DNA of 64,000 nt from Streptomyces sp. SAI-127 (lineage in GTDB: Bacteria > Actinomycetota > Actinomycetes > Streptomycetales > Streptomycetaceae): the NCBI RefSeq assembly GCF_029894425.1, contig NZ_JARXYJ010000001.1, positions 6,840,501 through 6,904,500 on the forward strand. Direction: 5' to 3'. This document shows, piece after piece, positions 1 to 64,000 of this stretch. Within the stretch, counting starts at the first letter, position 1; each line of letters opens with the position of its first letter. A model generated the notes under the pieces. That model was not told where the DNA came from, made no database searches, and was given only the letters and a program-made list of their open reading frames with translations. A program made the position numbers and the translations under genes.

Positions 1-1277
1 TCACCACGCTGCTCGACTACCACCACTCCCCGCACCGCAAGGCCACCAACGGCAAGCCCGGCGAGGGCGGCAACCGCTCCGGCAAGGACGGCCAGGACCT
101 GGTCCTGCCGGTGCCGGACGGCACCGTCGTCCTCGACCGGCAGGGCAACGTCCTCGCCGACATGGTCGGGCACGGCACCTCCTACGTCGCCGCCCAGGGC
201 GGCCGCGGGGGCCTCGGCAACGCGGCGCTGGCCTCCGCCCGCCGCAAGGCCCCCGGGTTCGCGCTGCTCGGCGTGCCCGGAGACCTCCAGGACATCGTCC
301 TGGAGCTCAAGACCGTCGCCGACGTGGCGCTGGTCGGCTACCCGAGCGCGGGCAAGTCCTCGCTGATCTCGGTGCTGAGCGCGGCCAAGCCGAAGATCGC
401 CGACTACCCCTTCACCACGCTGGTCCCGAACCTGGGCGTGGTGACCGCCGGCTCGACCGTCTACACCATCGCCGACGTGCCGGGCCTGATCCCGGGCGCC
501 AGCCAGGGCAAGGGCCTGGGCCTGGAGTTCCTGCGGCACGTGGAGCGCTGCAGTGTCCTCGTGCACGTCCTGGACACCGCCACGCTGGAGTCCGACCGCG
601 ACCCGCTCTCCGACCTCGACATCATCGAGGCGGAGCTCCGGGAGTACGGCGGCCTCGACAACCGTCCCCGCATCGTCGTCCTGAACAAGATCGACGTACC
701 GGACGGCAAGGACCTCGCCGAGATGGTGCGGCCGGATCTGGAGGCGCGCGGTTACCGCGTCTTCGAGGTGTCCGCCGTCGCACACACGGGGCTGAAGGAG
801 CTGTCCTTCGGTCTCGCCGATCTGGTCGGCAAGGCGCGGGCCGCCAAGCCCAAGGAGGAGGCGACCCGGATCGTCATCCGGCCCAAGGCCGTGGACGACG
901 CGGGCTTCACCGTGGTCCGCGAGGAGGACGGGCTGTACCGGGTGCGCGGCGAGAAGCCGGAACGCTGGGTGCGGCAGACCGACTTCAGCAACGACGAGGC
1001 CGTCGGTTACCTCGCCGACCGCCTCAACCGCCTCGGTGTGGAAGACCAGTTGATGAAGGCGGGCGCCCGCTCGGGCGACGGCGTCGCCATCGGCCCCGAG
1101 GACAACGCGGTCGTCTTCGACTGGGAGCCGACCGTCATGGCCGGTGCCGAGATGCTCGGCCGGCGTGGCGAGGACCACCGCTTCGAGGAACCCCGGCCGG
1201 CCGCCCAGCGCCGCCGCGACAAGCAGGCCGAACGGGACGAGGCGACCCAGGAGTTCGACGACTTCGAGCCGTTCTGA
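1..1277 (+). CDS. obg: GTPase Obg/CgtA (5' end outside window)
   Basis: Ribosome-associated GTPase involved in large-subunit assembly and, in Streptomyces, linked to onset of aerial mycelium. The reading frame runs in from the left edge (codons begin at base 3), so about 50 N-terminal residues are missing; 424 residues remain. Visible are the end of the glycine-rich Obg fold, then the G domain with P-loop GYPSAGKSS, switch [10 protein letters not shown] and NKID specificity motif. A C-terminal OCT domain and an acidic tail ending FDDFEPF follow. In actinomycetes obg normally follows rplU-rpmA, which would lie just outside the window. A hairpin terminator follows the stop directly. Confidence 0.97.
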
Positions 1278-1281
1278 GTGA

Positions 1282-1303
1282 ATGCCGGGCGACGTCCCGG
1301 CAT
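1282..1303 (+). terminator. Hairpin terminator after obg
   Basis: Arms ATGCCGGG (1282-1289) and CCCGGCAT (1296-1303) pair perfectly around a 6-nt loop, 4 bases after the obg stop. There is no T-run, as is common for actinomycete terminators. Confidence 0.7.
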
Positions 1304-1328
1304 ACCGGAAGACAACCAACCGCCCTTC

Positions 1329-1366
1329 CTGTGAGTCGTACGGGGCAATCCGTACGACTGTCACAG
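1329..1366 (+). promoter_or_regulatory. Long 5'-UTR hairpin abutting the RBS of the FG-GAP gene
   Basis: CTGTG (1329-1333) plus AGTCGTACGG (1334-1343) pair with CCGTACGACT (1350-1359) plus CACAG (1362-1366), giving a 15-bp stem with a 2-nt bulge. Its 3' foot runs into the CAGGAGGGGG ribosome-binding site of the downstream gene. It could stabilise the mRNA 5' end or modulate translation; it could also be a second terminator for obg. Confidence 0.45.
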
Positions 1367-1380
1367 GAGGGGGACGCGGC

Positions 1381-2901
1381 ATGCGCGTACAACGAAGAGG
1401 GTGGCGCACGGGGCTCGCCGTCGTCCTGGCGCTCGGCGGGGTCGTCGCCCTGCCCACCGCCGCGGGTGCCGCGGGTGCCGCCCCTCACCAGACGCGGAAC
1501 GACTTCAACGGGGACGGCTACGCCGACCTCGCGGTGGCCGCGCCCGACGGGACCGTCGCGGGGAAGGCGAAGGCCGGGTTCGTCGGCGTGCTGTACGGCT
1601 CGGCGAGCGGCCTGAAGACCGCCACGAAGCAGGTGTTCAGCCAGAACAGCGCGGGGATACCGGGCACCGCCGAGGCGGGCGACCGGTTCGGCAGCGCGCT
1701 CACCACCGCCGACCTGGACCGGGACGGATACCCGGACCTGGTCGTGGGCGTGGGCGGGGAGGACGGCGGTTCCGGTCGGGTGCAGGTCCTCTGGGGCGGC
1801 GCCCGCGGTCTGGCGGGGGGAGCCACCCTCGCCTCCGGGTCGGCGTACGACCGGCTCGGCGCCGAGGGCCGGCTCGCGGCGGCGGACATCGACGGGGACG
1901 GCGCGAGCGATCTGCTGACCGTGGTCGCTCAGCACGACCTGTCGGCGATCGGCGGGCCCTTCACCCGCAACGGCTCGGCCACCGGGAAACGCCAGGTGGT
2001 CAAGGACAAGTACGACAGCTGTGTCCTCGACCTGGCCGTCGGCGACCTCAACGGCGACGGCGTCACCGACGTCGTCGCCACCGAGAACGACGGGGACGAG
2101 TTCGACTCCCGGCGGGTCGTGTACTGGTGGGGCACCAAGGACGGCCTCACGCCCTACACCCTCGTCTACGACATCGACGGCGCCGGACTCCAGGGCGGCG
2201 AGAACCTCGCGGTCGGGGATGTGAACCGGGACGGCTACGACGACATCGTCGTGGGCCGGGCCGTCGACGGCTACGACAGCGACCTGGACACCTACCGCGC
2301 CAAGGGCGGCCGTATCACCTGGATACCCGGCACTTCGGGCGCCCCCGACGGCGTGGCCGCGCAGTTCGTCAACCAGGACAGCCCCGGCGTGCCCGGCACC
2401 GCCGAGAAGGGCGACGGCTTCGGGACCGACGTCCAGCTGGCCGACGTCGACGGCGACGGGTACCTCGACGTGGTCACCGGCGTGCCCGGCGAGGACCTGG
2501 GCACCCCCACCGACCCGGACGCCTGGCCCGACGCGGGGTCCGTCGTGGTGCTCAGCGGCCGGGCCGACGGGCTGACCGGCGTCGGCTCCCACCAGGTGGT
2601 CACGCAGAACAGCACAGGTGTCCCGGGCACCGCCGAGAAGGGCGACGCCTTCGGCAGGGCCGTCCATCTGGGTGACGCGAACGGTGACGGACTGGCCGAC
2701 GTCGCGGTCGGCGCGCCCGGCGAGAACGCGGGCGCGGGGTCCGTGTGGTCCTTCCGCTCCCGGGGCGAGTACGTCGTGTCGCCCGGCGGTGTGCCGCTTC
2801 CGGCCACCGTCCTGGCACCGAACGGCACGTTCACCTTCGGCCACACCCTCCTCGGTACGACCGCCGCGAAGGCCCGTCTGGGCTCGGGCTTCGCCAACTA
2901 A
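1381..2901 (+). CDS. Secreted FG-GAP/VCBS repeat protein
   Basis: 506-residue exported protein predicted to fold as an integrin-like beta-propeller. The ATG at 1381 is chosen because a strong GGAGGGGG RBS lies just upstream and the product then begins with a basic stretch, a hydrophobic core and an alanine-rich Sec cleavage region (about residues 1-35). Seven calcium-loop motifs of the form D-x-(N/D/R)-G-D/R-G-x-x-D (such as DFNGDGYAD, DVDGDGYLD, DANGDGLAD) and three near-copies of PGTAE(K/A)GD(x)FG mark the repeats. No catalytic domain is visible. Family members are extracellular or wall-associated; the substrate or ligand is unknown. The frame is open further upstream, but no better start is seen. 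Confidence 0.85.
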   Translation: MRVQRRGWRTGLAVVLALGGVVALPTAAGAAGAAPHQTRNDFNGDGYADLAVAAPDGTVAGKAKAGFVGVLYGSASGLKTATKQVFSQNSAGIPGTAEAGDRFGSALTTADLDRDGYPDLVVGVGGEDGGSGRVQVLWGGARGLAGGATLASGSAYDRLGAEGRLAAADIDGDGASDLLTVVAQHDLSAIGGPFTRNGSATGKRQVVKDKYDSCVLDLAVGDLNGDGVTDVVATENDGDEFDSRRVVYWWGTKDGLTPYTLVYDIDGAGLQGGENLAVGDVNRDGYDDIVVGRAVDGYDSDLDTYRAKGGRITWIPGTSGAPDGVAAQFVNQDSPGVPGTAEKGDGFGTDVQLADVDGDGYLDVVTGVPGEDLGTPTDPDAWPDAGSVVVLSGRADGLTGVGSHQVVTQNSTGVPGTAEKGDAFGRAVHLGDANGDGLADVAVGAPGENAGAGSVWSFRSRGEYVVSPGGVPLPATVLAPNGTFTFGHTLLGTTAAKARLGSGFAN

Positions 2902-2935
2902 ACCCAAAAGATCGTCAGTCGGCAGTGTCCTGAAG

Positions 2936-2985
2936 GCCGTTGCGCCGGGATCACGTTCATCATGTGATACCCGAGTCGCAACGGC
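2936..2985 (+). terminator. Nested inverted repeat / terminator, with a possible PHO-box-like motif
   Basis: GCCGTTGCG (2936-2944) and CGCAACGGC (2977-2985) form a perfect 9-bp stem enclosing a second inverted repeat ATCAC-N9-GTGAT (2950-2968), followed by a T-rich stretch. It probably terminates the FG-GAP transcript. Inside it GTTCATC (2955-2961) and GATACCC (2966-2972), 11 nt apart, resemble the direct-repeat layout of Streptomyces PHO boxes upstream of the phosphatase gene. The match is weak. Confidence 0.5.
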
Positions 2986-3101
2986 TCTTCTGTTGTCTAC
3001 CTATTTGTCATGCACGCGAACACTCTGGTTCAACGCGCGGATCCCCCCGAAGCGTGAGCTTCAAGGGTGTCCAAGAGGTCAGCGACGCAAGGGAGTTCGC
3101 T

Positions 3102-4652
3102 ATGTACGGAGCAGCATCACCCGGCCGACGCCGCTTTCTGACCGCAGGCGCCGCCGTGCTCGGCGCCGCCGCCTCCGCCCAGCTGTGGCTGCCGGGCACG
3201 GCGCGAGCGGCGGAGACCCCGCTGCCCGACGGTGTGTTCAGCCTCGGTGTGTCCTCCGGTGACCCGTTGCCGGACGGCATCGTGCTGTGGACCCGGCTCG
3301 CGCCGGACCCGCTGAACGGCGGTGGTATGCCCGACAGGGTGGTGCCGGTGGAGTGGGAACTCGCCGAGGACCAGCGTTTCAGAAAGGTCGTCCGGCGCGG
3401 CACCGCCCAGGCCCTGCCCGCGTTCGGACACAGTGTTCACGTCGACGTACGGGGTCTGCGCGCGGGCCGTACGTACTGGTACCGCTTCCGCGCCGACGGC
3501 CAGCTCTCGCGCACCGGCCGCACCCGCACCGCCCCCGCCCGGTACACCTCCCTGGGCAGCCTGCGCGTCGCGCTCGCCTCCTGCCAGAACTGGCAGAACG
3601 GCTACTTCACGCCGTACGCCGACATGCTGGACCAGGACCCCGACGTCGTGCTGTTCGTCGGCGACTACATCTACGAGTCGGCGCCGTCGTCCGCCGGTCC
3701 GCGCCGGCACGAGGGCAGCGGGGAGCCGTACACCCTCGTCCAGTACCGCAACCGGTACGCCCAGTACCGCACCGACCCGGACCTCGCCGAGATCCACGCG
3801 AACGCGCCCTGGGTGGTCACCTTCGACGACCACGAGGTCGACAACGACTGGGCCGGCGAGATCCCGCAGGACCCCGACAAGCAGCCGCACGACGCGTTCG
3901 TGGCCCGGATGACCGCGGCCTTCCAGGCGTACTACGAGCACATGCCGGTCCGTGCGAGCGCCGTCCCCAACGGCCCGCACATCCAGATGTACCGGCGGCT
4001 GGAGTTCGGCCGTCTGGTCCGGCTGAACGTGCTCGACACCCGGCAGTTCCGCAGCGACCAGGTCACCGGTCAGGCGGCCGCCCAGGATCCCTCGCTCACG
4101 ATGCTCGGCGCCGAGCAGAAGCAGTGGCTCCTGGACGGGCTGCACGGCTCACCGGCCCGCTGGAACCTCATCGCCTCGCAGATCATGATGGCCGAGACCG
4201 ACATCCTGCTCGGCGAGGGCAAGCTCTGGTACTACGACGCCTGGGACGGCTACCAGGTCGAACGCAACGCGCTCCTGGAGGAGTTCAGAAGCGTGCGCAA
4301 CCCGGTCGTGCTCTCGGGCGACCGCCACCTCACGATGATCAGCGACCTCAAGGAGGACTACGCCGACCCGTCCTCGCGGGTGGTCGGCGCCGAGTTCGTC
4401 GGGACGTCCATCTCCAGCAACGGCGACCAGGACCAGGCCGCCTTCCACGCCCAGTGGGACCCGCTGAAGGCCGACAACCCGCACTGGAAGGTCATCGACG
4501 CCCACCGCGGCTACCACCTCTTCGACATCGACCGGCACGGCATCGACGCCCAGGTCCGGGTCGTGGACACGGTGGTCAGGCCGCAGGCGACGCCCAGCAC
4601 GCTGGCGCAGCTCCGGGTGGACGCGGGCGAGCCCGGAGTCCGTTTGGTGTGA
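3102..4652 (+). CDS. phoD: Alkaline phosphatase D (PhoD), Tat-exported
   Basis: Secreted phosphodiesterase/phosphomonoesterase that releases phosphate from organic esters, including wall teichoic acid in some species. The ATG at 3102 gives 516 residues and a clean twin-arginine signal (GRRRFLTAG, hydrophobic run, ARA cleavage site near residue 36). The PhoD N-terminal domain covers about 40-140. The metallophosphatase domain then shows GDYIYES (187-193), FDDHEVDNDW (from 241) and SGDRHL (near 405), the expected metal and phosphate ligand regions. Phosphate-starvation control by PhoP is usual for this family; only a weak PHO-like motif is visible upstream. It neighbours wall-polymer genes. Confidence 0.93.
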   Translation: MYGAASPGRRRFLTAGAAVLGAAASAQLWLPGTARAAETPLPDGVFSLGVSSGDPLPDGIVLWTRLAPDPLNGGGMPDRVVPVEWELAEDQRFRKVVRRGTAQALPAFGHSVHVDVRGLRAGRTYWYRFRADGQLSRTGRTRTAPARYTSLGSLRVALASCQNWQNGYFTPYADMLDQDPDVVLFVGDYIYESAPSSAGPRRHEGSGEPYTLVQYRNRYAQYRTDPDLAEIHANAPWVVTFDDHEVDNDWAGEIPQDPDKQPHDAFVARMTAAFQAYYEHMPVRASAVPNGPHIQMYRRLEFGRLVRLNVLDTRQFRSDQVTGQAAAQDPSLTMLGAEQKQWLLDGLHGSPARWNLIASQIMMAETDILLGEGKLWYYDAWDGYQVERNALLEEFRSVRNPVVLSGDRHLTMISDLKEDYADPSSRVVGAEFVGTSISSNGDQDQAAFHAQWDPLKADNPHWKVIDAHRGYHLFDIDRHGIDAQVRVVDTVVRPQATPSTLAQLRVDAGEPGVRLV

Positions 4653-4741
4653 GGACGTTGCCTGAGAGGGGCGTGCTCTTCATCACAGTCCCACGCTCCT
4701 CTCAGGCAACACTCAGGCGCTTCTCTTACCGTCCTCTGACT

Positions 4742-5971
4742 ATGGAGACGGACTGTACGAGTGACGACCTTCCGGTGAACGGCGTGACCGCTCCGCTGCC
4801 CGCCGGCACGCGCCTGCTGCACATCGGCCCCCACAAGACCGGCACGACCTCCATCCAGGGCGCGCTGTTCGCGGCGAAGGACCTGCTGCCCGGACACGGC
4901 GTCGTGTTCCCGGCGCACAGCAGACACCCCATGGAAGCCGCCCTGGCCGCCTGCGCGAGGCCCGCGATGATCGGCGACACCGCGCCCACCGAGAAGCACT
5001 GGACGCGGCTGCTGGAACAGGTCGAGGCCACCGGCGGGAGGACCTCGGTGATCAGCAGCGAGTTCTTCGCCGACGCCGAGGGCGACGACACGATCGCGCG
5101 GATCGTCGAGCAGCTCGGCGGGATGGGGGTCCCCCCGCTCGAGCGAAGCCGAGAGTGGGGGAGGGTCCACGTGCTGGTCACCCTGCGTCCGCTGGCGAGG
5201 ATCATGCCCTCGCAGTGGCAGCAGTACGTGCAGAACGGCCTGCGCATGGGTTACGGCGACTGGCTCACGCACATGCTGAGGAAGGCGCCGTACGAGCAGC
5301 CCAACCCCAGCTTCTGGCGCCGCCACCGGCACGACCGGCTCGTCGAGCGCTGGGCCCGGGCGGTCGGTGCGGAGCGTGTCACCGTCGTCGTGGTCGACGA
5401 CAGCGACCCCCGTGGTCTGATGCGCACTTTCGAACAACTCCTCGGGCTGCCCGAGAATCTCCTCCAGCCCGTTCCGGACACGGCGAATCGCTCTCTTACT
5501 CTCGCCGAGACCGAAATGCTGCGGAATCTTAACAAGGAATTCCGCGGCAATGGACTGCCGGACGAGTTGTATTCCAAGCTCGTCCGCAACGGCGCGGTCA
5601 TGCATATGAAGAACGCGTGCAGCCCATCGCCCGAAGACGTGAAGATCCTCACTCCCGAGTGGGCCATGGAGGCCGCTGCCGAGATCGGCGCCGAGATGGC
5701 ACGGCGTATCGGTGACCTGGGTGTGCGGGTCATCGGTGATCCCGGGCTCCTGTCCGCCGTGCCGAAGGCTCCTGCCCTGGACGGGATCCCCGCCCCGCGG
5801 ATCTCGCCCGAGGTGGCGGCACGGGCGCTGTACGGGGCGCTCGCCGCGGCGGCCGAGTCACCGGTGGGGCACACCTCGCCCGGCAAGGCGCGCACGGTGC
5901 ACCAGACGCCGTCGAAGGAACTGATGCGGGTACTGGGACACCGGTGCCTGAAGAAGCTGCGCCGCCGCTGA
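4742..5971 (+). CDS. Sulfotransferase-like protein
   Basis: 409 residues, ATG at 4742. A phosphate-binding loop GPHKTGTTS (29-37), as in PAPS-dependent sulfotransferases, follows a short beta strand, and the protein later has the typical LVTLRPLARIMPSQWQQ segment that would hold the 3'-phosphate-binding arginine and serine. It probably transfers sulfate, or is a family member with altered donor, onto a cell-surface glycan. It sits between phoD and the CDP-polyol synthase. A palindromic repeat is inserted in frame near residues 128-141 (see separate entry). The stretch around 5480-5600 uses noticeably fewer GC-ending codons than its neighbours. Substrate unknown. Confidence 0.7.
   Translation: METDCTSDDLPVNGVTAPLPAGTRLLHIGPHKTGTTSIQGALFAAKDLLPGHGVVFPAHSRHPMEAALAACARPAMIGDTAPTEKHWTRLLEQVEATGGRTSVISSEFFADAEGDDTIARIVEQLGGMGVPPLERSREWGRVHVLVTLRPLARIMPSQWQQYVQNGLRMGYGDWLTHMLRKAPYEQPNPSFWRRHRHDRLVERWARAVGAERVTVVVVDDSDPRGLMRTFEQLLGLPENLLQPVPDTANRSLTLAETEMLRNLNKEFRGNGLPDELYSKLVRNGAVMHMKNACSPSPEDVKILTPEWAMEAAAEIGAEMARRIGDLGVRVIGDPGLLSAVPKAPALDGIPAPRISPEVAARALYGALAAAAESPVGHTSPGKARTVHQTPSKELMRVLGHRCLKKLRRR
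5125..5165 (+). repeat. Palindromic repeat element inside a coding sequence
   Basis: CCCCC (5131-5135) and GGGGG (5157-5161) flank CTCG-AGC-GAA-GC-CGAG, giving a hairpin. I recall near-identical copies as a frequent dispersed element in Streptomyces genomes, mostly intergenic. Here it is read through in frame, contributing about VPPLERSREWGR to the sulfotransferase-like protein, just before a conserved strand. Confidence 0.7.
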
Positions 5972-6115
5972 ACTCCCGCACGGTCTTCGTTACTGGCAGT
6001 GCAAGATGAATGACAGGTAGCGCGTACATATGCGGTGAACGGCGGTCACCTTGCACAGCGGTAACCGCAAGTGGGACCATTTCCCCGTTCCCTGTCGCCC
6101 CGAGGTAGGTCTTCT

Positions 6116-7615
6116 GTGTCCCAGCACATCGCCAAGCCCCGTACCACCGCAGTGATCCTGGCCGGTGGTACCGGTCAGCGCGTGGGTCTCTCGATCCCCA
6201 AGCAGCTGCTGAAGATCGCCGGCAAGGCAGTCATCGAGCACACTCTGACCACCTTCGAGAAGGCCGACTCCATCGACGACATCATCGTGCTGATGGCGCC
6301 GGGTTATGTTCCGGACATAGAGAAGATCGTGGCCAAGGCCGGCTTCCGGAAGGTCAAGAAGATCATCGAGGGTGGCGCCACCCGGAACGAGACCACCGAG
6401 CGCGCCATCGCCGCCCTCGGCGAGGGCCTGGCCGAGGGCGAGGACCTCAACGTCCTCTTCCACGACGCCGTACGCCCGCTGCTCTCGCGCCGTGTGATCG
6501 ACGACTGCGTGGTCGCCCTGGAGCGCTTCCAGGCCGTCGACGTCGCCATCCCGTCCGCGGACACCATCATCGTGACGCGCACCCACGGCCTGGACGGCGA
6601 GTTCATCACCGAGATCCCGGACCGCTCCCGGCTGCGTCGCGGCCAGACCCCGCAGGCCTTCAAGCTGTCCACCATCAAGCGCGCCTACGAGGTCGCCGCC
6701 GGGGACCCCAACTTCCAGGCGACGGACGACTGTTCGGTCGTGCTCAAGTACCTGCCGGACGTGCCGATCCACGTCGTCGCGGGTGACGAGTACAACATGA
6801 AGGTCACCCAGCCCGTCGACGTCTTCATCGCCGACAAGCTCTTCCAGCTCGCCTCGACCGCGGCTCCCGAGCAGGTCAGCGACGAGGCCTACCGCGAGCT
6901 GCTCACCGGCAAGACCGTCGTCGTCTTCGGCGGCTCCTACGGCATCGGCAAGGACATCGGCGAACTCGCCGAGTCCTACGGCGCCAAGGTGTACGCGCTG
7001 GGCCGCTCCACCACCGGCACCCACGTGGAGAACCCGGAGGAGGTCGACGACGCGCTGTCCAAGGCGTACGCCGAGACCGGGCGCATCGACTACGTCGTGA
7101 ACACCGCGGGCGTGCTGCGCATCGGCAAGCTGGCGGAGACCGACAACGCCACCATCGAGGAGGCGCTGAAGGTCAACTACCTGGCCCCGGTGCAGATCGC
7201 GCGCTCCTCGTACAAGTACCTGGCGGAGACCAAGGGCCAGCTGCTGCTGTACACCTCCAGCAGCTACACCCGCGGCCGCGCCGAGTACAGCCTGTACTCC
7301 TCGACCAAGGCGGCGATGGTCAACCTGACGCAGGCCCTGTCCGACGAATGGGCGGGTGACGGCGTCCGGGTGAACTGCATCAACCCTGAGCGCACTGCCA
7401 CGCCCATGCGCACCAAGGCCTTCGGCCAGGAGCCCGCGGGCAGCCTGCTGTCCTCCGAGGCGGTGGCCCGCACCTCGCTCGACGTGCTGCTCTCCGAGCT
7501 GACCGGGCATGTCATCGACGTCCGCCAGCAGGACCCGACGGCCTCCGCGGGCCAGGCCTCCGGCTTCGAGGCCGCGCTGGCCAGTGTCCTGGACCGTCAG
7601 GACGGCGTGGCATAA
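6116..7615 (+). CDS. Bifunctional D-ribitol-5-P cytidylyltransferase / SDR reductase (CDP-ribitol synthase type)
   Basis: 499 residues, GTG start at 6116 chosen from the GAGGTAGG RBS. Residues 1-240 are an IspD/TarI-like cytidylyltransferase (LAGGTGQRVG at 15-24, DAVRPLLS, RRGQTPQAF). Residues about 265-499 are a short-chain dehydrogenase with GGSYGIG (272-278), NTAG and YSSTK (Tyr394, Lys398). The fusion matches Bcs1/Acs1 of Haemophilus, which reduces ribulose-5-P to ribitol-5-P and activates it with CTP. It would supply CDP-ribitol to the polyol-phosphate polymerases next door. It is not the MEP-pathway IspD, because of the fused reductase and the context. Confidence 0.85.
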   Translation: MSQHIAKPRTTAVILAGGTGQRVGLSIPKQLLKIAGKAVIEHTLTTFEKADSIDDIIVLMAPGYVPDIEKIVAKAGFRKVKKIIEGGATRNETTERAIAALGEGLAEGEDLNVLFHDAVRPLLSRRVIDDCVVALERFQAVDVAIPSADTIIVTRTHGLDGEFITEIPDRSRLRRGQTPQAFKLSTIKRAYEVAAGDPNFQATDDCSVVLKYLPDVPIHVVAGDEYNMKVTQPVDVFIADKLFQLASTAAPEQVSDEAYRELLTGKTVVVFGGSYGIGKDIGELAESYGAKVYALGRSTTGTHVENPEEVDDALSKAYAETGRIDYVVNTAGVLRIGKLAETDNATIEEALKVNYLAPVQIARSSYKYLAETKGQLLLYTSSSYTRGRAEYSLYSSTKAAMVNLTQALSDEWAGDGVRVNCINPERTATPMRTKAFGQEPAGSLLSSEAVARTSLDVLLSELTGHVIDVRQQDPTASAGQASGFEAALASVLDRQDGVA

Positions 7616-7640
7616 TCAGGGCCAATTAGTTTTCGGTAAA

Positions 7641-7689
7641 TTCAGGCCTCTGTGGCTGCCCGTTCCTGGTGCATTCACAGGGGCCTGAA
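7641..7689 (+). terminator. Intergenic 14-bp hairpin between CDP-ribitol synthase and first TagF-like gene
   Basis: TTCAGGCCTCTGTG (7641-7654) pairs with CACAGGGGCCTGAA (7676-7689) with one G-U pair and a 21-nt loop, in an unusually AT-rich gap. It may be a terminator, partial attenuator or mRNA-processing stem separating the two genes. Confidence 0.5.
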
Positions 7690-7744
7690 CCTTAAGCACC
7701 GTTAATTCGTAAACAACCGGCATCCCTCCCAGAGCAGGTTTTCA

Positions 7745-9820
7745 GTGATAAGCACCGCTATTCGCGTCGCCCGGGTGGGCAGCGCGGCCGAGCTGGCCGC
7801 GGCGGTCCTCATGCTGGCGGGTTTCCCCGCCATAATGGTGGCCGCGCTCATCCCGAGCGTCCCCGCCTTCGCGGCCGCGACCGCCGTCACGTACCTTGCG
7901 GACCACTATCTGCACCGCCAGGGCAGTTATCTGATCAACCGCCTCAGCAAGGTGCGCGCCGGACTGTCGATCCGCTTCCTGATCAGACAGCTCCTGCTGA
8001 TCCTGCTGCTGGCCCGGCTCGACCTCTCCGACAACCTGATCTTCTACGGGGCCACCGCCTGCTTCATCGCGTTCTACGGCCTCCAGGCCCCGCACGGCGC
8101 GCTGGTCACCCTGATCCGCAACCGCCGCCGGCTGCCGGTCGCCACCCGCAACGTCGACCTGGCCTCCCGGGTCCGCATCCCGGACGCCCCGCCGATGGGT
8201 CTGCTGAACCGGTCGGCCGAGAAGATGCTGCACCTCGACCTCGCGGCCGTGGTCGGCCTACTCGTCGCCGCCGCGATGGACTCGGCGCTGCCGGGCTTCA
8301 TCGGCATCGGCGTGACGATAGTCCTGGGCACCCTGTACGTCCTGGCGCTGATGCCGTACGTACGCGGCAAGAAGATCCCGCCGAACGCCGACAAGGTCCT
8401 CGCCAAGGTCGACGACTGGCTGCGCGAGTACCGGCCGGAGACCGTGCTGTACTTCTCCGGTTCCAAGGACTCCGTCTACCAGGTCAACATGTGGTTGGAG
8501 ACCATGGAGCAGCTGGACTCCAGGCCGCTGATCATCCTGCGTGAGCGCGTCATCCTGCAGAACCTCGCGCCCACCACGGTCCCCGTCATCTGCGTGCCCG
8601 GAGGGGTGCACCTGATGAACATGGATCTGTCCACGGTGCGGGTCGCGCTGTACGCGGCGAACGTCGGCAAGAACATCCACCTGCTGCGCGTCCCCACCAT
8701 GAAGCACGTCTTCATCGGCCACGGGGACAGCGACAAGCTGGCGAGCGTCAACCCGTTCAGCAAGGCGTACGACGAGGTGTGGACCGCGGGCCGGGCGGGC
8801 CGCGACCGCTACGCCATCGCCGACGTGGGCGTCCGCGACGAGGACATCGTCGAGGTGGGCCGCCCGCAGCTGGCGCCGATCCAGAAGTGGCAGGGCACGC
8901 CGGAAGGACCCCGCGGCGGAGCCGCTGATGGATACTGTCCGACCGTGCTCTACGCCCCCACCTGGGAGGGCTGGGACGGCGACCCGGGCAACACCTCGCT
9001 CATGCTGGCCGGCGAGAACATCGTGAAGAAGCTGCTGAAGGCCGACCCGCCGGTGCGTGTCCTCTACAAGCCGCACCCCTTCACCGGCACGGTCCTCGCC
9101 AAGGCGGGCGCCGCGCACCAGAAGGTCACCGCGCTGATCGAGAAGGCCGCCACCGAGCGCGCCGCCGACGCCCGCTTCCAGGCCGACGCAGCGGCCCAGG
9201 CCGCCGCCAAGGCCGAGCTCGCCGGTATCGAGGCCCGGCTCGCCGTCCTCGCCGGGAACGGCGGCGACAAGGGCGACGAGGCCGAGGCGAGCCGTGACGG
9301 CGTGGTCGACGTGGCCAAGTACGAGGAGATCGCGCGTCTGCGCGGCGAGTGGAACGACGCGTACTGGCGCTCCTTCCCGGTGTGGGAGCACCGGGTGGTC
9401 ACGGGTGCCGAGCCGCGGCTGTACGACTGCTTCAACGTCTCCGACGCGATGGTCTCCGACATCTCCAGCGTGGTCTCCGACTTCATCGCGAGCGGCAAGC
9501 CGTACGCGGTGACGGACTCCGCCGAGGTGGGTGCGGAGGAGTTCAAGCGGCAGAACACCGCCGTGCGGGCCGCCACGATCCTGTCCAACAGCGCCGCCGA
9601 GCTGGGCGAGCTGCTCGAGGCGGTCCGCGACCCGGCGGCCGACCCGCTGGCCGAGGACCGGGTGGAGCTCAAGCAGTACCTGCTCGGGCCGGACGAGCCC
9701 ACCTCCATCGAGCAGTTCAACACCGCGGTGGCGAACCTCGCGATCAAGGCCGAAGCGCGCAATGTCGGCCAGGAGTCACATGCGGCTGCCTCGGCGGCGG
9801 AGGCCACGACCAAGGCCTGA
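7745..9820 (+). CDS. TagF-like CDP-glycerol/CDP-ribitol polyol-phosphate transferase, membrane N-terminus (paralogue 1)
   Basis: 691 residues, GTG at 7745. The N-terminal ~210 residues are hydrophobic with several predicted membrane spans. The C-terminal part is a CDP-glycerol glycerophosphotransferase domain with YAPTWEGWDGDPGN (near 403-416), a YKPHP(F) loop, and SDISSVVSDFIASGKPYAV (near 573). These are the nucleotide- and phosphate-binding landmarks of TagF/TarL GT-B enzymes. It should polymerise or prime polyol-phosphate units of a wall teichoic-type polymer at the inner membrane face. An alanine-rich charged insertion (about 470-520) is predicted helical. Two paralogues follow on the other strand. 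Whether the unit is ribitol- or glycerol-phosphate cannot be read from sequence. Confidence 0.85.
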   Translation: MISTAIRVARVGSAAELAAAVLMLAGFPAIMVAALIPSVPAFAAATAVTYLADHYLHRQGSYLINRLSKVRAGLSIRFLIRQLLLILLLARLDLSDNLIFYGATACFIAFYGLQAPHGALVTLIRNRRRLPVATRNVDLASRVRIPDAPPMGLLNRSAEKMLHLDLAAVVGLLVAAAMDSALPGFIGIGVTIVLGTLYVLALMPYVRGKKIPPNADKVLAKVDDWLREYRPETVLYFSGSKDSVYQVNMWLETMEQLDSRPLIILRERVILQNLAPTTVPVICVPGGVHLMNMDLSTVRVALYAANVGKNIHLLRVPTMKHVFIGHGDSDKLASVNPFSKAYDEVWTAGRAGRDRYAIADVGVRDEDIVEVGRPQLAPIQKWQGTPEGPRGGAADGYCPTVLYAPTWEGWDGDPGNTSLMLAGENIVKKLLKADPPVRVLYKPHPFTGTVLAKAGAAHQKVTALIEKAATERAADARFQADAAAQAAAKAELAGIEARLAVLAGNGGDKGDEAEASRDGVVDVAKYEEIARLRGEWNDAYWRSFPVWEHRVVTGAEPRLYDCFNVSDAMVSDISSVVSDFIASGKPYAVTDSAEVGAEEFKRQNTAVRAATILSNSAAELGELLEAVRDPAADPLAEDRVELKQYLLGPDEPTSIEQFNTAVANLAIKAEARNVGQESHAAASAAEATTKA

Positions 9821-9839
9821 CCTCCCCTTCGTAAAGAAA

Positions 9840-9876
9840 GGGCCCGGATTTCGGAGTGATCCCGAAATCCGGGCCC
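9840..9876 (+). terminator. Strong hairpin terminator
   Basis: Perfect 15-bp stem, GGGCCCGGATTTCGG (9840-9854) with CCGAAATCCGGGCCC (9862-9876), just after the TagF-like gene, followed by TTCC. It separates that gene from the glycosyltransferase. Confidence 0.9.
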
Positions 9877-9967
9877 TTCCTGCGTATGTCCCAGTGCCGG
9901 ATGCAACCCTTCCCCCCGGCCGGCCGTCTAGGGGATTGCCCCTGAGCGGAACTGGGGGAAACAGACC

Positions 9968-11176
9968 GTGACTGGGGGAGACGTGACCGTTGTGCAGCCT
10001 GATGTGACCGTGGTCATCGGGGCGTACGAAGCGATGCCGTATCTGGTCGACTGTCTGGCCTCCGTCGAGGCACAGACCATCGGCCACACGCGTATCGAGG
10101 TCATCGCGGTCGACGACGGCTCGGCGGACGGCACCGGGGAGTACCTGGAGGAGTTCGCCGAGCGGACCTCCCTCGACGTCACGGTGATCCGGCAGGACAA
10201 CTCCGGCGGCCCCAGCGGCCCGCGCAACGTCGGTCTGGGCAAGGCGACCGGGCGCTACGTCTTCTTCCTCGACGCCGACGACCGGCTCGGCCCCGAGGCC
10301 CTGGAGCGGATGGTCGCGATGGCCGACCGCAACGGCACGGACGTCGTCCTCGGCAGGGTCGAGGGCGTCAACCGCAAGCCGCCGACGTCGATGTGGGGGC
10401 AGACCCTGGAGCGCACCGACGTCTTCTCCTCCAACATCAAGTTCACGTTGAGCGCGCAGAAGCTGTTCCGCCGCGCGTTCCTCGAGCGGCACAGCATGCG
10501 TTTCGACGAGTCCCTGTGGACCGGCGAGGACGCGCTGTTCACGATGGAGGCCTATCTGCGGGCCGACGGCGTCTCCGTGATCGCCGACCACACCTGCTAC
10601 TACCTGGTGGGCCGCGAGGACGGCAAGCACGTCACCAGGACCGGCAGCCACACGCTCCGCTTCGACTCCGCGCGCGCCCTGATGAACCTGATCGCCGACA
10701 TGGTCCCGGCGGGCGCGAGACGCGACGCCCTGATGGTCCGCCCCTTCCTCGTCACCCTGCTCCCGCAGTTCGGCCCGAAGTTCCTGAAGGACGGCGAGGC
10801 GGTACGCCAGGAGAAGCTGGAGTTGGCGAAGCCGCTGGTGGACGCGTACTGGACCGGCGAGGTGGCCCACCGCCTCCGGGTGCACGAACGGCTGCGGCTC
10901 CAGCTGGTGGCGATGGGCCGCCCGGATCTCCTGGTGGAGGTCCTGGAGTTCATGAAGGCGAAGAAGACCCCGGAGACCGTGCTGGAGAAGGGCGGCCGCC
11001 GGGTGTACTTCGCCTACCCGTTCTTCCGTGACCCGTCGACGGGCCTGCCCGACGCTCTCTATCTCGCCGAGCCGCGCGAGGCCCGCGAGGTGCCGGGCTA
11101 CCGAGAGATAGGGGTCGACCAGTTGCTGCGCCGGGCCGTACGCAAGGCGCGAAGGGTCCTCACCCCGGCAGGGTGA
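9968..11176 (+). CDS. Family 2 glycosyltransferase
   Basis: 402 residues, GTG at 9968 with GGGGGAA eight bases upstream. An N-terminal GT-A fold shows VVIGAYEAMPYL, DDGS (49-52), the metal-binding DADD (102-105) and the acceptor-site GEDALF (near 188). The C-terminal ~190 residues resemble the extension of TarS/TarP-type enzymes that glycosylate teichoic acid. Its place among polyol-phosphate transferases suggests it decorates or builds that polymer. Its last 17 bases overlap the convergent TagF-like gene. In-frame GTGs at 9983 and 9992 are alternative starts with poorer RBS spacing. Confidence 0.85.
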   Translation: MTGGDVTVVQPDVTVVIGAYEAMPYLVDCLASVEAQTIGHTRIEVIAVDDGSADGTGEYLEEFAERTSLDVTVIRQDNSGGPSGPRNVGLGKATGRYVFFLDADDRLGPEALERMVAMADRNGTDVVLGRVEGVNRKPPTSMWGQTLERTDVFSSNIKFTLSAQKLFRRAFLERHSMRFDESLWTGEDALFTMEAYLRADGVSVIADHTCYYLVGREDGKHVTRTGSHTLRFDSARALMNLIADMVPAGARRDALMVRPFLVTLLPQFGPKFLKDGEAVRQEKLELAKPLVDAYWTGEVAHRLRVHERLRLQLVAMGRPDLLVEVLEFMKAKKTPETVLEKGGRRVYFAYPFFRDPSTGLPDALYLAEPREAREVPGYREIGVDQLLRRAVRKARRVLTPAG

Positions 11177-13220
11177 GCGTTCCGGAGACGGACACGGTCT
11201 CCTCGTCCCGCCGCTGCCCGGGAACCCGCCGCTTCCGCGCCACCGCACACAACGCCTGAACGGCCATGTCGAACCGTTCCCGCGAAGAAGGCTCGTCCGC
11301 CCCCAGCAACCGCCGCTTCAACTCGGCTCGCGCCTCGGCGAGTTCGTCCAGTTCAGGCTGTCGTACGGCATCCAGCAACCCCCGCACCCCCACCGCGTCC
11401 GGCGTCAGCACAGTCGCCGCTCCCGCCGTGGGGAACGCCGCACGGAACGCGGTCTCGCTCAACCCGCTGGTGTTCGCGACAGCGTACGGTTTCCCGCTCG
11501 CCAGAAAGTCGCTGACCACGCTCGACACATCGCTGATCAGCAGGTCGGCCCGGTTGAAGCAGGCGTACAGCGCGGGCCGGGCGTCGGTCACGACCTGGTG
11601 CTCCCACTCCGGCAGCGAGGCCCAGTACGCCCGCTCCCAGGCGGCGGTCGCCCGGGCCACCGCCTCCGCACGGCCCGGCTCCGGCGTGGACTGCAGCAGC
11701 ATCCGCTCGACGGAGTCCGCGGCGGCCCGGAAGGACGCGATGGTGAGCCGGTCCAACTCGCGTGTCCTGCGGGACAGTTCACCGTCGTCGGCAGGTCGTT
11801 CCCCCGCCCGCTCCCGGTTCGCCGCCCGCACCAGCTCACGGATCCTGAGGTCCGCCGCGCCGGCCCGCGCGTCCACCGATCCGGTCAGCGGATGCGGCTT
11901 GTACAGCAGCCGTACCCCGGGATCGGCAAGCAGCGCCCGCACGATGTTCTCGCCCGCCTCGATCACCGACGTGTTGCCGGGGTTGCCGTCCCAGCCCTCC
12001 CAGGTCGGCGCGTAGAGCACCGTCGTGTACGTCCCGGTCGGCGGCCCCTCGTACGGCCGTACGGCCTCCAGCTGCGGGCGGCCGATCTCCACCACGTCCT
12101 TGTCCTCGACGCCCACCTCGGCCGCCGCGTACCGCTCGCGGGCCGCGGGACCGGCCACCCACACCTCGTCGTAGGCCTTCGCGTACGGGTTGCAGGAGGA
12201 CAGCTTGTCGCTCTCGCCGTGGTTGACGAAGGTGTGCTTGATCGTGGGGATGCGCAGGACCTGGGAGGTCTTGCCGGAGTTCGACGGATGGATGAGGACC
12301 TGGAGCGTGGACTGCTCCAGGCGCAGCAGCGTGGACACCTTCGGCAGACAGACGATCGGGACGTCGGTCGCGGCGATCTTCTGCATCATGAACCGCTCGC
12401 GCAGGATGATGACCGGCCTCCCGTCGAGCTTCGCGAGCGGCTCCAGCCACATGTTGGCCTGGTAGGCGGAGGAGGCCCCGCCGGAGAAGTACAGGCCGAC
12501 GGTCGGCCGGTACTCGGCGAGCCATGTGTCGAACCAGTCCAGCACCTCCTGCTCGCCCGCCGGACGCCGGCTCGGCAGCAGTCGTACGAGAAGGTCGTAC
12601 AGGCCCATGAGGGCGAGCCCGAGGGACATCGCGATGCCGAAGGCCGCGCACCGGGGATCGCCGGTGGCCGCCGTGACCAGCAGGCCCGTCGTGGCGGGCA
12701 GGCCGTGGACCAGGAGGCGGGGGCCGGGGCGGCGCAGCAGGGCGGGCGGGGCCGGGGTCAGGCGGAGCGCGGAGGCGTCGATGTTCCGGGTGACCACCGG
12801 GAGGGTGCGGGTGCGGCGGACCAGGACGGACGCCGTCTGGATCGCGCAGTGCAGCGCGTAGCAGGCGAGCAGACCGGCCACCAGCACGGTGTACGCCGTC
12901 TCCTCGTCCTCCGGGGTCAGCCGCAGCAGGCCGAGGACCAGCAGCAGGTCGCGCAGGACGTGCCGCACGGTGATGTCCGCGTGGGACTTGGCGAACAGGG
13001 AGACCATGCCGCGCTGCCACCGGTGCAGGACGCCCTCGACGGCCAGCGAGGCGACCGTCGCGGCGAGCAGCAGCGGGATGTGCGGACGCAGGGCGGCGAC
13101 GGCCTGGGCGACGACGGCGGCTGCCAGGACCGCGGCGACGAGGACTCTCGTCGCGGTCTGCCGGCCCGGCAGCCGCAGCGCGGACCGGAGGCGGGGGAGG
13201 GGTTTTCGCACGGGGGTCAC
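11160..13220 (-). CDS. TagF-like polyol-phosphate transferase, membrane N-terminus (paralogue 2)
   Basis: 686 residues, GTG at 13220. Same architecture as its paralogues: hydrophobic N-terminal half (about 20-215) and a C-terminal glycerophosphotransferase domain with LYFSGGASSAYQANMW, YAPTWEGWDGNPGN and SDVSSVVSDFLASGKPYAV. It lies 92 bases downstream of paralogue 3 and is probably cotranscribed with it. Its 3' end overlaps the glycosyltransferase stop on the other strand by 17 bp. Probable role: extension of a polyol-phosphate wall polymer. Confidence 0.83.
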   Translation of the reverse strand: MTPVRKPLPRLRSALRLPGRQTATRVLVAAVLAAAVVAQAVAALRPHIPLLLAATVASLAVEGVLHRWQRGMVSLFAKSHADITVRHVLRDLLLVLGLLRLTPEDEETAYTVLVAGLLACYALHCAIQTASVLVRRTRTLPVVTRNIDASALRLTPAPPALLRRPGPRLLVHGLPATTGLLVTAATGDPRCAAFGIAMSLGLALMGLYDLLVRLLPSRRPAGEQEVLDWFDTWLAEYRPTVGLYFSGGASSAYQANMWLEPLAKLDGRPVIILRERFMMQKIAATDVPIVCLPKVSTLLRLEQSTLQVLIHPSNSGKTSQVLRIPTIKHTFVNHGESDKLSSCNPYAKAYDEVWVAGPAARERYAAAEVGVEDKDVVEIGRPQLEAVRPYEGPPTGTYTTVLYAPTWEGWDGNPGNTSVIEAGENIVRALLADPGVRLLYKPHPLTGSVDARAGAADLRIRELVRAANRERAGERPADDGELSRRTRELDRLTIASFRAAADSVERMLLQSTPEPGRAEAVARATAAWERAYWASLPEWEHQVVTDARPALYACFNRADLLISDVSSVVSDFLASGKPYAVANTSGLSETAFRAAFPTAGAATVLTPDAVGVRGLLDAVRQPELDELAEARAELKRRLLGADEPSSRERFDMAVQALCAVARKRRVPGQRRDEETVSVSGTLTLPG

Positions 13221-13273
13221 TCCAAGGTCGTCGCGAGACGGACGCCTTGGTTAACGCGTGCCGACCTCCGGAC

Positions 13274-13287
13274 GACACGCGCGTGTC
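13274..13287. other. Perfect 14-bp palindrome between two TagF-like genes
   Basis: GACACGCGCGTGTC is centred in the 92-bp gap between paralogues 3 and 2. It could be a protein-binding site or a small hairpin; nothing else supports a role. Confidence 0.3.
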
Positions 13288-13312
13288 CTCTGCCCTCCGG
13301 GGCGGGGAAGTG

Positions 13313-15325
13313 CTATGCGACGGGTTCCTGTTGTGCGACGCGGGCGACCGGCGCGACAAGATCCTCGGCCCGTTCCGCCACCGCCTTGTCGGCCAGGTCG
13401 TTCACGGCGATGTTGAACCGCTCCATGGACGTGGGCCGGTCGGGCCCCAGCACGTACTCCTTGAGGGCGCGGCGCTGCGGGGCCATCGGGTCGTGACGGG
13501 GTTCGCGGACCGAGCGCAGGATCTCCGGCAGCCGGGTGCAGCCGCGGTCGAGCAGATACGCGCCGCCCGCGGTGGTGTAGGCGGCCCGGAACTCCTCGTC
13601 GGGCAGGTCCTGGGCGTTGGTCAGGACGTACGGCTTGAGGCCGGCCACGAAGTCGGCGACCACCGAGGAGACGTCACTGATGAGCAGGTCCGCCTGGTTG
13701 AAGCACTCGTACAGGGTGGGGAGTTGTCCGAGGATCACGTGATGCCGTGCGGTGCTCCGGCTCGCCCAGAAGATCCGGTGCCACTCGTCCCGCAGCTCCC
13801 GCCACTCGGCCGCGCCGTCCCGGTCGGGGACCCGCGCGTCCCGCAACTGCTGGGCGTCGTCGCCCTCGTGACGCCCGGACATCTCGTCGAGACGGTCCCG
13901 GATCCCCCGCAGCCTGGCTCTCGCCGCTTCGGTGGGCTTCTCGTCGTCGGCGCGCAGCAGTTCCCTGATGGTCCGGTCCGCGGCGGCCGCCTCGGGCGAG
14001 CGTTTGCCGGTGAGGGGGTGCGGCTTGTAGATGATCCGGACGTTCTCCGCGAGGAGCTTCTCGACCAGGGGTACGCCCATCGGGATCAGGGAGGTGTGGC
14101 AGTCGTCGTCGCTCCAGCCCTCCCAGGTGGGCGCGTACAGGACGACGGGCACCGGGCCCGCGATGTGCTCGGCGTGCGTCCGTACCGGGGCCAGCTGCGG
14201 GCGGCCCACCTCGACGATGGCCCCGTCGCTGATGGCGTGCCGCACCCGCCGGTAGCGGTCCCGGCCGGCCCGTCCGGCCACCCAGATCTCGTCGTACACC
14301 TTGCTGACGCGGTTGCTGCTGGCGAGCTTGTCGCTGTCGCCGTGACCGATGAAGACGTGCTTGGCCTCGGCGACGCGCAGCATGTGCACGTTCTTGCCGG
14401 CGTTGCCGGGATAGAGGACGACCCGGACTCCGGACAGCTCGAGCTCGGCCAGGTCGTCGGCCTTGGGCACGCAGACCACGGGGATCCGGGTGCGGCCGAG
14501 GAAGCGGAAGGAGGCCCGCTCGCGCAGGACGATCACCGGGCGCCGGTCGAGCTGCTCCAGCGTCTCGATCCACATGTTGACCTGGTACATGAAGTCCCGG
14601 GACACCGCCGCGAAGCTGAAGTACAGGGCCACCTCGGGCCGGTATCCGGCGAGTTGGCGGTTGACCTCGCCGATCACCGCGTCCCGGCGGGGCATCCGGC
14701 GGACCGCGCGGAACTGTCCCAGCAGGGCGATGAGGGCGGCCGAGGCGGCGCCGATCGTCAGCGCGTAGCCGACGTAGGCCGAATACCACGTGCCGGTGGC
14801 CAGCGCGACGATCAGACCCGCGTGGGCCGGAAGATCGAGGTGGAGCAGCTTGCGCAGGAAACGCCGGTAGAGATGGGCGGGCGGGCGTTCCGGTATGTCG
14901 ATACCGCTCATGTCGAGATTGCGCACGATCACCGGGAGTATCCGACGCCTGCGGATTGCGTGATGCAGTGCCGAATACATCATCACGAGCAGGAAATGGG
15001 CGCTGAGGACGGCGAGCCCAGTGACCGGCACCGCGCCCGGCGCGTCCATCCGGTCGGCCAGGGCGAGCAGCATCACCGTGCGCACGGCGAACCGCATCGT
15101 GCGGCTGAGCTGCAGTGTCGCCAGGCGGCGGACGAATCCCGGGGCCTTGGCGTGCAGGGCCTCGTCCGCCAGGTACGTCACGGCCCACGCCGCCGTAAAG
15201 CCCCACAGGGAGGGCAGCAATGCCAGGACGGGCAGTGCCGCGAAACCGGCACCGAAAAGGATCACCAGGAGAAGTTCGGTCTTTCCGGGAACGCGCAGGG
15301 CAGTGCACAACCGACGGATCGTCAT
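13313..15325 (-). CDS. TagF-like polyol-phosphate transferase, membrane N-terminus (paralogue 3)
   Basis: 670 residues, ATG at 15325. Hydrophobic N-terminus with several spans up to about residue 205, then the glycerophosphotransferase domain: YFSFAAVSRDFMYQVNMW, YAPTWEGWSDDDCH, YKPHPLTG and SDVSSVVADFVAGLKPYVL. In this copy the WEGWDG(D/N)PGN motif of the others is changed to WEGWSDDDCH, so donor or acceptor specificity may differ. It is first in the minus-strand pair. The 270-bp region to proB, transcribed divergently, contains an AT-rich patch (about 15400-15450) likely to hold its promoter. Confidence 0.83.
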   Translation of the reverse strand: MTIRRLCTALRVPGKTELLLVILFGAGFAALPVLALLPSLWGFTAAWAVTYLADEALHAKAPGFVRRLATLQLSRTMRFAVRTVMLLALADRMDAPGAVPVTGLAVLSAHFLLVMMYSALHHAIRRRRILPVIVRNLDMSGIDIPERPPAHLYRRFLRKLLHLDLPAHAGLIVALATGTWYSAYVGYALTIGAASAALIALLGQFRAVRRMPRRDAVIGEVNRQLAGYRPEVALYFSFAAVSRDFMYQVNMWIETLEQLDRRPVIVLRERASFRFLGRTRIPVVCVPKADDLAELELSGVRVVLYPGNAGKNVHMLRVAEAKHVFIGHGDSDKLASSNRVSKVYDEIWVAGRAGRDRYRRVRHAISDGAIVEVGRPQLAPVRTHAEHIAGPVPVVLYAPTWEGWSDDDCHTSLIPMGVPLVEKLLAENVRIIYKPHPLTGKRSPEAAAADRTIRELLRADDEKPTEAARARLRGIRDRLDEMSGRHEGDDAQQLRDARVPDRDGAAEWRELRDEWHRIFWASRSTARHHVILGQLPTLYECFNQADLLISDVSSVVADFVAGLKPYVLTNAQDLPDEEFRAAYTTAGGAYLLDRGCTRLPEILRSVREPRHDPMAPQRRALKEYVLGPDRPTSMERFNIAVNDLADKAVAERAEDLVAPVARVAQQEPVA

Positions 15326-15595
15326 GGGCGGTGCTTTCTCGAGCTACGGCAATGACCTTGTTGTCGGCAGTTCGACGCGAGCCGGAGGTGAATGGTTGTA
15401 CATCCCGGCGTCGAAAAGAATTCATTTCCGGTTAACAGGAGGGTGTAATTCCGCTTTTCTCGGAAAGGGAACCGAACCGGCCCCGGAACGCGTCCGGTAC
15501 CGGGTCCGGGGACTGGACGGACGCGCGTCCCCGCGTCCCCTTCGCGTACATTGCGGACGAGGTACCCGAAGTGGCGCGAGGGGACAGGACGCAAG

Positions 15596-16723
15596 GTGGC
15601 AGGGGCAAGGCAGGCTGTGGGCGAGGCCCGCAGGATCGTCGTCAAGGTGGGTTCCTCGTCGCTGACCACCGCCGCCGGCGGCCTCGACGCCGACCGGGTC
15701 GACGCGCTCGTCGACGTCCTCGCCAAGAGCCGCAGCGGCGGAGAGCGCGAGATCGTCCTCGTCTCCTCGGGAGCCATCGCCGCCGGGCTCGCCCCGCTGG
15801 GGCTGCGCCGCCGCCCCCGGGACCTCGCCCGCCAGCAGGCCGCCGCCAGCGTCGGCCAGGGCCTGCTCGTCGCCCGCTACACCGCCTCCTTCGCGCGGTA
15901 CGGCGTCCGCGTCGGCCAGGTGCTGCTGACCAGCGACGACATGAGCCGCCGCGCCCACCACCGCAACGCCTCCCGCACCCTCGACAAGCTCCTCGCGATG
16001 GGCGCCTTCCCGATCGTCAACGAGAACGACACCGTCGCCACCGACGAGATCCGCTTCGGCGACAACGACCGGCTCGCGGCCCTGGTGGCGCACCTGGTCC
16101 ACGCCGACCTGCTGGTCCTGCTCTCCGACATCGACGGCGTCTACGACGGTGACCCCAGCAAACCGGGGACCTCGCGGATAGCTCAGGTGCGGGAGCCCGG
16201 GGACCTGGCGGGCGTCGAGATCGGCAGCGCGGGGAAGGCGGGCGTCGGCACCGGCGGCATGGTCACCAAGGTCGAGGCCGCCCGGATCGCGGCCGCCGCC
16301 GGTATCCCCGTGGTGCTGACCAGCACGATCCACGCGGCCGAGGCGCTGTCCGGCGGTGACACCGGCACGTACTTCCACCCCGCGGGCAAGCGCTCCGCCG
16401 ACCGGCTGCTGTGGCTCCAGCACGCGTCCACCCCACAGGGCTCGCTGACCCTGGACGACGGCGCGGTGAAGGCGGTCGTCGACCGCCGCAAGTCGCTGCT
16501 GCCGGCCGGGATCGCCTCCGTCGAGGGCGAGTTCGTCGCGGGCGACCCCGTCGAGCTGCGGGACGGCACGGGCCACGCGGTGGCCCGCGGGCTCGTCAAC
16601 TTCGACGCCAAGGAGATCCCGCAGCTGATCGGCCGCTCGACCCGGGAGCTGGCACGTGATCTGGGACCGGCCTACGAGCGGGAGGTCGTCCACCGGGACG
16701 ACCTGGTGATTCTGCACCCCTGA
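15596..16723 (+). CDS. proB: Glutamate 5-kinase
   Basis: First step of proline synthesis, ATP-dependent phosphorylation of glutamate. A GTG at 15596 (375 residues) is preferred over the longer frame from 15551, because conserved sequence starts shortly after it and a GAGGGGA/AGGA stretch lies upstream. The amino-acid kinase domain shows VVKVGSSSLT, LVSSGAIAAG, NENDTVATDEIRFGDND and TGGMVTKVEAA; a C-terminal PUA domain covers about 285-370. proA lies 1.2 kb downstream, separated by a repeat-containing gene. Confidence 0.95.
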   Translation: MAGARQAVGEARRIVVKVGSSSLTTAAGGLDADRVDALVDVLAKSRSGGEREIVLVSSGAIAAGLAPLGLRRRPRDLARQQAAASVGQGLLVARYTASFARYGVRVGQVLLTSDDMSRRAHHRNASRTLDKLLAMGAFPIVNENDTVATDEIRFGDNDRLAALVAHLVHADLLVLLSDIDGVYDGDPSKPGTSRIAQVREPGDLAGVEIGSAGKAGVGTGGMVTKVEAARIAAAAGIPVVLTSTIHAAEALSGGDTGTYFHPAGKRSADRLLWLQHASTPQGSLTLDDGAVKAVVDRRKSLLPAGIASVEGEFVAGDPVELRDGTGHAVARGLVNFDAKEIPQLIGRSTRELARDLGPAYEREVVHRDDLVILHP

Positions 16724-16951
16724 CGATCGCCTCCGGAGTCATCCGGCGCCTTCCGGTGCCCCCGCGTGCCCCTCGTGCCCCGGGTGGTGCCATGGGTGCC
16801 CGAAAACGGGGTGAACGCCCTGCCAAGAGCGTCGCCCTGAGGTGGACGTTCCGCAAAATCGCCCCATGAGCCCTTGCGGCCTGCTCAACTTTGTCCCAGG
16901 GACACATTCCGCCCGACCCGTGGGGTCGACCTGTGCATGAAGGAGGCCGTC

Positions 16952-17812
16952 GTGAGACGAGTGCGCCCTGGGGCGGCGGCGTCCCGCGATGGTGCGGCGG
17001 CTTCCCACGGCGGATCCGGTCCGCCCGGCCGGACCGTCGTGAGGGCGTCCGGCGGTTCTTCGGCGGGGGCGGTGGACGAGGCCGGTGATTCTGCTGCGGG
17101 AGCGGTGGGGGAGCCCGGTGGGTCTGCCGCGCGGGCGGTGGGTGAGGCCGGTGGCTCTGCCGCGCGATCGGTGGGTGAGCCCGGTGGTTCTGCAGTGCGG
17201 GCGGTGGGTGAAGCCGGTGGGTCTGCCGCGCGGGCGGTGGGGGAGCCCGGTGGACCTGCCGCGCGAGCGGTGGGTGAAGCCGGTGGGTCTGCCGCGCGAG
17301 CGGTGGGTGAATCCGGTGGTTCTGCAGTGCGGGCGGTGGGTGAGGCCGGTGGCTCGGCGGCGCGGGCCGCGGGTGAGGCCGGTGGCTCCGTAGTGCGGGC
17401 GGCCGGAGAGGAGCGGGCCCTGACGAGTGTCGCGGCCGGGGACCGGTTCAAGGGCGAGGAGCCCCGGGATCTGCCGCGCCTGTGGCATGTCACCCTCAGC
17501 GTCTCCGGTGGGGAGGCCCCGCTCAAGGAGGTCCGGCGCGCCCTCGAGCAGCTCGCCCACGACCACCCCTTCCTGCTGACCAGCCGCTACGCCAACGACC
17601 ACGCGGAGATCCGGTACTGGGAGGAGGCCCGCGACCTGCACGACGCGGCCGCCGTCGCCCTGCGCCTGTGGGGGGAGCACCGCCAGACCGCGGGACTGCC
17701 GCCCTGGGAGATCGTCGGCCTGGAGGTCATCGACCGCCAGACCTACCACCAGCGCATCGCCGAGGGGTACGGACCGCCCCCGGCCTCACCGGTCGGAGCG
17801 CACCCGTTCTGA
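16952..17812 (+). CDS. Conserved actinomycete protein with an 11-residue tandem-repeat N-terminus
   Basis: 286 residues. The GTG at 16952 is set by a perfect AAGGAGG (16940-16946) five bases upstream; an ATG at 16937 overlaps that RBS and is rejected. Residues 1-40 are low-complexity, about 40-150 are ten units of the type [11 protein letters not shown], and about 155-286 are a compact, unrepeated domain ([59 protein letters not shown]). That domain is conserved between proB and proA in Streptomyces; I know no function. No signal peptide or membrane span is visible. The repeat is rich in Ala/Gly/Glu and probably disordered. Confidence 0.75.
17069..17398 (+). repeat. 33-bp tandem repeats (ten units) within the coding sequence
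   Basis: Ten consecutive 33-bp units, each GCGGTGGGTGAGGCCGGT plus a GGCTCTGCCGCGCG(G/A)-like second half, in register with codons. Units alternate between A-V-G-E-A and A-V-G-E-P/S types, which suggests that a 66-bp higher-order unit was also duplicated. All three forward frames stay open through it. Copy number probably varies between strains. Confidence 0.9.
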
Positions 17813-17885
17813 TCGTGGCACCCGGTGTCCCTTTGATCCCGTCTCGCGCTGTGGAACAACAGGTGGACGGCCCCGCCCGGCGCAC

Positions 17886-17891
17886 TACCCT
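17886..17891 (+). promoter_or_regulatory. -10-like hexamer placed for a leaderless proA transcript
   Basis: TACCCT followed by exactly six bases and then the proA ATG. There is no Shine-Dalgarno sequence before the start. The spacing places the transcription start at the initiation codon. Confidence 0.5.
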
Positions 17892-17897
17892 TCCGGT

Positions 17898-19184
17898 ATG
17901 ACCTCGCTCTCGCCGTACGACTCCATGACCCCGGTCACCCAGGCCGCCTACCGGGCCAAGGCCGCCGCCGCCGACCTCGCCCCGCTGCCCAGGGCCGAGA
18001 AGGACGACGCGCTGCTCGCCATCGCGGACGCCCTGGAGGTCCGTACGAGCGAGATCGTCGAGGCCAACGCCAAGGACATCGCCAAGGCCCGCGAGGCCGG
18101 GACCAGCGAGGCGATCATCGACCGGCTGACGCTCACCCCGGAGCGGGTGCGCGCGATCGCCTCCGACGTCCGGGACGTCGTCGCCCTGCCCGACCCGGTG
18201 GGCGAGGTCGTGCGCGGCTCGACCCTCCCCAACGGCATCGACCTGCGCCAGGTCCGCGTCCCGCTCGGCGTGGTCGGGATCATCTACGAGGCCCGCCCGA
18301 ACGTCACGGTCGACGCCGCCGCCCTCTGCCTCAAGTCCGGCAACGCCGTCCTGCTGCGCGGCTCGGCCTCCGCGTACGAGTCGAACGCCGCCCTCGTACG
18401 GGTCCTGCGCGACGCCGTGGGCGGCGCCGGGCTGCCTGCCGACGCCATCCAGCTCGTCCCCGGCGAGAGCCGCGAGAGCGTCCGCGAGCTAATGCGCGCC
18501 CGCGGCCTGGTCGACGTGCTCATTCCGCGCGGCGGTGCCTCGCTCATCCAGACCGTCGTGACGGAGTCGATCGTCCCCGTCATCGAGACCGGCACCGGCA
18601 ACTGCCACGTCTACGTCGACGCCCAGGCCGACCTCGACATGGCGATCGACATCCTGATCAACTCCAAGGCCCAGCGGGTCAGCGTCTGCAACGCCGCCGA
18701 GACCCTCCTGGTCCACCAGGACATCGCCCCCGAGTTCCTGCCGCGCGCCCTGGACGCCCTCGCCGAGGCCAGGGTGACCGTCCACGCCGACCCGCGGGTG
18801 CTGGCGTACGCGAAGGACACCAAGGCGACCGTCGTCGAGGCCACGCTCGACGACTGGGACACCGAGTACCTCTCCTACGACATCGCCGCCGCCGTCGTCG
18901 ACTCGCTCGACAAGGCCGTCGAGCACATCCGGCTGTGGACCTCCGGCCACACCGAGGCCATCGTCACCACCTCCCAGCAGGCCGCCCGCCGCTTCACCCA
19001 GCTGGTCGACTCCACGACGGTCGCGGTCAACGCCTCCACCCGCTTCACCGACGGCGGCCAGTTCGGCTTCGGCGCGGAGATCGGCATCTCCACCCAGAAG
19101 CTGCACGCGCGCGGCCCGATGGGCCTGCCGGAGCTGACGAGCACGAAGTACATCGTGACCGGGGACGGCCACATCCGGCGCTGA
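17898..19184 (+). CDS. proA: Gamma-glutamyl phosphate reductase
   Basis: Second step of proline synthesis, NADPH-dependent reduction of glutamyl-5-phosphate to the semialdehyde. 428 residues, full length, ATG at 17898. Aldehyde-dehydrogenase fold with [30 protein letters not shown], the catalytic cysteine in [14 protein letters not shown], and the C-terminal [25 protein letters not shown] region. The upstream sequence fits leaderless transcription, separate from proB. Confidence 0.97.
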
Positions 19185-19320
19185 CGGCCTTCGCGCACAG
19201 GGGCGCACACCTGCGCATATGCGTCCGTCACGCGCCCCGCCCCGCTTCCGTGGCGCACGAGAGGTGTCTCACCAGGCGGATGAATTTCCATACCGTCTGC
19301 CCAAATTGACCACCCAGGTC

Positions 19321-19326
19321 TACTCT
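19321..19326 (+). promoter_or_regulatory. -10-like hexamer for a leaderless transcript
   Basis: TACTCT followed by six bases and the GTG at 19333. The same hexamer and spacing recur before the next gene (19978), and no RBS is present. Confidence 0.5.
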
Positions 19327-19332
19327 GGATCC

Positions 19333-19899
19333 GTGCCGGAGGACGTGGGGGGCACGCCGTTCCCTGACGGCTGGGAGCCCGACGACGACCACGACCGCGG
19401 GGTGTCGGACGAAGAGTTCGCCTCCGTGGTCTTCGACGAGGCCTTCGTACGGGCGGCCGTGGTGCACGAGCCGACCGCCGTCGAGCGCCTCCTGGCCGCG
19501 GCCCAGGCGAGAGCGGAGGCCTCCGAGGCCGAGGCCCGCCGCGCACGCCCCAGAGGCGAGCGGTACGAGGACGGCTACGGATCCGGCGCTTTCGGCCATG
19601 ATCCCGACCTCGACGACCTGGACGACACCGAGGTCCTCGAAGGCCGCTACGGCGCCCCGGGGACGTACGGCAAACAGGTCCGCTGGCACCGCCCCGTCGC
19701 CTGGATGCTCGCCCTCGTCATGGGCATCGGCATGGTCGCGCTGGCCTTCACGGCGGTCTACAGGGGCGCCTCCTCCGGCAGCCGCGACCGGGTTCCGCCG
19801 CCGGCCTCGACCGGCCTGGAACAGGGGAGCACGGTGACGCCCTCGGCATCCGCCGACTACTCCCAGCCAGCCGTCTCCGCGGTCCCGCGAACGCCCTGA
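19333..19899 (+). CDS. Single-span membrane protein with SVVFDEAFVRAA motif
   Basis: 188 residues from the GTG at 19333. The cytoplasmic N-terminus carries SVVFDEAFVRAA (about residues 34-45) and a Glu/Ala/Arg-rich helix. One membrane span (near 135-157, VAWMLALVMGIGMVALAFTA) is followed by a short Pro/Ser/Thr-rich extracellular tail. Function unknown. The adjacent downstream gene encodes a longer protein with the same motif in the same position, so the two are probably related by duplication or bind the same partner. The frame is open upstream to 19219, but the conserved part begins with MPEDVGG. Confidence 0.7.
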   Translation: MPEDVGGTPFPDGWEPDDDHDRGVSDEEFASVVFDEAFVRAAVVHEPTAVERLLAAAQARAEASEAEARRARPRGERYEDGYGSGAFGHDPDLDDLDDTEVLEGRYGAPGTYGKQVRWHRPVAWMLALVMGIGMVALAFTAVYRGASSGSRDRVPPPASTGLEQGSTVTPSASADYSQPAVSAVPRTP

Positions 19900-19965
19900 C
19901 ACTCCTGGTGAGAACCTGTCAGAACTTGTCGCACGGCAGGGCGTTTACCTGAGCTCCCCGAGACC

Positions 19966-19971
19966 TACTCT
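19966..19971 (+). promoter_or_regulatory. -10-like hexamer for a leaderless transcript
   Basis: TACTCT, six bases, then the ATG at 19978. The layout is identical to that before the preceding gene. Confidence 0.5.
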
Positions 19972-19977
19972 GAAGAT

Positions 19978-21048
19978 ATGGGAGGGCCAGGAGACCCACC
20001 TGAGGGGACACCCGAGGGCGGCCCCGTGGGTGGTGAGGACGAGTACCGATCCGTCGTCTTCGACGAGTCGTTCGTCCGCGCTGCCCGCCTCCAGGAGTAC
20101 TCCGCGCAGGAGCGCATGACCGACCACGCGCCCGCCGTACGCCGCCGCCCGCCGCTGCGCCGGGGACTGTCCCGGCAGGCGCTGATCCTGTTCCTGCTGA
20201 TCGCCCTCGCCTTCGGTACCGCGATCTACATGGGTGTACGGCACCCCTACCAGACCTCCGCGGTCCGCCAGCCCGTCGAGCCCCTGCGGATGACCGTCAT
20301 CCCGCTGGCCCCCGCGGGCAAGGTCCCGGGGCACACGGACGCCGAGTACCTCTACGGGCACAGCCCGGCCGCGCAGTACCGCGTCGGCGCCGAGGGCATC
20401 CCGCTGCCGGCCTCCCGCCGCACCGCGCACTTCTCCGACAGCCAGGTCGTGTCCGCGCTGACCACCGCCAAGGACTACATCGTGCGGTCCTCGCTCGACC
20501 CGGACGTCCTCGTCGGCGACCAGGTCCGTGCCGTGCGGGTGCTCCTCGACACGGACCAACTCGACCAGTTCGACCAGAGTTTCGCCCATCCGGCCGCGGA
20601 CGGGAGGCACGCGCCGACCGGGTGGCTGGTTCGCTTCGACCCCGCAGAGGCGCGACTGGCCGACCACAGGATCCGGGTGCAGGGGAGCCTGCAGGCCGCC
20701 GAGACCGACTCGTCGACGCTGGAGGTCACGGCGGACCACACGTTCGTGTACGCACTGCGTTCCGCGGCCGCGGACGCCAGGCCCGAGGTGTCGCTGTTCA
20801 CCGTCCGGCGTGAGCTGCACTTCCGGTTCGACCGGGACGATCTGCGGATGCACACGGCCCAGCTGGTCGTGTCCTACGTCCAGGCCGGGCCGCTGTCATG
20901 TGCGGAGGACTCCACGAACCGGCTGCATCCCTTGCTGGCCGGGGAGACGGCGAAGGCAGGCGGGCCGGCGGGGACGGACCCGTATGCGACGGGGAGTGCC
21001 ACCGCGTTGTGCGGGTCGCTGGCGACCGGTGCGCAGCCGAAGGTGTGA
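19978..21048 (+). CDS. Membrane-anchored protein with SVVFDESFVRAA motif and large extracytoplasmic domain
   Basis: 356 residues, ATG at 19978. A short acidic/Gly-Pro N-terminus leads to SVVFDESFVRAARLQEYSAQER (about 23-44), a basic linker, one membrane span near 63-82 and about 270 extracytoplasmic residues with alternating beta and helical segments. The tail contains two cysteines (SCAED, TALCGS) that could form a disulfide. No catalytic motif is recognised. The SVVFDE motif with EYSAQER recurs in several Streptomyces membrane proteins; its role is unknown. It lies 78 bp after its relative and is convergent with the M48 protease. The 121-bp gap that follows holds only a short GCGGC/GCCGC hairpin. 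Confidence 0.7.
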   Translation: MGGPGDPPEGTPEGGPVGGEDEYRSVVFDESFVRAARLQEYSAQERMTDHAPAVRRRPPLRRGLSRQALILFLLIALAFGTAIYMGVRHPYQTSAVRQPVEPLRMTVIPLAPAGKVPGHTDAEYLYGHSPAAQYRVGAEGIPLPASRRTAHFSDSQVVSALTTAKDYIVRSSLDPDVLVGDQVRAVRVLLDTDQLDQFDQSFAHPAADGRHAPTGWLVRFDPAEARLADHRIRVQGSLQAAETDSSTLEVTADHTFVYALRSAAADARPEVSLFTVRRELHFRFDRDDLRMHTAQLVVSYVQAGPLSCAEDSTNRLHPLLAGETAKAGGPAGTDPYATGSATALCGSLATGAQPKV

Positions 21049-21169
21049 CCGGGACCCGGGGTAGGGCCGGTACGTCCCGTGCGGGCCGGTGGAGGCTGGT
21101 GGGGGCCGGTCGAGCCCACGCGGCATAGCCGCACGGCGACACAGCCCCCCCGCACCCACCCCGGGGGTC

Positions 21170-22282
21170 TCAGTCCTCCTCGTTGTTCCGGGACGTGTCG
21201 GTCGGCGGCTCGTCCTCCCGCGTGGCCGAGTTCGAGAAGCCGCCGAAGCCCCTCCGTACCCTGCCGCCCAGATCGCCCGCCCCGCCCGCGATGTCGCTGA
21301 CCAGCTTCATCAGGGGATCCTTGGAGCCCTTGACGTTGGTCGCGTAGCTCGCCGCCGACTCGCGGAAGGAGTCCGTCACCGAGGTGTCCTTGTCCTCGGT
21401 GCGGCGCGGGTAGTGGCCGTCCATGATCCGCTGGTGGTCGCGGGACTCGGCCCACTTCTTCAGCTCGGCCGCCCGCACAGTGGTGAAGGGGTGGGAGCGC
21501 GGCAGGACGTTCAGGATCTTCAGCACGGAGTCGCGCAGGTCGCCGCCGGCCTCGTACTCCTCGGCCTGCTTCAGGAACGCGTCCACGTTCATCTCGTGCA
21601 GATGGTGACCGCCGGCCAGCTTCATCAGACCGCGCATCGAGGCCTTCAGGTCCTGGCCGACCAGCAGGCCCGCCCGGTCCGCCGACAGCTCCGACTTGCG
21701 GAACCACTCGCGCAGCGCGGTCACGATCGCCATGATCGCGAGGTTGCCCAGCGGGATCCACGCCACCCTGAGGGCGAGGCTGGTCAGGAACAGCAGTATG
21801 GTCCGGTAGACCGAGTGGCCGGACAGGGCGTGGCCCACCTCGTGACCGACGACCGCCCGCATCTCCTCCTCGTCGAGCAGGTCGACCAGACCCGTGGTGA
21901 CGACGATGATCGGCTCGTCCAGGCCGATGCACATCGCGTTCGGCTGCGGGTCCTGGTTGACGTACATCGGCGGGACCTTCTCGAGGTCCAGGATGTAACA
22001 CGCGTCCCGCAGCATGTCGTTGAGATACGCGAACTGCTGGTCGGAGACGCGCACCGAGTCGGACAGGAACAGCAGCCTCAGACTCCGCTCGGGGAGCAGA
22101 CCGCTGAGCGCCTTGAACACCGTGTCGAAACCGCTCAGCTTGCGCAGCGCCACCAGGGCGGAGCGGTCGGCGGGGTGTTCGTACGCACGGGAGGAGATTC
22201 CCGGGAAACGCCTGCGCTGCCTGCTCGGCACGTTCTCGTGTCCGTTGTTCTGATGGCCGTCGTCGGACATGTCTTCCCCCAT
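21170..22282 (-). CDS. M48 family (HtpX-like) zinc metalloprotease
   Basis: 370 residues, ATG at 22282 (ATG at 22270 is an alternative). The zinc-binding helix VVGHEVGHALSGH has His147, Glu148 and His151. A hydrophobic pair (about 160-195) follows, and a second zinc ligand is expected in the Glu-rich helix containing RKSELSADRAGLL (near 198-210). Such enzymes degrade or process membrane and exported proteins under envelope stress. The N-terminus is hydrophilic, unlike classical HtpX with four spans, so topology may differ. It is divergent from the small membrane gene at 22417. Confidence 0.85.
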   Translation of the reverse strand: MGEDMSDDGHQNNGHENVPSRQRRRFPGISSRAYEHPADRSALVALRKLSGFDTVFKALSGLLPERSLRLLFLSDSVRVSDQQFAYLNDMLRDACYILDLEKVPPMYVNQDPQPNAMCIGLDEPIIVVTTGLVDLLDEEEMRAVVGHEVGHALSGHSVYRTILLFLTSLALRVAWIPLGNLAIMAIVTALREWFRKSELSADRAGLLVGQDLKASMRGLMKLAGGHHLHEMNVDAFLKQAEEYEAGGDLRDSVLKILNVLPRSHPFTTVRAAELKKWAESRDHQRIMDGHYPRRTEDKDTSVTDSFRESAASYATNVKGSKDPLMKLVSDIAGGAGDLGGRVRRGFGGFSNSATREDEPPTDTSRNNEED

Positions 22283-22416
22283 GTGCGTCTTTGGCTGTGC
22301 ACTTTGACCTTTGTGATCCTTTGCGGACCCTTGTGCGGCCCTTTGCGCCCCCCGAAGCAGACCCCAGCCTAGGCGGAGATAGCGTGGACGGGCAGTACAG
22401 CGAAGGAGTCCACGTC

Positions 22417-22575
22417 ATGGAGCACACCCGGGCCGCCTGGCTCACCGAGGCCGCGAGCGCCGCCGAGCAGCAAGGGTCCGGAAACCTGCTCCGGGTGGTA
22501 CTGATCGTGATGTTTCTGGGCTGTGCGTTCACCGCGTGGTTCCTGCTGCGGGGGTACAAGCGGAAGGACGACTGA
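22417..22575 (+). CDS. Small single-span membrane protein (52 aa)
   Basis: ATG at 22417, with GAAGGAG 13-7 bases upstream. Hydrophilic N-terminus (MEHTRAAWLTEAASAAEQQ), one hydrophobic helix at about residues 24-44 and a basic C-terminus RGYKRKDD. Codon bias is normal for a real gene. No known family. It lies beside an M48 protease and a second tiny membrane protein. Confidence 0.65.
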   Translation: MEHTRAAWLTEAASAAEQQGSGNLLRVVLIVMFLGCAFTAWFLLRGYKRKDD

Positions 22576-22693
22576 GAATGGGCGAAGGTTCCCTGCCGTC
22601 CCCCAACGGTGGAGTCGGCGTGATCGCCCTCACCGCGCCCGCTTACGATGGGCCGACAGCTTTGTCCCGCCCACCGGATAGGTCCTGCCGAAG

Positions 22694-22858
22694 ATGAGCT
22701 TCCACAGCACCGCTGCCCAGTTGGTCACCCTCGCCGCAGAGGGCGAGGAGCACGGCGGCAACCACGAGAGCCTCGACCCCTTGGTGACCGGCGGCGCCGC
22801 GTTCCTCATCCTGCTGCTCCTGCTGTGGATCACCACCCGTTTCAACCGCGACCGCTGA
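22694..22858 (+). CDS. Small single-span membrane protein (54 aa)
   Basis: Starts at the ATG at 22694 and ends at TGA 22856-22858. The sequence begins [21 protein letters not shown], has an acidic, His-containing middle, and one C-terminal span at about 33-48 ([16 protein letters not shown]) ending RFNRDR. It is conserved in position just before nadD in Streptomyces as far as I recall. It is too short for usual gene callers and has no strong RBS; codon bias and the clean membrane helix support it. Confidence 0.6.
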
Positions 22859-22937
22859 GGCGCCGAGTGCCCAAAGCGGGGCACTCCGGGCCTCCCCCGG
22901 CCGGTGCCCTCAGGTCGGGCCGGTAGGGTCTGCACGC

Positions 22938-23576
22938 ATGGGAGAGCAGGACATGCCTACCGGCCCGGGCAACAGCCCGTCGAACCCCGGCAAGCGCCGC
23001 CTCGGCGTCATGGGCGGAACGTTCGACCCGATCCACCACGGGCACCTCGTGGCGGCCAGCGAGGTCGCCGCGCAGTTCCACCTGGACGAGGTGGTGTTCG
23101 TACCGACCGGCCAGCCGTGGCAGAAGACCCACCGCCGGGTCTCCCCGGCCGAGGACCGCTATCTGATGACGGTCATCGCGACCGCCGAGAACCCGCAGTT
23201 CTCGGTCAGCCGCATCGACATCGACCGCGGTGGCGCGACCTACACCACGGACACGCTGCGCGACCTCAAGTCCCTCAACCCCGACACCGACCTCTTCTTC
23301 ATCACGGGCGCCGACGCCCTCGGCCAGATCCTCACCTGGCGGGACGCGGAAGAGCTCTTCTCCCTCGCGCACTTCATCGGAGTCACCCGGCCCGGCCACA
23401 CCCTGGCCGACCCCGGGCTGCCCGAGGGCGGCGTCTCGCTCGTCGAGGTCCCCGCCCTGGCCATCTCCTCCACCGACTGCCGGGCGAGAGTCGCCAAGGG
23501 CGACCCCGTCTGGTATCTGGTGCCGGACGGAGTCGTGCGTTACATCGACAAGCGCGAGCTGTACCGCGGCGAGTGA
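22938..23576 (+). CDS. nadD: Nicotinate-nucleotide adenylyltransferase
   Basis: Makes deamido-NAD from nicotinate mononucleotide and ATP. 212 residues; nucleotidyltransferase signature [12 protein letters not shown], then [11 protein letters not shown] and the [15 protein letters not shown] motif (equivalent to ISST-x-R). ATG at 22938; a second ATG at 22953 is possible and has GGAGAGCAGGA upstream. TAGGGT at 22924-22929 is a likely -10. The LCP gene starts 16 bases downstream, and rsfS follows that, as in many actinomycetes. Confidence 0.95.
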
Positions 23577-23592
23577 GCCGAGAGGGGCACCG

Positions 23593-25461
23593 GTGAACGA
23601 CCGACACGACGCGGGCTACGGCGACGATCAGGAGAACCAGTACGCACTCGTCGGCTACGACGAGTACGGCCGGCCGGTCTACCGGCAGGTCCCGCCGCAA
23701 CAGGCCCCGCAGCAGCAGTACGACCCCTACGCGCAGCAGGGATACGGCTACGACCCGTACGCCACGGGCAGCCAACAGGCCGCGCCGTACGACACGGGCA
23801 CCCAGAACCCCGTCCCGCCGTACGACCCCTACGGCGCCGGCGACACCGGCCGGCAGGCGCCCGTGCCGCCCTACGACCCCTACGCCAACGGGGCCCAGCA
23901 GGGCGGTTCGGGGGCCTACGACCCTTACGGTCAGGCCGCCGCGAGCGGTCAGCAGCCCCGAGTCGCCGAGCAGACCGCCTACATCCCGCAGCAGGGCGGG
24001 CCTGCCCGGGGCACGCAGGCCGGCCGGGGCCATGCGCAAGGCACGCAGGCCGGCCAGGGGCACGCTGCGGGCCCCCAGACCGGCCAGGGATACCGCCCCG
24101 CGGTCGAGGAGGACCTTGCCGGCGCGGGCCGTCCCGGCGCCGCCGGTCCCGGTGCGGACCCCGCCAACGGGGACGAACGGCAGTACCACACCGCACAGTT
24201 CGCGTTCGTCGAGGATCCCGACGGTGACTCCGAGGACGTCATCGACTGGCTCAACTTCACCGAGAACCGCACCGAGCGCCGCGAGGAGGCCAAGCGCCGC
24301 GCCCGCAGCCGGCTCGTCGCCCTGGTCGTCGTCCTCGCCCTGGTCGCGGTGGGCGGCGTCGGCTACCTCTGGTACGCCGGAAAGCTGCCCGCGCTGTCGG
24401 ACCCGGAGAGCAAGAAGGGCACCACGATCGCGGCGAGCGCCCAGAACCGCGACGTGATCGTCGTCCATCTGCACAACACCGCGAAGGGCGGCACCTCCAC
24501 GGCGCTGCTCGTCGACAACACCACCACCAAGCAGGGCACCACCGTCCTGATCCCCAACTCCCTCGCCCTGACGGCCGACGACGGCACCACGACGACCCTC
24601 GCCAAGTCGGTCGACGACGACGGCTCCTCCGGGACCGTCGACTCCCTCGACACCGCCCTCGGCACCGACATCGAGGGCACCTGGCGTCTGGACACCCCCT
24701 ATCTGCAGAACCTGGTCGACCTCGTCGGCAACATCGACGTCGACACCAACACCGCCGTGCCCGACCCGGGCGCCAAGAAAAAGGGCCAGGCGCCCCTGGT
24801 GAACAAGGGGAAGGGCCAGACCCTCAGCGGCAAGATGGCCGTCGCCTACGCCACCTACCGCGCCTCCGGCGAGGCCCAGAACGCCCAGCTGGAGCGCTTC
24901 GGCCAGGTCATGCAGGCCGTGCTGCGCAAGCTGTCCTCCGACCCGACGGCCGCGACCACCACCGTGCAGACACTGGCCCAGATCCTGGACCCGTCCCTGA
25001 CCGACAAGGATCTCGGCACCTTCCTCGCCAAGCTCGCCGACCTCGCCAAGGGCGGCGACTACAAGACCGCGCTGTTGCCCGTCCAGCAGGACGGCACGCT
25101 GAGCGCGGCGGCCAGTGCCAGCGTGGTCAAGGACGTCCTCGGCGGCAAGGCGAAGAGCCCCGACAAGGACGCGGCCGTGAGCGTCTCCGTCCAGAACGCC
25201 ACCGGCACCAAGGACAACACCGAGAAGGCCCGCGTCGTCCTCCTCAACGGCGGCTTCACCTTCGTCGACGGCGGCACACCCTCCTCGACGCAGGCCACCT
25301 CCAAGGTCGTCTACGCCGACGCCGCCGACAAGGCGAACGCCACCGAGGTCGCCAAGACCCTGGGCCTGCCCGCCGGCGCAGTCGCCAAGGGCAGCCAGTC
25401 GTCGAGCGCGAACGTCTCCGTGGTCCTCGGCCAGGACTACAAGCCGTCCTCCTCGTCCTAG
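23593..25461 (+). CDS. pdtA: LytR-CpsA-Psr-like protein with LytR C-terminal domain (probable PdtA orthologue)
   Basis: 622 residues, GTG at 23593 behind GAGAGGGG. N-terminal ~150 residues are Tyr/Gln/Pro/Gly-rich with repeated YDPYA units; a membrane span lies at about 240-262. An LCP-like domain (about 280-480) contains YLQNLVDLVGNIDV and LSGKMAVAYATYRAS, and a LytR_C domain (about 530-622) ends the protein. LCP proteins attach undecaprenyl-linked glycopolymers to peptidoglycan. In S. coelicolor the LCP protein PdtA (SCO2578), which I recall beside nadD, transfers polydiglycosylphosphate to the spore wall. The canonical LCP arginines are not evident here. Start and domain order are clear; the symbol rests on synteny from memory. 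Confidence 0.75.
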   Translation: MNDRHDAGYGDDQENQYALVGYDEYGRPVYRQVPPQQAPQQQYDPYAQQGYGYDPYATGSQQAAPYDTGTQNPVPPYDPYGAGDTGRQAPVPPYDPYANGAQQGGSGAYDPYGQAAASGQQPRVAEQTAYIPQQGGPARGTQAGRGHAQGTQAGQGHAAGPQTGQGYRPAVEEDLAGAGRPGAAGPGADPANGDERQYHTAQFAFVEDPDGDSEDVIDWLNFTENRTERREEAKRRARSRLVALVVVLALVAVGGVGYLWYAGKLPALSDPESKKGTTIAASAQNRDVIVVHLHNTAKGGTSTALLVDNTTTKQGTTVLIPNSLALTADDGTTTTLAKSVDDDGSSGTVDSLDTALGTDIEGTWRLDTPYLQNLVDLVGNIDVDTNTAVPDPGAKKKGQAPLVNKGKGQTLSGKMAVAYATYRASGEAQNAQLERFGQVMQAVLRKLSSDPTAATTTVQTLAQILDPSLTDKDLGTFLAKLADLAKGGDYKTALLPVQQDGTLSAAASASVVKDVLGGKAKSPDKDAAVSVSVQNATGTKDNTEKARVVLLNGGFTFVDGGTPSSTQATSKVVYADAADKANATEVAKTLGLPAGAVAKGSQSSSANVSVVLGQDYKPSSSS

Positions 25462-25482
25462 GCCCGGGCTCCGGCTCCGAAG

Positions 25483-25521
25483 CGGCACCCCGCGTGATCT
25501 CCGCGATCACGTGGGGTGCCG
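25483..25521 (+). terminator. 17-bp hairpin terminator
   Basis: CGGCACCCCGCGTGATC (25483-25499) pairs with GATCACGTGGGGTGCCG (25505-25521), one G-U pair, 5-nt loop, without a T-run. It separates the LCP gene from rsfS. Confidence 0.8.
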
Positions 25522-25575
25522 TCGGCGGTCCGTGAGACCCTTGATGTCAATCGACCGCCGACCGAAAGCCTTGTA

Positions 25576-26019
25576 GTGACCGCCACTGACCGTTCTCTCG
25601 AGCTCATCAACGCCGCCGCGCAGGCGGCCGCCGACAAGCTCGCCCATGATGTGATCGCCTACGACGTCAGCGACGTCCTGTCGATCACCGACGCCTTCCT
25701 GCTGGCGTCCGCACCCAACGACCGCCAGGTCAAGTCCATCGTCGACGAGATCGAGGAGCGGCTCTCGAAGGAGCTCGGCGCGAAGCCGGTGCGCCGCGAG
25801 GGCGACCGCGAGGCCCGCTGGGTCCTGCTCGACTACGTGGACATCGTCGTCCATGTCCAGCACAGCGAGGAGCGGGTCTTCTACGCTCTGGAGCGGCTGT
25901 GGAAGGACTGCCCCGAGCTGGAGCTGCCGGCCGACGCCAAGGCGACCCGCGGCAAGGCGGAGGAGCACACCAAGCTCCGTGCCGAGGAGGACGCCGCAGA
26001 GTTCGGGGAGCCGCGGTGA
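25576..26019 (+). CDS. rsfS: Ribosomal silencing factor RsfS
   Basis: Binds ribosomal protein uL14 and blocks subunit joining under nutrient stress. 147 residues from the GTG at 25576, the point where homology begins (TDRSLELINAAAQAAADK). Family landmarks are DVSDVLSITDAFLLASAPNDRQVKSI and the GDREARWVLLDYVDIVVHVQ core. The C-terminal acidic tail is usual in actinomycetes. The next gene starts inside its stop codon (GTGA), so the two are translationally coupled. Confidence 0.92.
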   Translation: MTATDRSLELINAAAQAAADKLAHDVIAYDVSDVLSITDAFLLASAPNDRQVKSIVDEIEERLSKELGAKPVRREGDREARWVLLDYVDIVVHVQHSEERVFYALERLWKDCPELELPADAKATRGKAEEHTKLRAEEDAAEFGEPR

Positions 26020-26675
26020 CCGCTCCCGCCGACCGGAAGGGCCGGGGCCGTCGCGTCATCCTGTGGCGGCACGGCCAGACCGCCTGGAACGTGGAGCGCC
26101 GCTTCCAGGGCACCACCGACGTCGAACTCACCGAGACCGGTGTCGGCCAGGCCCGCCGCGCCGCCCGGCTGCTGGCATCCCTCCAGCCCGACGCCATCGT
26201 CGCCTCCGACCTCCAGCGGGCCGCGAACACCGCGGCCGAGCTCGCCGCGCTCACCGGCCTGGAGGTGGCCCACGACGAGGGCCTGCGCGAGACCTACGCG
26301 GGCGTCTGGCAGGGGCTGACGCACGAGGAGATCATCGCCCGGCACGGCGAGGAGTACGCCGCGTGGAAGCGCGGTGAGCCGGTGCGCCGCGGCGGCGGCG
26401 AACTGGAGACCGAGGTCGCCGACCGCGCCGCTCCGGTCGTGCTCCGGCACGCCGAGAAGATCCCCGAGGACGGCACCCTTGTCGTGGTCAGCCACGGCGG
26501 CACGATCCGCACCACCATCGGCCGGCTGCTCGGTCTGGACGCCCGGCACTGGGAGAGTCTCGGCGGCCTCTCCAACTGCTGCTGGTCCGTCCTCGGCCAG
26601 GGCGCCCGCGGCTGGCGCCTCATGGAGCACAATGCCGGCACCCTCCCGGAGCCGGTGCTCGGCGACGACGACTGA
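26016..26675 (+). CDS. Histidine phosphatase family protein (phosphoglycerate-mutase-like)
   Basis: 219 residues, GTG at 26016 overlapping the rsfS stop by 4 bp, with GGGGAG as RBS. RHGQTAWN holds the phosphorylated histidine; GTTDVELTETG, the acid residue in LRETYAGVWQGLT and VSHGGTIR complete the site. It is a small-molecule or general phosphatase rather than glycolytic mutase, judging by length and the coupling to rsfS. Substrate unknown. Confidence 0.9.
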   Translation: MTAPADRKGRGRRVILWRHGQTAWNVERRFQGTTDVELTETGVGQARRAARLLASLQPDAIVASDLQRAANTAAELAALTGLEVAHDEGLRETYAGVWQGLTHEEIIARHGEEYAAWKRGEPVRRGGGELETEVADRAAPVVLRHAEKIPEDGTLVVVSHGGTIRTTIGRLLGLDARHWESLGGLSNCCWSVLGQGARGWRLMEHNAGTLPEPVLGDDD

Positions 26676-26691
26676 GGGCTCCGGACCGGAT

Positions 26692-26720
26692 TTCACTTCC
26701 GGCAGGTCGCAGGCTAAAGT
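26692..26720 (+). promoter_or_regulatory. Promoter of tRNA-Ala copy 1
   Basis: -35 TTCACT (26692-26697), 17-bp spacer, -10 TAAAGT (26715-26720). Between it and the tRNA a small CCCGC/GCGGG leader hairpin with TTCTT/AAGAA flanks could guide 5' processing. Confidence 0.6.
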
Positions 26721-26755
26721 TCTTCTTGTTCGCCCGCCGAGCGGGAAGAACACAA

Positions 26756-26828
26756 GGGGCTATAGCTCAGTTGGTAGAGCGCCTGCATGGCATGCAGGAG
26801 GTCAGGAGTTCAATTCTCCTTAGCTCCA
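26756..26828 (+). tRNA. tRNA-Ala (GGC), copy 1
   Basis: 73 nt. Acceptor stem GGGGCTA / TAGCTCC, D arm GCTC-GAGC, anticodon stem CCTGC / GCAGG with loop ATGGCAT giving anticodon GGC (reads GCC/GCU), T arm GGAG-TTCAATT-CTCC, discriminator A. CCA is not encoded. Confidence 0.97.
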
Positions 26829-26875
26829 CAGATCGACACTCTGTTGAGTTGTCAAAGATCGGTGATCATCAAGGT

Positions 26876-26904
26876 CCCGCCTCCTTCAGGAGGCGGGATT
26901 TTTT
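26876..26904 (+). terminator. Intrinsic terminator of tRNA-Ala copy 1
   Basis: CCCGCCTCC (26876-26884), loop TTCA, GGAGGCGGG (26889-26897), then A and six T. Its right half lies inside the 3' end of the convergent regulator gene. Confidence 0.93.
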
Positions 26905-27734
26905 GTGTGCTCCCGCAGCCGCGCCGCTTTCTCCCGTGTCTCCTCGTCCTCAGGTGTGTAGACCACGATCCGGCACTCCGGCATCCCGTCGATCGACAGC
27001 GACTGAGACGTCATCCGCAGTTCGCCCACCGCCTTGTGACGGAACGTCTTGACCCGTGGCCCCGGTTGCACCACCTCTCCGCTCGCCCACAGTTCGGCGA
27101 AGTACGGGCTGGCCGCCGCCAGCGCGGCTATGAAGCTCTCCCAGGCCGGTTCGCCCACATGTCTGCCGTACGAGGACCGCAGGGTCGCCACCATGACGGG
27201 CAGCTCGCGCTCCCGGTACATCAGCGGACACGCCCGCTCGGACACCGTGAACAGCGTCCACAGCGCGTTCGCCACCCCGATGTCGACGATCTCCGGGATC
27301 AGGAACAGGTGCCGGTAGCCCGGATTGGTGGCCAGGATGTCGTAGCGCGAGTTGTAGACGACCGCCGGGAGCGGGTCGAGGGCGTCGATGATGCCCTGCA
27401 CCTCCGGGCCCGTCGACCGCGTCAGGCTCTCCGGGTCCGGGGCGAACGGCACCTGCGCCAGGCGGTACAGATGCTCCCGCTCCGGGGGGTCGAGCCGCAG
27501 CGTACGGGCCACGGCGTCCAGGACCTGCGCGGACGCGTTGATCGGCCGGCCCTGCTCCAGCCACGTGTACCAGGTCACACCGACGCCGGAAAGCTGGGCG
27601 ACCTCCTCGCGGCGCAGCCCCGGGGTGCGGCGCCTGAGGCCCGGCGGCATGCCCACGTCCGCCGGAGTCACCCGGGCCCGCCTGCTGCGCAGGAACGTGG
27701 CCAGCTCGGGCCGTCGTCGGTGTGTCGTCCTCAT
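26886..27734 (-). CDS. Helix-turn-helix regulator, MmyB-like
   Basis: 282 residues, ATG at 27734 after a GAGGGGGAC stretch. XRE-type HTH near residues 35-70 (TPGLRREEVAQLSGVGVTWYTWLEQGR), followed by a MmyB-like ligand-binding region (about 110-275; PAVVYNSRYDILATNPGYRHLF, WESFIAALAAASPYFAELW). MmyB-type proteins are common Streptomyces repressors or activators of adjacent genes, and the PAS-like part may bind fatty-acid-like ligands. It is divergent from an MFS exporter, with 120 bp between them containing an inverted repeat. The last residues (KNPAS, stop) are encoded by the terminator of the convergent tRNA. Confidence 0.88.
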   Translation of the reverse strand: MRTTHRRRPELATFLRSRRARVTPADVGMPPGLRRRTPGLRREEVAQLSGVGVTWYTWLEQGRPINASAQVLDAVARTLRLDPPEREHLYRLAQVPFAPDPESLTRSTGPEVQGIIDALDPLPAVVYNSRYDILATNPGYRHLFLIPEIVDIGVANALWTLFTVSERACPLMYRERELPVMVATLRSSYGRHVGEPAWESFIAALAAASPYFAELWASGEVVQPGPRVKTFRHKAVGELRMTSQSLSIDGMPECRIVVYTPEDEETREKAARLREHTKNPAS

Positions 27735-27789
27735 CGTCACGTCCCCCTCGTCACGACCATCCTCGGTGCCGCACCCGGCGGTTGCCAGG

Positions 27790-27806
27790 TGCTGGCAGTA
27801 CCAGCA
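27790..27806. promoter_or_regulatory. Candidate operator between regulator and MFS gene
   Basis: Perfect inverted repeat TGCTGG-N5-CCAGCA in the 120-bp divergent promoter region. It is a plausible binding site for the adjacent MmyB-like regulator. Confidence 0.4.
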
Positions 27807-27854
27807 TCGGCGGGCTCTCGGCACCCTTACCGGGATGTCCTCAGGCTCGACGGC

Positions 27855-29327
27855 ATGACGACAACGCCCCGGACGGGACCGGATCCCGCACCCGTTTTCC
27901 CCTCTGCCAAAAGTGAAGCACCCGCCACTGACAACCGGCCCCGGCCGCTGCTCGCGCTTGTGCTCGCCGCCCAGTTCATGGCGCTGCTCGACGTGTTCAT
28001 CGTGAACGTCGCGGCCCCGACGATCGGCACGGAACTGCACGCCTCGGGCGCCCAACTCCAGTTGGTCGTCGCCGGATACGCCATCACGTACTCGGTGCTG
28101 CTGATCACCGGCGCCCGGCTCGGCGAACGGTTCGGGCACGGCCGGGTCCACCTCGCCGGACTCGCCCTGTTCACGACGGCCTCGCTCGCCTGCGGGCTGG
28201 CGCAGGGAGCCACCGAACTGATCGTCTTCCGGCTGGTGCAGGGCGCCGGTTCGGCGGTGATGATCCCGCAGGTGCTCAGCCTGATCCAGCGCAACTTCAC
28301 CGGCGAGGCCCGGATGAAGGCGCTCGGCGTGTACTCGGCGGTCCTCGCGGTCGGCGCCGCCGCCGGGCAGGTCGTCGGTGGAGTCCTGGTCGGCGCCGAC
28401 CTGTTCGGCACGGGCTGGCGGCCGGTGTTCCTCGTGAACGTGCCGGTGGGGCTCGTCCTGCTCGCCGTAGGCACGCGGGTCCTGCTGCCCGGGGACCGTC
28501 CGGCGCCCCGGGACCGGGCGCGCGGTCTCGACCTGCCCGGCCTGGTGCTGCTCGGCGCGGCCGTGTCGCTGTGCACGGTGCCGCTGGTGCTCGGTCAGGA
28601 GGAGGACTGGCCGCTGTGGTCCTGGCTGTCCCTGGCCGCCGCCGCGATTCTGTTCACCGTTTTCTGCGCCTACGAGTCCCGGCTGGCGAGGCGCGGCGGT
28701 GCCCCGCTGATCACACCCAGCGTGCTGCGCCACCCCGGCATGGGCCTCGCCGTCTTCCGGATCATGGCGGTCATGGCCGTCAACGGCGGCTTCCTCTTCG
28801 TTCTCACCCTGTATGTGCAGGGCGGCCTCGGCTACAGCGCGCTGCGGGCCGGGCTCTCCTTCGCGCCGACCGCGGTGATCTTCGGCATCGTCGGACTGAC
28901 CTGGCGCGCCTGGCCGGCCTCCTGGCAGCGGCTGTTGACGCCTGCCGGGTTCGTGATCACCGCGCTGGCCTCGCTGGGCGTGGGCCTGGTGCTCAAGGGC
29001 GGCGGCGACGGCGGCGTCGCGCTGTACGCGGCGTACGCCGGCGTGGGCGTGGGGCTCGCGCTCGCCTTCAGCCCCACACTCACCGGGGCCCTCGCCACGG
29101 TGCCGCCCCGGCACGCGGCGGACGCCAGCGGTCTGCTCGCCACGGTCACCCAGCTCGGCCAGCTGATCGGCGTCGCGGGCTTCGGCACACTGTTCTTGAA
29201 CCGACTTGAGTCACTCGGCCCCTCTGAGGCGTATACCTCTCCGGAGGCGCTTTGGACGTGCATGTTCGCGCTGGCCGGGACCGCCGCGGTGGGCGCCGTG
29301 TCCGGACTGGTACTCAGGCGTCGCTGA
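27855..29327 (+). CDS. MFS transporter, DHA2 (EmrB/QacA) type, 14 spans
   Basis: 490 residues, ATG at 27855. Proton-coupled drug or metabolite exporter in the inner membrane. Motif D1 region LLDVFIVNVAAPTIG in helix 1, motif A GARLGERFGHGRV, motif C region AVLAVGAAAGQVVGGVLVG. Hydrophobic segments fit 14 spans. The frame is open far upstream through the regulator region, but that part lacks plausible coding content. It is divergent from the MmyB-like regulator, which is expected to control it. Substrate unknown. Confidence 0.88.
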   Translation: MTTTPRTGPDPAPVFPSAKSEAPATDNRPRPLLALVLAAQFMALLDVFIVNVAAPTIGTELHASGAQLQLVVAGYAITYSVLLITGARLGERFGHGRVHLAGLALFTTASLACGLAQGATELIVFRLVQGAGSAVMIPQVLSLIQRNFTGEARMKALGVYSAVLAVGAAAGQVVGGVLVGADLFGTGWRPVFLVNVPVGLVLLAVGTRVLLPGDRPAPRDRARGLDLPGLVLLGAAVSLCTVPLVLGQEEDWPLWSWLSLAAAAILFTVFCAYESRLARRGGAPLITPSVLRHPGMGLAVFRIMAVMAVNGGFLFVLTLYVQGGLGYSALRAGLSFAPTAVIFGIVGLTWRAWPASWQRLLTPAGFVITALASLGVGLVLKGGGDGGVALYAAYAGVGVGLALAFSPTLTGALATVPPRHAADASGLLATVTQLGQLIGVAGFGTLFLNRLESLGPSEAYTSPEALWTCMFALAGTAAVGAVSGLVLRRR

Positions 29328-29336
29328 CCGTATTGG

Positions 29337-29365
29337 TCCGGCCGTGGCAGAATCAAACGGCCGGA
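29337..29365 (+). terminator. Inverted repeat after the MFS gene
   Basis: TCCGGCCGT (29337-29345) and ACGGCCGGA (29357-29365), perfect 9 bp, 11-nt loop. It probably terminates the MFS transcript before the zinc-ribbon genes. Confidence 0.6.
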
Positions 29366-29396
29366 AGGGGGCGCGGCCCGACGGGAGGGAGTAGTG

Positions 29397-29570
29397 ATGC
29401 CTGCGAGCATCCTCGTGGAGGTCGGCCACCTCCGCGAAGCGGCGTCGACAAGGGACACGACGGTCCGCCTCATCTGCCCTTCCTGCGGTTCTGTCCATGT
29501 CGCCCAGGTACTCGGCGACAACGGCGGAATCTCCTACGTGTGCACGGCCTGCGGCCACAGCTGGAGCTGA
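29397..29570 (+). CDS. Small zinc-ribbon protein (57 aa)
   Basis: ATG at 29397 (or GTG at 29394) after GGGAGGGAG. The product begins MPASILVEVGHLREAAS and carries CPSC (27-30) and CTAC (49-52), a four-cysteine zinc ribbon. Function unknown; such ribbons bind nucleic acid or act as protein adaptors. The next zinc-finger gene starts 3 bases after its stop. Confidence 0.65.
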   Translation: MPASILVEVGHLREAASTRDTTVRLICPSCGSVHVAQVLGDNGGISYVCTACGHSWS

Positions 29571-29573
29571 ACG

Positions 29574-29807
29574 ATGGGTGCACACAGGCGAAAGTGCGAC
29601 TGGTGCGGCAGTGGGACGCCGATCGTGCGGGACATGGAGCCGGTCAATCCCGACTACCAGTACTGGTGCGAGGAGTGCGCGCGGGCGCTGATCATAAAAG
29701 GCGACCCCATCGAGACGTACCGCGAACTCGAGGGTGAGCCGATCTACGGCCGCCTCCTCGAAGAACACTGCACGCTGAAGCGGTTCTACTCCTTCGTGAC
29801 CGCTTGA
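29574..29807 (+). CDS. Small zinc-finger protein (77 aa)
   Basis: ATG at 29574, three bases after the preceding stop, so in an operon with it. Two CxxC pairs (CDWC at 8-11, CEEC at 32-35) form a treble-clef-like site, followed by an acidic helical segment. Conserved in streptomycetes as far as I recall; function unknown. Confidence 0.7.
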   Translation: MGAHRRKCDWCGSGTPIVRDMEPVNPDYQYWCEECARALIIKGDPIETYRELEGEPIYGRLLEEHCTLKRFYSFVTA

Positions 29808-29837
29808 CGTCGTCCCTCCCCGCCCCAGCGAAACGAT

Positions 29838-29868
29838 TTGGTGTTCCACCCGGTGGACCGTGTAATGT
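29838..29868 (+). promoter_or_regulatory. Promoter of tRNA-Ala copy 2
   Basis: -35-like TTGGTG (29838-29843), 19-bp spacer, -10 TAATGT (29863-29868). A leader hairpin CCGCGGG-GAAA-CCCGCGG (29878-29895) with a GNRA tetraloop lies between promoter and tRNA. Confidence 0.55.
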
Positions 29869-29904
29869 TGGCGTCGCCGCGGGGAAACCCGCGGAACACC
29901 GCTC

Positions 29905-29977
29905 GGGGCTATAGCTCAGTTGGTAGAGCACCTGCATGGCATGCAGGGGGTCAGGAGTTCAAATCTCCTTAGCTCCA
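29905..29977 (+). tRNA. tRNA-Ala (GGC), copy 2
   Basis: 73 nt, 70 identical to copy 1 (differences at tRNA positions near 26, 44 and in the T loop). Same acceptor stem and GGC anticodon; CCA not encoded. Confidence 0.97.
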
Positions 29978-29981
29978 CAGA

Positions 29982-30024
29982 AAGATCCCGCCGGATCATG
30001 GATCCGGCGGGATCTTGGCGTTTT
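29982..30024 (+). terminator. Intrinsic terminator of tRNA-Ala copy 2
   Basis: AAGATCCCGCCGGATC (29982-29997), loop ATG, GATCCGGCGGGATCTT (30001-30016), then GGCG and four T. The 16-bp stem is perfect. Confidence 0.9.
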
Positions 30025-30041
30025 AAAGGCAGTTGTGGCCG

Positions 30042-30088
30042 GACACCACGAAAGGGCCGCCCTCTTGAGGCGGCCCTTTCGTGGTGTC
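30042..30088 (-). terminator. Hairpin terminator of the NuoF-like operon (bidirectional)
   Basis: GACACCACGAAAGGGCCGCC and its exact complement (30069-30088) form a stem of about 20 bp with a short loop, 3 bases beyond the minus-strand stop. It may also back up the tRNA terminator from the other side. Confidence 0.85.
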
Positions 30089-30091
30089 GGT

Positions 30092-31705
30092 TCAGCGGCC
30101 CAGTGCGCGGCGCCCGCGGCCCTGGGAGAGGACCGGCAGGTTGCGGGAAGGGCCCTTGTCGCGTGCTGTCTCCTCCTCGAGGCGCAGGGCGAGCGCGGGG
30201 CAGCGACGCACCGCGCGTAGCGCCTTCGCCTCGGCGTAGCGCGGTACCTGTGCCTGGGCGACGGTGGGGAAGCCGTCGGCGCCGAGTTCGAAGACCTCGG
30301 GCAGGATGTCGGCGCACAGACCGTGGCCCCGGCAGAGCGTCCAGTCGACGTAGATCTTCTGACGGCTGGGCCCGCTCTCCTCGGCCTCTGCGCCACCCGG
30401 GATGCCGGTGGGAGTCCTGCCGCCCTCGAAGAGCGGCAGAACGCCCTCCACGGGCCGTCCGCAGCCGTTGCCGAGGACATGGGCGGCCAGGTCGTCCGTG
30501 AACGCCTTGATGGTCGACTCCAGGAACATCGCGGAGCCGTCCGGGTGCGAGCAAGCGCCGCGCCGCTTCACGTTCTTGGCGACCTGTTTGAGGGCCTCCA
30601 GGGCGGCAGGCCCGCCGCCGTTGAGGATGTCCTCCATGCCGCGCGCGGCGGCCGGCAGACCGAGGTAGCAGGGGCCGCACTGGCCCGCGCTCTCCTCGGC
30701 CAGCCACTGCGCCACACGCAGTGACTCACCCAGCGGGCAGGTCTCCTGAGTGATCGGCAGGATCGCGCCGGCGCCGAGCGCGCCGCCCACGGCGTCCAGG
30801 GAGTTGCGGGAGACGATCGCCTCGTTGACCGTCGCCGCGTCGATCCACTTGCCGTGGTAACCGCCGGTCAGCACGCCCTGCGGGACCGGCGGGGCGCCGG
30901 CCAACTGCAGGACGTAGCGCAGCGGTACGCCCGTGGGGACCTCGATGACCATCGGGCGCGCGACGGCGCCGGAGACCGTGAGCAGGACGGTGCCCGGCTC
31001 GTCGTACAGCCCGGTGTTGCCGTAGCGCTCCGGGCCGATGCGGGCGGCGATCGCGAGCTGCGCGAAGGTCTCGGCGTTGGACAGCAGGGTCGGCGCCCCG
31101 CCGACGCCGCTCTGGGAGGCGCTGATCTTGCGGCCGGGCGGGATGGCCGGGCCGCCGTCGATGGAACGGATCAGCGAGGCCGCCGCTCCGGTGACCATAC
31201 GGACGGGATTGCGCTGCACGCGCGCGCGTAGTGCCGATCTGCGGCCGTTGCTGAGACCGCGTTCGGCGAGGGCGGCCTCCATGGACCGTTGGGTGGACTC
31301 CCGGGTGACCCCCACCACGAGCGTGCGGGCACCCAGGGCTTCGGCGGCCAGGAGGGCGCCGTCCAGGATGAGGTGCGGGGCACGGTTGATGAGCACCGTG
31401 TCCTTGCGGCAGGCCGGTTCGTCCTCGCTGCCGTTGACGACGACGACCGGGCGGACGCCACGCTTGATCGCTGCCTCGGCGACCGAGCGCAGCTTCTTGT
31501 GGAAGGGGAAGCCGGCTCCGCCGCGTCCCTTCAGGTTGATGGCTTCGGAGAGCTTCGCGAGCTGCTCCCCGCCCATGGGTTCGAGCGGGCCGTGCACCTT
31601 CAGGTGCATGGGCAGGTCAAGTCGTTCGACAAGGTCGAAACCCGACGTGAGCTGAGGAAGGCCGACCACGCGGACTTCTGGTACGTCGGGCAGGGCCTCG
31701 TTCAC
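30092..31705 (-). CDS. NuoF-like NAD(P)H/FMN iron-sulfur protein fused to a ferredoxin
   Basis: 537 residues. N-terminal 51-kDa-subunit fold: NAD(H)/FMN loop GRGGAGFP (60-67), NGSEDEP (91-97, in place of NADEGEP), SLBB region (about 235-290), then a NuoF-type cluster region with Cys343, Cys346 and Cys385, but Ala340 where the first ligand cysteine of ESCGxC is normally found. A C-terminal ferredoxin follows: CRGHGLC (Cys458, His461, Cys464) and Cys502-Pro, the CxxHxxC pattern typical of actinobacterial 3Fe-4S ferredoxins. Its start overlaps the membrane protein's stop by 4 bp. It likely passes electrons between a nicotinamide and the membrane partner. It is not complex I, because no other nuo gene is present. 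Confidence 0.8.
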   Translation of the reverse strand: MNEALPDVPEVRVVGLPQLTSGFDLVERLDLPMHLKVHGPLEPMGGEQLAKLSEAINLKGRGGAGFPFHKKLRSVAEAAIKRGVRPVVVVNGSEDEPACRKDTVLINRAPHLILDGALLAAEALGARTLVVGVTRESTQRSMEAALAERGLSNGRRSALRARVQRNPVRMVTGAAASLIRSIDGGPAIPPGRKISASQSGVGGAPTLLSNAETFAQLAIAARIGPERYGNTGLYDEPGTVLLTVSGAVARPMVIEVPTGVPLRYVLQLAGAPPVPQGVLTGGYHGKWIDAATVNEAIVSRNSLDAVGGALGAGAILPITQETCPLGESLRVAQWLAEESAGQCGPCYLGLPAAARGMEDILNGGGPAALEALKQVAKNVKRRGACSHPDGSAMFLESTIKAFTDDLAAHVLGNGCGRPVEGVLPLFEGGRTPTGIPGGAEAEESGPSRQKIYVDWTLCRGHGLCADILPEVFELGADGFPTVAQAQVPRYAEAKALRAVRRCPALALRLEEETARDKGPSRNLPVLSQGRGRRALGR

Positions 31706-33030
31706 CTATAGCCTCCGGAAGGCGTGTTCCAAGGTTCGCCCGAGCCCGGTGCGTCGAAGTCGTACGACTGACCGGGTGTTGTATCCGTGGCGGGACCGCT
31801 GTTGTACGTGTCATTCGGGTTGTACGTGCCGTAAAGGGTGTTCGTCTCACCGGTGTCGCGCACATCACCTGAGAGATAGCTGGCCGTGCCCGAATTACCG
31901 CCATAGGTCGGGATGTTGTACCCCGTGTCCTGGAGCGGGTCGTAGACGGAGGCTGGCGCTTCGCCGACCGGTGGCGGGGACGGGATCGGCCAGCTGCCGG
32001 AGGTGCTGCCGCTGTCCATGCGCGCGATGGGGTCGGTGGCGGCCTGCATGTCCATCGGCATGTCCATGCGTGCGGTCTGGCCGGTGTCGAACGGCTGCTG
32101 TGTGTTCGGTGACACAGCGCGATAGGCGGCCGCGAATCCGCTGCCCGCGGGCTCCGGGGCCGGCGGGGCCTGGTAGAGGGGCACGCCACCGGTCTGGGTC
32201 AGGCCCTCGTAGCCGGGCAGGGCGGACTCCGAACGCCGTCTGGGCGACTCGGCGGGCCGGCGGCTCTCGCGGCCCGGCGCGGCGGTTTCCGCGGCCCGCC
32301 TGGCGCGGCTGGCTTCCAGCTCCTCGCGGCCCGGCCGCTCCTCGGCGCCGAGGAGCATGGCGATCCGGTCGGTGACCTTGCGCTTGAAGGGGCGGGGGGC
32401 CGAGCGCAGGGCGAGGGCCGCGATGACACCGAGGACGCAGAGCACGTACATGTACGTGAAGATCGGGGCCTTCACCGCGCGCCCCGCGTACAGGCCGTGG
32501 ATCAGTCCGGCGCACCAGGCCGGGTAGGCCAGCATGTGCATCGCCCGCCACCGTGCCGCGACCGGGGCCGGGGACGCGAACCGGTTGCGCAGGGCGCCGG
32601 TGATGCCGACGAAGATCATGAGCTGGCCGGCCAGGGTGCCGAGACCTATGAGGCCTCCGCTGCTGCTGAAGCCGAGCCCGAACGGGATGAACGCGGCGAT
32701 CCAGGTCGTGTGGTCGAGGGTCAGTTTGATCCCGATGTGCAGCAGAAGGAACGCGATCGAGCCCACGGCGGTGATCCGGTGGATCCCCTGCGCGACGATC
32801 CGTTGCCGGGTGTTGAGGATCAGCCGGTCCTGTGCGACGAGCCCCCAGATCACGGAGCAGGTGAGGAGGACGAGCGTCACCACGCCCGCTCCGAAGTTGA
32901 GGAAGTCCTGCAGCCAGACACCTCCGTACACCACGACCAGAGGGATGGCCAGCAGAAAGACGGCCGTCGCCACCCCGTAGGCCGACCGGCCGGTCCTGGG
33001 GAGCGTGTTGCTAGTACTACGAGGGTTCAT
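31702..33030 (-). CDS. Ferric-reductase-like transmembrane (cytochrome b-type) protein
   Basis: 442 residues, ATG at 33030 with GGAG eight bases upstream. Six or so membrane spans cover about 15-230, with intramembrane histidines in GIHRITAVG, LLLHIGIKL, RAMHMLAYPAW and GLIHGLYAG, as in ferric-reductase-like/YedZ-type heme domains. The C-terminal ~200 residues are hydrophilic and Pro/Ser/Gly/Asn-rich with no FAD/NAD domain. The dehydrogenase half of a normal ferric reductase is therefore absent and may be supplied by the coupled NuoF-like protein. The promoter probably lies in the AT-rich gap 33031-33300, which also holds GTTAC-N5-GTAAC (33167-33181). Confidence 0.75.
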   Translation of the reverse strand: MNPRSTSNTLPRTGRSAYGVATAVFLLAIPLVVVYGGVWLQDFLNFGAGVVTLVLLTCSVIWGLVAQDRLILNTRQRIVAQGIHRITAVGSIAFLLLHIGIKLTLDHTTWIAAFIPFGLGFSSSGGLIGLGTLAGQLMIFVGITGALRNRFASPAPVAARWRAMHMLAYPAWCAGLIHGLYAGRAVKAPIFTYMYVLCVLGVIAALALRSAPRPFKRKVTDRIAMLLGAEERPGREELEASRARRAAETAAPGRESRRPAESPRRRSESALPGYEGLTQTGGVPLYQAPPAPEPAGSGFAAAYRAVSPNTQQPFDTGQTARMDMPMDMQAATDPIARMDSGSTSGSWPIPSPPPVGEAPASVYDPLQDTGYNIPTYGGNSGTASYLSGDVRDTGETNTLYGTYNPNDTYNSGPATDTTPGQSYDFDAPGSGEPWNTPSGGYR

Positions 33031-33303
33031 GGGGGCAACTCCGAGCGGTTCGGGAAGGCGGTCCCGCTGCCGCACTCTAAGTGGCGCCATACCGATGGGT
33101 ACGGCATTTGAGTTATTGCGTTGTTATCAAACGACTGCGGGGCCGTTGTGATGTCCCTTAGTAGCTGTTACGCGAAGTAACCATTGGCCATGGCTCAGTT
33201 CCTGTGTCGGATCGGACGATTGCGCTCGACTGCGGCGGCGAGTGCGGCACCCGGTGCCACAGAGGCATACGTAAGCTCGTCGCGGCTTGCTCAACGGCTG
33301 CGG

Positions 33304-33309
33304 TACTCT
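33304..33309 (+). promoter_or_regulatory. -10-like hexamer for leaderless leu leader peptide
   Basis: TACTCT followed by six bases and the leader-peptide ATG at 33316. The same arrangement as upstream of 19333 and 19978. Confidence 0.55.
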
Positions 33310-33315
33310 GACGCC

Positions 33316-33354
33316 ATGCGTGCCGTACGCCTTCTGCTTAGCGAGCCGCGCTGA
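33316..33354 (+). CDS. leuS leader peptide (12 aa, Leu-Leu-Leu)
   Basis: ORF encoding [12 protein letters not shown]. Three consecutive leucine codons CTT-CTG-CTT include two CTT, a rare codon in this genome. Stalling here under leucyl-tRNA shortage would control the downstream terminator. Confidence 0.75.
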
Positions 33355-33424
33355 TCAGTCCCGACCACCGGTGAAGACGTGGTCGGAATCGGCGCGGCGT
33401 CCCCTCCTGTGCGAGGGGATTTTT
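33345..33424 (+). promoter_or_regulatory. Transcription attenuator upstream of leuS
   Basis: Three elements follow the leader peptide. GCCGCGC (33345-33351, end of the peptide gene) is complementary to GCGCGGC (33392-33398). A hairpin CCGACCAC / GTGGTCGG lies between (33361-33386). A terminator CCCCTC-N6-GAGGGG follows (33401-33418), with A and five T. Ribosome position on the peptide could decide which pairings form. The layout is ribosome-mediated attenuation; I see no T-box. Confidence 0.75.
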
Positions 33425-33478
33425 CGTTTCCGGACGACACAGCCGCTGGCAGAGACGATCGATGGAGCTTTGAGGACC

Positions 33479-36352
33479 ATGAGCGAGACGAACCCCGCTG
33501 CCGCCGAGGTGGCCGCGCCGCACCGCTACACGGCCGCCGTCGCGGCCGAGATCGAGGCACGCTGGCAGGACTTCTGGGATGCCGACGGCACCTACGCGGC
33601 GCCCAACCCCAAGGGTGACCTGGCCGGCGACCCCGGGCTGGTCGCCAAGCCCAAGAAGTTCATCATGGACATGTTCCCGTACCCCTCCGGTGCGGGCCTG
33701 CACGTCGGCCACCCGCTGGGCTACATCGCCACCGACGTCTTCGCCCGCTTCCAGCGGATGACCGGCCACAACGTCCTGCACACCCTGGGCTTCGACGCCT
33801 TCGGCCTGCCCGCCGAGCAGCACGCCGTGCAGACCGGCGAGCACCCCCGGGTCACCACCGAGGCCGCCATCAACAACATGAAGTCCCAGCTGCGCCGGCT
33901 GGGCCTGGGCCACGACAAGCGCCGGTCGTTCGCCACGATCGACCCGGACTACTACAAGTGGACCCAGTGGATCTTCGTCCAGATCTTCAACTCCTGGTAC
34001 GACGACGAGGCGAAGAAGGCCCGCCCGATCTCCGAGCTGGTCGCGCGGTTCGAGTCCGGTGAGCGCCCGGTTCCCGGCGGCCGTTCCTGGGACGCCCTGT
34101 CCGCCGCCGAGCGTGCCGACGTCCTGGGCGAGTACCGCCTGGCGTACGCCTCCGACGCGCCGGTCAACTGGTGCCCCGGTCTGGGCACCGTGCTGGCCAA
34201 CGAGGAGGTCACCGCCGACGGCCGCAGCGAGCGCGGCAACTTCCCCGTCTTCAAGGCCAAGCTGCGCCAGTGGAACATGCGGATCACCGCATACGCCGAC
34301 CGCCTGCTGGACGACCTGAACGAGCTGGACTGGCCCGAGGCCATCAAGCTGCAGCAGCGCAACTGGATCGGCCGCTCCGAGGGCGCCCGCGTCGACTTCC
34401 CGATCGACGGCGAGGCGATCACAGTCTTCACCACGCGCCAGGACACCCTGTTCGGCGCTACCTACATGGTGCTGGCCCCCGAGCACCCGCTGGTCGAGAA
34501 GTTCACCCCGGGCGCCTGGCCCGAGGGCACGCACGACGTGTGGACCGGCGGCCACGCCACGCCGGCCGAGGCCGTCGCCGCCTACCGCGCCCAGGCCGCC
34601 TCCAAGTCGGACGTCGAGCGCCAGGCCGAGGCCAAGGACAAGACCGGTGTCTTCACCGGCGCGTTCGCCACCAACCCGGTCAACGGCGAGCAGATCCCCG
34701 TCTTCATCGCCGACTACGTCCTGATGGGCTACGGCACCGGCGCGATCATGGCCGTACCGGCGCACGACACGCGTGACTTCGCCTTCGCGCGCGCCTTCGA
34801 GCTGCCGATCCGCTGCGTGGTCGAGCCGAGCGACGACCGGGGCACGGACGCCTCGACGTGGGACGACGCCTTCGTCTCGTACGACGCCAAGATCGTGAAC
34901 TCGCACGGCGAGGACGTGTCGCTGGACGGCCTGGGCGTGACCGACGCCAAGGCGCGCATCACCGAGTGGCTGCAGGGCAAGGGCATCGGAGAGGGCACCG
35001 TCAACTTCCGGCTGCGCGACTGGCTGTTCAGCCGCCAGCGCTACTGGGGCGAGCCCTTCCCGATCGTCTACGACGAGGACGGCATCGCCCACTCCCTGCC
35101 CGAGTCGATGCTGCCGCTGGAGCTGCCCGAGGTCGAGGACTACTCGCCCCGTACCTTCGACCCGGACGACGCGGACACCTCCCCGGAGACCCCGCTGTCC
35201 CGCAACCAGGACTGGGTCGACGTCACCCTGGACCTGGGTGACGGACGCGGTCCCCGCCCGTACCGCCGCGAGACCAACACCATGCCCAACTGGGCCGGCT
35301 CCTGCTGGTACGAGCTGCGCTACCTGGACCCGCACAACAGCGAGAAGCTGGTCGACCCGGAGATCGAGCAGTACTGGATGGGCCCCCGCGCGGGGCAGCC
35401 GCACGGTGGTGTCGACCTGTACGTCGGCGGTGCCGAGCACGCCGTGCTGCACCTGCTGTACGCGCGCTTCTGGTCCAAGGTCCTGTACGACCTGGGGCAC
35501 ATCTCGTCGCCCGAGCCGTTCCACAAGCTGTACAACCAGGGCATGATCCAGGCTTTCGTCTACCGCGACAGCCGGGGCTTCCCGGTGCCCGCCACCGAGA
35601 TCGAGGAGCGCGACGGCGCCTTCTTCTACAACGGCGAACAGGTCAAGCGCGAGCTGGGCAAGATGGGCAAGTCCCTGAAGAACGCCGTCACCCCCGAGGC
35701 GATCTGCGAGGAGTACGGCGCCGACACCCTGCGCCTGTACGAGATGGCGATGGGCCCGCTGGACGTCTCGCGTCCGTGGGACACGCGCGCGGTGGTCGGC
35801 CAGTACCGCCTGCTGCAGCGGCTGTGGCGCAACGTCGTCGACGAGGCCACCGGCGAGGTGACCGTCGTCGACGCCGAGCCCGACGAGACGACGCTGCGGG
35901 CCCTGCACAAGGCGATCGACGGGGTGCGCCAGGACCTGGAGGGCCTGCGCTTCAACACCGCCATCGCCAAGGTCACCGAGCTGAACAACCACCTGACCAA
36001 GGCGGGCGCCGCGGTTCCGCGTCCGGTCGCCGAGTCGCTGGTGCTGCTGATCGCGCCGCTGGCCCCGCACATCGCCGAGGAGCTGTGGCGCAAGCTGGGC
36101 CACACCGACTCGGTCGTCCACCAGGACTTCCCGGTCGCCGACCCGCGGTACGTCGTGGACGAGACCGTGACCTGCGTGGTCCAGGTCAAGGGCAAGGTCA
36201 AGGCCCGCCTGGAGGTCTCGCCCGCCATCTCCGACGACGAGCTGGAGAAGGTCGCGCTGGCCGACGAGAAGGTCGTGGCCGCGCTGGACGGGGCGGGCAT
36301 CCGCAAGGTGATCGTGCGGGCGCCGAAGCTGGTGAACATCGTTCCGGCGTAG
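33479..36352 (+). CDS. leuS: Leucyl-tRNA synthetase
   Basis: Charges tRNA-Leu. 957 residues, ATG at 33479 after TGAGGA; the frame is open upstream across the attenuator but not coding there. HIGH motif as HVGH (75-78), a large CP1 editing domain ([41 protein letters not shown]), and KMSKS as KMGKS near 728, which is usual in actinobacteria. Expression is probably controlled by the leucine leader peptide. Confidence 0.98.
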
Positions 36353-36357
36353 GGCCC

Positions 36358-36378
36358 GGCCGGCGTGATCCGCCGGCC
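36358..36378 (+). terminator. Hairpin terminator after leuS
   Basis: GGCCGGCG (36358-36365) and CGCCGGCC (36371-36378), perfect 8 bp with loop TGATC, six bases past the stop. A second palindrome CCCCTAGGGG follows at 36390-36399. Confidence 0.7.
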
Positions 36379-36506
36379 AGGACCTCAGACCCCTAGGGGC
36401 TGTGTGCGGGCAGGTTCGGGGTTCCTCCGGAACTCAGGGCCTGCCCGTGGCGTTTACCTTTGAAGAGCGGCACGGCGACCGCCGGGTCGGCTGGAGGAGG
36501 AGTTTC

Positions 36507-37241
36507 GTGGAAGCAGTGATCGCGATCGTGGCCCTGCTCTTCGTGCTCTTCGTGGCGCTCGGCGTGTACGCGACGGTGAAGGCGGTCGGCGCCGCCAAGC
36601 GCGGTGTGGACCGCACCATCACCCAGGCCCGGCGCACGGTCGAGGACCACACCCTGCGCGCCAAGTCCTTCGCCCAGCTCGGCCCGGCGGGCGAACTGGC
36701 CCAGCTGCGGCTGAAGCTGCGCACCTCGATGCGGGCCACCCAGGACGCGCTGCACGCGGGCGTGACCGAGGACGAATCCCTCAAGGAGTCCCTCGGCCTC
36801 TTCCAGCGGCTCAGCGCCCACGGCCACGAACTGGACGGCGAACTCAAGCGCCTGGAGTCCGAGCCCGACCGTACGACGCTCGCCGAGCGCCTGCCCGGTC
36901 TGCGGGAGCGCACCGAGCGCATCACACAGTCGGCGGACTCCCTGCGTTGGGCGGCACGCGACCGCGCCCGCCGCTTCGCAGACGACGACCTGGACACGCT
37001 GAGCGCGCAGATCGACGTCGAGTCCGGAGCCCTGCGGCACTGGACGAAGACCGAGCCCGCCGCGACCCCGCCCCCGTGGCCCGAGACCCCGACCGCCGGC
37101 GGCAGTGCCGAGCAGCAGACCTGGCCCGAGACGGCACGCTCCCGCACCGCCGAGGAGCCGACGCGGCCCGCGATCACCCCGCCGGGCCCTCGTCCCACCT
37201 ACCCCTGGCAGAAGAAACCCCGTCCCGAGAGCACGACTTGA
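36507..37241 (+). CDS. Membrane-anchored coiled-coil protein
   Basis: 244 residues, GTG at 36507 with an excellent GGAGGAGGAG RBS; the longer open frame from 36402 is rejected. One N-terminal membrane helix (about 2-24), then a long charged helical region (about 30-180) rich in Leu/Arg/Glu heptads, then a Pro-rich tail. It resembles DUF948-type or secreted coiled-coil proteins only loosely. Function unknown; it lies between leuS and a degV gene. Confidence 0.7.
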   Translation: MEAVIAIVALLFVLFVALGVYATVKAVGAAKRGVDRTITQARRTVEDHTLRAKSFAQLGPAGELAQLRLKLRTSMRATQDALHAGVTEDESLKESLGLFQRLSAHGHELDGELKRLESEPDRTTLAERLPGLRERTERITQSADSLRWAARDRARRFADDDLDTLSAQIDVESGALRHWTKTEPAATPPPWPETPTAGGSAEQQTWPETARSRTAEEPTRPAITPPGPRPTYPWQKKPRPESTT

Positions 37242-37313
37242 TCCGGACACGGCCGCCCCAGGTGACAGGGGCCGGGCTGCCACCCGGGCGCTACGGCAGG
37301 TAACCTCCAGCTC

Positions 37314-38159
37314 ATGTCCCGCCATGTCGCGATCGTCACGGATTCAACGGCCTACCTGCCGCAGGGGACGATGGAGCGGCACGGCATCACAGCGGTACCC
37401 CTGACCGTGGTTCTCGGTGACCGAGCGCTGGAAGAGGGCACCGAGATCTCCACCCGGTCACTGGCCCAGGCACTCCAGAAGCGACGCTCCGTCACCACCT
37501 CGCGGCCCAGCCCCCAGGTGTTCGCGGAGCACTACCGCAAGGTCGCCGAGTCCGGCGCCACCGGCATCGTGTCGCTGCATCTGTCCGCCGAGCTCTCCGG
37601 CACCTACGACGCGGCGGTCATGGCGGCGCGCGAGGCGCCGGTCCCGGTGCGCGTGGTCGACACCGGCATGATCGCCATGGCTCTCGGGTTCTGCGCGCTC
37701 GCCGCCGCCGAGGCCGCGGAGACGGGCGGCACGGTCGACGAAGCGGTCATGGCGGCGGAGAAGCGGGCCGCGGGCACGTCCGCCTACTTCTACGTCGACA
37801 CCCTCGACTATCTGCGCCGTGGCGGCCGGATCGGGGCCGCGCAGGCTCTTCTCGGTTCCGCGCTCGCCGTCAAGCCGCTGCTGAAGCTGGTCGGCGGGCG
37901 GATCGAGCCCCTGGAGAAGGTGCGGACAGCGTCGAAGGCCATCGCCCGCCTGGAGGAGATCGCGGCAGACCGGGCCGGCAGCGCGCCGGTCGACATCGCG
38001 GTCCATCATCTGTCCGCCCCCGACCGGGCGGCGGCCCTCGCGGACCGTCTGCGGGCGCGGGTGACGGGACTTGTCGACCTGCATGTGAGCGAGGTCGGGG
38101 CGGTGATCGGGGCGCACACGGGGCCCGGGTTGCTGGGGGTCGTGGTCTCGCCCCGGTGA
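37314..38159 (+). CDS. DegV family fatty-acid-binding protein
   Basis: 281 residues, ATG at 37314. EDD fold; IVTDSTAYLP at the N-terminus, TTSRPSP and SLHLSAELSGTYDAA, the ligand-carboxylate-binding motifs, then DTLDYLRRGGRIG. FakB-type members bind fatty acids for phosphorylation by FakA; no fakA is visible here. TAACCT (37301-37306) seven bases before ATG suggests a leaderless transcript. Confidence 0.9.
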   Translation: MSRHVAIVTDSTAYLPQGTMERHGITAVPLTVVLGDRALEEGTEISTRSLAQALQKRRSVTTSRPSPQVFAEHYRKVAESGATGIVSLHLSAELSGTYDAAVMAAREAPVPVRVVDTGMIAMALGFCALAAAEAAETGGTVDEAVMAAEKRAAGTSAYFYVDTLDYLRRGGRIGAAQALLGSALAVKPLLKLVGGRIEPLEKVRTASKAIARLEEIAADRAGSAPVDIAVHHLSAPDRAAALADRLRARVTGLVDLHVSEVGAVIGAHTGPGLLGVVVSPR

Positions 38160-38284
38160 CGGAGCCGCCGCACGGGGTGCCTGAGTCACTCGTCCGGGTG
38201 GCGGAGTTTTCCACAACCGGTGGGTAATCCCCGGGAATTGACCAAGATCATCACGAGAGTGCGGATGTGGCCGATCCTCGGCGC

Positions 38285-39529
38285 ATGGCACTTCGATCAC
38301 GCTCACGTACAGCGACGGCGACCAGCGGGCCGGGCCGCGGCCCTCATTCCGACGGGCGCTCACGGCATCGCCGGACGCCCGGAACCCAAGGCCGGGTCCG
38401 GCATCGGCATGCCGCCTCGGCGGACGAACTCCAGCGGCGGGCGGAGGTGCTCTTCGCCGAACGGGCGGGGGAGCGGAGGGACTCGGGCAAGGGGCCGCCG
38501 CCGGGTGGGCCGGGCGTGGACGACGACCTGGCGGGTGACCCGGAGCGCCTGAAGGCTGCCGGTGCCGTAGATGTCACCGAGGCCGGCTCGGCCGCCGATG
38601 CGGTCGGGTTCGTGGAGAGGGCTCGGTGGGAGGCGGGTGCTGCCCAAGAGAGCCGGCCGGACGGTGATTCCGCGGACGGGGCCCGGCGGGACGCCGGCTC
38701 TCGGGAGGGGCTTTGGCCCGACGCCGCTACCAGGGATCAGGCCTGGCGAGACACCGATTCCGGGAACGGGAACGGCTACGGGTACGAGGACAGGAACTGG
38801 CGGGAGCGGGCCGGGTCGGCTCTGCGGGAGCGGCTGCCGGTGTGGCTGCAGGCCCGGTGCGGCCTGGAGCGGCGGAACGTGGTCGCGCTCTCGGTGCTGC
38901 TCGTCGTGGCCGCGGTCTTCGCCGTGCAGCACTTCTGGACGGGCCGGACGCAGTCCGTCCAGGCGCCCGAAGTGGTGCGCGCGGCGGCGCCGTTCGGGGA
39001 GAGCGGGGCGAGCAGCGCGGGTGAACGGCGAGGGGCGGCCGGGCCGGCCGTCTCGGGCGGGGTCCCGAGCACGGCAGGACCGGCCGGGGCCGAGATCGTC
39101 GTGGACGTCGGCGGCAAGGTCCGCGAGCCCGGCATCCAGCGGCTGCCGGCCGGTTCGAGGGTCGCCGACGCGTTGAAGGCGGCCGGTGGAGTGCGCCCGG
39201 GCACGAACACCGACACACTCAACCGAGCGCGATTCCTCGTGGACGGCGAGCAGGTGATCGTCGGCGGCCAGGCCGCTCCTGCGCCCGCGCCCGGCACGGG
39301 CGGACCGGCTGCCGGCGGCCCGGCCGGCCCGGCGGCGGCTCCCGTCTCCTTGAGCACGGCCACCGTGGACCAGCTCGACACCCTGCCCGGCGTCGGCCCC
39401 GTGCTGGCCCAGCACATCGTCGACTACCGCACCCAGCACGGCGGCTTCCGCTCGGTGGACGAACTGCGCGAGGTCAACGGCATCGGCGACCGCCGCTTCG
39501 CCGATCTCCGGAATCTCGTACAGCCATGA
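38285..39529 (+). CDS. comEA: ComEA-like DNA-binding protein
   Basis: 414 residues from the ATG at 38285 (GTG at 38267 also in frame). A long hydrophilic cytoplasmic N-terminus rich in Arg/Gly/Asp, one membrane span near 198-220 (VVALSVLLVVAAVFAVQHFW), an SLBB domain (about 275-330, VVDVGGKVREPGI) and a C-terminal helix-hairpin-helix DNA-binding domain (about 355-414, LDTLPGVGPVLAQHIVDYR, VNGIGDRRFADLR). It would hold DNA outside the membrane for ComEC, whose start overlaps its stop (ATGA). Confidence 0.9.
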   Translation: MALRSRSRTATATSGPGRGPHSDGRSRHRRTPGTQGRVRHRHAASADELQRRAEVLFAERAGERRDSGKGPPPGGPGVDDDLAGDPERLKAAGAVDVTEAGSAADAVGFVERARWEAGAAQESRPDGDSADGARRDAGSREGLWPDAATRDQAWRDTDSGNGNGYGYEDRNWRERAGSALRERLPVWLQARCGLERRNVVALSVLLVVAAVFAVQHFWTGRTQSVQAPEVVRAAAPFGESGASSAGERRGAAGPAVSGGVPSTAGPAGAEIVVDVGGKVREPGIQRLPAGSRVADALKAAGGVRPGTNTDTLNRARFLVDGEQVIVGGQAAPAPAPGTGGPAAGGPAGPAAAPVSLSTATVDQLDTLPGVGPVLAQHIVDYRTQHGGFRSVDELREVNGIGDRRFADLRNLVQP

Positions 39530-42207
39530 GGCACGGCTCCAGGATGCGGCGAGGGCATGAGAGCGAGGCGCCGGAGCGGGCCGCTGTGCACGCCGCCTCG
39601 GGGAAGCGGCTCGGGGACGCCCACCCGCGGCAGGAAGGGCCTACGGATCTGCGTCTGGTGCCTGCGGCGCTCGCGGCCTGGGGCACGGCCGCTGTGGCCC
39701 TCGATGCCTCGCCGGGGTGGGTGACCGGGGTGGTGGCCGGGTGCCTGGTCATCGCCTGCGTGTTGTTGTCGGGACGGTGGCGCGGAGTGCGGGGCCCGGG
39801 AAGGGGCGGCCGGGTGCCGGTCGCCGCTGTGCTGCTCTGTGTCGCGGCGGCCGCCGTGTCCGCCGGGCTGCACGGGGCCGATCTGCGGCGGGGCCCGGTG
39901 CCCGCACTGGCCAGGCAGTACGCCACCGTGACCGCCGAGGTCGAGGTGACCGCCGACCCCCGGCTGACCCGGCCCCGGATCACGGGGGACCACGCGGCCC
40001 CGACCGCCGTCGTCATCGGCGCCGACGTCCGGCGGGTGGAGACGGTGGACGGGCGGGCGGTGGTGACGCGGGCGCCGGTGCTGTTGATCGTCGACGCGCG
40101 TGCGGGGGCCGGCTCGGGTGCACAGGGGGCCGCCCGTAGTGCGCCGTCCGCCGTGGAAGGTCCGGCTCGGTCGCCCTGGCTCGGGTTGCTGCCGTCCACG
40201 CGGGTGCGGGTCACCGCGCGTGCCGCGCCGGCGTTGGCCGGGGGTGACCGGGTCGCGGCCGTACTGCGGGTGTGGGACCGCGGAGGGCCCGAGGTCGTGG
40301 GGGAGGCGTCGGGGACGCAGCGGTTCGCGGGGCGTTTGCGGGCAGGGCTGCGGGAAGCCACCGACGGGTTGCCGGCGGATGCCCGGGCGCTGTTGCCGGG
40401 GCTGGTCGTCGGGGACACCTCGCGGATCACGCCCGAGTTGGACGAGGCCTTCAAGGAGACCGACCTCGCGCACACGCTCGCCGTCTCCGGCAGCAACCTC
40501 ACGATCCTGCTCGCCCTGCTCATCGGGCCGCCCGGACTCGCCCAGCTCGTCGAGCGACGAGGACTGGCGCCCCGCCTCGGGGTGTCGCTGCGGACGACCG
40601 CGTTGCTCGGCGGCGGGCTCACGCTGGGTTTCGTCGTCGTGTGCCGGCCGGACCCGAGCGTGCTGCGGGCCGCGGCCTGCGGGGCCGTCGCGTTGCTCGC
40701 TCTCGCGACCGGACGCCGCAGATCACTGATCCCGGCGCTGGCGACAGCCGTCCTGCTGCTGGTGCTGTACGACCCGTGGCTGGCCCGCAGTTACGGCTTC
40801 CTGCTCTCCGTGCTGGCCACCGGAGCCCTGCTCACGCTCGCGCCGCGCTGGAGCCTGGCATTGCGCCGGCGCCGGGTGCCGCCGCGGTTGGCGGAGGCGC
40901 TGGCCGCCGCGGCAGCCGCGCAGGCCCTGTGCGCGCCGGTGGTCGCCGTGCTGTCGGCGCGGGTGAGCCTGGTGGCGGTGCCGTGCAATCTGCTCGTGGA
41001 GTTCGCGGTCGCCCCGGCCACGGTGCTCGGCTTCGCGGCGCTGGCGACCGCACCCGTGGCGATGCCGGTGGCCAAGGCGCTGGCCTGGTGCGCGAGTTGG
41101 CCCGCCGGGTGGATCGCGGACGTCGCCCGGACCGGTGCGTCGCTGCCCGGCGGGGGAGTGGACTGGCCGGGCAGCTGGACAGGCGCGGGGCTGCTCGCTC
41201 TCGTCACCGGGCTCCTGCTGCTCGTCGGGCGACGGCTGCTGAGGCATCCCTGGTGGTGTGCCGTCTGCGCCATGGCGTTCGTGCTGGCGGTCGTGCAGCC
41301 GCCACCTCTGACCCGGGTGATCACAGGCTGGCCACCGCCGGGCTGGCGGCTGGCGATGTGTGACGTGGGCCAGGGCGACGCGATGGTGCTGGCGGCGGGC
41401 GAGGGCTCGGGAGTGGTCGTGGACGCCGGACCCGATCCGGGGCTCGTCGACGACTGTCTGCGCACGCTCGGCATCACCAAGGTGCCGCTCGTGGTGCTGA
41501 CCCATTTCCACGCCGACCATGTGGCGGGGCTGGCCGGGGTACTGCGGGGGCGGTCGGTGGGGGCGATCGAGACGACGGGGCTCGAGGAGCCGCTGGACCA
41601 GGCCGAGGCCGTACGGCGGGAGGCGGCCGCCCGGCGCATTCCGGTGACGCGTGCCGTGGCCGGCGAGGAGCGGTGTACGGGAGCGCTGACCTGGGAGGTG
41701 CTGTGGCCGCCGGCGGGCCCGGCGACGGTGGCGGCGACGGGCGGGCCGAACGACGCCAGTGTCACGATGCTCGTACGGTCGGCCGGGCTGCGCTTCCTCC
41801 TCCTCGGGGACCTCGAACCCCCGGCCCAGCAGGAGCTGTTGAGATCGCCGGCGGGTGCGCGGCTGGCCGGGGTGGATGTCCTCAAGGTCGCTCACCACGG
41901 TTCGGCCTACCAGGACCCGGAGCTGATACGCAGGGCCGCCCCGCGGCTGGCGCTCATCTCCGTCGGTGCCGACAACTCGTACGGCCATCCGGCTCCCAGT
42001 ACGGTCGCCGCGCTGCAGGCCGGGGGCGCGGTGGTGCTGCGGACGGACCGGGACGGGGCGCTGGCGGTCGCCGGGGCGGGCGGCGGAAACGGAGACGGAG
42101 GAGGTGCGGGGCGCGGCGCCGGTGGCGGTGGCGGTGGAGGCGGTGGCGCGGGGGGTGGGGAGCTGTGGGTGGCGCGAGACTGGAGGCATGAATCCCACAC
42201 AGGTTGA
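39526..42207 (+). CDS. comEC: ComEC/Rec2 family DNA-uptake channel
   Basis: 893 residues, coupled to comEA by a 4-bp overlap. N-terminal DUF4131-like part, central competence domain with many spans (DLAHTLAVSGSNLTILLALL), and a C-terminal metallo-beta-lactamase domain (VVLTHFHADHVAGL, then LKVAHHGSAYQ). The last ~45 residues are almost pure glycine with Asn/Asp/Arg, unusual for the family. The 3' end overlaps the N-acetyltransferase start by 20 bp. Natural competence is not established in streptomycetes; the role may be nucleic acid import or conjugation-related. Confidence 0.93.
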   Translation: MRHGSRMRRGHESEAPERAAVHAASGKRLGDAHPRQEGPTDLRLVPAALAAWGTAAVALDASPGWVTGVVAGCLVIACVLLSGRWRGVRGPGRGGRVPVAAVLLCVAAAAVSAGLHGADLRRGPVPALARQYATVTAEVEVTADPRLTRPRITGDHAAPTAVVIGADVRRVETVDGRAVVTRAPVLLIVDARAGAGSGAQGAARSAPSAVEGPARSPWLGLLPSTRVRVTARAAPALAGGDRVAAVLRVWDRGGPEVVGEASGTQRFAGRLRAGLREATDGLPADARALLPGLVVGDTSRITPELDEAFKETDLAHTLAVSGSNLTILLALLIGPPGLAQLVERRGLAPRLGVSLRTTALLGGGLTLGFVVVCRPDPSVLRAAACGAVALLALATGRRRSLIPALATAVLLLVLYDPWLARSYGFLLSVLATGALLTLAPRWSLALRRRRVPPRLAEALAAAAAAQALCAPVVAVLSARVSLVAVPCNLLVEFAVAPATVLGFAALATAPVAMPVAKALAWCASWPAGWIADVARTGASLPGGGVDWPGSWTGAGLLALVTGLLLLVGRRLLRHPWWCAVCAMAFVLAVVQPPPLTRVITGWPPPGWRLAMCDVGQGDAMVLAAGEGSGVVVDAGPDPGLVDDCLRTLGITKVPLVVLTHFHADHVAGLAGVLRGRSVGAIETTGLEEPLDQAEAVRREAAARRIPVTRAVAGEERCTGALTWEVLWPPAGPATVAATGGPNDASVTMLVRSAGLRFLLLGDLEPPAQQELLRSPAGARLAGVDVLKVAHHGSAYQDPELIRRAAPRLALISVGADNSYGHPAPSTVAALQAGGAVVLRTDRDGALAVAGAGGGNGDGGGAGRGAGGGGGGGGGAGGGELWVARDWRHESHTG

Positions 42208-43066
42208 CGCGTATCTCCGCCGACTGGGAGTCCAGCACCCGGCGTGGCCCACCGTGGAGGTCCTGCGCGAGCTGCATCTGCGCCATCTGCAGACCGTGCC
42301 CTTCGAGAACCTGTCGGTCCACCTCGGTGAGGAGATCGTGCTGGAGGAGGAGCGGCTGGTGGAGAAGGTGGTGGGCGCCAGGAGGGGAGGGTTCTGCTAC
42401 GAACTGAACGGGGCGTTCGGGGCGTTGCTGGCCGCGCTCGGCTTCGACGTCACGCTGCTCGCCGGCCGGGTGTACGCGGACGAGGGGCGGCTCGGGATCC
42501 CGTACGACCATCTCGCACTGCGGGTGCGGACGGTGGACGGGGGCGATTGGCTGGCCGATGTCGGGTTCGGGGCGCACAGCCACTACCCGCTGGCGTTCGG
42601 GGCGCGGGGCGAGCAGGAGGATCCCGGCGGCACCTTCCGGATTGTCGAGGCGGGGCCCGATGCCGCCGGGGTGCGGAGCGGGGACGGTGGGGTGCAGAAG
42701 GGAGGGGCTGACGCCGCGGATCTGGATGTGGTCATGGGCGGCAGGAGCCAGTACCGGCTGGAGGTGCGGCCCCGGGCGCTCGGTGATTTCGTGGCCGGAG
42801 CCTGGTGGCACAGCACCTCGTCGGCCTCGCACTTCACCCGGTCACTGGTGTGTTCGAGGGTGACGGAGGACGGCGGGCGGATCACTCTCAGCGGTCGCAC
42901 CTTCAAGGTGACGGCGGCCGACGGGGCGCGGGAGGAGCGGGAGTTGGAGACGGACGAGGAGGTGCTGGGGGCGTACCGGGAGAGGTTCGGTATCGAGCTC
43001 GACCGGGTGCCGACTGTACGAAACCCCGACGGGAACGGCGGTGTGCAGGCCGTGTCGAAGGGGTGA
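42188..43066 (+). CDS. Arylamine N-acetyltransferase
   Basis: 292 residues, ATG at 42188 with TGGAGG upstream, inside the end of comEC. Catalytic triad clear: Cys70 in RGGFCYELN, His108 in PYDHLAL, Asp124 in LADVGFG. Acetylates arylamines or hydrazines from acetyl-CoA; some homologues act on antibiotic precursors. A variable glycine-rich loop (about 150-180) is longer than typical. Natural substrate unknown. Confidence 0.93.
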   Translation: MNPTQVDAYLRRLGVQHPAWPTVEVLRELHLRHLQTVPFENLSVHLGEEIVLEEERLVEKVVGARRGGFCYELNGAFGALLAALGFDVTLLAGRVYADEGRLGIPYDHLALRVRTVDGGDWLADVGFGAHSHYPLAFGARGEQEDPGGTFRIVEAGPDAAGVRSGDGGVQKGGADAADLDVVMGGRSQYRLEVRPRALGDFVAGAWWHSTSSASHFTRSLVCSRVTEDGGRITLSGRTFKVTAADGAREERELETDEEVLGAYRERFGIELDRVPTVRNPDGNGGVQAVSKG

Positions 43067-43103
43067 GCGGTCGGGCGCTGGGGCCGGGCTGGAAAATGGT
43101 GCC

Positions 43104-43349
43104 GTGAGCGATGTGAGACATGTGCTGGTGCTGCCTGATCGGGATGCCGCGGAGGAGGTCGTCGAGGCGCTCTCGGAGCGGTTCCGGGTGGATGAGGAGC
43201 CGCAGGTCGTTCGGGACGCGCTGGCGGGGGAGGACGATGCGGAGGACGCGCAGTGGCTCGTGGTGCTGCGGGACGCGGCGGGGCGGTTGGACGCCGGGGA
43301 GCTGAACGAGTTCGTGGGGGAGTGGGACGGATGGCGGGAAGAGCCGTGA
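43104..43349 (+). CDS. Hypothetical protein (81 aa)
   Basis: GTG at 43104, with a -10-like GAAAAT six bases upstream and no RBS. Very acidic, predicted alpha/beta (VRHVLVLPDRDAAEEVVEALSERF). No known family. Short spacing to the acetyltransferase and normal codon bias support it as a gene. Confidence 0.6.
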   Translation: MSDVRHVLVLPDRDAAEEVVEALSERFRVDEEPQVVRDALAGEDDAEDAQWLVVLRDAAGRLDAGELNEFVGEWDGWREEP

Positions 43350-43474
43350 GCCTGCGGCGGCTTGGCCGGGTGAGGTGAGGCTCGGTGGTCCGGCGGGGGT
43401 GGGTTTTCGCTCGCCCGCGCCGGCGGGGTGCTGCGCGGGCAGCGCTGCTGGGCCGGCGTGATCGCGCCCGTCCA

Positions 43475-43500
43475 GGGCGCGAGGAACTGCGCGACCAATG
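43475..43500 (-). repeat. Dispersed Streptomyces repeat, copy A
   Basis: GGGCGCGAGGAACTGCGCGACC, the reverse complement of the CGCGCAGTTCCCCGCG element seen at 44.7, 50.0 and 58.5 kb, in the 234-bp gap before holA. Confidence 0.6.
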
Positions 43501-43583
43501 CACCGGCGCCCCACCAGCCCCCAAGCATCCCTCACCGGCCCGCGGCTACGGCGCTGTCAGTGCCGCGTGCCATGCTGTACGCG

Positions 43584-44573
43584 ATGGCCAAGAAGACTGC
43601 TCATGACGACCCTCTCGCCCCTTTGACCCTTGCTGTGGGGCAGGAGGAGCTCCTGCTCGACCGGGCTGTGCGGGAGGTGGTCGCTGCTGCTCGGGCCGCC
43701 GACGCGGATACGGATGTGCGGGATCTGAGCCCGGAGCAGTTGCAGCCGGGGACGCTTGCCGAGTTGACCAGTCCGTCGCTGTTCGCGGAGCGCAAGGTCG
43801 TGGTCGTGCGCAATGCGCAGGATCTCTCCGCCGACACCGTCAAGGATGTGAAGGCGTATCTCGGGGCGCCCGCCGAGGAGATCACCCTGGTGCTGCTGCA
43901 CGCGGGGGGAGCCAAGGGCAAGACACTGCTCGACGCCGCGCGGAAGGCGGGGGCCCGAGAGGTCCTCTGTCCGAAGATGACCAAGCCGGCGGACCGGCTG
44001 GCCTTCGTGCGGCAGGAGTTCCGGGGGACGGGGCGGTCCGCCACACCCGAGGCGTGCCAGGCCCTGGTCGATGCGATCGGAAGTGATCTGCGGGAGCTGG
44101 CGTCCGCCGTGTCTCAGCTGGTCGCGGATGTCGAGGGCACGATCGACGAGGCCGTCGTGGGGCGGTACTACACGGGGCGGGCCGAGGCTTCCAGTTTCAC
44201 CGTTGCCGACCGGGCCGTGGAGGGGCGGGCCGCGGAGGCGTTGGAGGCGTTGCGGTGGTCGTTGTCGACCGGGGTCGCGCCGGTCATGATCACCAGTGCG
44301 CTGGCCCAGGGCGTGCGGGCGATCGGGAAGCTGTCGTCCGCCCGTGGCGGGCGGCCCGCTGATCTCGCGCGTGAGCTGGGGATGCCGCCCTGGAAGATCG
44401 ATCGGGTGCGACAGCAGATGCGGGGGTGGACGCCGGACGGGGTCGCCGTTGCGCTGCGGGCCGTGGCTGAGGCGGACGCGGGGGTGAAGGGCGGCGGGGA
44501 CGATCCCGGGTACGCCCTGGAGAAGGCGGTCGTGGCGATTGCTCGGGCGGCGCGGTCTCGGGGGCGCGGTTAG
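43584..44573 (+). CDS. holA: DNA polymerase III delta subunit
   Basis: Clamp-loader subunit that opens the sliding clamp. 329 residues, ATG at 43584 (ATG at 43572 in frame is possible). PLTLAVGQEELLLDRAV at the N-terminus, AEITLVLLHAGGAKGKTLLDAARKAG-type AAA+ fold, and the C-terminal collar domain with RGGRPADLARELGMPPWKIDRVR. CATGCT (43571-43576) seven bases ahead hints at a leaderless start. Confidence 0.93.
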   Translation: MAKKTAHDDPLAPLTLAVGQEELLLDRAVREVVAAARAADADTDVRDLSPEQLQPGTLAELTSPSLFAERKVVVVRNAQDLSADTVKDVKAYLGAPAEEITLVLLHAGGAKGKTLLDAARKAGAREVLCPKMTKPADRLAFVRQEFRGTGRSATPEACQALVDAIGSDLRELASAVSQLVADVEGTIDEAVVGRYYTGRAEASSFTVADRAVEGRAAEALEALRWSLSTGVAPVMITSALAQGVRAIGKLSSARGGRPADLARELGMPPWKIDRVRQQMRGWTPDGVAVALRAVAEADAGVKGGGDDPGYALEKAVVAIARAARSRGRG

Positions 44574-44580
44574 CGTACGG

Positions 44581-44619
<39 letters not shown>

Positions 44620-44680
44620 CTGGGAGCCGTCGCGCCATCGGGGGTGCCCCGCGTTGCCGTAGCGCGTCTGCGCCTGCGCT

Positions 44681-44711
44681 GTGGCCGGTCGCGCGGTTCC
44701 CCGCGCCCCTT
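44681..44711 (+). repeat. Dispersed Streptomyces repeat, copy B
   Basis: GTGGCCGGTCGCGCGGTTCC followed by CCGCGCCCCT, one change from the family core. It sits in the gap between holA and the NTF2-like gene. Confidence 0.6.
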
Positions 44712-44832
44712 CGGGCGCTGCCCCCCTCAGGCCCCGGTACCACCCCCTCCTGCTGTGGCTCCCCCCGGTACTCGGGAGGAGAATCGTCATGTCAGCCGAA
44801 CATCGCCGGACAACGGAGAGGTGGCGGTCGTC

Positions 44833-45231
44833 ATGGCTGAGCATCCGCACGCAGTGCTCGTGCGTAAGGGGTTCGAGGCGTTCATGCGGGGGGACATGGA
44901 CACCCTGCGGGAGTTGATCGCGAACGACGCCACGCATCACGTGCCCGGTAGTCACCCGCTCTCGGGGGACTTCAAGGGGCAGGACGCGATCATCGACATG
45001 TATCAGAGGCTCGGGCAGGAGACCGGCGGGTCGATGCGCCTGGAGATGCTCGGGATCGCCGTGGACGGGCGTGGTCACGCCGTCGGGATGTGCCGGTTCA
45101 CGGCCGAGCGGAAGGGCCGCCGCCTGGACGACACCGGGTGCATCGTCTTCCGGATCGTCGGGGACAAGGTCACCGACCTCGACGAGTGCGTCGAGGACAT
45201 CGACAAGAGCAACGAGTTCTGGTCGGACTGA
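44833..45231 (+). CDS. NTF2/SnoaL-like protein
   Basis: 132 residues from the ATG at 44833 (GTG at 44821 is possible; GGAGAGG lies between). Cone-shaped NTF2 fold typical of small binding proteins or cyclases: VRKGFEAFMRGDMDTLRELI, HHVPGSHPLSGDFKGQDAI, then strands GCIVFRIVGDKVTDLDECVED. Function unknown. A strong hairpin terminator follows, facing rpsT. Confidence 0.8.
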   Translation: MAEHPHAVLVRKGFEAFMRGDMDTLRELIANDATHHVPGSHPLSGDFKGQDAIIDMYQRLGQETGGSMRLEMLGIAVDGRGHAVGMCRFTAERKGRRLDDTGCIVFRIVGDKVTDLDECVEDIDKSNEFWSD

Positions 45232-45265
45232 GCCCCCGGCAGACGGGAATCCACGCATGTCATGA

Positions 45266-45317
45266 CGAAGGCCCCGGTCACCCTGCCCTGGGGAAGGGCA
45301 CGGCACCGGGGCCTTCG
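45266..45317. terminator. Terminator between NTF2-like gene and rpsT
   Basis: CGAAGGCCCCGGT (45266-45278) and ACCGGGGCCTTCG (45305-45317), 13-bp perfect, enclosing TGCCCT / AGGGCA. It can act on both strands; rpsT ends 149 bases further on. Confidence 0.75.
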
Positions 45318-45465
45318 GTTCAAGCTGTCGGAGTCACGCCCGCGTGGCGAACGCAGGCCGCGCGTGGCTCCTGGGGGCCGGTCGGGAGCGGATGAGAGAG
45401 GGCCCGCTCTGGGTCCTTCCGGCGGTTCGGTCCCGTAGGAACAGGACCGGTCAGATCAGAAAGAG

Positions 45466-45732
45466 TCAGCCCTGGACGCCGGCGACCTTCGAAGCAAGCG
45501 CCGACTTCTTGTTGGCGGCCTGGTTCTTGTGGATGACGCCCTTGGAGACGGCCTTGTCGAGCGCACGCGCAGCAGCGCGCTGGTACTCGGTGGCCTTCTC
45601 GGCGTCACCCGCGGCAGCGGCCTCACGGGCCTTGCGGATCGCGGTCTTCAGGGAGGACTTGACGGCCTTGTTGCGCAGCCGGGCCTTCTCGTTGGTCTTG
45701 ATCCGCTTGATCTGGGACTTGATGTTCGCCAC
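45466..45732 (-). CDS. rpsT: 30S ribosomal protein S20
   Basis: 88 residues, GTG at 45732 with GAGG upstream. Typical S20: lysine/arginine-rich helices, [20 protein letters not shown] at the start, [20 protein letters not shown] near the end. Divergent from lepA, a conserved actinobacterial arrangement. Confidence 0.98.
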
Positions 45733-45987
45733 GAATGAGCCTCTACAGGTTCAGGCACGGGGCCAGGAGGATTCCGGTGAAGGAAAACCCAGGGTCCCGT
45801 ACCAGGTGATTTCTCGGAGTTGTGCCTCGTGCTGAGAGGGCATGAGGACACAGCCACCCAGACTACCAGCGGCTCCGTGAGTGGCCCAAACCGGTCGCCG
45901 GTCCCCGCCCGTGGGACCATGGAGGCTACGTATCGATCCGACCCGAGACCGCAGACACTGCGGACGCCTCAAGAATCAGGACCCTGC

Positions 45988-47856
45988 GTGCCCGCGATCC
46001 CCAGCCACGTGCCCGAGCCGAGCCGTACCGACCCGGCTCTGATCCGCAACTTCTGCATCATCGCGCACATCGACCACGGCAAGTCCACGCTCGCCGACCG
46101 GATGCTCCAGCTGACCGGCGTGGTCGAGCAGCGCCAGATGCGTGCTCAGTATCTCGACCGCATGGACATCGAGCGTGAGCGCGGAATCACGATCAAGTCG
46201 CAGGCGGTGCGTCTGCCGTGGGCCCCGACCCACGACAAGACCAACACGCACATCCTCAACATGATCGACACTCCGGGGCACGTCGACTTCACCTACGAGG
46301 TCTCGCGGTCGCTCGCCGCCTGTGAGGGCACCGTCCTCCTCGTCGACGCCGCCCAGGGCATCGAGGCCCAGACCCTCGCCAACCTCTACCTGGCGATGGA
46401 GAACGACCTCAAGATCATCCCCGTACTGAACAAGATCGACCTGCCGGCCGCCCAGCCGGAGAAGTTCTCCGAGGAACTCGCCAACCTCATCGGCTGCGAC
46501 CCCGCGGACGTGCTCAAGGTCTCCGCCAAGACCGGGCTCGGCGTCGAGGCGCTGCTCGACAAGGTGGTGGCGGAGGTTCCCGCCCCCATCGGCGTCCAGG
46601 ACGCTCCGGCCCGCGCGATGATCTTCGACTCCGTCTACGACTCCTATCGGGGCGTGGTGACGTACGTACGAGTCATCGACGGACAGCTCAACAAGCGCGA
46701 GCGCATCCGGATGATGTCCACGAACGCCACGCACGAACTGCTGGAGATCGGGACCAACTCGCCCGAGATGCTCTCCGCCGACGGTCTCGGCGTCGGCGAG
46801 GTGGGCTACATCATCACCGGCGTGAAGGACGTCCGCCAGTCCAAGGTCGGTGACACGATCACCACCTTGAACAAGGGCGCGACCGAGGCGCTCGGCGGCT
46901 ACAAGGACCCCAAGCCGATGGTCTTCTCGGGCCTGTATCCGCTGGACGGCTCCGACTACCCCGAGCTGCGTGACGCCCTCGACAAGCTCCAGCTCAACGA
47001 CGCCGCCCTCGTCTACGAGCCGGAGACCTCCGCCGCCCTCGGCTTCGGCTTCCGTGTCGGCTTCCTCGGCCTGCTGCACCTCGACGTGATCCGGGAGCGG
47101 CTGGAGCGCGAGTTCGGCCTCGACCTGATCGCCACCGCGCCGAACGTGGTCTACCGCGTCCTCATGGAGGACGGCACCGAGCACACCGTCACCAACCCGA
47201 GCGAGTTCCCGGAGGGGAAGATCAGTGAGGTGTACGAGCCCGTCGTACGCGCCACGATCCTCGCCCCGTCCGAGTTCATCGGCTCGATCATGGAGCTGTG
47301 CCAGACCCGGCGCGGCACCCTGCTCGGCATGGACTACCTGTCCGAGGACCGGGTCGAGATCCGCTACACGCTTCCCCTCGCGGAGATCGTCTTCGACTTC
47401 TTCGACCAGCTGAAGTCGAAGACGCGCGGTTACGCGTCGCTGGACTACGAGCCCACCGGCGAGCTGGCCTCCAGCCTGGTCAAGGTCGATATCCTGCTGC
47501 ACGGCGACAAGGTGGACGCGTTCTCGGCGATCACGCACAAGGACGCGGCCTACGCCTACGGTGTGCGGCTCGTCGCCAAGCTGCGTGAGCTCATCCCGCG
47601 GCAGGCCTTCGAGGTGCCCATCCAGGCCGCCATCGGCTCCCGGGTCATCGCCCGCGAGACCATCCGCGCCATCCGCAAGGACGTCCTCGCCAAGTGCTAC
47701 GGCGGTGACATCTCCCGTAAGCGGAAGCTCCTTGAGAAGCAGAAGGAAGGCAAGAAGCGGATGAAGATGGTGGGTTCCGTGGAGGTTCCGCAGGAGGCCT
47801 TCATCGCCGTGCTCTCCAGCGATGACAGCGCGGGGTCGGGCAAGGGCAAGAAGTAA
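45988..47856 (+). CDS. lepA: Elongation factor 4 (LepA)
   Basis: Ribosomal GTPase that back-translocates or assists initiation. 622 residues from the GTG at 45988; the frame is open upstream but homology starts here. G1 AHIDHGKST, switch I region [11 protein letters not shown]3 DTPGH, G4 NKID, and the LepA C-terminal domain ([23 protein letters not shown]). Divergent from rpsT. Confidence 0.97.
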
Positions 47857-47895
47857 CCGCGGGTTACAGCCGGTTACCCGTCGAATCGGACGGAA

Positions 47896-47943
47896 AGGGG
47901 TCCGTCGTGCGAAAGTGCGGTGGACCCCTACGCGTGCGTAGGG
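47896..47943 (+). terminator. Overlapping hairpins after lepA
   Basis: AGGGGTCC (47896-47903) pairs with GGACCCCT (47922-47929). The latter overlaps a second stem CCCTACGC-GT-GCGTAGGG (47926-47943). The two cannot form together. They terminate lepA and/or regulate the acyl-CoA synthetase 145 bp downstream. Confidence 0.55.
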
Positions 47944-48088
47944 TCGCGCTCTGTAGGAAGTGACAGGCCGCCGCCCCTTACGAACGGCTCGGCCGCGCTT
48001 TACTCTGATCCCTGCTCGATAGTTACTCGCGAGTTAAACAACAGCCGCAACCTGAGCCAGCCGCATTGTCGCGGGCCCGGAGGATGTC

Positions 48089-49963
48089 GTGAGCGACACA
48101 CAGACACTGATCGAGAACCGTCCGCCGAGTGTGGCGACCGTCTTCCTGGAGCGCGTTGCGGCCACGCCGGACGCCGAGGCGTACCGGTACCCGGTACCGG
48201 CGGCCTCCGGGCAGGGCCCGGACGACTGGAAGTCGCTCAGCTGGGCGCAGGCCGCGGAGCGGGTGTACGCCATCGCGGCCGGGCTGATCGAACTGGGAGT
48301 ACAGCCGGAGCAGCGGGTCGCCCTCGCCTCCTCGACCCGGATCGAGTGGATCCTCGCGGACCTCGGCATCATGTGCGCCGGCGCCGCCACGACCACGGTC
48401 TACCCGCAGACCAACGCCGACGAGTCGGCGTTCATCCTCTCCGACTCCGAGAGCCGGGTGCTGATCGCGGAGGACGCGGCCCAGCTCGCCAAGGCGGTCG
48501 AGAAGCGCGGCGAACTGCCCGCCCTCACCCATGTCGTGGTGATCGACCCGGCCGGTGTCGAGACCGACGACTGGATCCTGACCCTCTCCGAGCTGGAGGC
48601 CCGTGGTGCCTCCCGCCTCGAGAAGGACCCCGACCTGATCAAGGAGCGGGTCGGCGCGATCACCAAGGACCAGCTCGCGACGCTGATCTACACCTCCGGC
48701 ACCACCGGCCGTCCCAAGGGTGTACGGCTGCCGCACGACAACTGGGCCTACATGGCGAAGGCGACCGCCGCGACCGGCCTGATCAGCAGCGAGGACGTGC
48801 AGTACCTGTGGCTGCCGCTCGCCCACGTCTTCGGCAAGGTGCTCACCTCCGGGCAGATCGAGGTCGGTCACGTCACGGCCGTCGACGGCCGAGTCGACAA
48901 GATCATCGAGAATCTGCCGGTCGTGCAGCCGACGTACATGGCGGCCGTCCCGCGCATCTTCGAGAAGGTCTACAACGGGGTAGCCGCCAAGGCCCGTGCG
49001 GGCGGCGGTGCCAAGTACAAGATCTTCCAGTGGGCCGCCGAGGTCGGCCGCGCCTATGCCAAGGAGAGCCAGGACAACTTCCGGCGCACCGGCACCGCGG
49101 GTGCGTCCTTCGGGCTGAGCGCCAAGCACAAGGTGGCCGACGCGCTGGTCTTCTCGAAGATCCGGGAGGCGTTCGGCGGGAACCTGCGGGCGTGTGTCTC
49201 CGGGTCGGCCGCGCTCGCACCCGAGATCGGGTACTTCTTCGCCGGCGCCGGCATCCACATCCTCGAGGGCTACGGCCTCACGGAGTCCTCGGCGGCCTCC
49301 TTCGTGAACCCGGGCGAGGCCTACCGCACCGGTACGGTCGGCAAGCCGCTGCCCGGCACGGAGGTCCGTATCGCGGACGACGGGGAGATCCTGCTGCGGG
49401 GCCCGGGGATCATGGAGGGGTACCACGGACTGCCCGAGAAGACCGCCGAGGTCCTCGAGGCCGACGGGTGGTTCCACACCGGGGACATCGGTGAGCTGTC
49501 GCCGGACGGGTATCTGCGGATCACCGACCGCAAGAAGGACCTCATCAAGACGTCCGGCGGCAAGTACATCGCGCCCGCCGAGGTCGAGGGACAGTTCAAG
49601 GCGGTGTGTCCGTACGTGTCCAACATCCTGGTGCACGGGGCGGACCGGAACTTCTGCACGGCGCTCATCGCGCTGGACGAGGTGTCCATCCTGGAGTGGG
49701 CCAAGGAGAACGGGCTCGAAGGCAAGTCGTACGCGGAGGTCGTCGCCGCGCCCGTCACCGTCTCCATGGTCGAGGGCTATGTGAAGCAGCTCAACGAGGG
49801 GCTTCAGCGGTGGCAGACGATCAAGAAGTTCCGGTTGCTGCCGAGGGACCTGGACGTGGAGCACGGTGAGATCACGCCGAGCCTGAAGCTGAAGCGGCCT
49901 GTGGTGGAGCGGGAGTACAAGCACCTCATCGAGGAGATGTACGCGGGCTCTCGCGAGGCGTAG
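48089..49963 (+). CDS. Long-chain fatty-acid-CoA ligase (AMP-forming)
   Basis: 624 residues, GTG at 48089 after GGAGGATG. Adenylate-forming enzyme: P-loop LIYTSGTTGRPKGVRLPH, A5 YGLTESSA, A7/A8 HTGDIGELSPDGYLRITDRKKDLIKTSGGKYIAP. It activates fatty acids to acyl-CoA, probably membrane-associated like FACL15-type enzymes. It stands alone between lepA and the regulator genes. Confidence 0.93.
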   Translation: MSDTQTLIENRPPSVATVFLERVAATPDAEAYRYPVPAASGQGPDDWKSLSWAQAAERVYAIAAGLIELGVQPEQRVALASSTRIEWILADLGIMCAGAATTTVYPQTNADESAFILSDSESRVLIAEDAAQLAKAVEKRGELPALTHVVVIDPAGVETDDWILTLSELEARGASRLEKDPDLIKERVGAITKDQLATLIYTSGTTGRPKGVRLPHDNWAYMAKATAATGLISSEDVQYLWLPLAHVFGKVLTSGQIEVGHVTAVDGRVDKIIENLPVVQPTYMAAVPRIFEKVYNGVAAKARAGGGAKYKIFQWAAEVGRAYAKESQDNFRRTGTAGASFGLSAKHKVADALVFSKIREAFGGNLRACVSGSAALAPEIGYFFAGAGIHILEGYGLTESSAASFVNPGEAYRTGTVGKPLPGTEVRIADDGEILLRGPGIMEGYHGLPEKTAEVLEADGWFHTGDIGELSPDGYLRITDRKKDLIKTSGGKYIAPAEVEGQFKAVCPYVSNILVHGADRNFCTALIALDEVSILEWAKENGLEGKSYAEVVAAPVTVSMVEGYVKQLNEGLQRWQTIKKFRLLPRDLDVEHGEITPSLKLKRPVVEREYKHLIEEMYAGSREA

Positions 49964-49990
49964 GGGGTGGTGGGGGACTGCTTGGCGGCC

Positions 49991-50031
49991 GCGGGTTCGT
50001 CGTGGCTTGTCGCGCAGTTCCCCGCGCCCCT
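49991..50031 (+). repeat. Dispersed Streptomyces repeat, copy C
   Basis: GCGGGTTCGTCGTGGCTTGT then CGCGCAGTTCCCCGCG, the closest copy to the family consensus. It lies between the acyl-CoA ligase and the response regulator stop. Confidence 0.7.
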
Positions 50032-50039
50032 GACCGACC

Positions 50040-50588
50040 TCACCGTTTCTCGAGCAGGTGCCGGAGTTCCTTGATCCTCGTGCGCTGGGGCTCGGTCACC
50101 TCCTGCTCCAGATCCTCCAGTTGTTTGCTCACCTCCTCGTAGTCCGTCCGTTGCCGCACCAGCAGCCTCTCCAGCTGCTGGTTCTTCCTGTGCAGGTCCA
50201 GGAACACGCTGACCTTCGCGCGGAGCACCCAGGGGTCGAACGGCTTGGTCAGGTAGTCCGCGGCGCCCGTCGCATAGCCGCGGAAGGCGTAGCCGGAGTC
50301 GTCCTCCACGCCCGTGAGGAAGATGATCGGGACGTCCTTCGTCTGGTCCAGGCGTTTGATGTGCGCCGCCGTCTCGAAGCCGTCCATGCCCGGCATGCGG
50401 ACGTCCAGGAGGACCAGGGCGAACTGGCGGCGGAGCAGGGCCTTCATCGCCTCCTCGCCCGAACGGGCGCGGAACAGTGGTTCGTTGAGGGATCCCAGGA
50501 CGGCCTCCAGGGCGATCAGGTTGTCCTCCATGTCGTCGACCAGGAGGATGCCTGCGCTCTCGTCGGTCCTTGCCTCGGCGCTGCTCAT
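50040..50588 (-). CDS. Response regulator with coiled-coil output
   Basis: 182 residues, ATG at 50588. Receiver domain with acidic pair Asp18-Asp19, phospho-acceptor Asp62 in LLDVRMPGMDG, Thr92 and Lys115. No DNA-binding domain: residues 125-182 form a coiled coil, so output is through protein contact. It lies 13 bases downstream of the hybrid kinase and is cotranscribed. The arrangement recalls the OsaA/OsaB osmoadaptation pair of S. coelicolor, but orthology is not shown. Confidence 0.88.
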   Translation of the reverse strand: MSSAEARTDESAGILLVDDMEDNLIALEAVLGSLNEPLFRARSGEEAMKALLRRQFALVLLDVRMPGMDGFETAAHIKRLDQTKDVPIIFLTGVEDDSGYAFRGYATGAADYLTKPFDPWVLRAKVSVFLDLHRKNQQLERLLVRQRTDYEEVSKQLEDLEQEVTEPQRTRIKELRHLLEKR

Positions 50589-50601
50589 GTGACTGCCTCA
50601 T

Positions 50602-54726
<4,125 letters not shown>

Positions 54727-54829
54727 GGCGGCCCACTTCGGTAACTCGGCGCTTATGGGCGTGGCCAGTCTGTCACTCTGTCCGCATCGACTGAGGTGTA
54801 TTCGTCCGAACTGGTTCGGGGAGACGGAC

Positions 54830-56824
54830 ATGGGGGCCATTCCTGCGCAACGGGAGTCCGTTGCCCGTGCGTCCGACGTGCCGACGCGCGACGGCGACGC
54901 GCTCCCGCACGCCCCGGCGCACGCCCACGCCACCTTTTCCGGCGGTCCGCTCGCGCCGGGAGCGGCGCGCGCCCTGTTACGGGCCGCGTTCACCGAATGG
55001 GCCGAACTCGCCCTGCCCGGCACCGAGTTCCTCACCGACCGGCAGGCCGACGACGCCGTGGTCGTGGTCAGCGAGCTCGTCACCAACGCCGTCATCCACG
55101 CGGGCACCGACGTCGAGCTCGACTGCCGCCTGGAGGCGCACACCGGTGCCCTCGTCGTCGAGGTCCTCGACCACCATCCCTCGCGCGCGCCTCGCGACGG
55201 TGACCCCGAACCGTCGTACGGCACACCGGAGTACGGGCGCGGGCTGCGCCTGGTCGCCGCGCTCGCCGAGACCTGGGGCATCACCTACCGCACGGGCGCC
55301 AAGACCGTGTGGGCGCAGCTGCCGGCCGGAGGGAAGGAGGCCCTCGACGGGATCCAGGCGTACGCCGGGGACCGCGCACGTGACCGGGCGCTGCGGATCG
55401 CCGGGATACTCGCCCCGGAGTCGCCCCCGTCCCGGGCCCCGCTCTCGCCCGCTCCCGTCTCTCGCGGTGACCAGGACCGGGAGTGGCTGAATCGCGGTGC
55501 GCTGTCCTTCCTCGCCGAGGCCTCCGACCTGCTCGCCGGCCAGCTGGACGAGAACCTGGTGGCCGCCCTCGCCGGCCAGCTGATCGTGCCGCGCCTGGCC
55601 GACTGGTGCGCGGTGTGGCTGGAGGACGAGGTCGCCGGGCGCTGGGGGTCCCCTCGTCCCGGTGGGGCCGAGAGCGGGTCGGGCTGGGGCGAGGGCGGTG
55701 TGTCCGGGCCGCGGCTGACCCGGGTCTGGCACTGCTCCGAGACCCGGATCGAGGATCTGCGGCAGGCGCTGGAGAAGGAGCCACCGGGCAGCTCGGGGCC
55801 GGACGGTCCCGGGCCGGTGCCGTTCCCCTGGCCCGGCGAGGCACTGGGCCCGCACGGCACCCACGGCTCCGCGCTCGCCTACCGCCTCACGGCCGGCGGC
55901 CGCCCGCTGGGCACCCTGGTCATCGGCCGGGCCGGGCTGGTCTCCTTCCCCGACGAGATCACCGGGCTCGTCGAGGACCTCAGCCGCCGGGTGGCGCTCG
56001 CCATCGGCGCGGCCCGCCAGTACGCGCGCCAGGCCACCATCAGCGCGGTGCTCCAGCGCGGTCTGCTGCCCGGCGCGGTCGCCGAGATCCCCGGAGTGCG
56101 CAGCGCCCTGGTGTACGAGCCGTGCGACAAGGGCGGTCCCAGCGGCGACTTCTACGACCTCTTCCCGGCCGGCGACGGCCGCTGGTGCTTCGCCGTCGGT
56201 GACGTTCAGGGCAAGGGCCCCGAGGCCGCCGTGGTCATCGGCCTAGCCCGGCCCTGGCTCCGGCTGCTGGCCCGCGAGGGCTACCGCGTCGCCGACGTCC
56301 TCGACCGCCTCAACCAGCTGCTCCTCGACGACGCGACGGAGGCCGCGGACGCGGCGGCCCGGGCCCTGGCCTCCGCGGGCGGCCGCCCCATGCACCCCGG
56401 CGACGGCCCGCAGACCCGCTTCCTGTCCCTCCTCTACGGCGAGCTCGCGCCCTTCGACGGCGGAGTGCGCTGCACCCTCGCCTCCGCCGGACATCCGCTG
56501 CCGCTGCTGCTCGGATCGGGTGGCGAGGTCCGTACGGCCGCGCGGCCGCAGACCCTGCTCGGGGTCGTCGAGGACGAGACGTACACCAGTGAGACCTTCG
56601 AGCTGCGGCCCGGCGACAGCCTGCTGTGTGTCACCGACGGGGTGACCGAGCGGCGCAGCGGCTCCCGGCAGTTCGACGACGAGGACGGGCTCGCGGACGC
56701 GCTGGCCGGCTGCGCTGGGCTGGACGCCGAGCTGATCGCGGAGCGGATCAAGCGGCTGGTCCACGAGTTCGGGGCGCGGCCGCCCGAGGACGATCTGGCG
56801 CTGCTGGTGCTGCAGGCGGAGTAG
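54830..56824 (+). CDS. SpoIIE-type PP2C phosphatase with kinase-like ATPase and GAF domains
   Basis: 664 residues, ATG at 54830 with GGGGAG upstream. The N-terminus is an RsbW-like HATPase (about 40-160; [29 protein letters not shown]), the middle a GAF domain (about 240-430) and the C-terminus a PP2C/SpoIIE domain (about 450-664; [30 protein letters not shown]). Such proteins switch anti-sigma/anti-anti-sigma partners in Streptomyces stress control. The partner is not encoded nearby. It shares a 103-bp promoter region with the poly-HAMP kinase, suggesting a joint role. Confidence 0.9.
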
Positions 56825-56855
56825 GTGCCCGCCGGGGTGCGGGACAATGAGGGAC

Positions 56856-58088
56856 ATGCCTTCCGCACTCCCCGACGGCGAACCCGTCCCCGACGACGGC
56901 TCACTCCCCGCGTCCGCGCTCACCGGGTCCGCCGGCCGCCCGCTCGGCTTCTATCTGCACGTCCCGTACTGCGCGACCCGCTGCGGCTACTGCGACTTCA
57001 ACACCTACACCGCGACCGAGCTGCGCGGCTCGGGCGGGGTGCTGGCCTCCCGCGACAACTACGCCGAGACGCTGATCGACGAGATCCGCCTGGCGCGGAA
57101 GGTCCTCGGCGACGACCCGCGCCCGGTCCGTACGGTGTTCGTCGGCGGCGGTACGCCCACGCTGCTGGCCGCCGGGGATCTCGTACGGATGCTGGGGGCG
57201 ATCCGTGACGAGTTCGGGCTGGCCGCCGACGCGGAGGTGACGACCGAGGCGAACCCGGAGTCGGTGGACCCGGCGTATCTGGCCGAGCTGCGGGAGGGCG
57301 GCTTCAACCGGGTCTCCTTCGGGATGCAGAGCGCGCGGCAGCATGTGCTGAAGGTGCTGGACCGTACGCACACCCCGGGGCGGCCGGAGGCGTGCGTGGC
57401 GGAGGCACGGGCGGCGGGATTCTCGCACGTCAACCTGGATCTGATCTACGGCACGCCCGGGGAGTCGGACGACGACTGGCGGGCGTCCCTGGAGGCGGCG
57501 ATCGGGGCCGGACCGGATCATGTGTCGGCGTACGCGCTGATCGTCGAGGAGGGCACCCAGCTGGCTCGCCGTATCCGGCGGGGCGAGGTTCCGATGACGG
57601 ACGACGACGTGCACGCGGACCGTTATCTGATCGCGGACTCGGTGCTCGCGGAGGCCGGGTTCGACTGGTACGAGGTGTCGAACTGGGCCACGTCCGAGGC
57701 GGGCCGGTGCCTGCACAACGAGCTGTACTGGCGGGGTGCGGACTGGTGGGGCGCCGGGCCCGGGGCGCACTCGCACGTGGGCGGGGTGCGCTGGTGGAAC
57801 GTGAAGCATCCCGGTGCGTACGCCGGGGCGCTGGCTTCCGGGAAGTCTCCGGGAGCAGGGCGTGAGCTGCTGTCGGACGAGGACCGGCGGGTCGAGCGGA
57901 TCCTGCTGGAGCTGCGGCTGCGGGAGGGGGCACCGCTGTCGCTGCTGCGTGAGGAGGGTCTGGCCGCTTCCCGCCGGGCGCTGGGGGAGGGGCTGCTCGA
58001 GGAGACGCCTTACGCGGAGGGCCGGGCTGTGCTGACGCTGCGGGGGCGGTTGCTGGCGGACGCGGTGGTTCGGGATCTGGTGGATTAG
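56856..58088 (+). CDS. hemW: Radical SAM heme chaperone HemW
   Basis: 410 residues from the ATG at 56856 (ATG at 56847 in frame). Radical-SAM cluster Cys39-x3-Cys43-x2-Cys46 in PYCATRCGYCDF, then GGGTPTLL and SFGMQSARQHVLKVLDRTH. The CxxxCxxC without the extra coproporphyrinogen-oxidase residues indicates the heme chaperone rather than HemN. GACAAT (56843-56848) seven bases upstream suggests a leaderless transcript. DUF3097 follows on the other strand. Confidence 0.92.
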   Translation: MPSALPDGEPVPDDGSLPASALTGSAGRPLGFYLHVPYCATRCGYCDFNTYTATELRGSGGVLASRDNYAETLIDEIRLARKVLGDDPRPVRTVFVGGGTPTLLAAGDLVRMLGAIRDEFGLAADAEVTTEANPESVDPAYLAELREGGFNRVSFGMQSARQHVLKVLDRTHTPGRPEACVAEARAAGFSHVNLDLIYGTPGESDDDWRASLEAAIGAGPDHVSAYALIVEEGTQLARRIRRGEVPMTDDDVHADRYLIADSVLAEAGFDWYEVSNWATSEAGRCLHNELYWRGADWWGAGPGAHSHVGGVRWWNVKHPGAYAGALASGKSPGAGRELLSDEDRRVERILLELRLREGAPLSLLREEGLAASRRALGEGLLEETPYAEGRAVLTLRGRLLADAVVRDLVD

Positions 58089-58663
58089 GCGCCTGGTGGG
58101 GGTAGGTACTGCTCCCCAAGGAGTGCGCACAAGGCCGCATTAGCTCGATCGTGTGATCGTCCGCTGACGGGCTTGCGGCGCCCTGGGCTGTTCGGGCTGG
58201 CGTGGTCGTGCGACCTGGGACACCGGGTACGGCGTCAGCGTGCGGGGCCCCTGCTCCACCAGAGGATGGTTCAGGGCCTCCCCGTCGCCTCTGGCCGTAC
58301 CGACCTGCCAGGTCGTAAGGGAACTGGCCTCTCAGGCTCGGACCGCGCACAGGATGCGTGTCGCCGCCCCGGGGTCGAGTACGCCGGGGACCAGCTCGCC
58401 CAAGCCCGTTCGGGGCGCGCGGCTGAACGGACTCACTCCCGCTCAGTCCACAGGAACGGTGACGCGTCGGGTTGTGTGGCGGCTGCGGGTTCGTTGTAGC
58501 TGGTCGCGCAGTTCCCCGCGGCCCTTGGGTGGGTGACTGACCGCAGCCGCAACCTGCTCAGGGGCGCGGGGCTGTATCGATGTGCGGCTACCGCCGCGGG
58601 CGCGACGAGCCCCCACCGGCCCGCAGCCGTACGACCCGCCCGCAGACTCGCCGCGCGTATCCG
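58089..58663. other. 575-bp intergenic region with repeats
   Basis: Between the convergent ends of hemW and the DUF3097 gene. The frames are open by base composition, but no start, RBS or recognisable protein is seen. The right third holds two dispersed-repeat copies (D and E) in inverted orientation; the left two thirds contain nothing I can name. Confidence 0.6.
58484..58614. repeat. Inverted pair of dispersed repeats (copies D and E)
   Basis: D (58484-58525) is TGCGGGTTCGTTGTAGCTGG then TCGCGCAGTTCCCCGCGG. E (58560-58614) starts AGGGGCGCGGGGCTGT and is the related reverse-orientation form. Together they could form a long stem acting as terminator for both neighbours. Confidence 0.65.
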
Positions 58664-59476
58664 CTACGGCGCCGTGACGAAGTCGATCAGTTCCTCCACC
58701 CGGCCCAGCAGCTCCGGCTCCAGGTCCCGGTAGGACCCCACCCGCTTCAGGATCGCCTGCCACACCGCGCCCGTGTTCTCCGACGGCCAGCCCAGGGCTT
58801 TGCACACGCCCGTCTTCCAGTCCTGGCCGTGCGGTACCCGGGGCCATGCCTCGATGCCCAGGGACGACGGCTTCACCGCCTCCCAGATGTCGATGTACGG
58901 ATGGCCGACGACAAGCGCGTGTTCGCTGGTCACCTGCTGTGCGATGCGCCACTCCTTGGTGCCGGGGAGCAGGTGGTCGACCAGGACGCCGAGGCGGGCG
59001 TCCGGGCCCGGCGCGAATTCGGCGACGATCGACGGGAGGTCGTCCACGCCCTCCAGGTACTCCACGACCACGCCCTCGATGCGCAGGTCGTCGCCCCAGA
59101 CCTTCTCCACGAGTTCCGCGTCGTGGCGGCCCTCGACGTAGATACGGCCCGCGCGGGCCACGCGTGCGCGGGCGCCGGGGACGGCCACCGAGCCGGACGC
59201 GGTACGAGTGGGTCGCACAGAAGCGGCTGAGGCGCCCGACGGCTTCACCAGCGTCACCACCCGGCCCTCCAGGAGGAAACCGCGCGGCTCCAGCGGGAAC
59301 ACCCGGTGCTTGCCGAAGCGGTCCTCCAGCGTCACCGTGCCCGCCTCGCAGCGGATCACCGCGCCGCAGAAGCCCGTCCCCGGCTCCTCGACCACCAGAC
59401 CGGGCTCGGCGGGGACCTCCGGCACCGGCTTGGGCTTCTTCCACGGAGGGGTCAGGTCGGCGGAGTACTGGCGCAT
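58664..59476 (-). CDS. DUF3097 family protein
   Basis: 270 residues, ATG at 59476. Actinobacterial family of unknown function, commonly next to hemW. N-terminal beta-rich part (about 25-80), then RIYVEGRHDAELVEKVW (111-127) and LGVLVDHLL (162-170). Glu115, Asp119 and Asp167 are spaced like acidic residues of a Toprim fold, which would imply nucleic acid phosphotransfer chemistry or binding; this is an inference. No signal peptide. Confidence 0.85.
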   Translation of the reverse strand: MRQYSADLTPPWKKPKPVPEVPAEPGLVVEEPGTGFCGAVIRCEAGTVTLEDRFGKHRVFPLEPRGFLLEGRVVTLVKPSGASAASVRPTRTASGSVAVPGARARVARAGRIYVEGRHDAELVEKVWGDDLRIEGVVVEYLEGVDDLPSIVAEFAPGPDARLGVLVDHLLPGTKEWRIAQQVTSEHALVVGHPYIDIWEAVKPSSLGIEAWPRVPHGQDWKTGVCKALGWPSENTGAVWQAILKRVGSYRDLEPELLGRVEELIDFVTAP

Positions 59477-59507
59477 TCGGATGACGATAGGAGAAGCGGC
59501 TCGGGAG

Positions 59508-60239
59508 TCATGACGACACGCCGAAGCGGGCGGCCAGCGCGTCCCGCTGTGCCCGGACGAACGCCGCGTCCACCACCGCTCCGTGACCGGGCACGTACAG
59601 CGCGTCCTCGCCGCCCAGGTCCAGCAGCCGGTCCAGCGCGGCGGGCCACTGCGGCGGTACGGCGTCCGGGCCCGCCTGCGGTTCGCCCGACTCCTCGACC
59701 AGGTCGCCGCAGAAGACGACCTCCGGGGAGCCGGGGACGAGGACGGCGAGGTCGTGGGCCGTGTGGCCGGGGCCGACGTTCGCCAGCAGCGCCTGCCGGC
59801 CGCCGCCGAGGTCGAGCGTCCACTCGCCGGAGACGTGATGCCGGGGCGAGACGAGGGCGTCCACCGCCTCGTCGGCCACCGCCGGGTCCAGTCCGTTGCG
59901 CACCGCGTCCGCCCGCAGCTCCGCGCGGCCCAGCCGTCCCCTCAGCACCGTCTCCACACCCACGGCGCCGAACACCTCCGCCCCGGCGAACGCCGCCGCC
60001 CCGAAGACATGGTCGAAGTGGGGGTGGGTGAGCGCGAGATGGGTCACACGATGACCGGCGAGTTCCTCGGCCTGGGCGCGCAGGCGGGCGCCCTCCGCGA
60101 GTCCGGAGCCGGAGTCGATCAGCAGGGCCGTGCCCTCGCCGATCACCAGGCCCGCCGTACAGTCCCAGCCGGGCAGCCGGCACCGCCCCACCCCGGTCGC
60201 GACCCGCTCCCACCCGAGCTCTTCCCAAGTCACCGTCAT
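59508..60239 (-). CDS. MBL-fold metallohydrolase
   Basis: 243 residues, ATG at 60239. HxHxDH zinc motif in [14 protein letters not shown], later [19 protein letters not shown] and VPGHGAVVD. Typical two-zinc hydrolase; substrate not predictable (glyoxalase-II or lactonase-like members share the pattern). It lies 31 bases upstream of DUF3097 on the same strand, likely one operon, and is divergent from hrcA. Confidence 0.88.
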
Positions 60240-60281
60240 ACCGCGACGCTAGCCCTACAACCCGTCACGCCGGGACCAGCC

Positions 60282-60312
60282 TTGCCCAGGGCCTACCCCA
60301 CCGCCGTACACT
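60282..60312 (+). promoter_or_regulatory. hrcA-dnaJ promoter
   Basis: -35-like TTGCCC (60282-60287), 19-bp spacer, -10 TACACT (60307-60312). The CIRCE operator begins 13 bases downstream, over the expected start site region. Confidence 0.6.
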
Positions 60313-60324
60313 GGCCGGGGAGCG

Positions 60325-60351
60325 CTGGCACTCGGACGGACAGAGTGCCAG
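60325..60351. promoter_or_regulatory. CIRCE operator (HrcA binding site)
   Basis: CTGGCACTC-N9-GAGTGCCAG, a perfect inverted repeat with the diagnostic 9-bp spacer. The consensus TTAGCACTC is GC-shifted (CTGG for TTAG) but the GCACTC/GAGTGC core is intact. HrcA should autoregulate the operon here. Confidence 0.92.
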
Positions 60352-60389
60352 GCGAGGCGCAAAGGGAACGACTTCTGGAGGTGTGCGCG

Positions 60390-61406
60390 ATGCTGAGTGA
60401 ACGCAGGCTCCAGGTGCTGCGCGCCATCGTCCAGGACTATGTCGGCACCGAGGAGCCGGTCGGGTCGAAGGCCCTGACCGAGCGGCACAACCTCGGCGTC
60501 TCCCCGGCGACCGTCCGCAACGACATGGCGGCCCTGGAGGACGAGGGGTTCATCGCCCAGCCGCACACCAGTGCCGGGCGCATCCCGACCGACAAGGGCT
60601 ATCGGCTGTTCGTCGACAAGCTGGCGGGCGTCAAGCCGATGACCGCGCCCGAGCGGCGCGCGATCCAGAACTTCCTCGACGGCGCGGTCGACCTCGACGA
60701 CGTCGTGGCCAGGACCGTGCGGCTGCTGGCGCAGCTGACCCGGCAGGTCGCCGTCGTGCAGTACCCGTCCCTGACCCGCTCGACCGTGCGGCACGTGGAA
60801 CTGCTCTCGCTCGCCCCCGCGCGCGTGATGCTCGTGCTGATCACGGACACCGGCCGGGTCGAGCAGCGCATGGTCGACTGCCCGGCGCCCTTCGGGGAGG
60901 CCTCGCTCGCCGATCTGCGGGCCCGGCTCAACAGCAGGGTCGCCGGACGGCGGTTCGCCGATGTGCCGCGGCTGGTCGAGGACCTGCCCGAAGGCTTCGA
61001 CGTCGAGGACAGGGGTACGGTCACGACAGTGCTCTCCACTCTCCTGGAGACACTCGTCGAGGAGAACGAGGAGCGGCTGATGATCGGCGGCACCGCCAAT
61101 CTCACCCGCTTCGGACATGACTTTCCCCTCACCATCCGGCCCGTCCTGGAGGCTCTGGAGGAGCAGGTCGTCCTCCTCAAACTCCTTGGCGAGGCGGGGG
61201 ATTCGGGCATGACCGTACGCATCGGTCACGAGAACGCCTATGAGGGACTCAACTCCACTTCAGTGGTGTCGGTCGGCTACGGTTCGGGCAACGAGGCAGT
61301 CGCCAAGCTCGGCGTGGTCGGACCGACCCGCATGGATTACCCGGGAACGATGGGAGCGGTACGCGCAGTGGCACGGTACGTCGGACAGATCCTGGCGGAG
61401 TCGTAA
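60390..61406 (+). CDS. hrcA: Heat-inducible transcription repressor HrcA
   Basis: 338 residues, ATG at 60390 with GGAGG eight bases upstream. N-terminal winged helix ([47 protein letters not shown]) and the HrcA dimerisation domain. Represses CIRCE-controlled chaperone genes, with GroEL modulating activity in other bacteria. Its TAA is followed immediately by the dnaJ GTG. Confidence 0.96.
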
Positions 61407-62546
61407 GTGGCCACGGACTACTACGCCGTTCTCGGCGTGCGCCGCGACGCGTCGCAGGATGAGATCAAGAAGGCGTTCCGTCGGCTCGCGCGCGAGCTGC
61501 ACCCGGACGTCAACCCGGATCCGAAGACCCAGGAGCGGTTCAAGGAGATCAACGCCGCTTACGAGGTGTTGTCGGACCCGCAGAAGAAGCAGGTCTACGA
61601 CCTCGGCGGCGACCCGCTCTCGCAGGCCGGCGGCGGTGGCGCGGGCGGCTTCGGGGCCGGTGGGTTCGGGAACTTCTCGGACATCATGGACGCGTTCTTC
61701 GGTACGGCGTCGCAGCGGGGTCCGCGCTCGCGCACCCGGCGCGGCCAGGACGCGATGATCCGTCTCGAGATCGAGCTCGACGAGGCGGCCTTCGGCACCA
61801 CGAAGGACATCCAGGTCGACACGGCGATCGTCTGCACCACCTGCAGCGGTGAGGGCGCGGCGCCGGGGACCTCCGCCCAGACGTGTGACATGTGCCGCGG
61901 CCGCGGTGAGGTGTCGCAGGTGACGCGGTCCTTCCTGGGCCAGGTCATGACGTCCCGGCCGTGCCCGCAGTGCCAGGGCTTCGGCACCGTGGTCCCGACG
62001 CCGTGCCCGGAGTGCGCCGGCGACGGCCGGGTCCGCTCGCGCCGCACACTGACCGTGAAGATCCCGGCCGGTGTGGACAACGGCACGCGGATCCAGCTCG
62101 CGGGTGAGGGCGAGGTCGGTCCCGGTGGCGGTCCCGCCGGTGACCTCTACGTCGAGATCCACGAACTCCCGCACTCGCAGTTCCAGCGGCGCGGCGACGA
62201 CCTGCACTGCACGGTCACGCTCCCGATGACGGCGGCGTCGCTCGGCACGAAGGTGCCGCTGGAGACGCTGGACGGCATGGAGGAGGTCGACATCCGGCCC
62301 GGTACCCAGTCCGGCCAGTCGATCCCGCTGCACAGCCGTGGCGTCACCCACCTGCGCGGCGGCGGCCGGGGCGACCTCATCGTCCACGTCGAGGTCCAGA
62401 CCCCGACCAAGCTGGACCCCGAGCAGGAGCGCCTGCTGCGCGAGCTGGCCAAGCTGCGCGGCGAGGAGCGCCCCACGGGGCAGTTCCAGCCGGGGCAGCA
62501 GGGCCTGTTCTCCAGGTTGAAGGACGCGTTCAACGGCCGTACGTGA
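61407..62546 (+). CDS. dnaJ: Chaperone DnaJ (second copy type, dnaJ2)
   Basis: 379 residues, GTG at 61407 abutting the hrcA stop. J domain with HPD (32-34), Gly/Phe-rich linker (about 72-95), four CxxCxGxG-type zinc repeats (CTTCSGEG, CDMCRGRG, CPQCQGFG, CPECAGDG; about 145-205) and the C-terminal substrate-binding domains. Co-chaperone of DnaK under HrcA control; actinomycetes carry another dnaJ in the dnaK operon. Its 3' end is partially duplicated downstream. Confidence 0.96.
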   Translation: MATDYYAVLGVRRDASQDEIKKAFRRLARELHPDVNPDPKTQERFKEINAAYEVLSDPQKKQVYDLGGDPLSQAGGGGAGGFGAGGFGNFSDIMDAFFGTASQRGPRSRTRRGQDAMIRLEIELDEAAFGTTKDIQVDTAIVCTTCSGEGAAPGTSAQTCDMCRGRGEVSQVTRSFLGQVMTSRPCPQCQGFGTVVPTPCPECAGDGRVRSRRTLTVKIPAGVDNGTRIQLAGEGEVGPGGGPAGDLYVEIHELPHSQFQRRGDDLHCTVTLPMTAASLGTKVPLETLDGMEEVDIRPGTQSGQSIPLHSRGVTHLRGGGRGDLIVHVEVQTPTKLDPEQERLLRELAKLRGEERPTGQFQPGQQGLFSRLKDAFNGRT

Positions 62547-62700
62547 GGCGTGGGACGACTGCCGGGGGTCCGGGGGTTGTCCCCCGGGCAGACACAGCCA
62601 GCCGGGGCAGCAGGGCCTGTTCTCCAGGTTGAAGGACGTGTTCAACGGCCGTACGTGAGCTGTCGACGGACGTGTTCAACGGCCGTACGTGAGCTGTCGA
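62486..62700 (+). repeat. Partial tandem duplications of the dnaJ 3' end
   Basis: The last 62 bases of dnaJ and its stop region (62486-62547) recur at 62598-62659 with one substitution (GACGCG to GACGTG). A 33-base part of that copy (62634-62666) recurs at 62668-62700 with period 34. The copies lack starts and are not genes. Confidence 0.95.
62559..62591 (+). terminator. Terminator of hrcA-dnaJ
   Basis: CTGCCGGGGG and CCCCCGGGCAG pair with one bulged G around a G-rich loop, 12 bases after the dnaJ stop and before the duplicated copy. Confidence 0.7.
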
Positions 62701-62744
62701 AGGCCCGATTCGGACTTGTTCGGAGGACGTGACAACATGCCGTC

Positions 62745-63821
62745 ATGTCCTCCGCGCTGACCGGTCTCTTCCGTCATCCGATCGTGCAGGCCCCCATGGC
62801 GGGCGGTGTCTCCGTGCCGCGGCTCGCCGCCGCCGTGTCCGAGGCGGGCGGGCTCGGATTCCTCGCGGCCGGGTACAAGACGGCCGACGGTTTGTACCAG
62901 GAGATCAAGCAGCTGCGCGGGCTGACCGCGCTGCCCTTCGGGGTCAACCTGTTCATGCCGCAACCCGAGTACGCCGACCCGGCGGCCGTCGACGTCTACG
63001 CCCATCAGCTCGCCGGCGAGGCCACCTGGTACGAGACCGAGCTCGGCGACCCCGACAGCGGCCGTGACGACGGGTACGACGCCAAACTCGCCGTACTCCT
63101 CGACAACCCCGTGCCGGCGGCCTCCTTCCACTTCGGGATCCCGAGCAGTGAGGTCCTGGAGTCGCTGCGCCGTGCCGGCACCTTCACCCTCGTCACCGCG
63201 ACCACCCCCGAAGAGGCCCTCGCCGTGCAGTACGCGGGCGCCGACGCGGTCATCGCGCAGGGCGTGGAGGCCGGCGGTCACCAGGGCACCCACCGGGACC
63301 TCCCCGAGCAGGACGGCTCCGGCCTCGGACTCCTCTCGCTCGTCGCCCAGATCCGGGAGACGGTGACCATCCCGATCGTCGCCGCCGGCGGCATCATGCG
63401 CGGCAGCCAGATCGCCGCCGTCCTCGCCGCGGGCGCGAGCGCGGCCCAGCTCGGCACGGCGTTCCTCGCCACGCACGAGTCGGGCGCCCACGACGTGCAC
63501 AAGCAGGCGCTGACCAACCCCCTCTACGTCCGCACCGAGTTGACCCGCGCCTTCTCCGGCAGACCGGCTCGTGGCCTGGTCAACCGCTTCCTGCGCGAGC
63601 ACGGACCGTACGCGCCGGCCGCCTATCCCGAGGTCCACCACCTCACCGCCCCGCTCAGGAAGGCCGCCGCCAAGGCCAAGGACGCCCAGGGCATGGCGCT
63701 GTGGGCGGGCCAGGGGCACCGGATGGCACGCGAGCTGCCCGCGGGACAGCTGGTGGAGATACTCGCCGCCGAATTCGACGCCGCCAGGACAGCGTTGTCA
63801 GGGACGGGGGACGCGCGATGA
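62745..63821 (+). CDS. Nitronate monooxygenase-like flavoprotein
   Basis: 358 residues, ATG at 62745. FMN-dependent TIM-barrel (2-nitropropane dioxygenase/NMO family): HPIVQAPMAGGVSVPRLAAAVSEAGGLGFLAAGY at the N-terminus, VEAGGHQGTH with the catalytic-type His, IVAAGGIMRG and GTAFLATHESGA for phosphate binding. It may detoxify nitroalkanes such as propionate-3-nitronate; the sub-class is uncertain. Its stop overlaps the rsmE start (ATGA). Confidence 0.87.
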   Translation: MSSALTGLFRHPIVQAPMAGGVSVPRLAAAVSEAGGLGFLAAGYKTADGLYQEIKQLRGLTALPFGVNLFMPQPEYADPAAVDVYAHQLAGEATWYETELGDPDSGRDDGYDAKLAVLLDNPVPAASFHFGIPSSEVLESLRRAGTFTLVTATTPEEALAVQYAGADAVIAQGVEAGGHQGTHRDLPEQDGSGLGLLSLVAQIRETVTIPIVAAGGIMRGSQIAAVLAAGASAAQLGTAFLATHESGAHDVHKQALTNPLYVRTELTRAFSGRPARGLVNRFLREHGPYAPAAYPEVHHLTAPLRKAAAKAKDAQGMALWAGQGHRMARELPAGQLVEILAAEFDAARTALSGTGDAR

Positions 63822-64000
63822 CCGCACCGGTGTTCGTGGTCGAGCACTTCGACGCGGACGGCGGCGGACGCTACGTCCTCGACGGCCCCGAAGGCCGCCA
63901 CGCCGTCTCCGTGAAGCGGCTCCAGCCCGGCGAGGACGTCATCCTCACCGACGGGGCCGGGCGCTGGGCCGACTGCGTGGTGCTCGGCACCGAGGGCAAG
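63818..64000 (+). CDS. rsmE: 16S rRNA (uracil-1498-N3)-methyltransferase RsmE (3' end outside window)
   Basis: First 61 residues only. The PUA-like N-terminal domain is visible (FVVEHFDADGGGRYVLDGPE, GRHAVSVKRLQPGEDVILTDG), which matches RsmE. The SPOUT methyltransferase domain lies beyond the window. Coupled to the preceding gene by a 4-bp overlap. Position after dnaJ matches actinobacterial synteny. Confidence 0.9.
   Translation, partial: MTAPVFVVEHFDADGGGRYVLDGPEGRHAVSVKRLQPGEDVILTDGAGRWADCVVLGTEGK

What the first reader, a model, noticed from the sequence alone, without database searches (positions are those of the whole stretch)
33304..33424. Leaderless leucine leader peptide and attenuator upstream of leuS
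[12 protein letters not shown] with CTT-CTG-CTT, an antiterminator-capable 7-base complement between the peptide's own codons and 33392-33398, an intermediate hairpin and a terminator with five T. The peptide itself seems to be leaderless (TACTCT-N6-ATG). Leader-peptide control of an aminoacyl-tRNA synthetase by translation stalling is unusual; T-boxes are the rule in Gram-positives.
Basis: partly seen in the sequence, partly recalled or inferred. Interest (0 to 1): 0.7.

Follow-up and report, generated by a model that had tools for sequence, protein, structure and literature searches.

The report
Leucine-sensing leader of leucyl-tRNA synthetase gene
Just ahead of the gene for the enzyme that loads leucine onto its tRNA lies a tiny leucine-rich leader gene and an RNA switch that very probably turns the gene up when leucine runs short; it was already described in Streptomyces, but it turns out to be widespread in related bacteria and seems to be built differently from the textbook version.

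Summary
A 12-codon leader ORF ([12 protein letters not shown], 33316-33354) starts 6 nt behind a TACTCT box and precedes an intrinsic terminator (33399-33424) and leuS (33479-36352). It is not new: the identical peptide, leaderless and followed by a terminator, is in print for Streptomyces lividans TK24 (PMC8079986, leuL2), and a leuS attenuator was predicted in two Streptomyces in 2005 (PMC1262725). Best reading: leucine-responsive, ribosome-gated transcription attenuation. That P1 favours readthrough, and does so by blocking the terminator sterically, is inferred, not shown.

The parts
33304..33309 (+). -10 box TACTCT of the leader transcript
   Evidence: TAnnnT 6 nt (190) or 7 nt (12) before the start codon in 202 leaders (where a box within 3-9 nt was required); TA and final T at least 97% in 153 distinct rows of the family
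33316..33354 (+). Leaderless leader [15 protein letters not shown] and stop TGA
   Evidence: same peptide reported as leaderless in S. lividans TK24; transcript start not mapped in this strain
33331..33339 (+). Leucine codons CTT-CTG-CTT; the last is CTT in 199 and CTC in 3 of 202 leaders
33345..33354 (+). Helix P1, 5' arm GCCGCGCTGA (last codons and stop)
   Evidence: Pairing in 1019 of 1030 cells of 103 distinct leaders; covariation
33361..33386 (+). Inner hairpin inside P1 (33361-33368 with 33379-33386); variable, too short for it in some relatives
   Evidence: the stretch between the P1 arms is 8-102 nt long
33389..33398 (+). Helix P1, 3' arm TCGGCGCGGC
33399..33424 (+). Intrinsic terminator: stem 33399-33406 with 33413-33420, T run to 33424, directly behind P1
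33479..36352 (+). leuS, leucyl-tRNA synthetase (957 aa)
   Evidence: TIGR00396 906 bits, cut-off 548

Best explanation
It is a leucine-responsive, ribosome-mediated transcription attenuator of leuS. The transcript starts at the leader's AUG, so a ribosome loads at the very 5' end. With enough Leu-tRNA the ribosome runs to the stop codon and covers the 5' arm of helix P1, which is made of the last codons and the stop; P1 cannot form, the terminator folds and stops RNA polymerase. When Leu-tRNA is short the ribosome waits on the Leu codons just upstream, P1 forms, and because P1 ends at the foot of the terminator, the terminator cannot close inside the polymerase exit channel, so leuS is read through. 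Shown by sequence: leader, Leu codons, P1, terminator, abutment, wide conservation. Published for the same peptide in another strain: leaderless transcript. Inferred: the response to leucine, that P1 favours readthrough, and that it does so sterically. My split: leucine-responsive attenuator 0.9; P1 as the structure that favours readthrough 0.65; steric route 0.4.
For: Leader with Leu codons at a fixed place: at the same distance before P1 a Leu codon stands in 202 of 202 leaders. P1 pairs in 1019 of 1030 cells, 22-57% when slid by 1-3 nt, and covaries in distant genomes: 71 cells with change on both sides against 12.8 in shuffles (rows fitted to the model and not leuS alone). Early-stop leaders keep P1 although it is no longer coding. 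A terminator begins 0-3 nt behind P1 in 200 of 202 leaders (only this range was searched), while the stretch between the P1 arms varies from 8 to 102 nt. P1 with its loop is more stable than the terminator (median -34 and -13 kcal/mol). The last Leu codon is the rare CTT in 199 of 202.
Against: No experiment on leucine response or termination for leuS was found. In folding models P1 and terminator coexist (0.99 and 0.98 with a ribosome over the first 28 nt, mean of 200 leaders), so energies alone predict no switch. Before the terminator is complete, its 5' arm pairs upstream more with the ribosome at the stop (mean 0.38) than with it stalled (0.05) or absent (0.20), the reverse of what a classical switch needs. 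Clusters of hairpins have been proposed to be as effective as one strong hairpin in termination (PMC8355165, passages), which is the opposite role for P1. Under leucine plenty P1 could re-form after the ribosome leaves.
Confidence: 0.6

Rival explanations
1. Classical strand-sharing attenuation as in E. coli trp: an antiterminator uses the terminator's own 5' arm, and ribosome stalling lets it form.
For: This is how PMC1262725 labels the leuS leaders of two Streptomyces; its figure is not held, so I cannot see which helix was meant.
Against: P1 and terminator share no base in any of the 200 leaders scored (by construction of the search behind P1, and visible). The terminator 5' arm pairs upstream with mean probability 0.05 when stalled; in the trpE leader of the same genome, a positive control, it is 0.72 stalled, 0.43 free and 0.36 at the stop.
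Confidence: 0.12
2. P1 and terminator act together as a tandem terminator, or P1 is a pause hairpin that lets the ribosome catch up; P1 then does not favour readthrough, and the leucine response, if any, has another route or the opposite sign.
For: Both hairpins are predicted together. Hairpin clusters are proposed to terminate (PMC8355165, passages). A T-G step lies 9-12 nt behind P1 in 201 of 202 leaders, 10 nt in 178, with G ten positions upstream of it in 175 of the 201, resembling the recalled pause consensus.
Against: Full translation would then weaken termination and raise leuS when leucine is plentiful. A pause role does not exclude the preferred reading.
Confidence: 0.2
3. A T-box or other ligand- or tRNA-binding RNA controls leuS here.
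For: T-boxes control many such genes in Firmicutes and ileS in several actinobacteria (PMC1262725).
Against: Only two tRNAs reach an Rfam cut-off in the whole window; near leuS only two weak opposite-strand matches at E up to 5; no match in 9 relatives.
Confidence: 0.02
4. The leader acts by translation coupling or transcript stability and the hairpin behind it terminates little; the premature terminator is not the control point.
For: Cysteine-codon leaderless ORFs of mycobacteria are described as attenuators of downstream genes (passage in PMC9031893; original paper not held).
Against: A terminator with a T run lies directly behind P1 in 200 of 202 leaders and itself shows compensated changes.
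Confidence: 0.06

Closest known systems
leuL2-leuS attenuator of Streptomyces lividans TK24 (PMC8079986)
   Same: Identical peptide [12 protein letters not shown], leaderless, hairpin and uridine stretch behind it, ahead of leuS
   Different: Nothing found that differs; a helix over the stop codon is not mentioned in the passages I read
Predicted leuS attenuators of S. coelicolor and S. avermitilis (PMC1262725)
   Same: Leader ORF with Leu codons and terminator ahead of leuS
   Different: Called classical, with an antiterminator whose place I could not see; here the conserved helix shares no base with the terminator
trpE attenuator of the same genome (trpL1 type)
   Same: Leader peptide with a codon run (MHAHSTQNWWWTAHPAAH) and a terminator
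   Different: There the antiterminator uses the terminator's 5' arm (GGCGGCC with GGCCGCC)
leuA leader, LEU element (PMC1262725; leuL1 in PMC8079986)
   Same: Leaderless Leu leader in the same genome (MRFGLLLLSCRGEGL, L234), second-best match of the model, 20 bits
   Different: No typical terminator according to PMC8079986; a pseudoknot is proposed in PMC1262725
Polycysteine leaderless ORFs of mycobacteria (known to me through PMC9031893)
   Same: Leaderless short ORF with a run of codons for the amino acid that is sensed
   Different: Cysteine and other genes; the original paper was not available

Membership tests
Ribosome-mediated (leader-peptide) transcription attenuators | Short translated ORF with a run of codons for the amino acid linked to the gene behind it | tested here: met
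   Two or more Leu codons before P1 in 202 of 202 leaders (this was also required by the search); Leu at a fixed offset; leuS behind it. Translation itself was not tested
Ribosome-mediated (leader-peptide) transcription attenuators | Intrinsic terminator between leader and gene | tested here: met
   activity not tested
Ribosome-mediated (leader-peptide) transcription attenuators | An RNA helix whose formation depends on where the ribosome stands | tested here: met
   P1 5' arm includes the stop codon and lies 5 nt behind the last Leu codon; the footprint argument is recalled knowledge
Ribosome-mediated (leader-peptide) transcription attenuators | Readthrough rises when the amino acid or charged tRNA is short | not testable with these tools
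   Needs an experiment
Classical (trp-type) attenuators with strand sharing | Antiterminator and terminator compete for the same bases | tested here: not met
   No shared base; both coexist in folds; trpE of the same genome meets it
Leaderless leader ORFs | Transcript starts at the start codon | tested here: inconclusive
   -10 box 6-7 nt upstream in 202 of 202 leaders; start reported in S. lividans, not in this strain
T-box riboswitches | Rfam T-box or other known cis-regulatory model match | tested here: not met

The most novel reading that the evidence does not exclude
The leuS leader is the best-conserved example found here of a distinct attenuator design in Actinomycetota: a leaderless leader ORF whose own end makes a ribosome-gated helix that abuts the terminator without sharing a base, so that the choice is made by steric exclusion in the polymerase exit channel, and RNA that is not translated reads through instead of terminating. 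The design recurs with Ile codons ahead of citramalate synthase and a threonine-deaminase-like gene.
Probability: 0.4. Interest if true: 0.7.

Novelty: already known. Interest (0 to 1): 0.42.

Why it matters
The leader itself is in print for Streptomyces, so the window adds one more copy. What could matter is the design. A helix that ends where the terminator begins, kept by compensatory changes from Streptomyces to genomes of another class, predicts a switch that works by position rather than by competition for a strand. It makes a testable difference: without translation the trp type should terminate, this type should read through. It also turns a Streptomyces observation into a widespread way for actinobacteria to sense leucyl-tRNA, and points to an RNA family that Rfam release 15 does not hold.

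Tried and rejected
T-box or riboswitch: not supported. Strand-sharing antiterminator: sought by folding with ribosome masks over 200 leaders, not found. A small hairpin in the first codons (33318-33330) was not pursued, because those codons differ among relatives. A -35 box: none conserved. The paper on polycysteine ORFs is not held. The 2010 survey of attenuators in bacteria by Lopatovskaya and others was seen only in a reference list; it may already trace leuS attenuators beyond Streptomyces, so I do not claim that the spread is unreported. Searches of the paper library.

Rows dropped or special. The script missed L011 because it was turned the wrong way; one search shows its leader, so the family count is 173 of 173 and the total 203 of 226; the counts rest on the 202. 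L193 has a decayed leader and L173 no Leu codons, by eye. Two f40 leaders (L221, L222) gave no terminator by the strict rule, though one with a longer loop is visible. In one search three of 30 leaders gave no P1-terminator pair: L292, L294 and L302; L302 was a script miss. In alignment A2 the 43 rows are fitted to the model and include leuA, citramalate synthase and threonine-deaminase-like leaders and three short extra matches. In some searches the terminator was sought only 0-3 nt behind P1, and rewarded one there, so these counts say that a terminator is there, not how gaps would fall without that limit. A1 is 48 of the 56 leaders picked plus the window. The 38 ORFs were picked for GC-rich third positions, which lowers their share of CTT. 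In one search two genomes with weak matches (G372, G451) were left out because one search did not list their places.

Full report
What is there. The window lies in a Streptomyces chromosome: the closest named leuS product is 98% identical (best segment; Streptomyces sp. LUP47B). Upstream of leuS (33479-36352; TIGR00396, 906 bits), one search shows TACTCT (33304-33309), six bases, and the ORF ATG-CGT-GCC-GTA-CGC-CTT-CTG-CTT-AGC-GAG-CCG-CGC-TGA (33316-33354). Behind it come an inner hairpin (33361-33368 with 33379-33386) and an intrinsic terminator (33399-33420, then T).

What is already known. PMC8079986 (passages and section 14 part 1 of 2) lists leuL2 of S. lividans TK24 with exactly this peptide, transcribed leaderless, followed by a hairpin and uridines. 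PMC1262725 (section 3, parts 1 and 2 of 3) predicts classical attenuators ahead of leuS in S. coelicolor and S. avermitilis; its figures are not held. The finding itself is therefore not new.

Conservation. 80 of 80 named Streptomyces leuS loci carry the leader with the -10 box exactly 6 nt before the start: 78 read MRAVRLLLS(E/G)PR and 2 MRAVCLLLGEPR. Of 295 Streptomyces genomes 294 match the 200-nt stretch; the one that does not is 79% complete. Upstream regions of leuS were then taken from the family, order and class. With the 110 earlier Streptomyces loci and the window these make 226 regions; a script found the leader in 202 and adds one it had missed. By family: f1 173 of 173, f40 13 of 13, f19 7 of 7, f9 3 of 3, f28 3 of 5, f33 1 of 2, f30, f37 and f39 1 of 1 each, and none of 20 in f4, f13, f18 and f26. 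Families are numbers without names in these tools. In f18 one further genome (G619) has a leader ahead of leuS, so absence in a sample is not absence in a family; matches were also found in f26 genomes outside that sample.

Structure. The arm GCCGCGCTGA (last codons and stop) pairs with a 10-nt arm downstream: helix P1. In 103 distinct leaders 1019 of 1030 cells pair; sliding the partner by 1-3 nt leaves 22-57%. In alignment A1 (49 leaders) 95.9% of cells of P1 and terminator pair, but the shuffled mean is 95.2% because the sequences are so alike; 6 of 16 pairs show changes on both sides (shuffled mean 2.3) in 8 cells (2.8). In 43 matches of the covariance model R1 in more distant genomes (A2, fitted to the model and not leuS alone) covariation is strong: 12 of 16 pairs and 71 cells against 12.8 in shuffles; slid controls reach at most 11 cells. 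By eye, P1 reads GCCGCTTG/CGAGCGGC, GCCGCGTCG/CGACGCGGC, GCCGTGC/GCACGGC or GCCGCGAACGC/GCGTTCGCGGC in different genomes.

Natural variants. Several leaders stop early at a TAG at the start of P1 (MRAVTLLLM*, MRAILLLS*, MRSGLLLA*, MRSALLLT*, MRWNLLLR*). P1 is kept there although it no longer codes, so its place is set by RNA pairing and not by the peptide. By the usual ribosome footprint (recalled), a ribosome at either stop still covers the 5' arm, while one waiting on the first Leu codon does not.

Abutment. P1 and terminator share no base. A terminator stem begins 0-3 nt behind P1 in 200 of 202 leaders (143 at 0, 23 at 1, 33 at 2, 1 at 3; among 101 distinct rows 52, 21, 27 and 1); only this range was searched. 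In 30 further leucine leaders, of which only some were checked to precede leuS, 27 have one at 0-1 nt (which rewarded such a terminator). The stretch between the P1 arms in contrast runs from 8 to 102 nt. Folding keeps both helices: with the first 28 nt masked, P1 0.99 and terminator 0.98 on average in 200 leaders; unmasked 0.97 and 0.96. Before the terminator is complete its 5' arm pairs upstream with mean probability 0.05 when stalled, 0.20 free and 0.38 with the ribosome at the stop, the reverse of a classical switch. In the trpE leader of the same genome the values are 0.72 stalled, 0.43 free and 0.36 at the stop, because GGCGGCC of the leader pairs with GGCCGCC of the terminator. This single control shows that the method sees strand sharing where it exists.

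Mechanism. The ribosome at the stop hides the P1 arm; a ribosome held on the Leu codons frees it, wholly at the first codon and in part at the last. For leuS to rise on leucine shortage, P1 must favour readthrough. The terminator has to close at the edge of the RNA-DNA hybrid, and P1 (median -34 kcal/mol with its loop; terminator -13) ends at its foot, so I infer that a formed P1 keeps it from closing in the exit channel. This step is not shown, and clusters of hairpins have been proposed to cause termination (PMC8355165, passages). A possible pause site, T-G 10 nt behind P1 in 178 of 202 leaders, with G ten positions upstream of T-G in 175 of the 201 that have it, may add to it.

Codon choice. 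The Leu codon nearest P1 is CTT in 199 and CTC in 3 of 202 leaders. CTT makes up 34 of 1638 Leu codons in 38 window ORFs, picked for GC-rich third positions, and 1 of 6013 in 80 leuS genes. A rare codon next to P1 fits a sensor of charged tRNA; that is inference.

Distribution. R1 matches at E <= 0.01 in 146 of 296 class genomes and 72 of 114 genera, weak matches and other leaders included. Of 50 genomes outside Streptomyces with a LeuS place and a listed match, 38 have the match within 1 kb upstream on the same strand. Of the other 12, G353 proved to lie ahead of leuS on another contig and G378 probably does (LeuS-like start by eye; the fragment gave no family match). Five belong to isoleucine leaders (G363, G382, G384, G414, G440) and five were not resolved. 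Of 149 genomes of the phylum 16 match at E <= 0.001, 8 of them outside the class. The two strong ones (G752, G685) lie ahead of leuS; two weak ones lie ahead of a 2-isopropylmalate synthase and an acetolactate synthase gene, one (G782) showed no clear leader, three were not looked at. No Rfam family covers it.

A sister design. Leaders such as MPSQVLIIVRRAG*, VPSQVIIIVRRAG* and VQSALIIT*, with a -10-like box 6 nt before the start, complementary stretches over the end of the ORF and a terminator directly behind, precede citramalate synthase (TIGR00977, 621-670 bits, cut-off 450, in 4 of 4 tested; four more by eye). VAQHLMIISWAREPA* precedes a threonine ammonia-lyase-like gene that stays below the family cut-offs. 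The helix of these was read by eye, not tested apart. One search for print on a citramalate synthase leader listed one unrelated paper.

Verdict. Confirmed, and already known as an element. The label classical fails its defining test here; the wide spread and the abutting design are the parts worth following.

Noticed in passing
L307, L309, L311, L312 (also L308, L313, L314, L315 by eye); families f17 and f31 among them: Leaders with Ile codons (MPSQVLIIVRRAG*, VPSQVIIIVRRAG*, VQSALIIT*) and the same layout ahead of citramalate synthase genes (TIGR00977).
   Followed up: partly
L310 (G363, family f18): Leader VAQHLMIISWAREPA* ahead of a threonine ammonia-lyase-like gene, hairpin and T run behind it.
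   Followed up: partly
L234 (own genome, C1:6951030-6951126): Second-best match of the leuS model is the leuA leader MRFGLLLLSCRGEGL (20 bits, E 0.0135), which hints that the leuS and leuA leaders may share an origin.
   Followed up: no
L324 (G674, outside the class): Weak model match near a leader ending CTTATTACC-TAG, ahead of an acetolactate synthase gene fragment.
   Followed up: no
window 33399-33411: T-G step 10 nt behind P1 inside the terminator loop, with G ten positions upstream, kept in most leaders; resembles a recalled polymerase pause consensus.
   Followed up: partly
L193 and L173: Leaders that have lost most or all Leu codons (VASQQQRLIGPR*, VRAAPHPCPRREAPR*) but keep CCGCGCTGA, by eye: possible decay of the switch.
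   Followed up: no
window 26756-26828 and 29905-29977: Two tRNA genes, the only Rfam matches at cut-off in the window.
   Followed up: no
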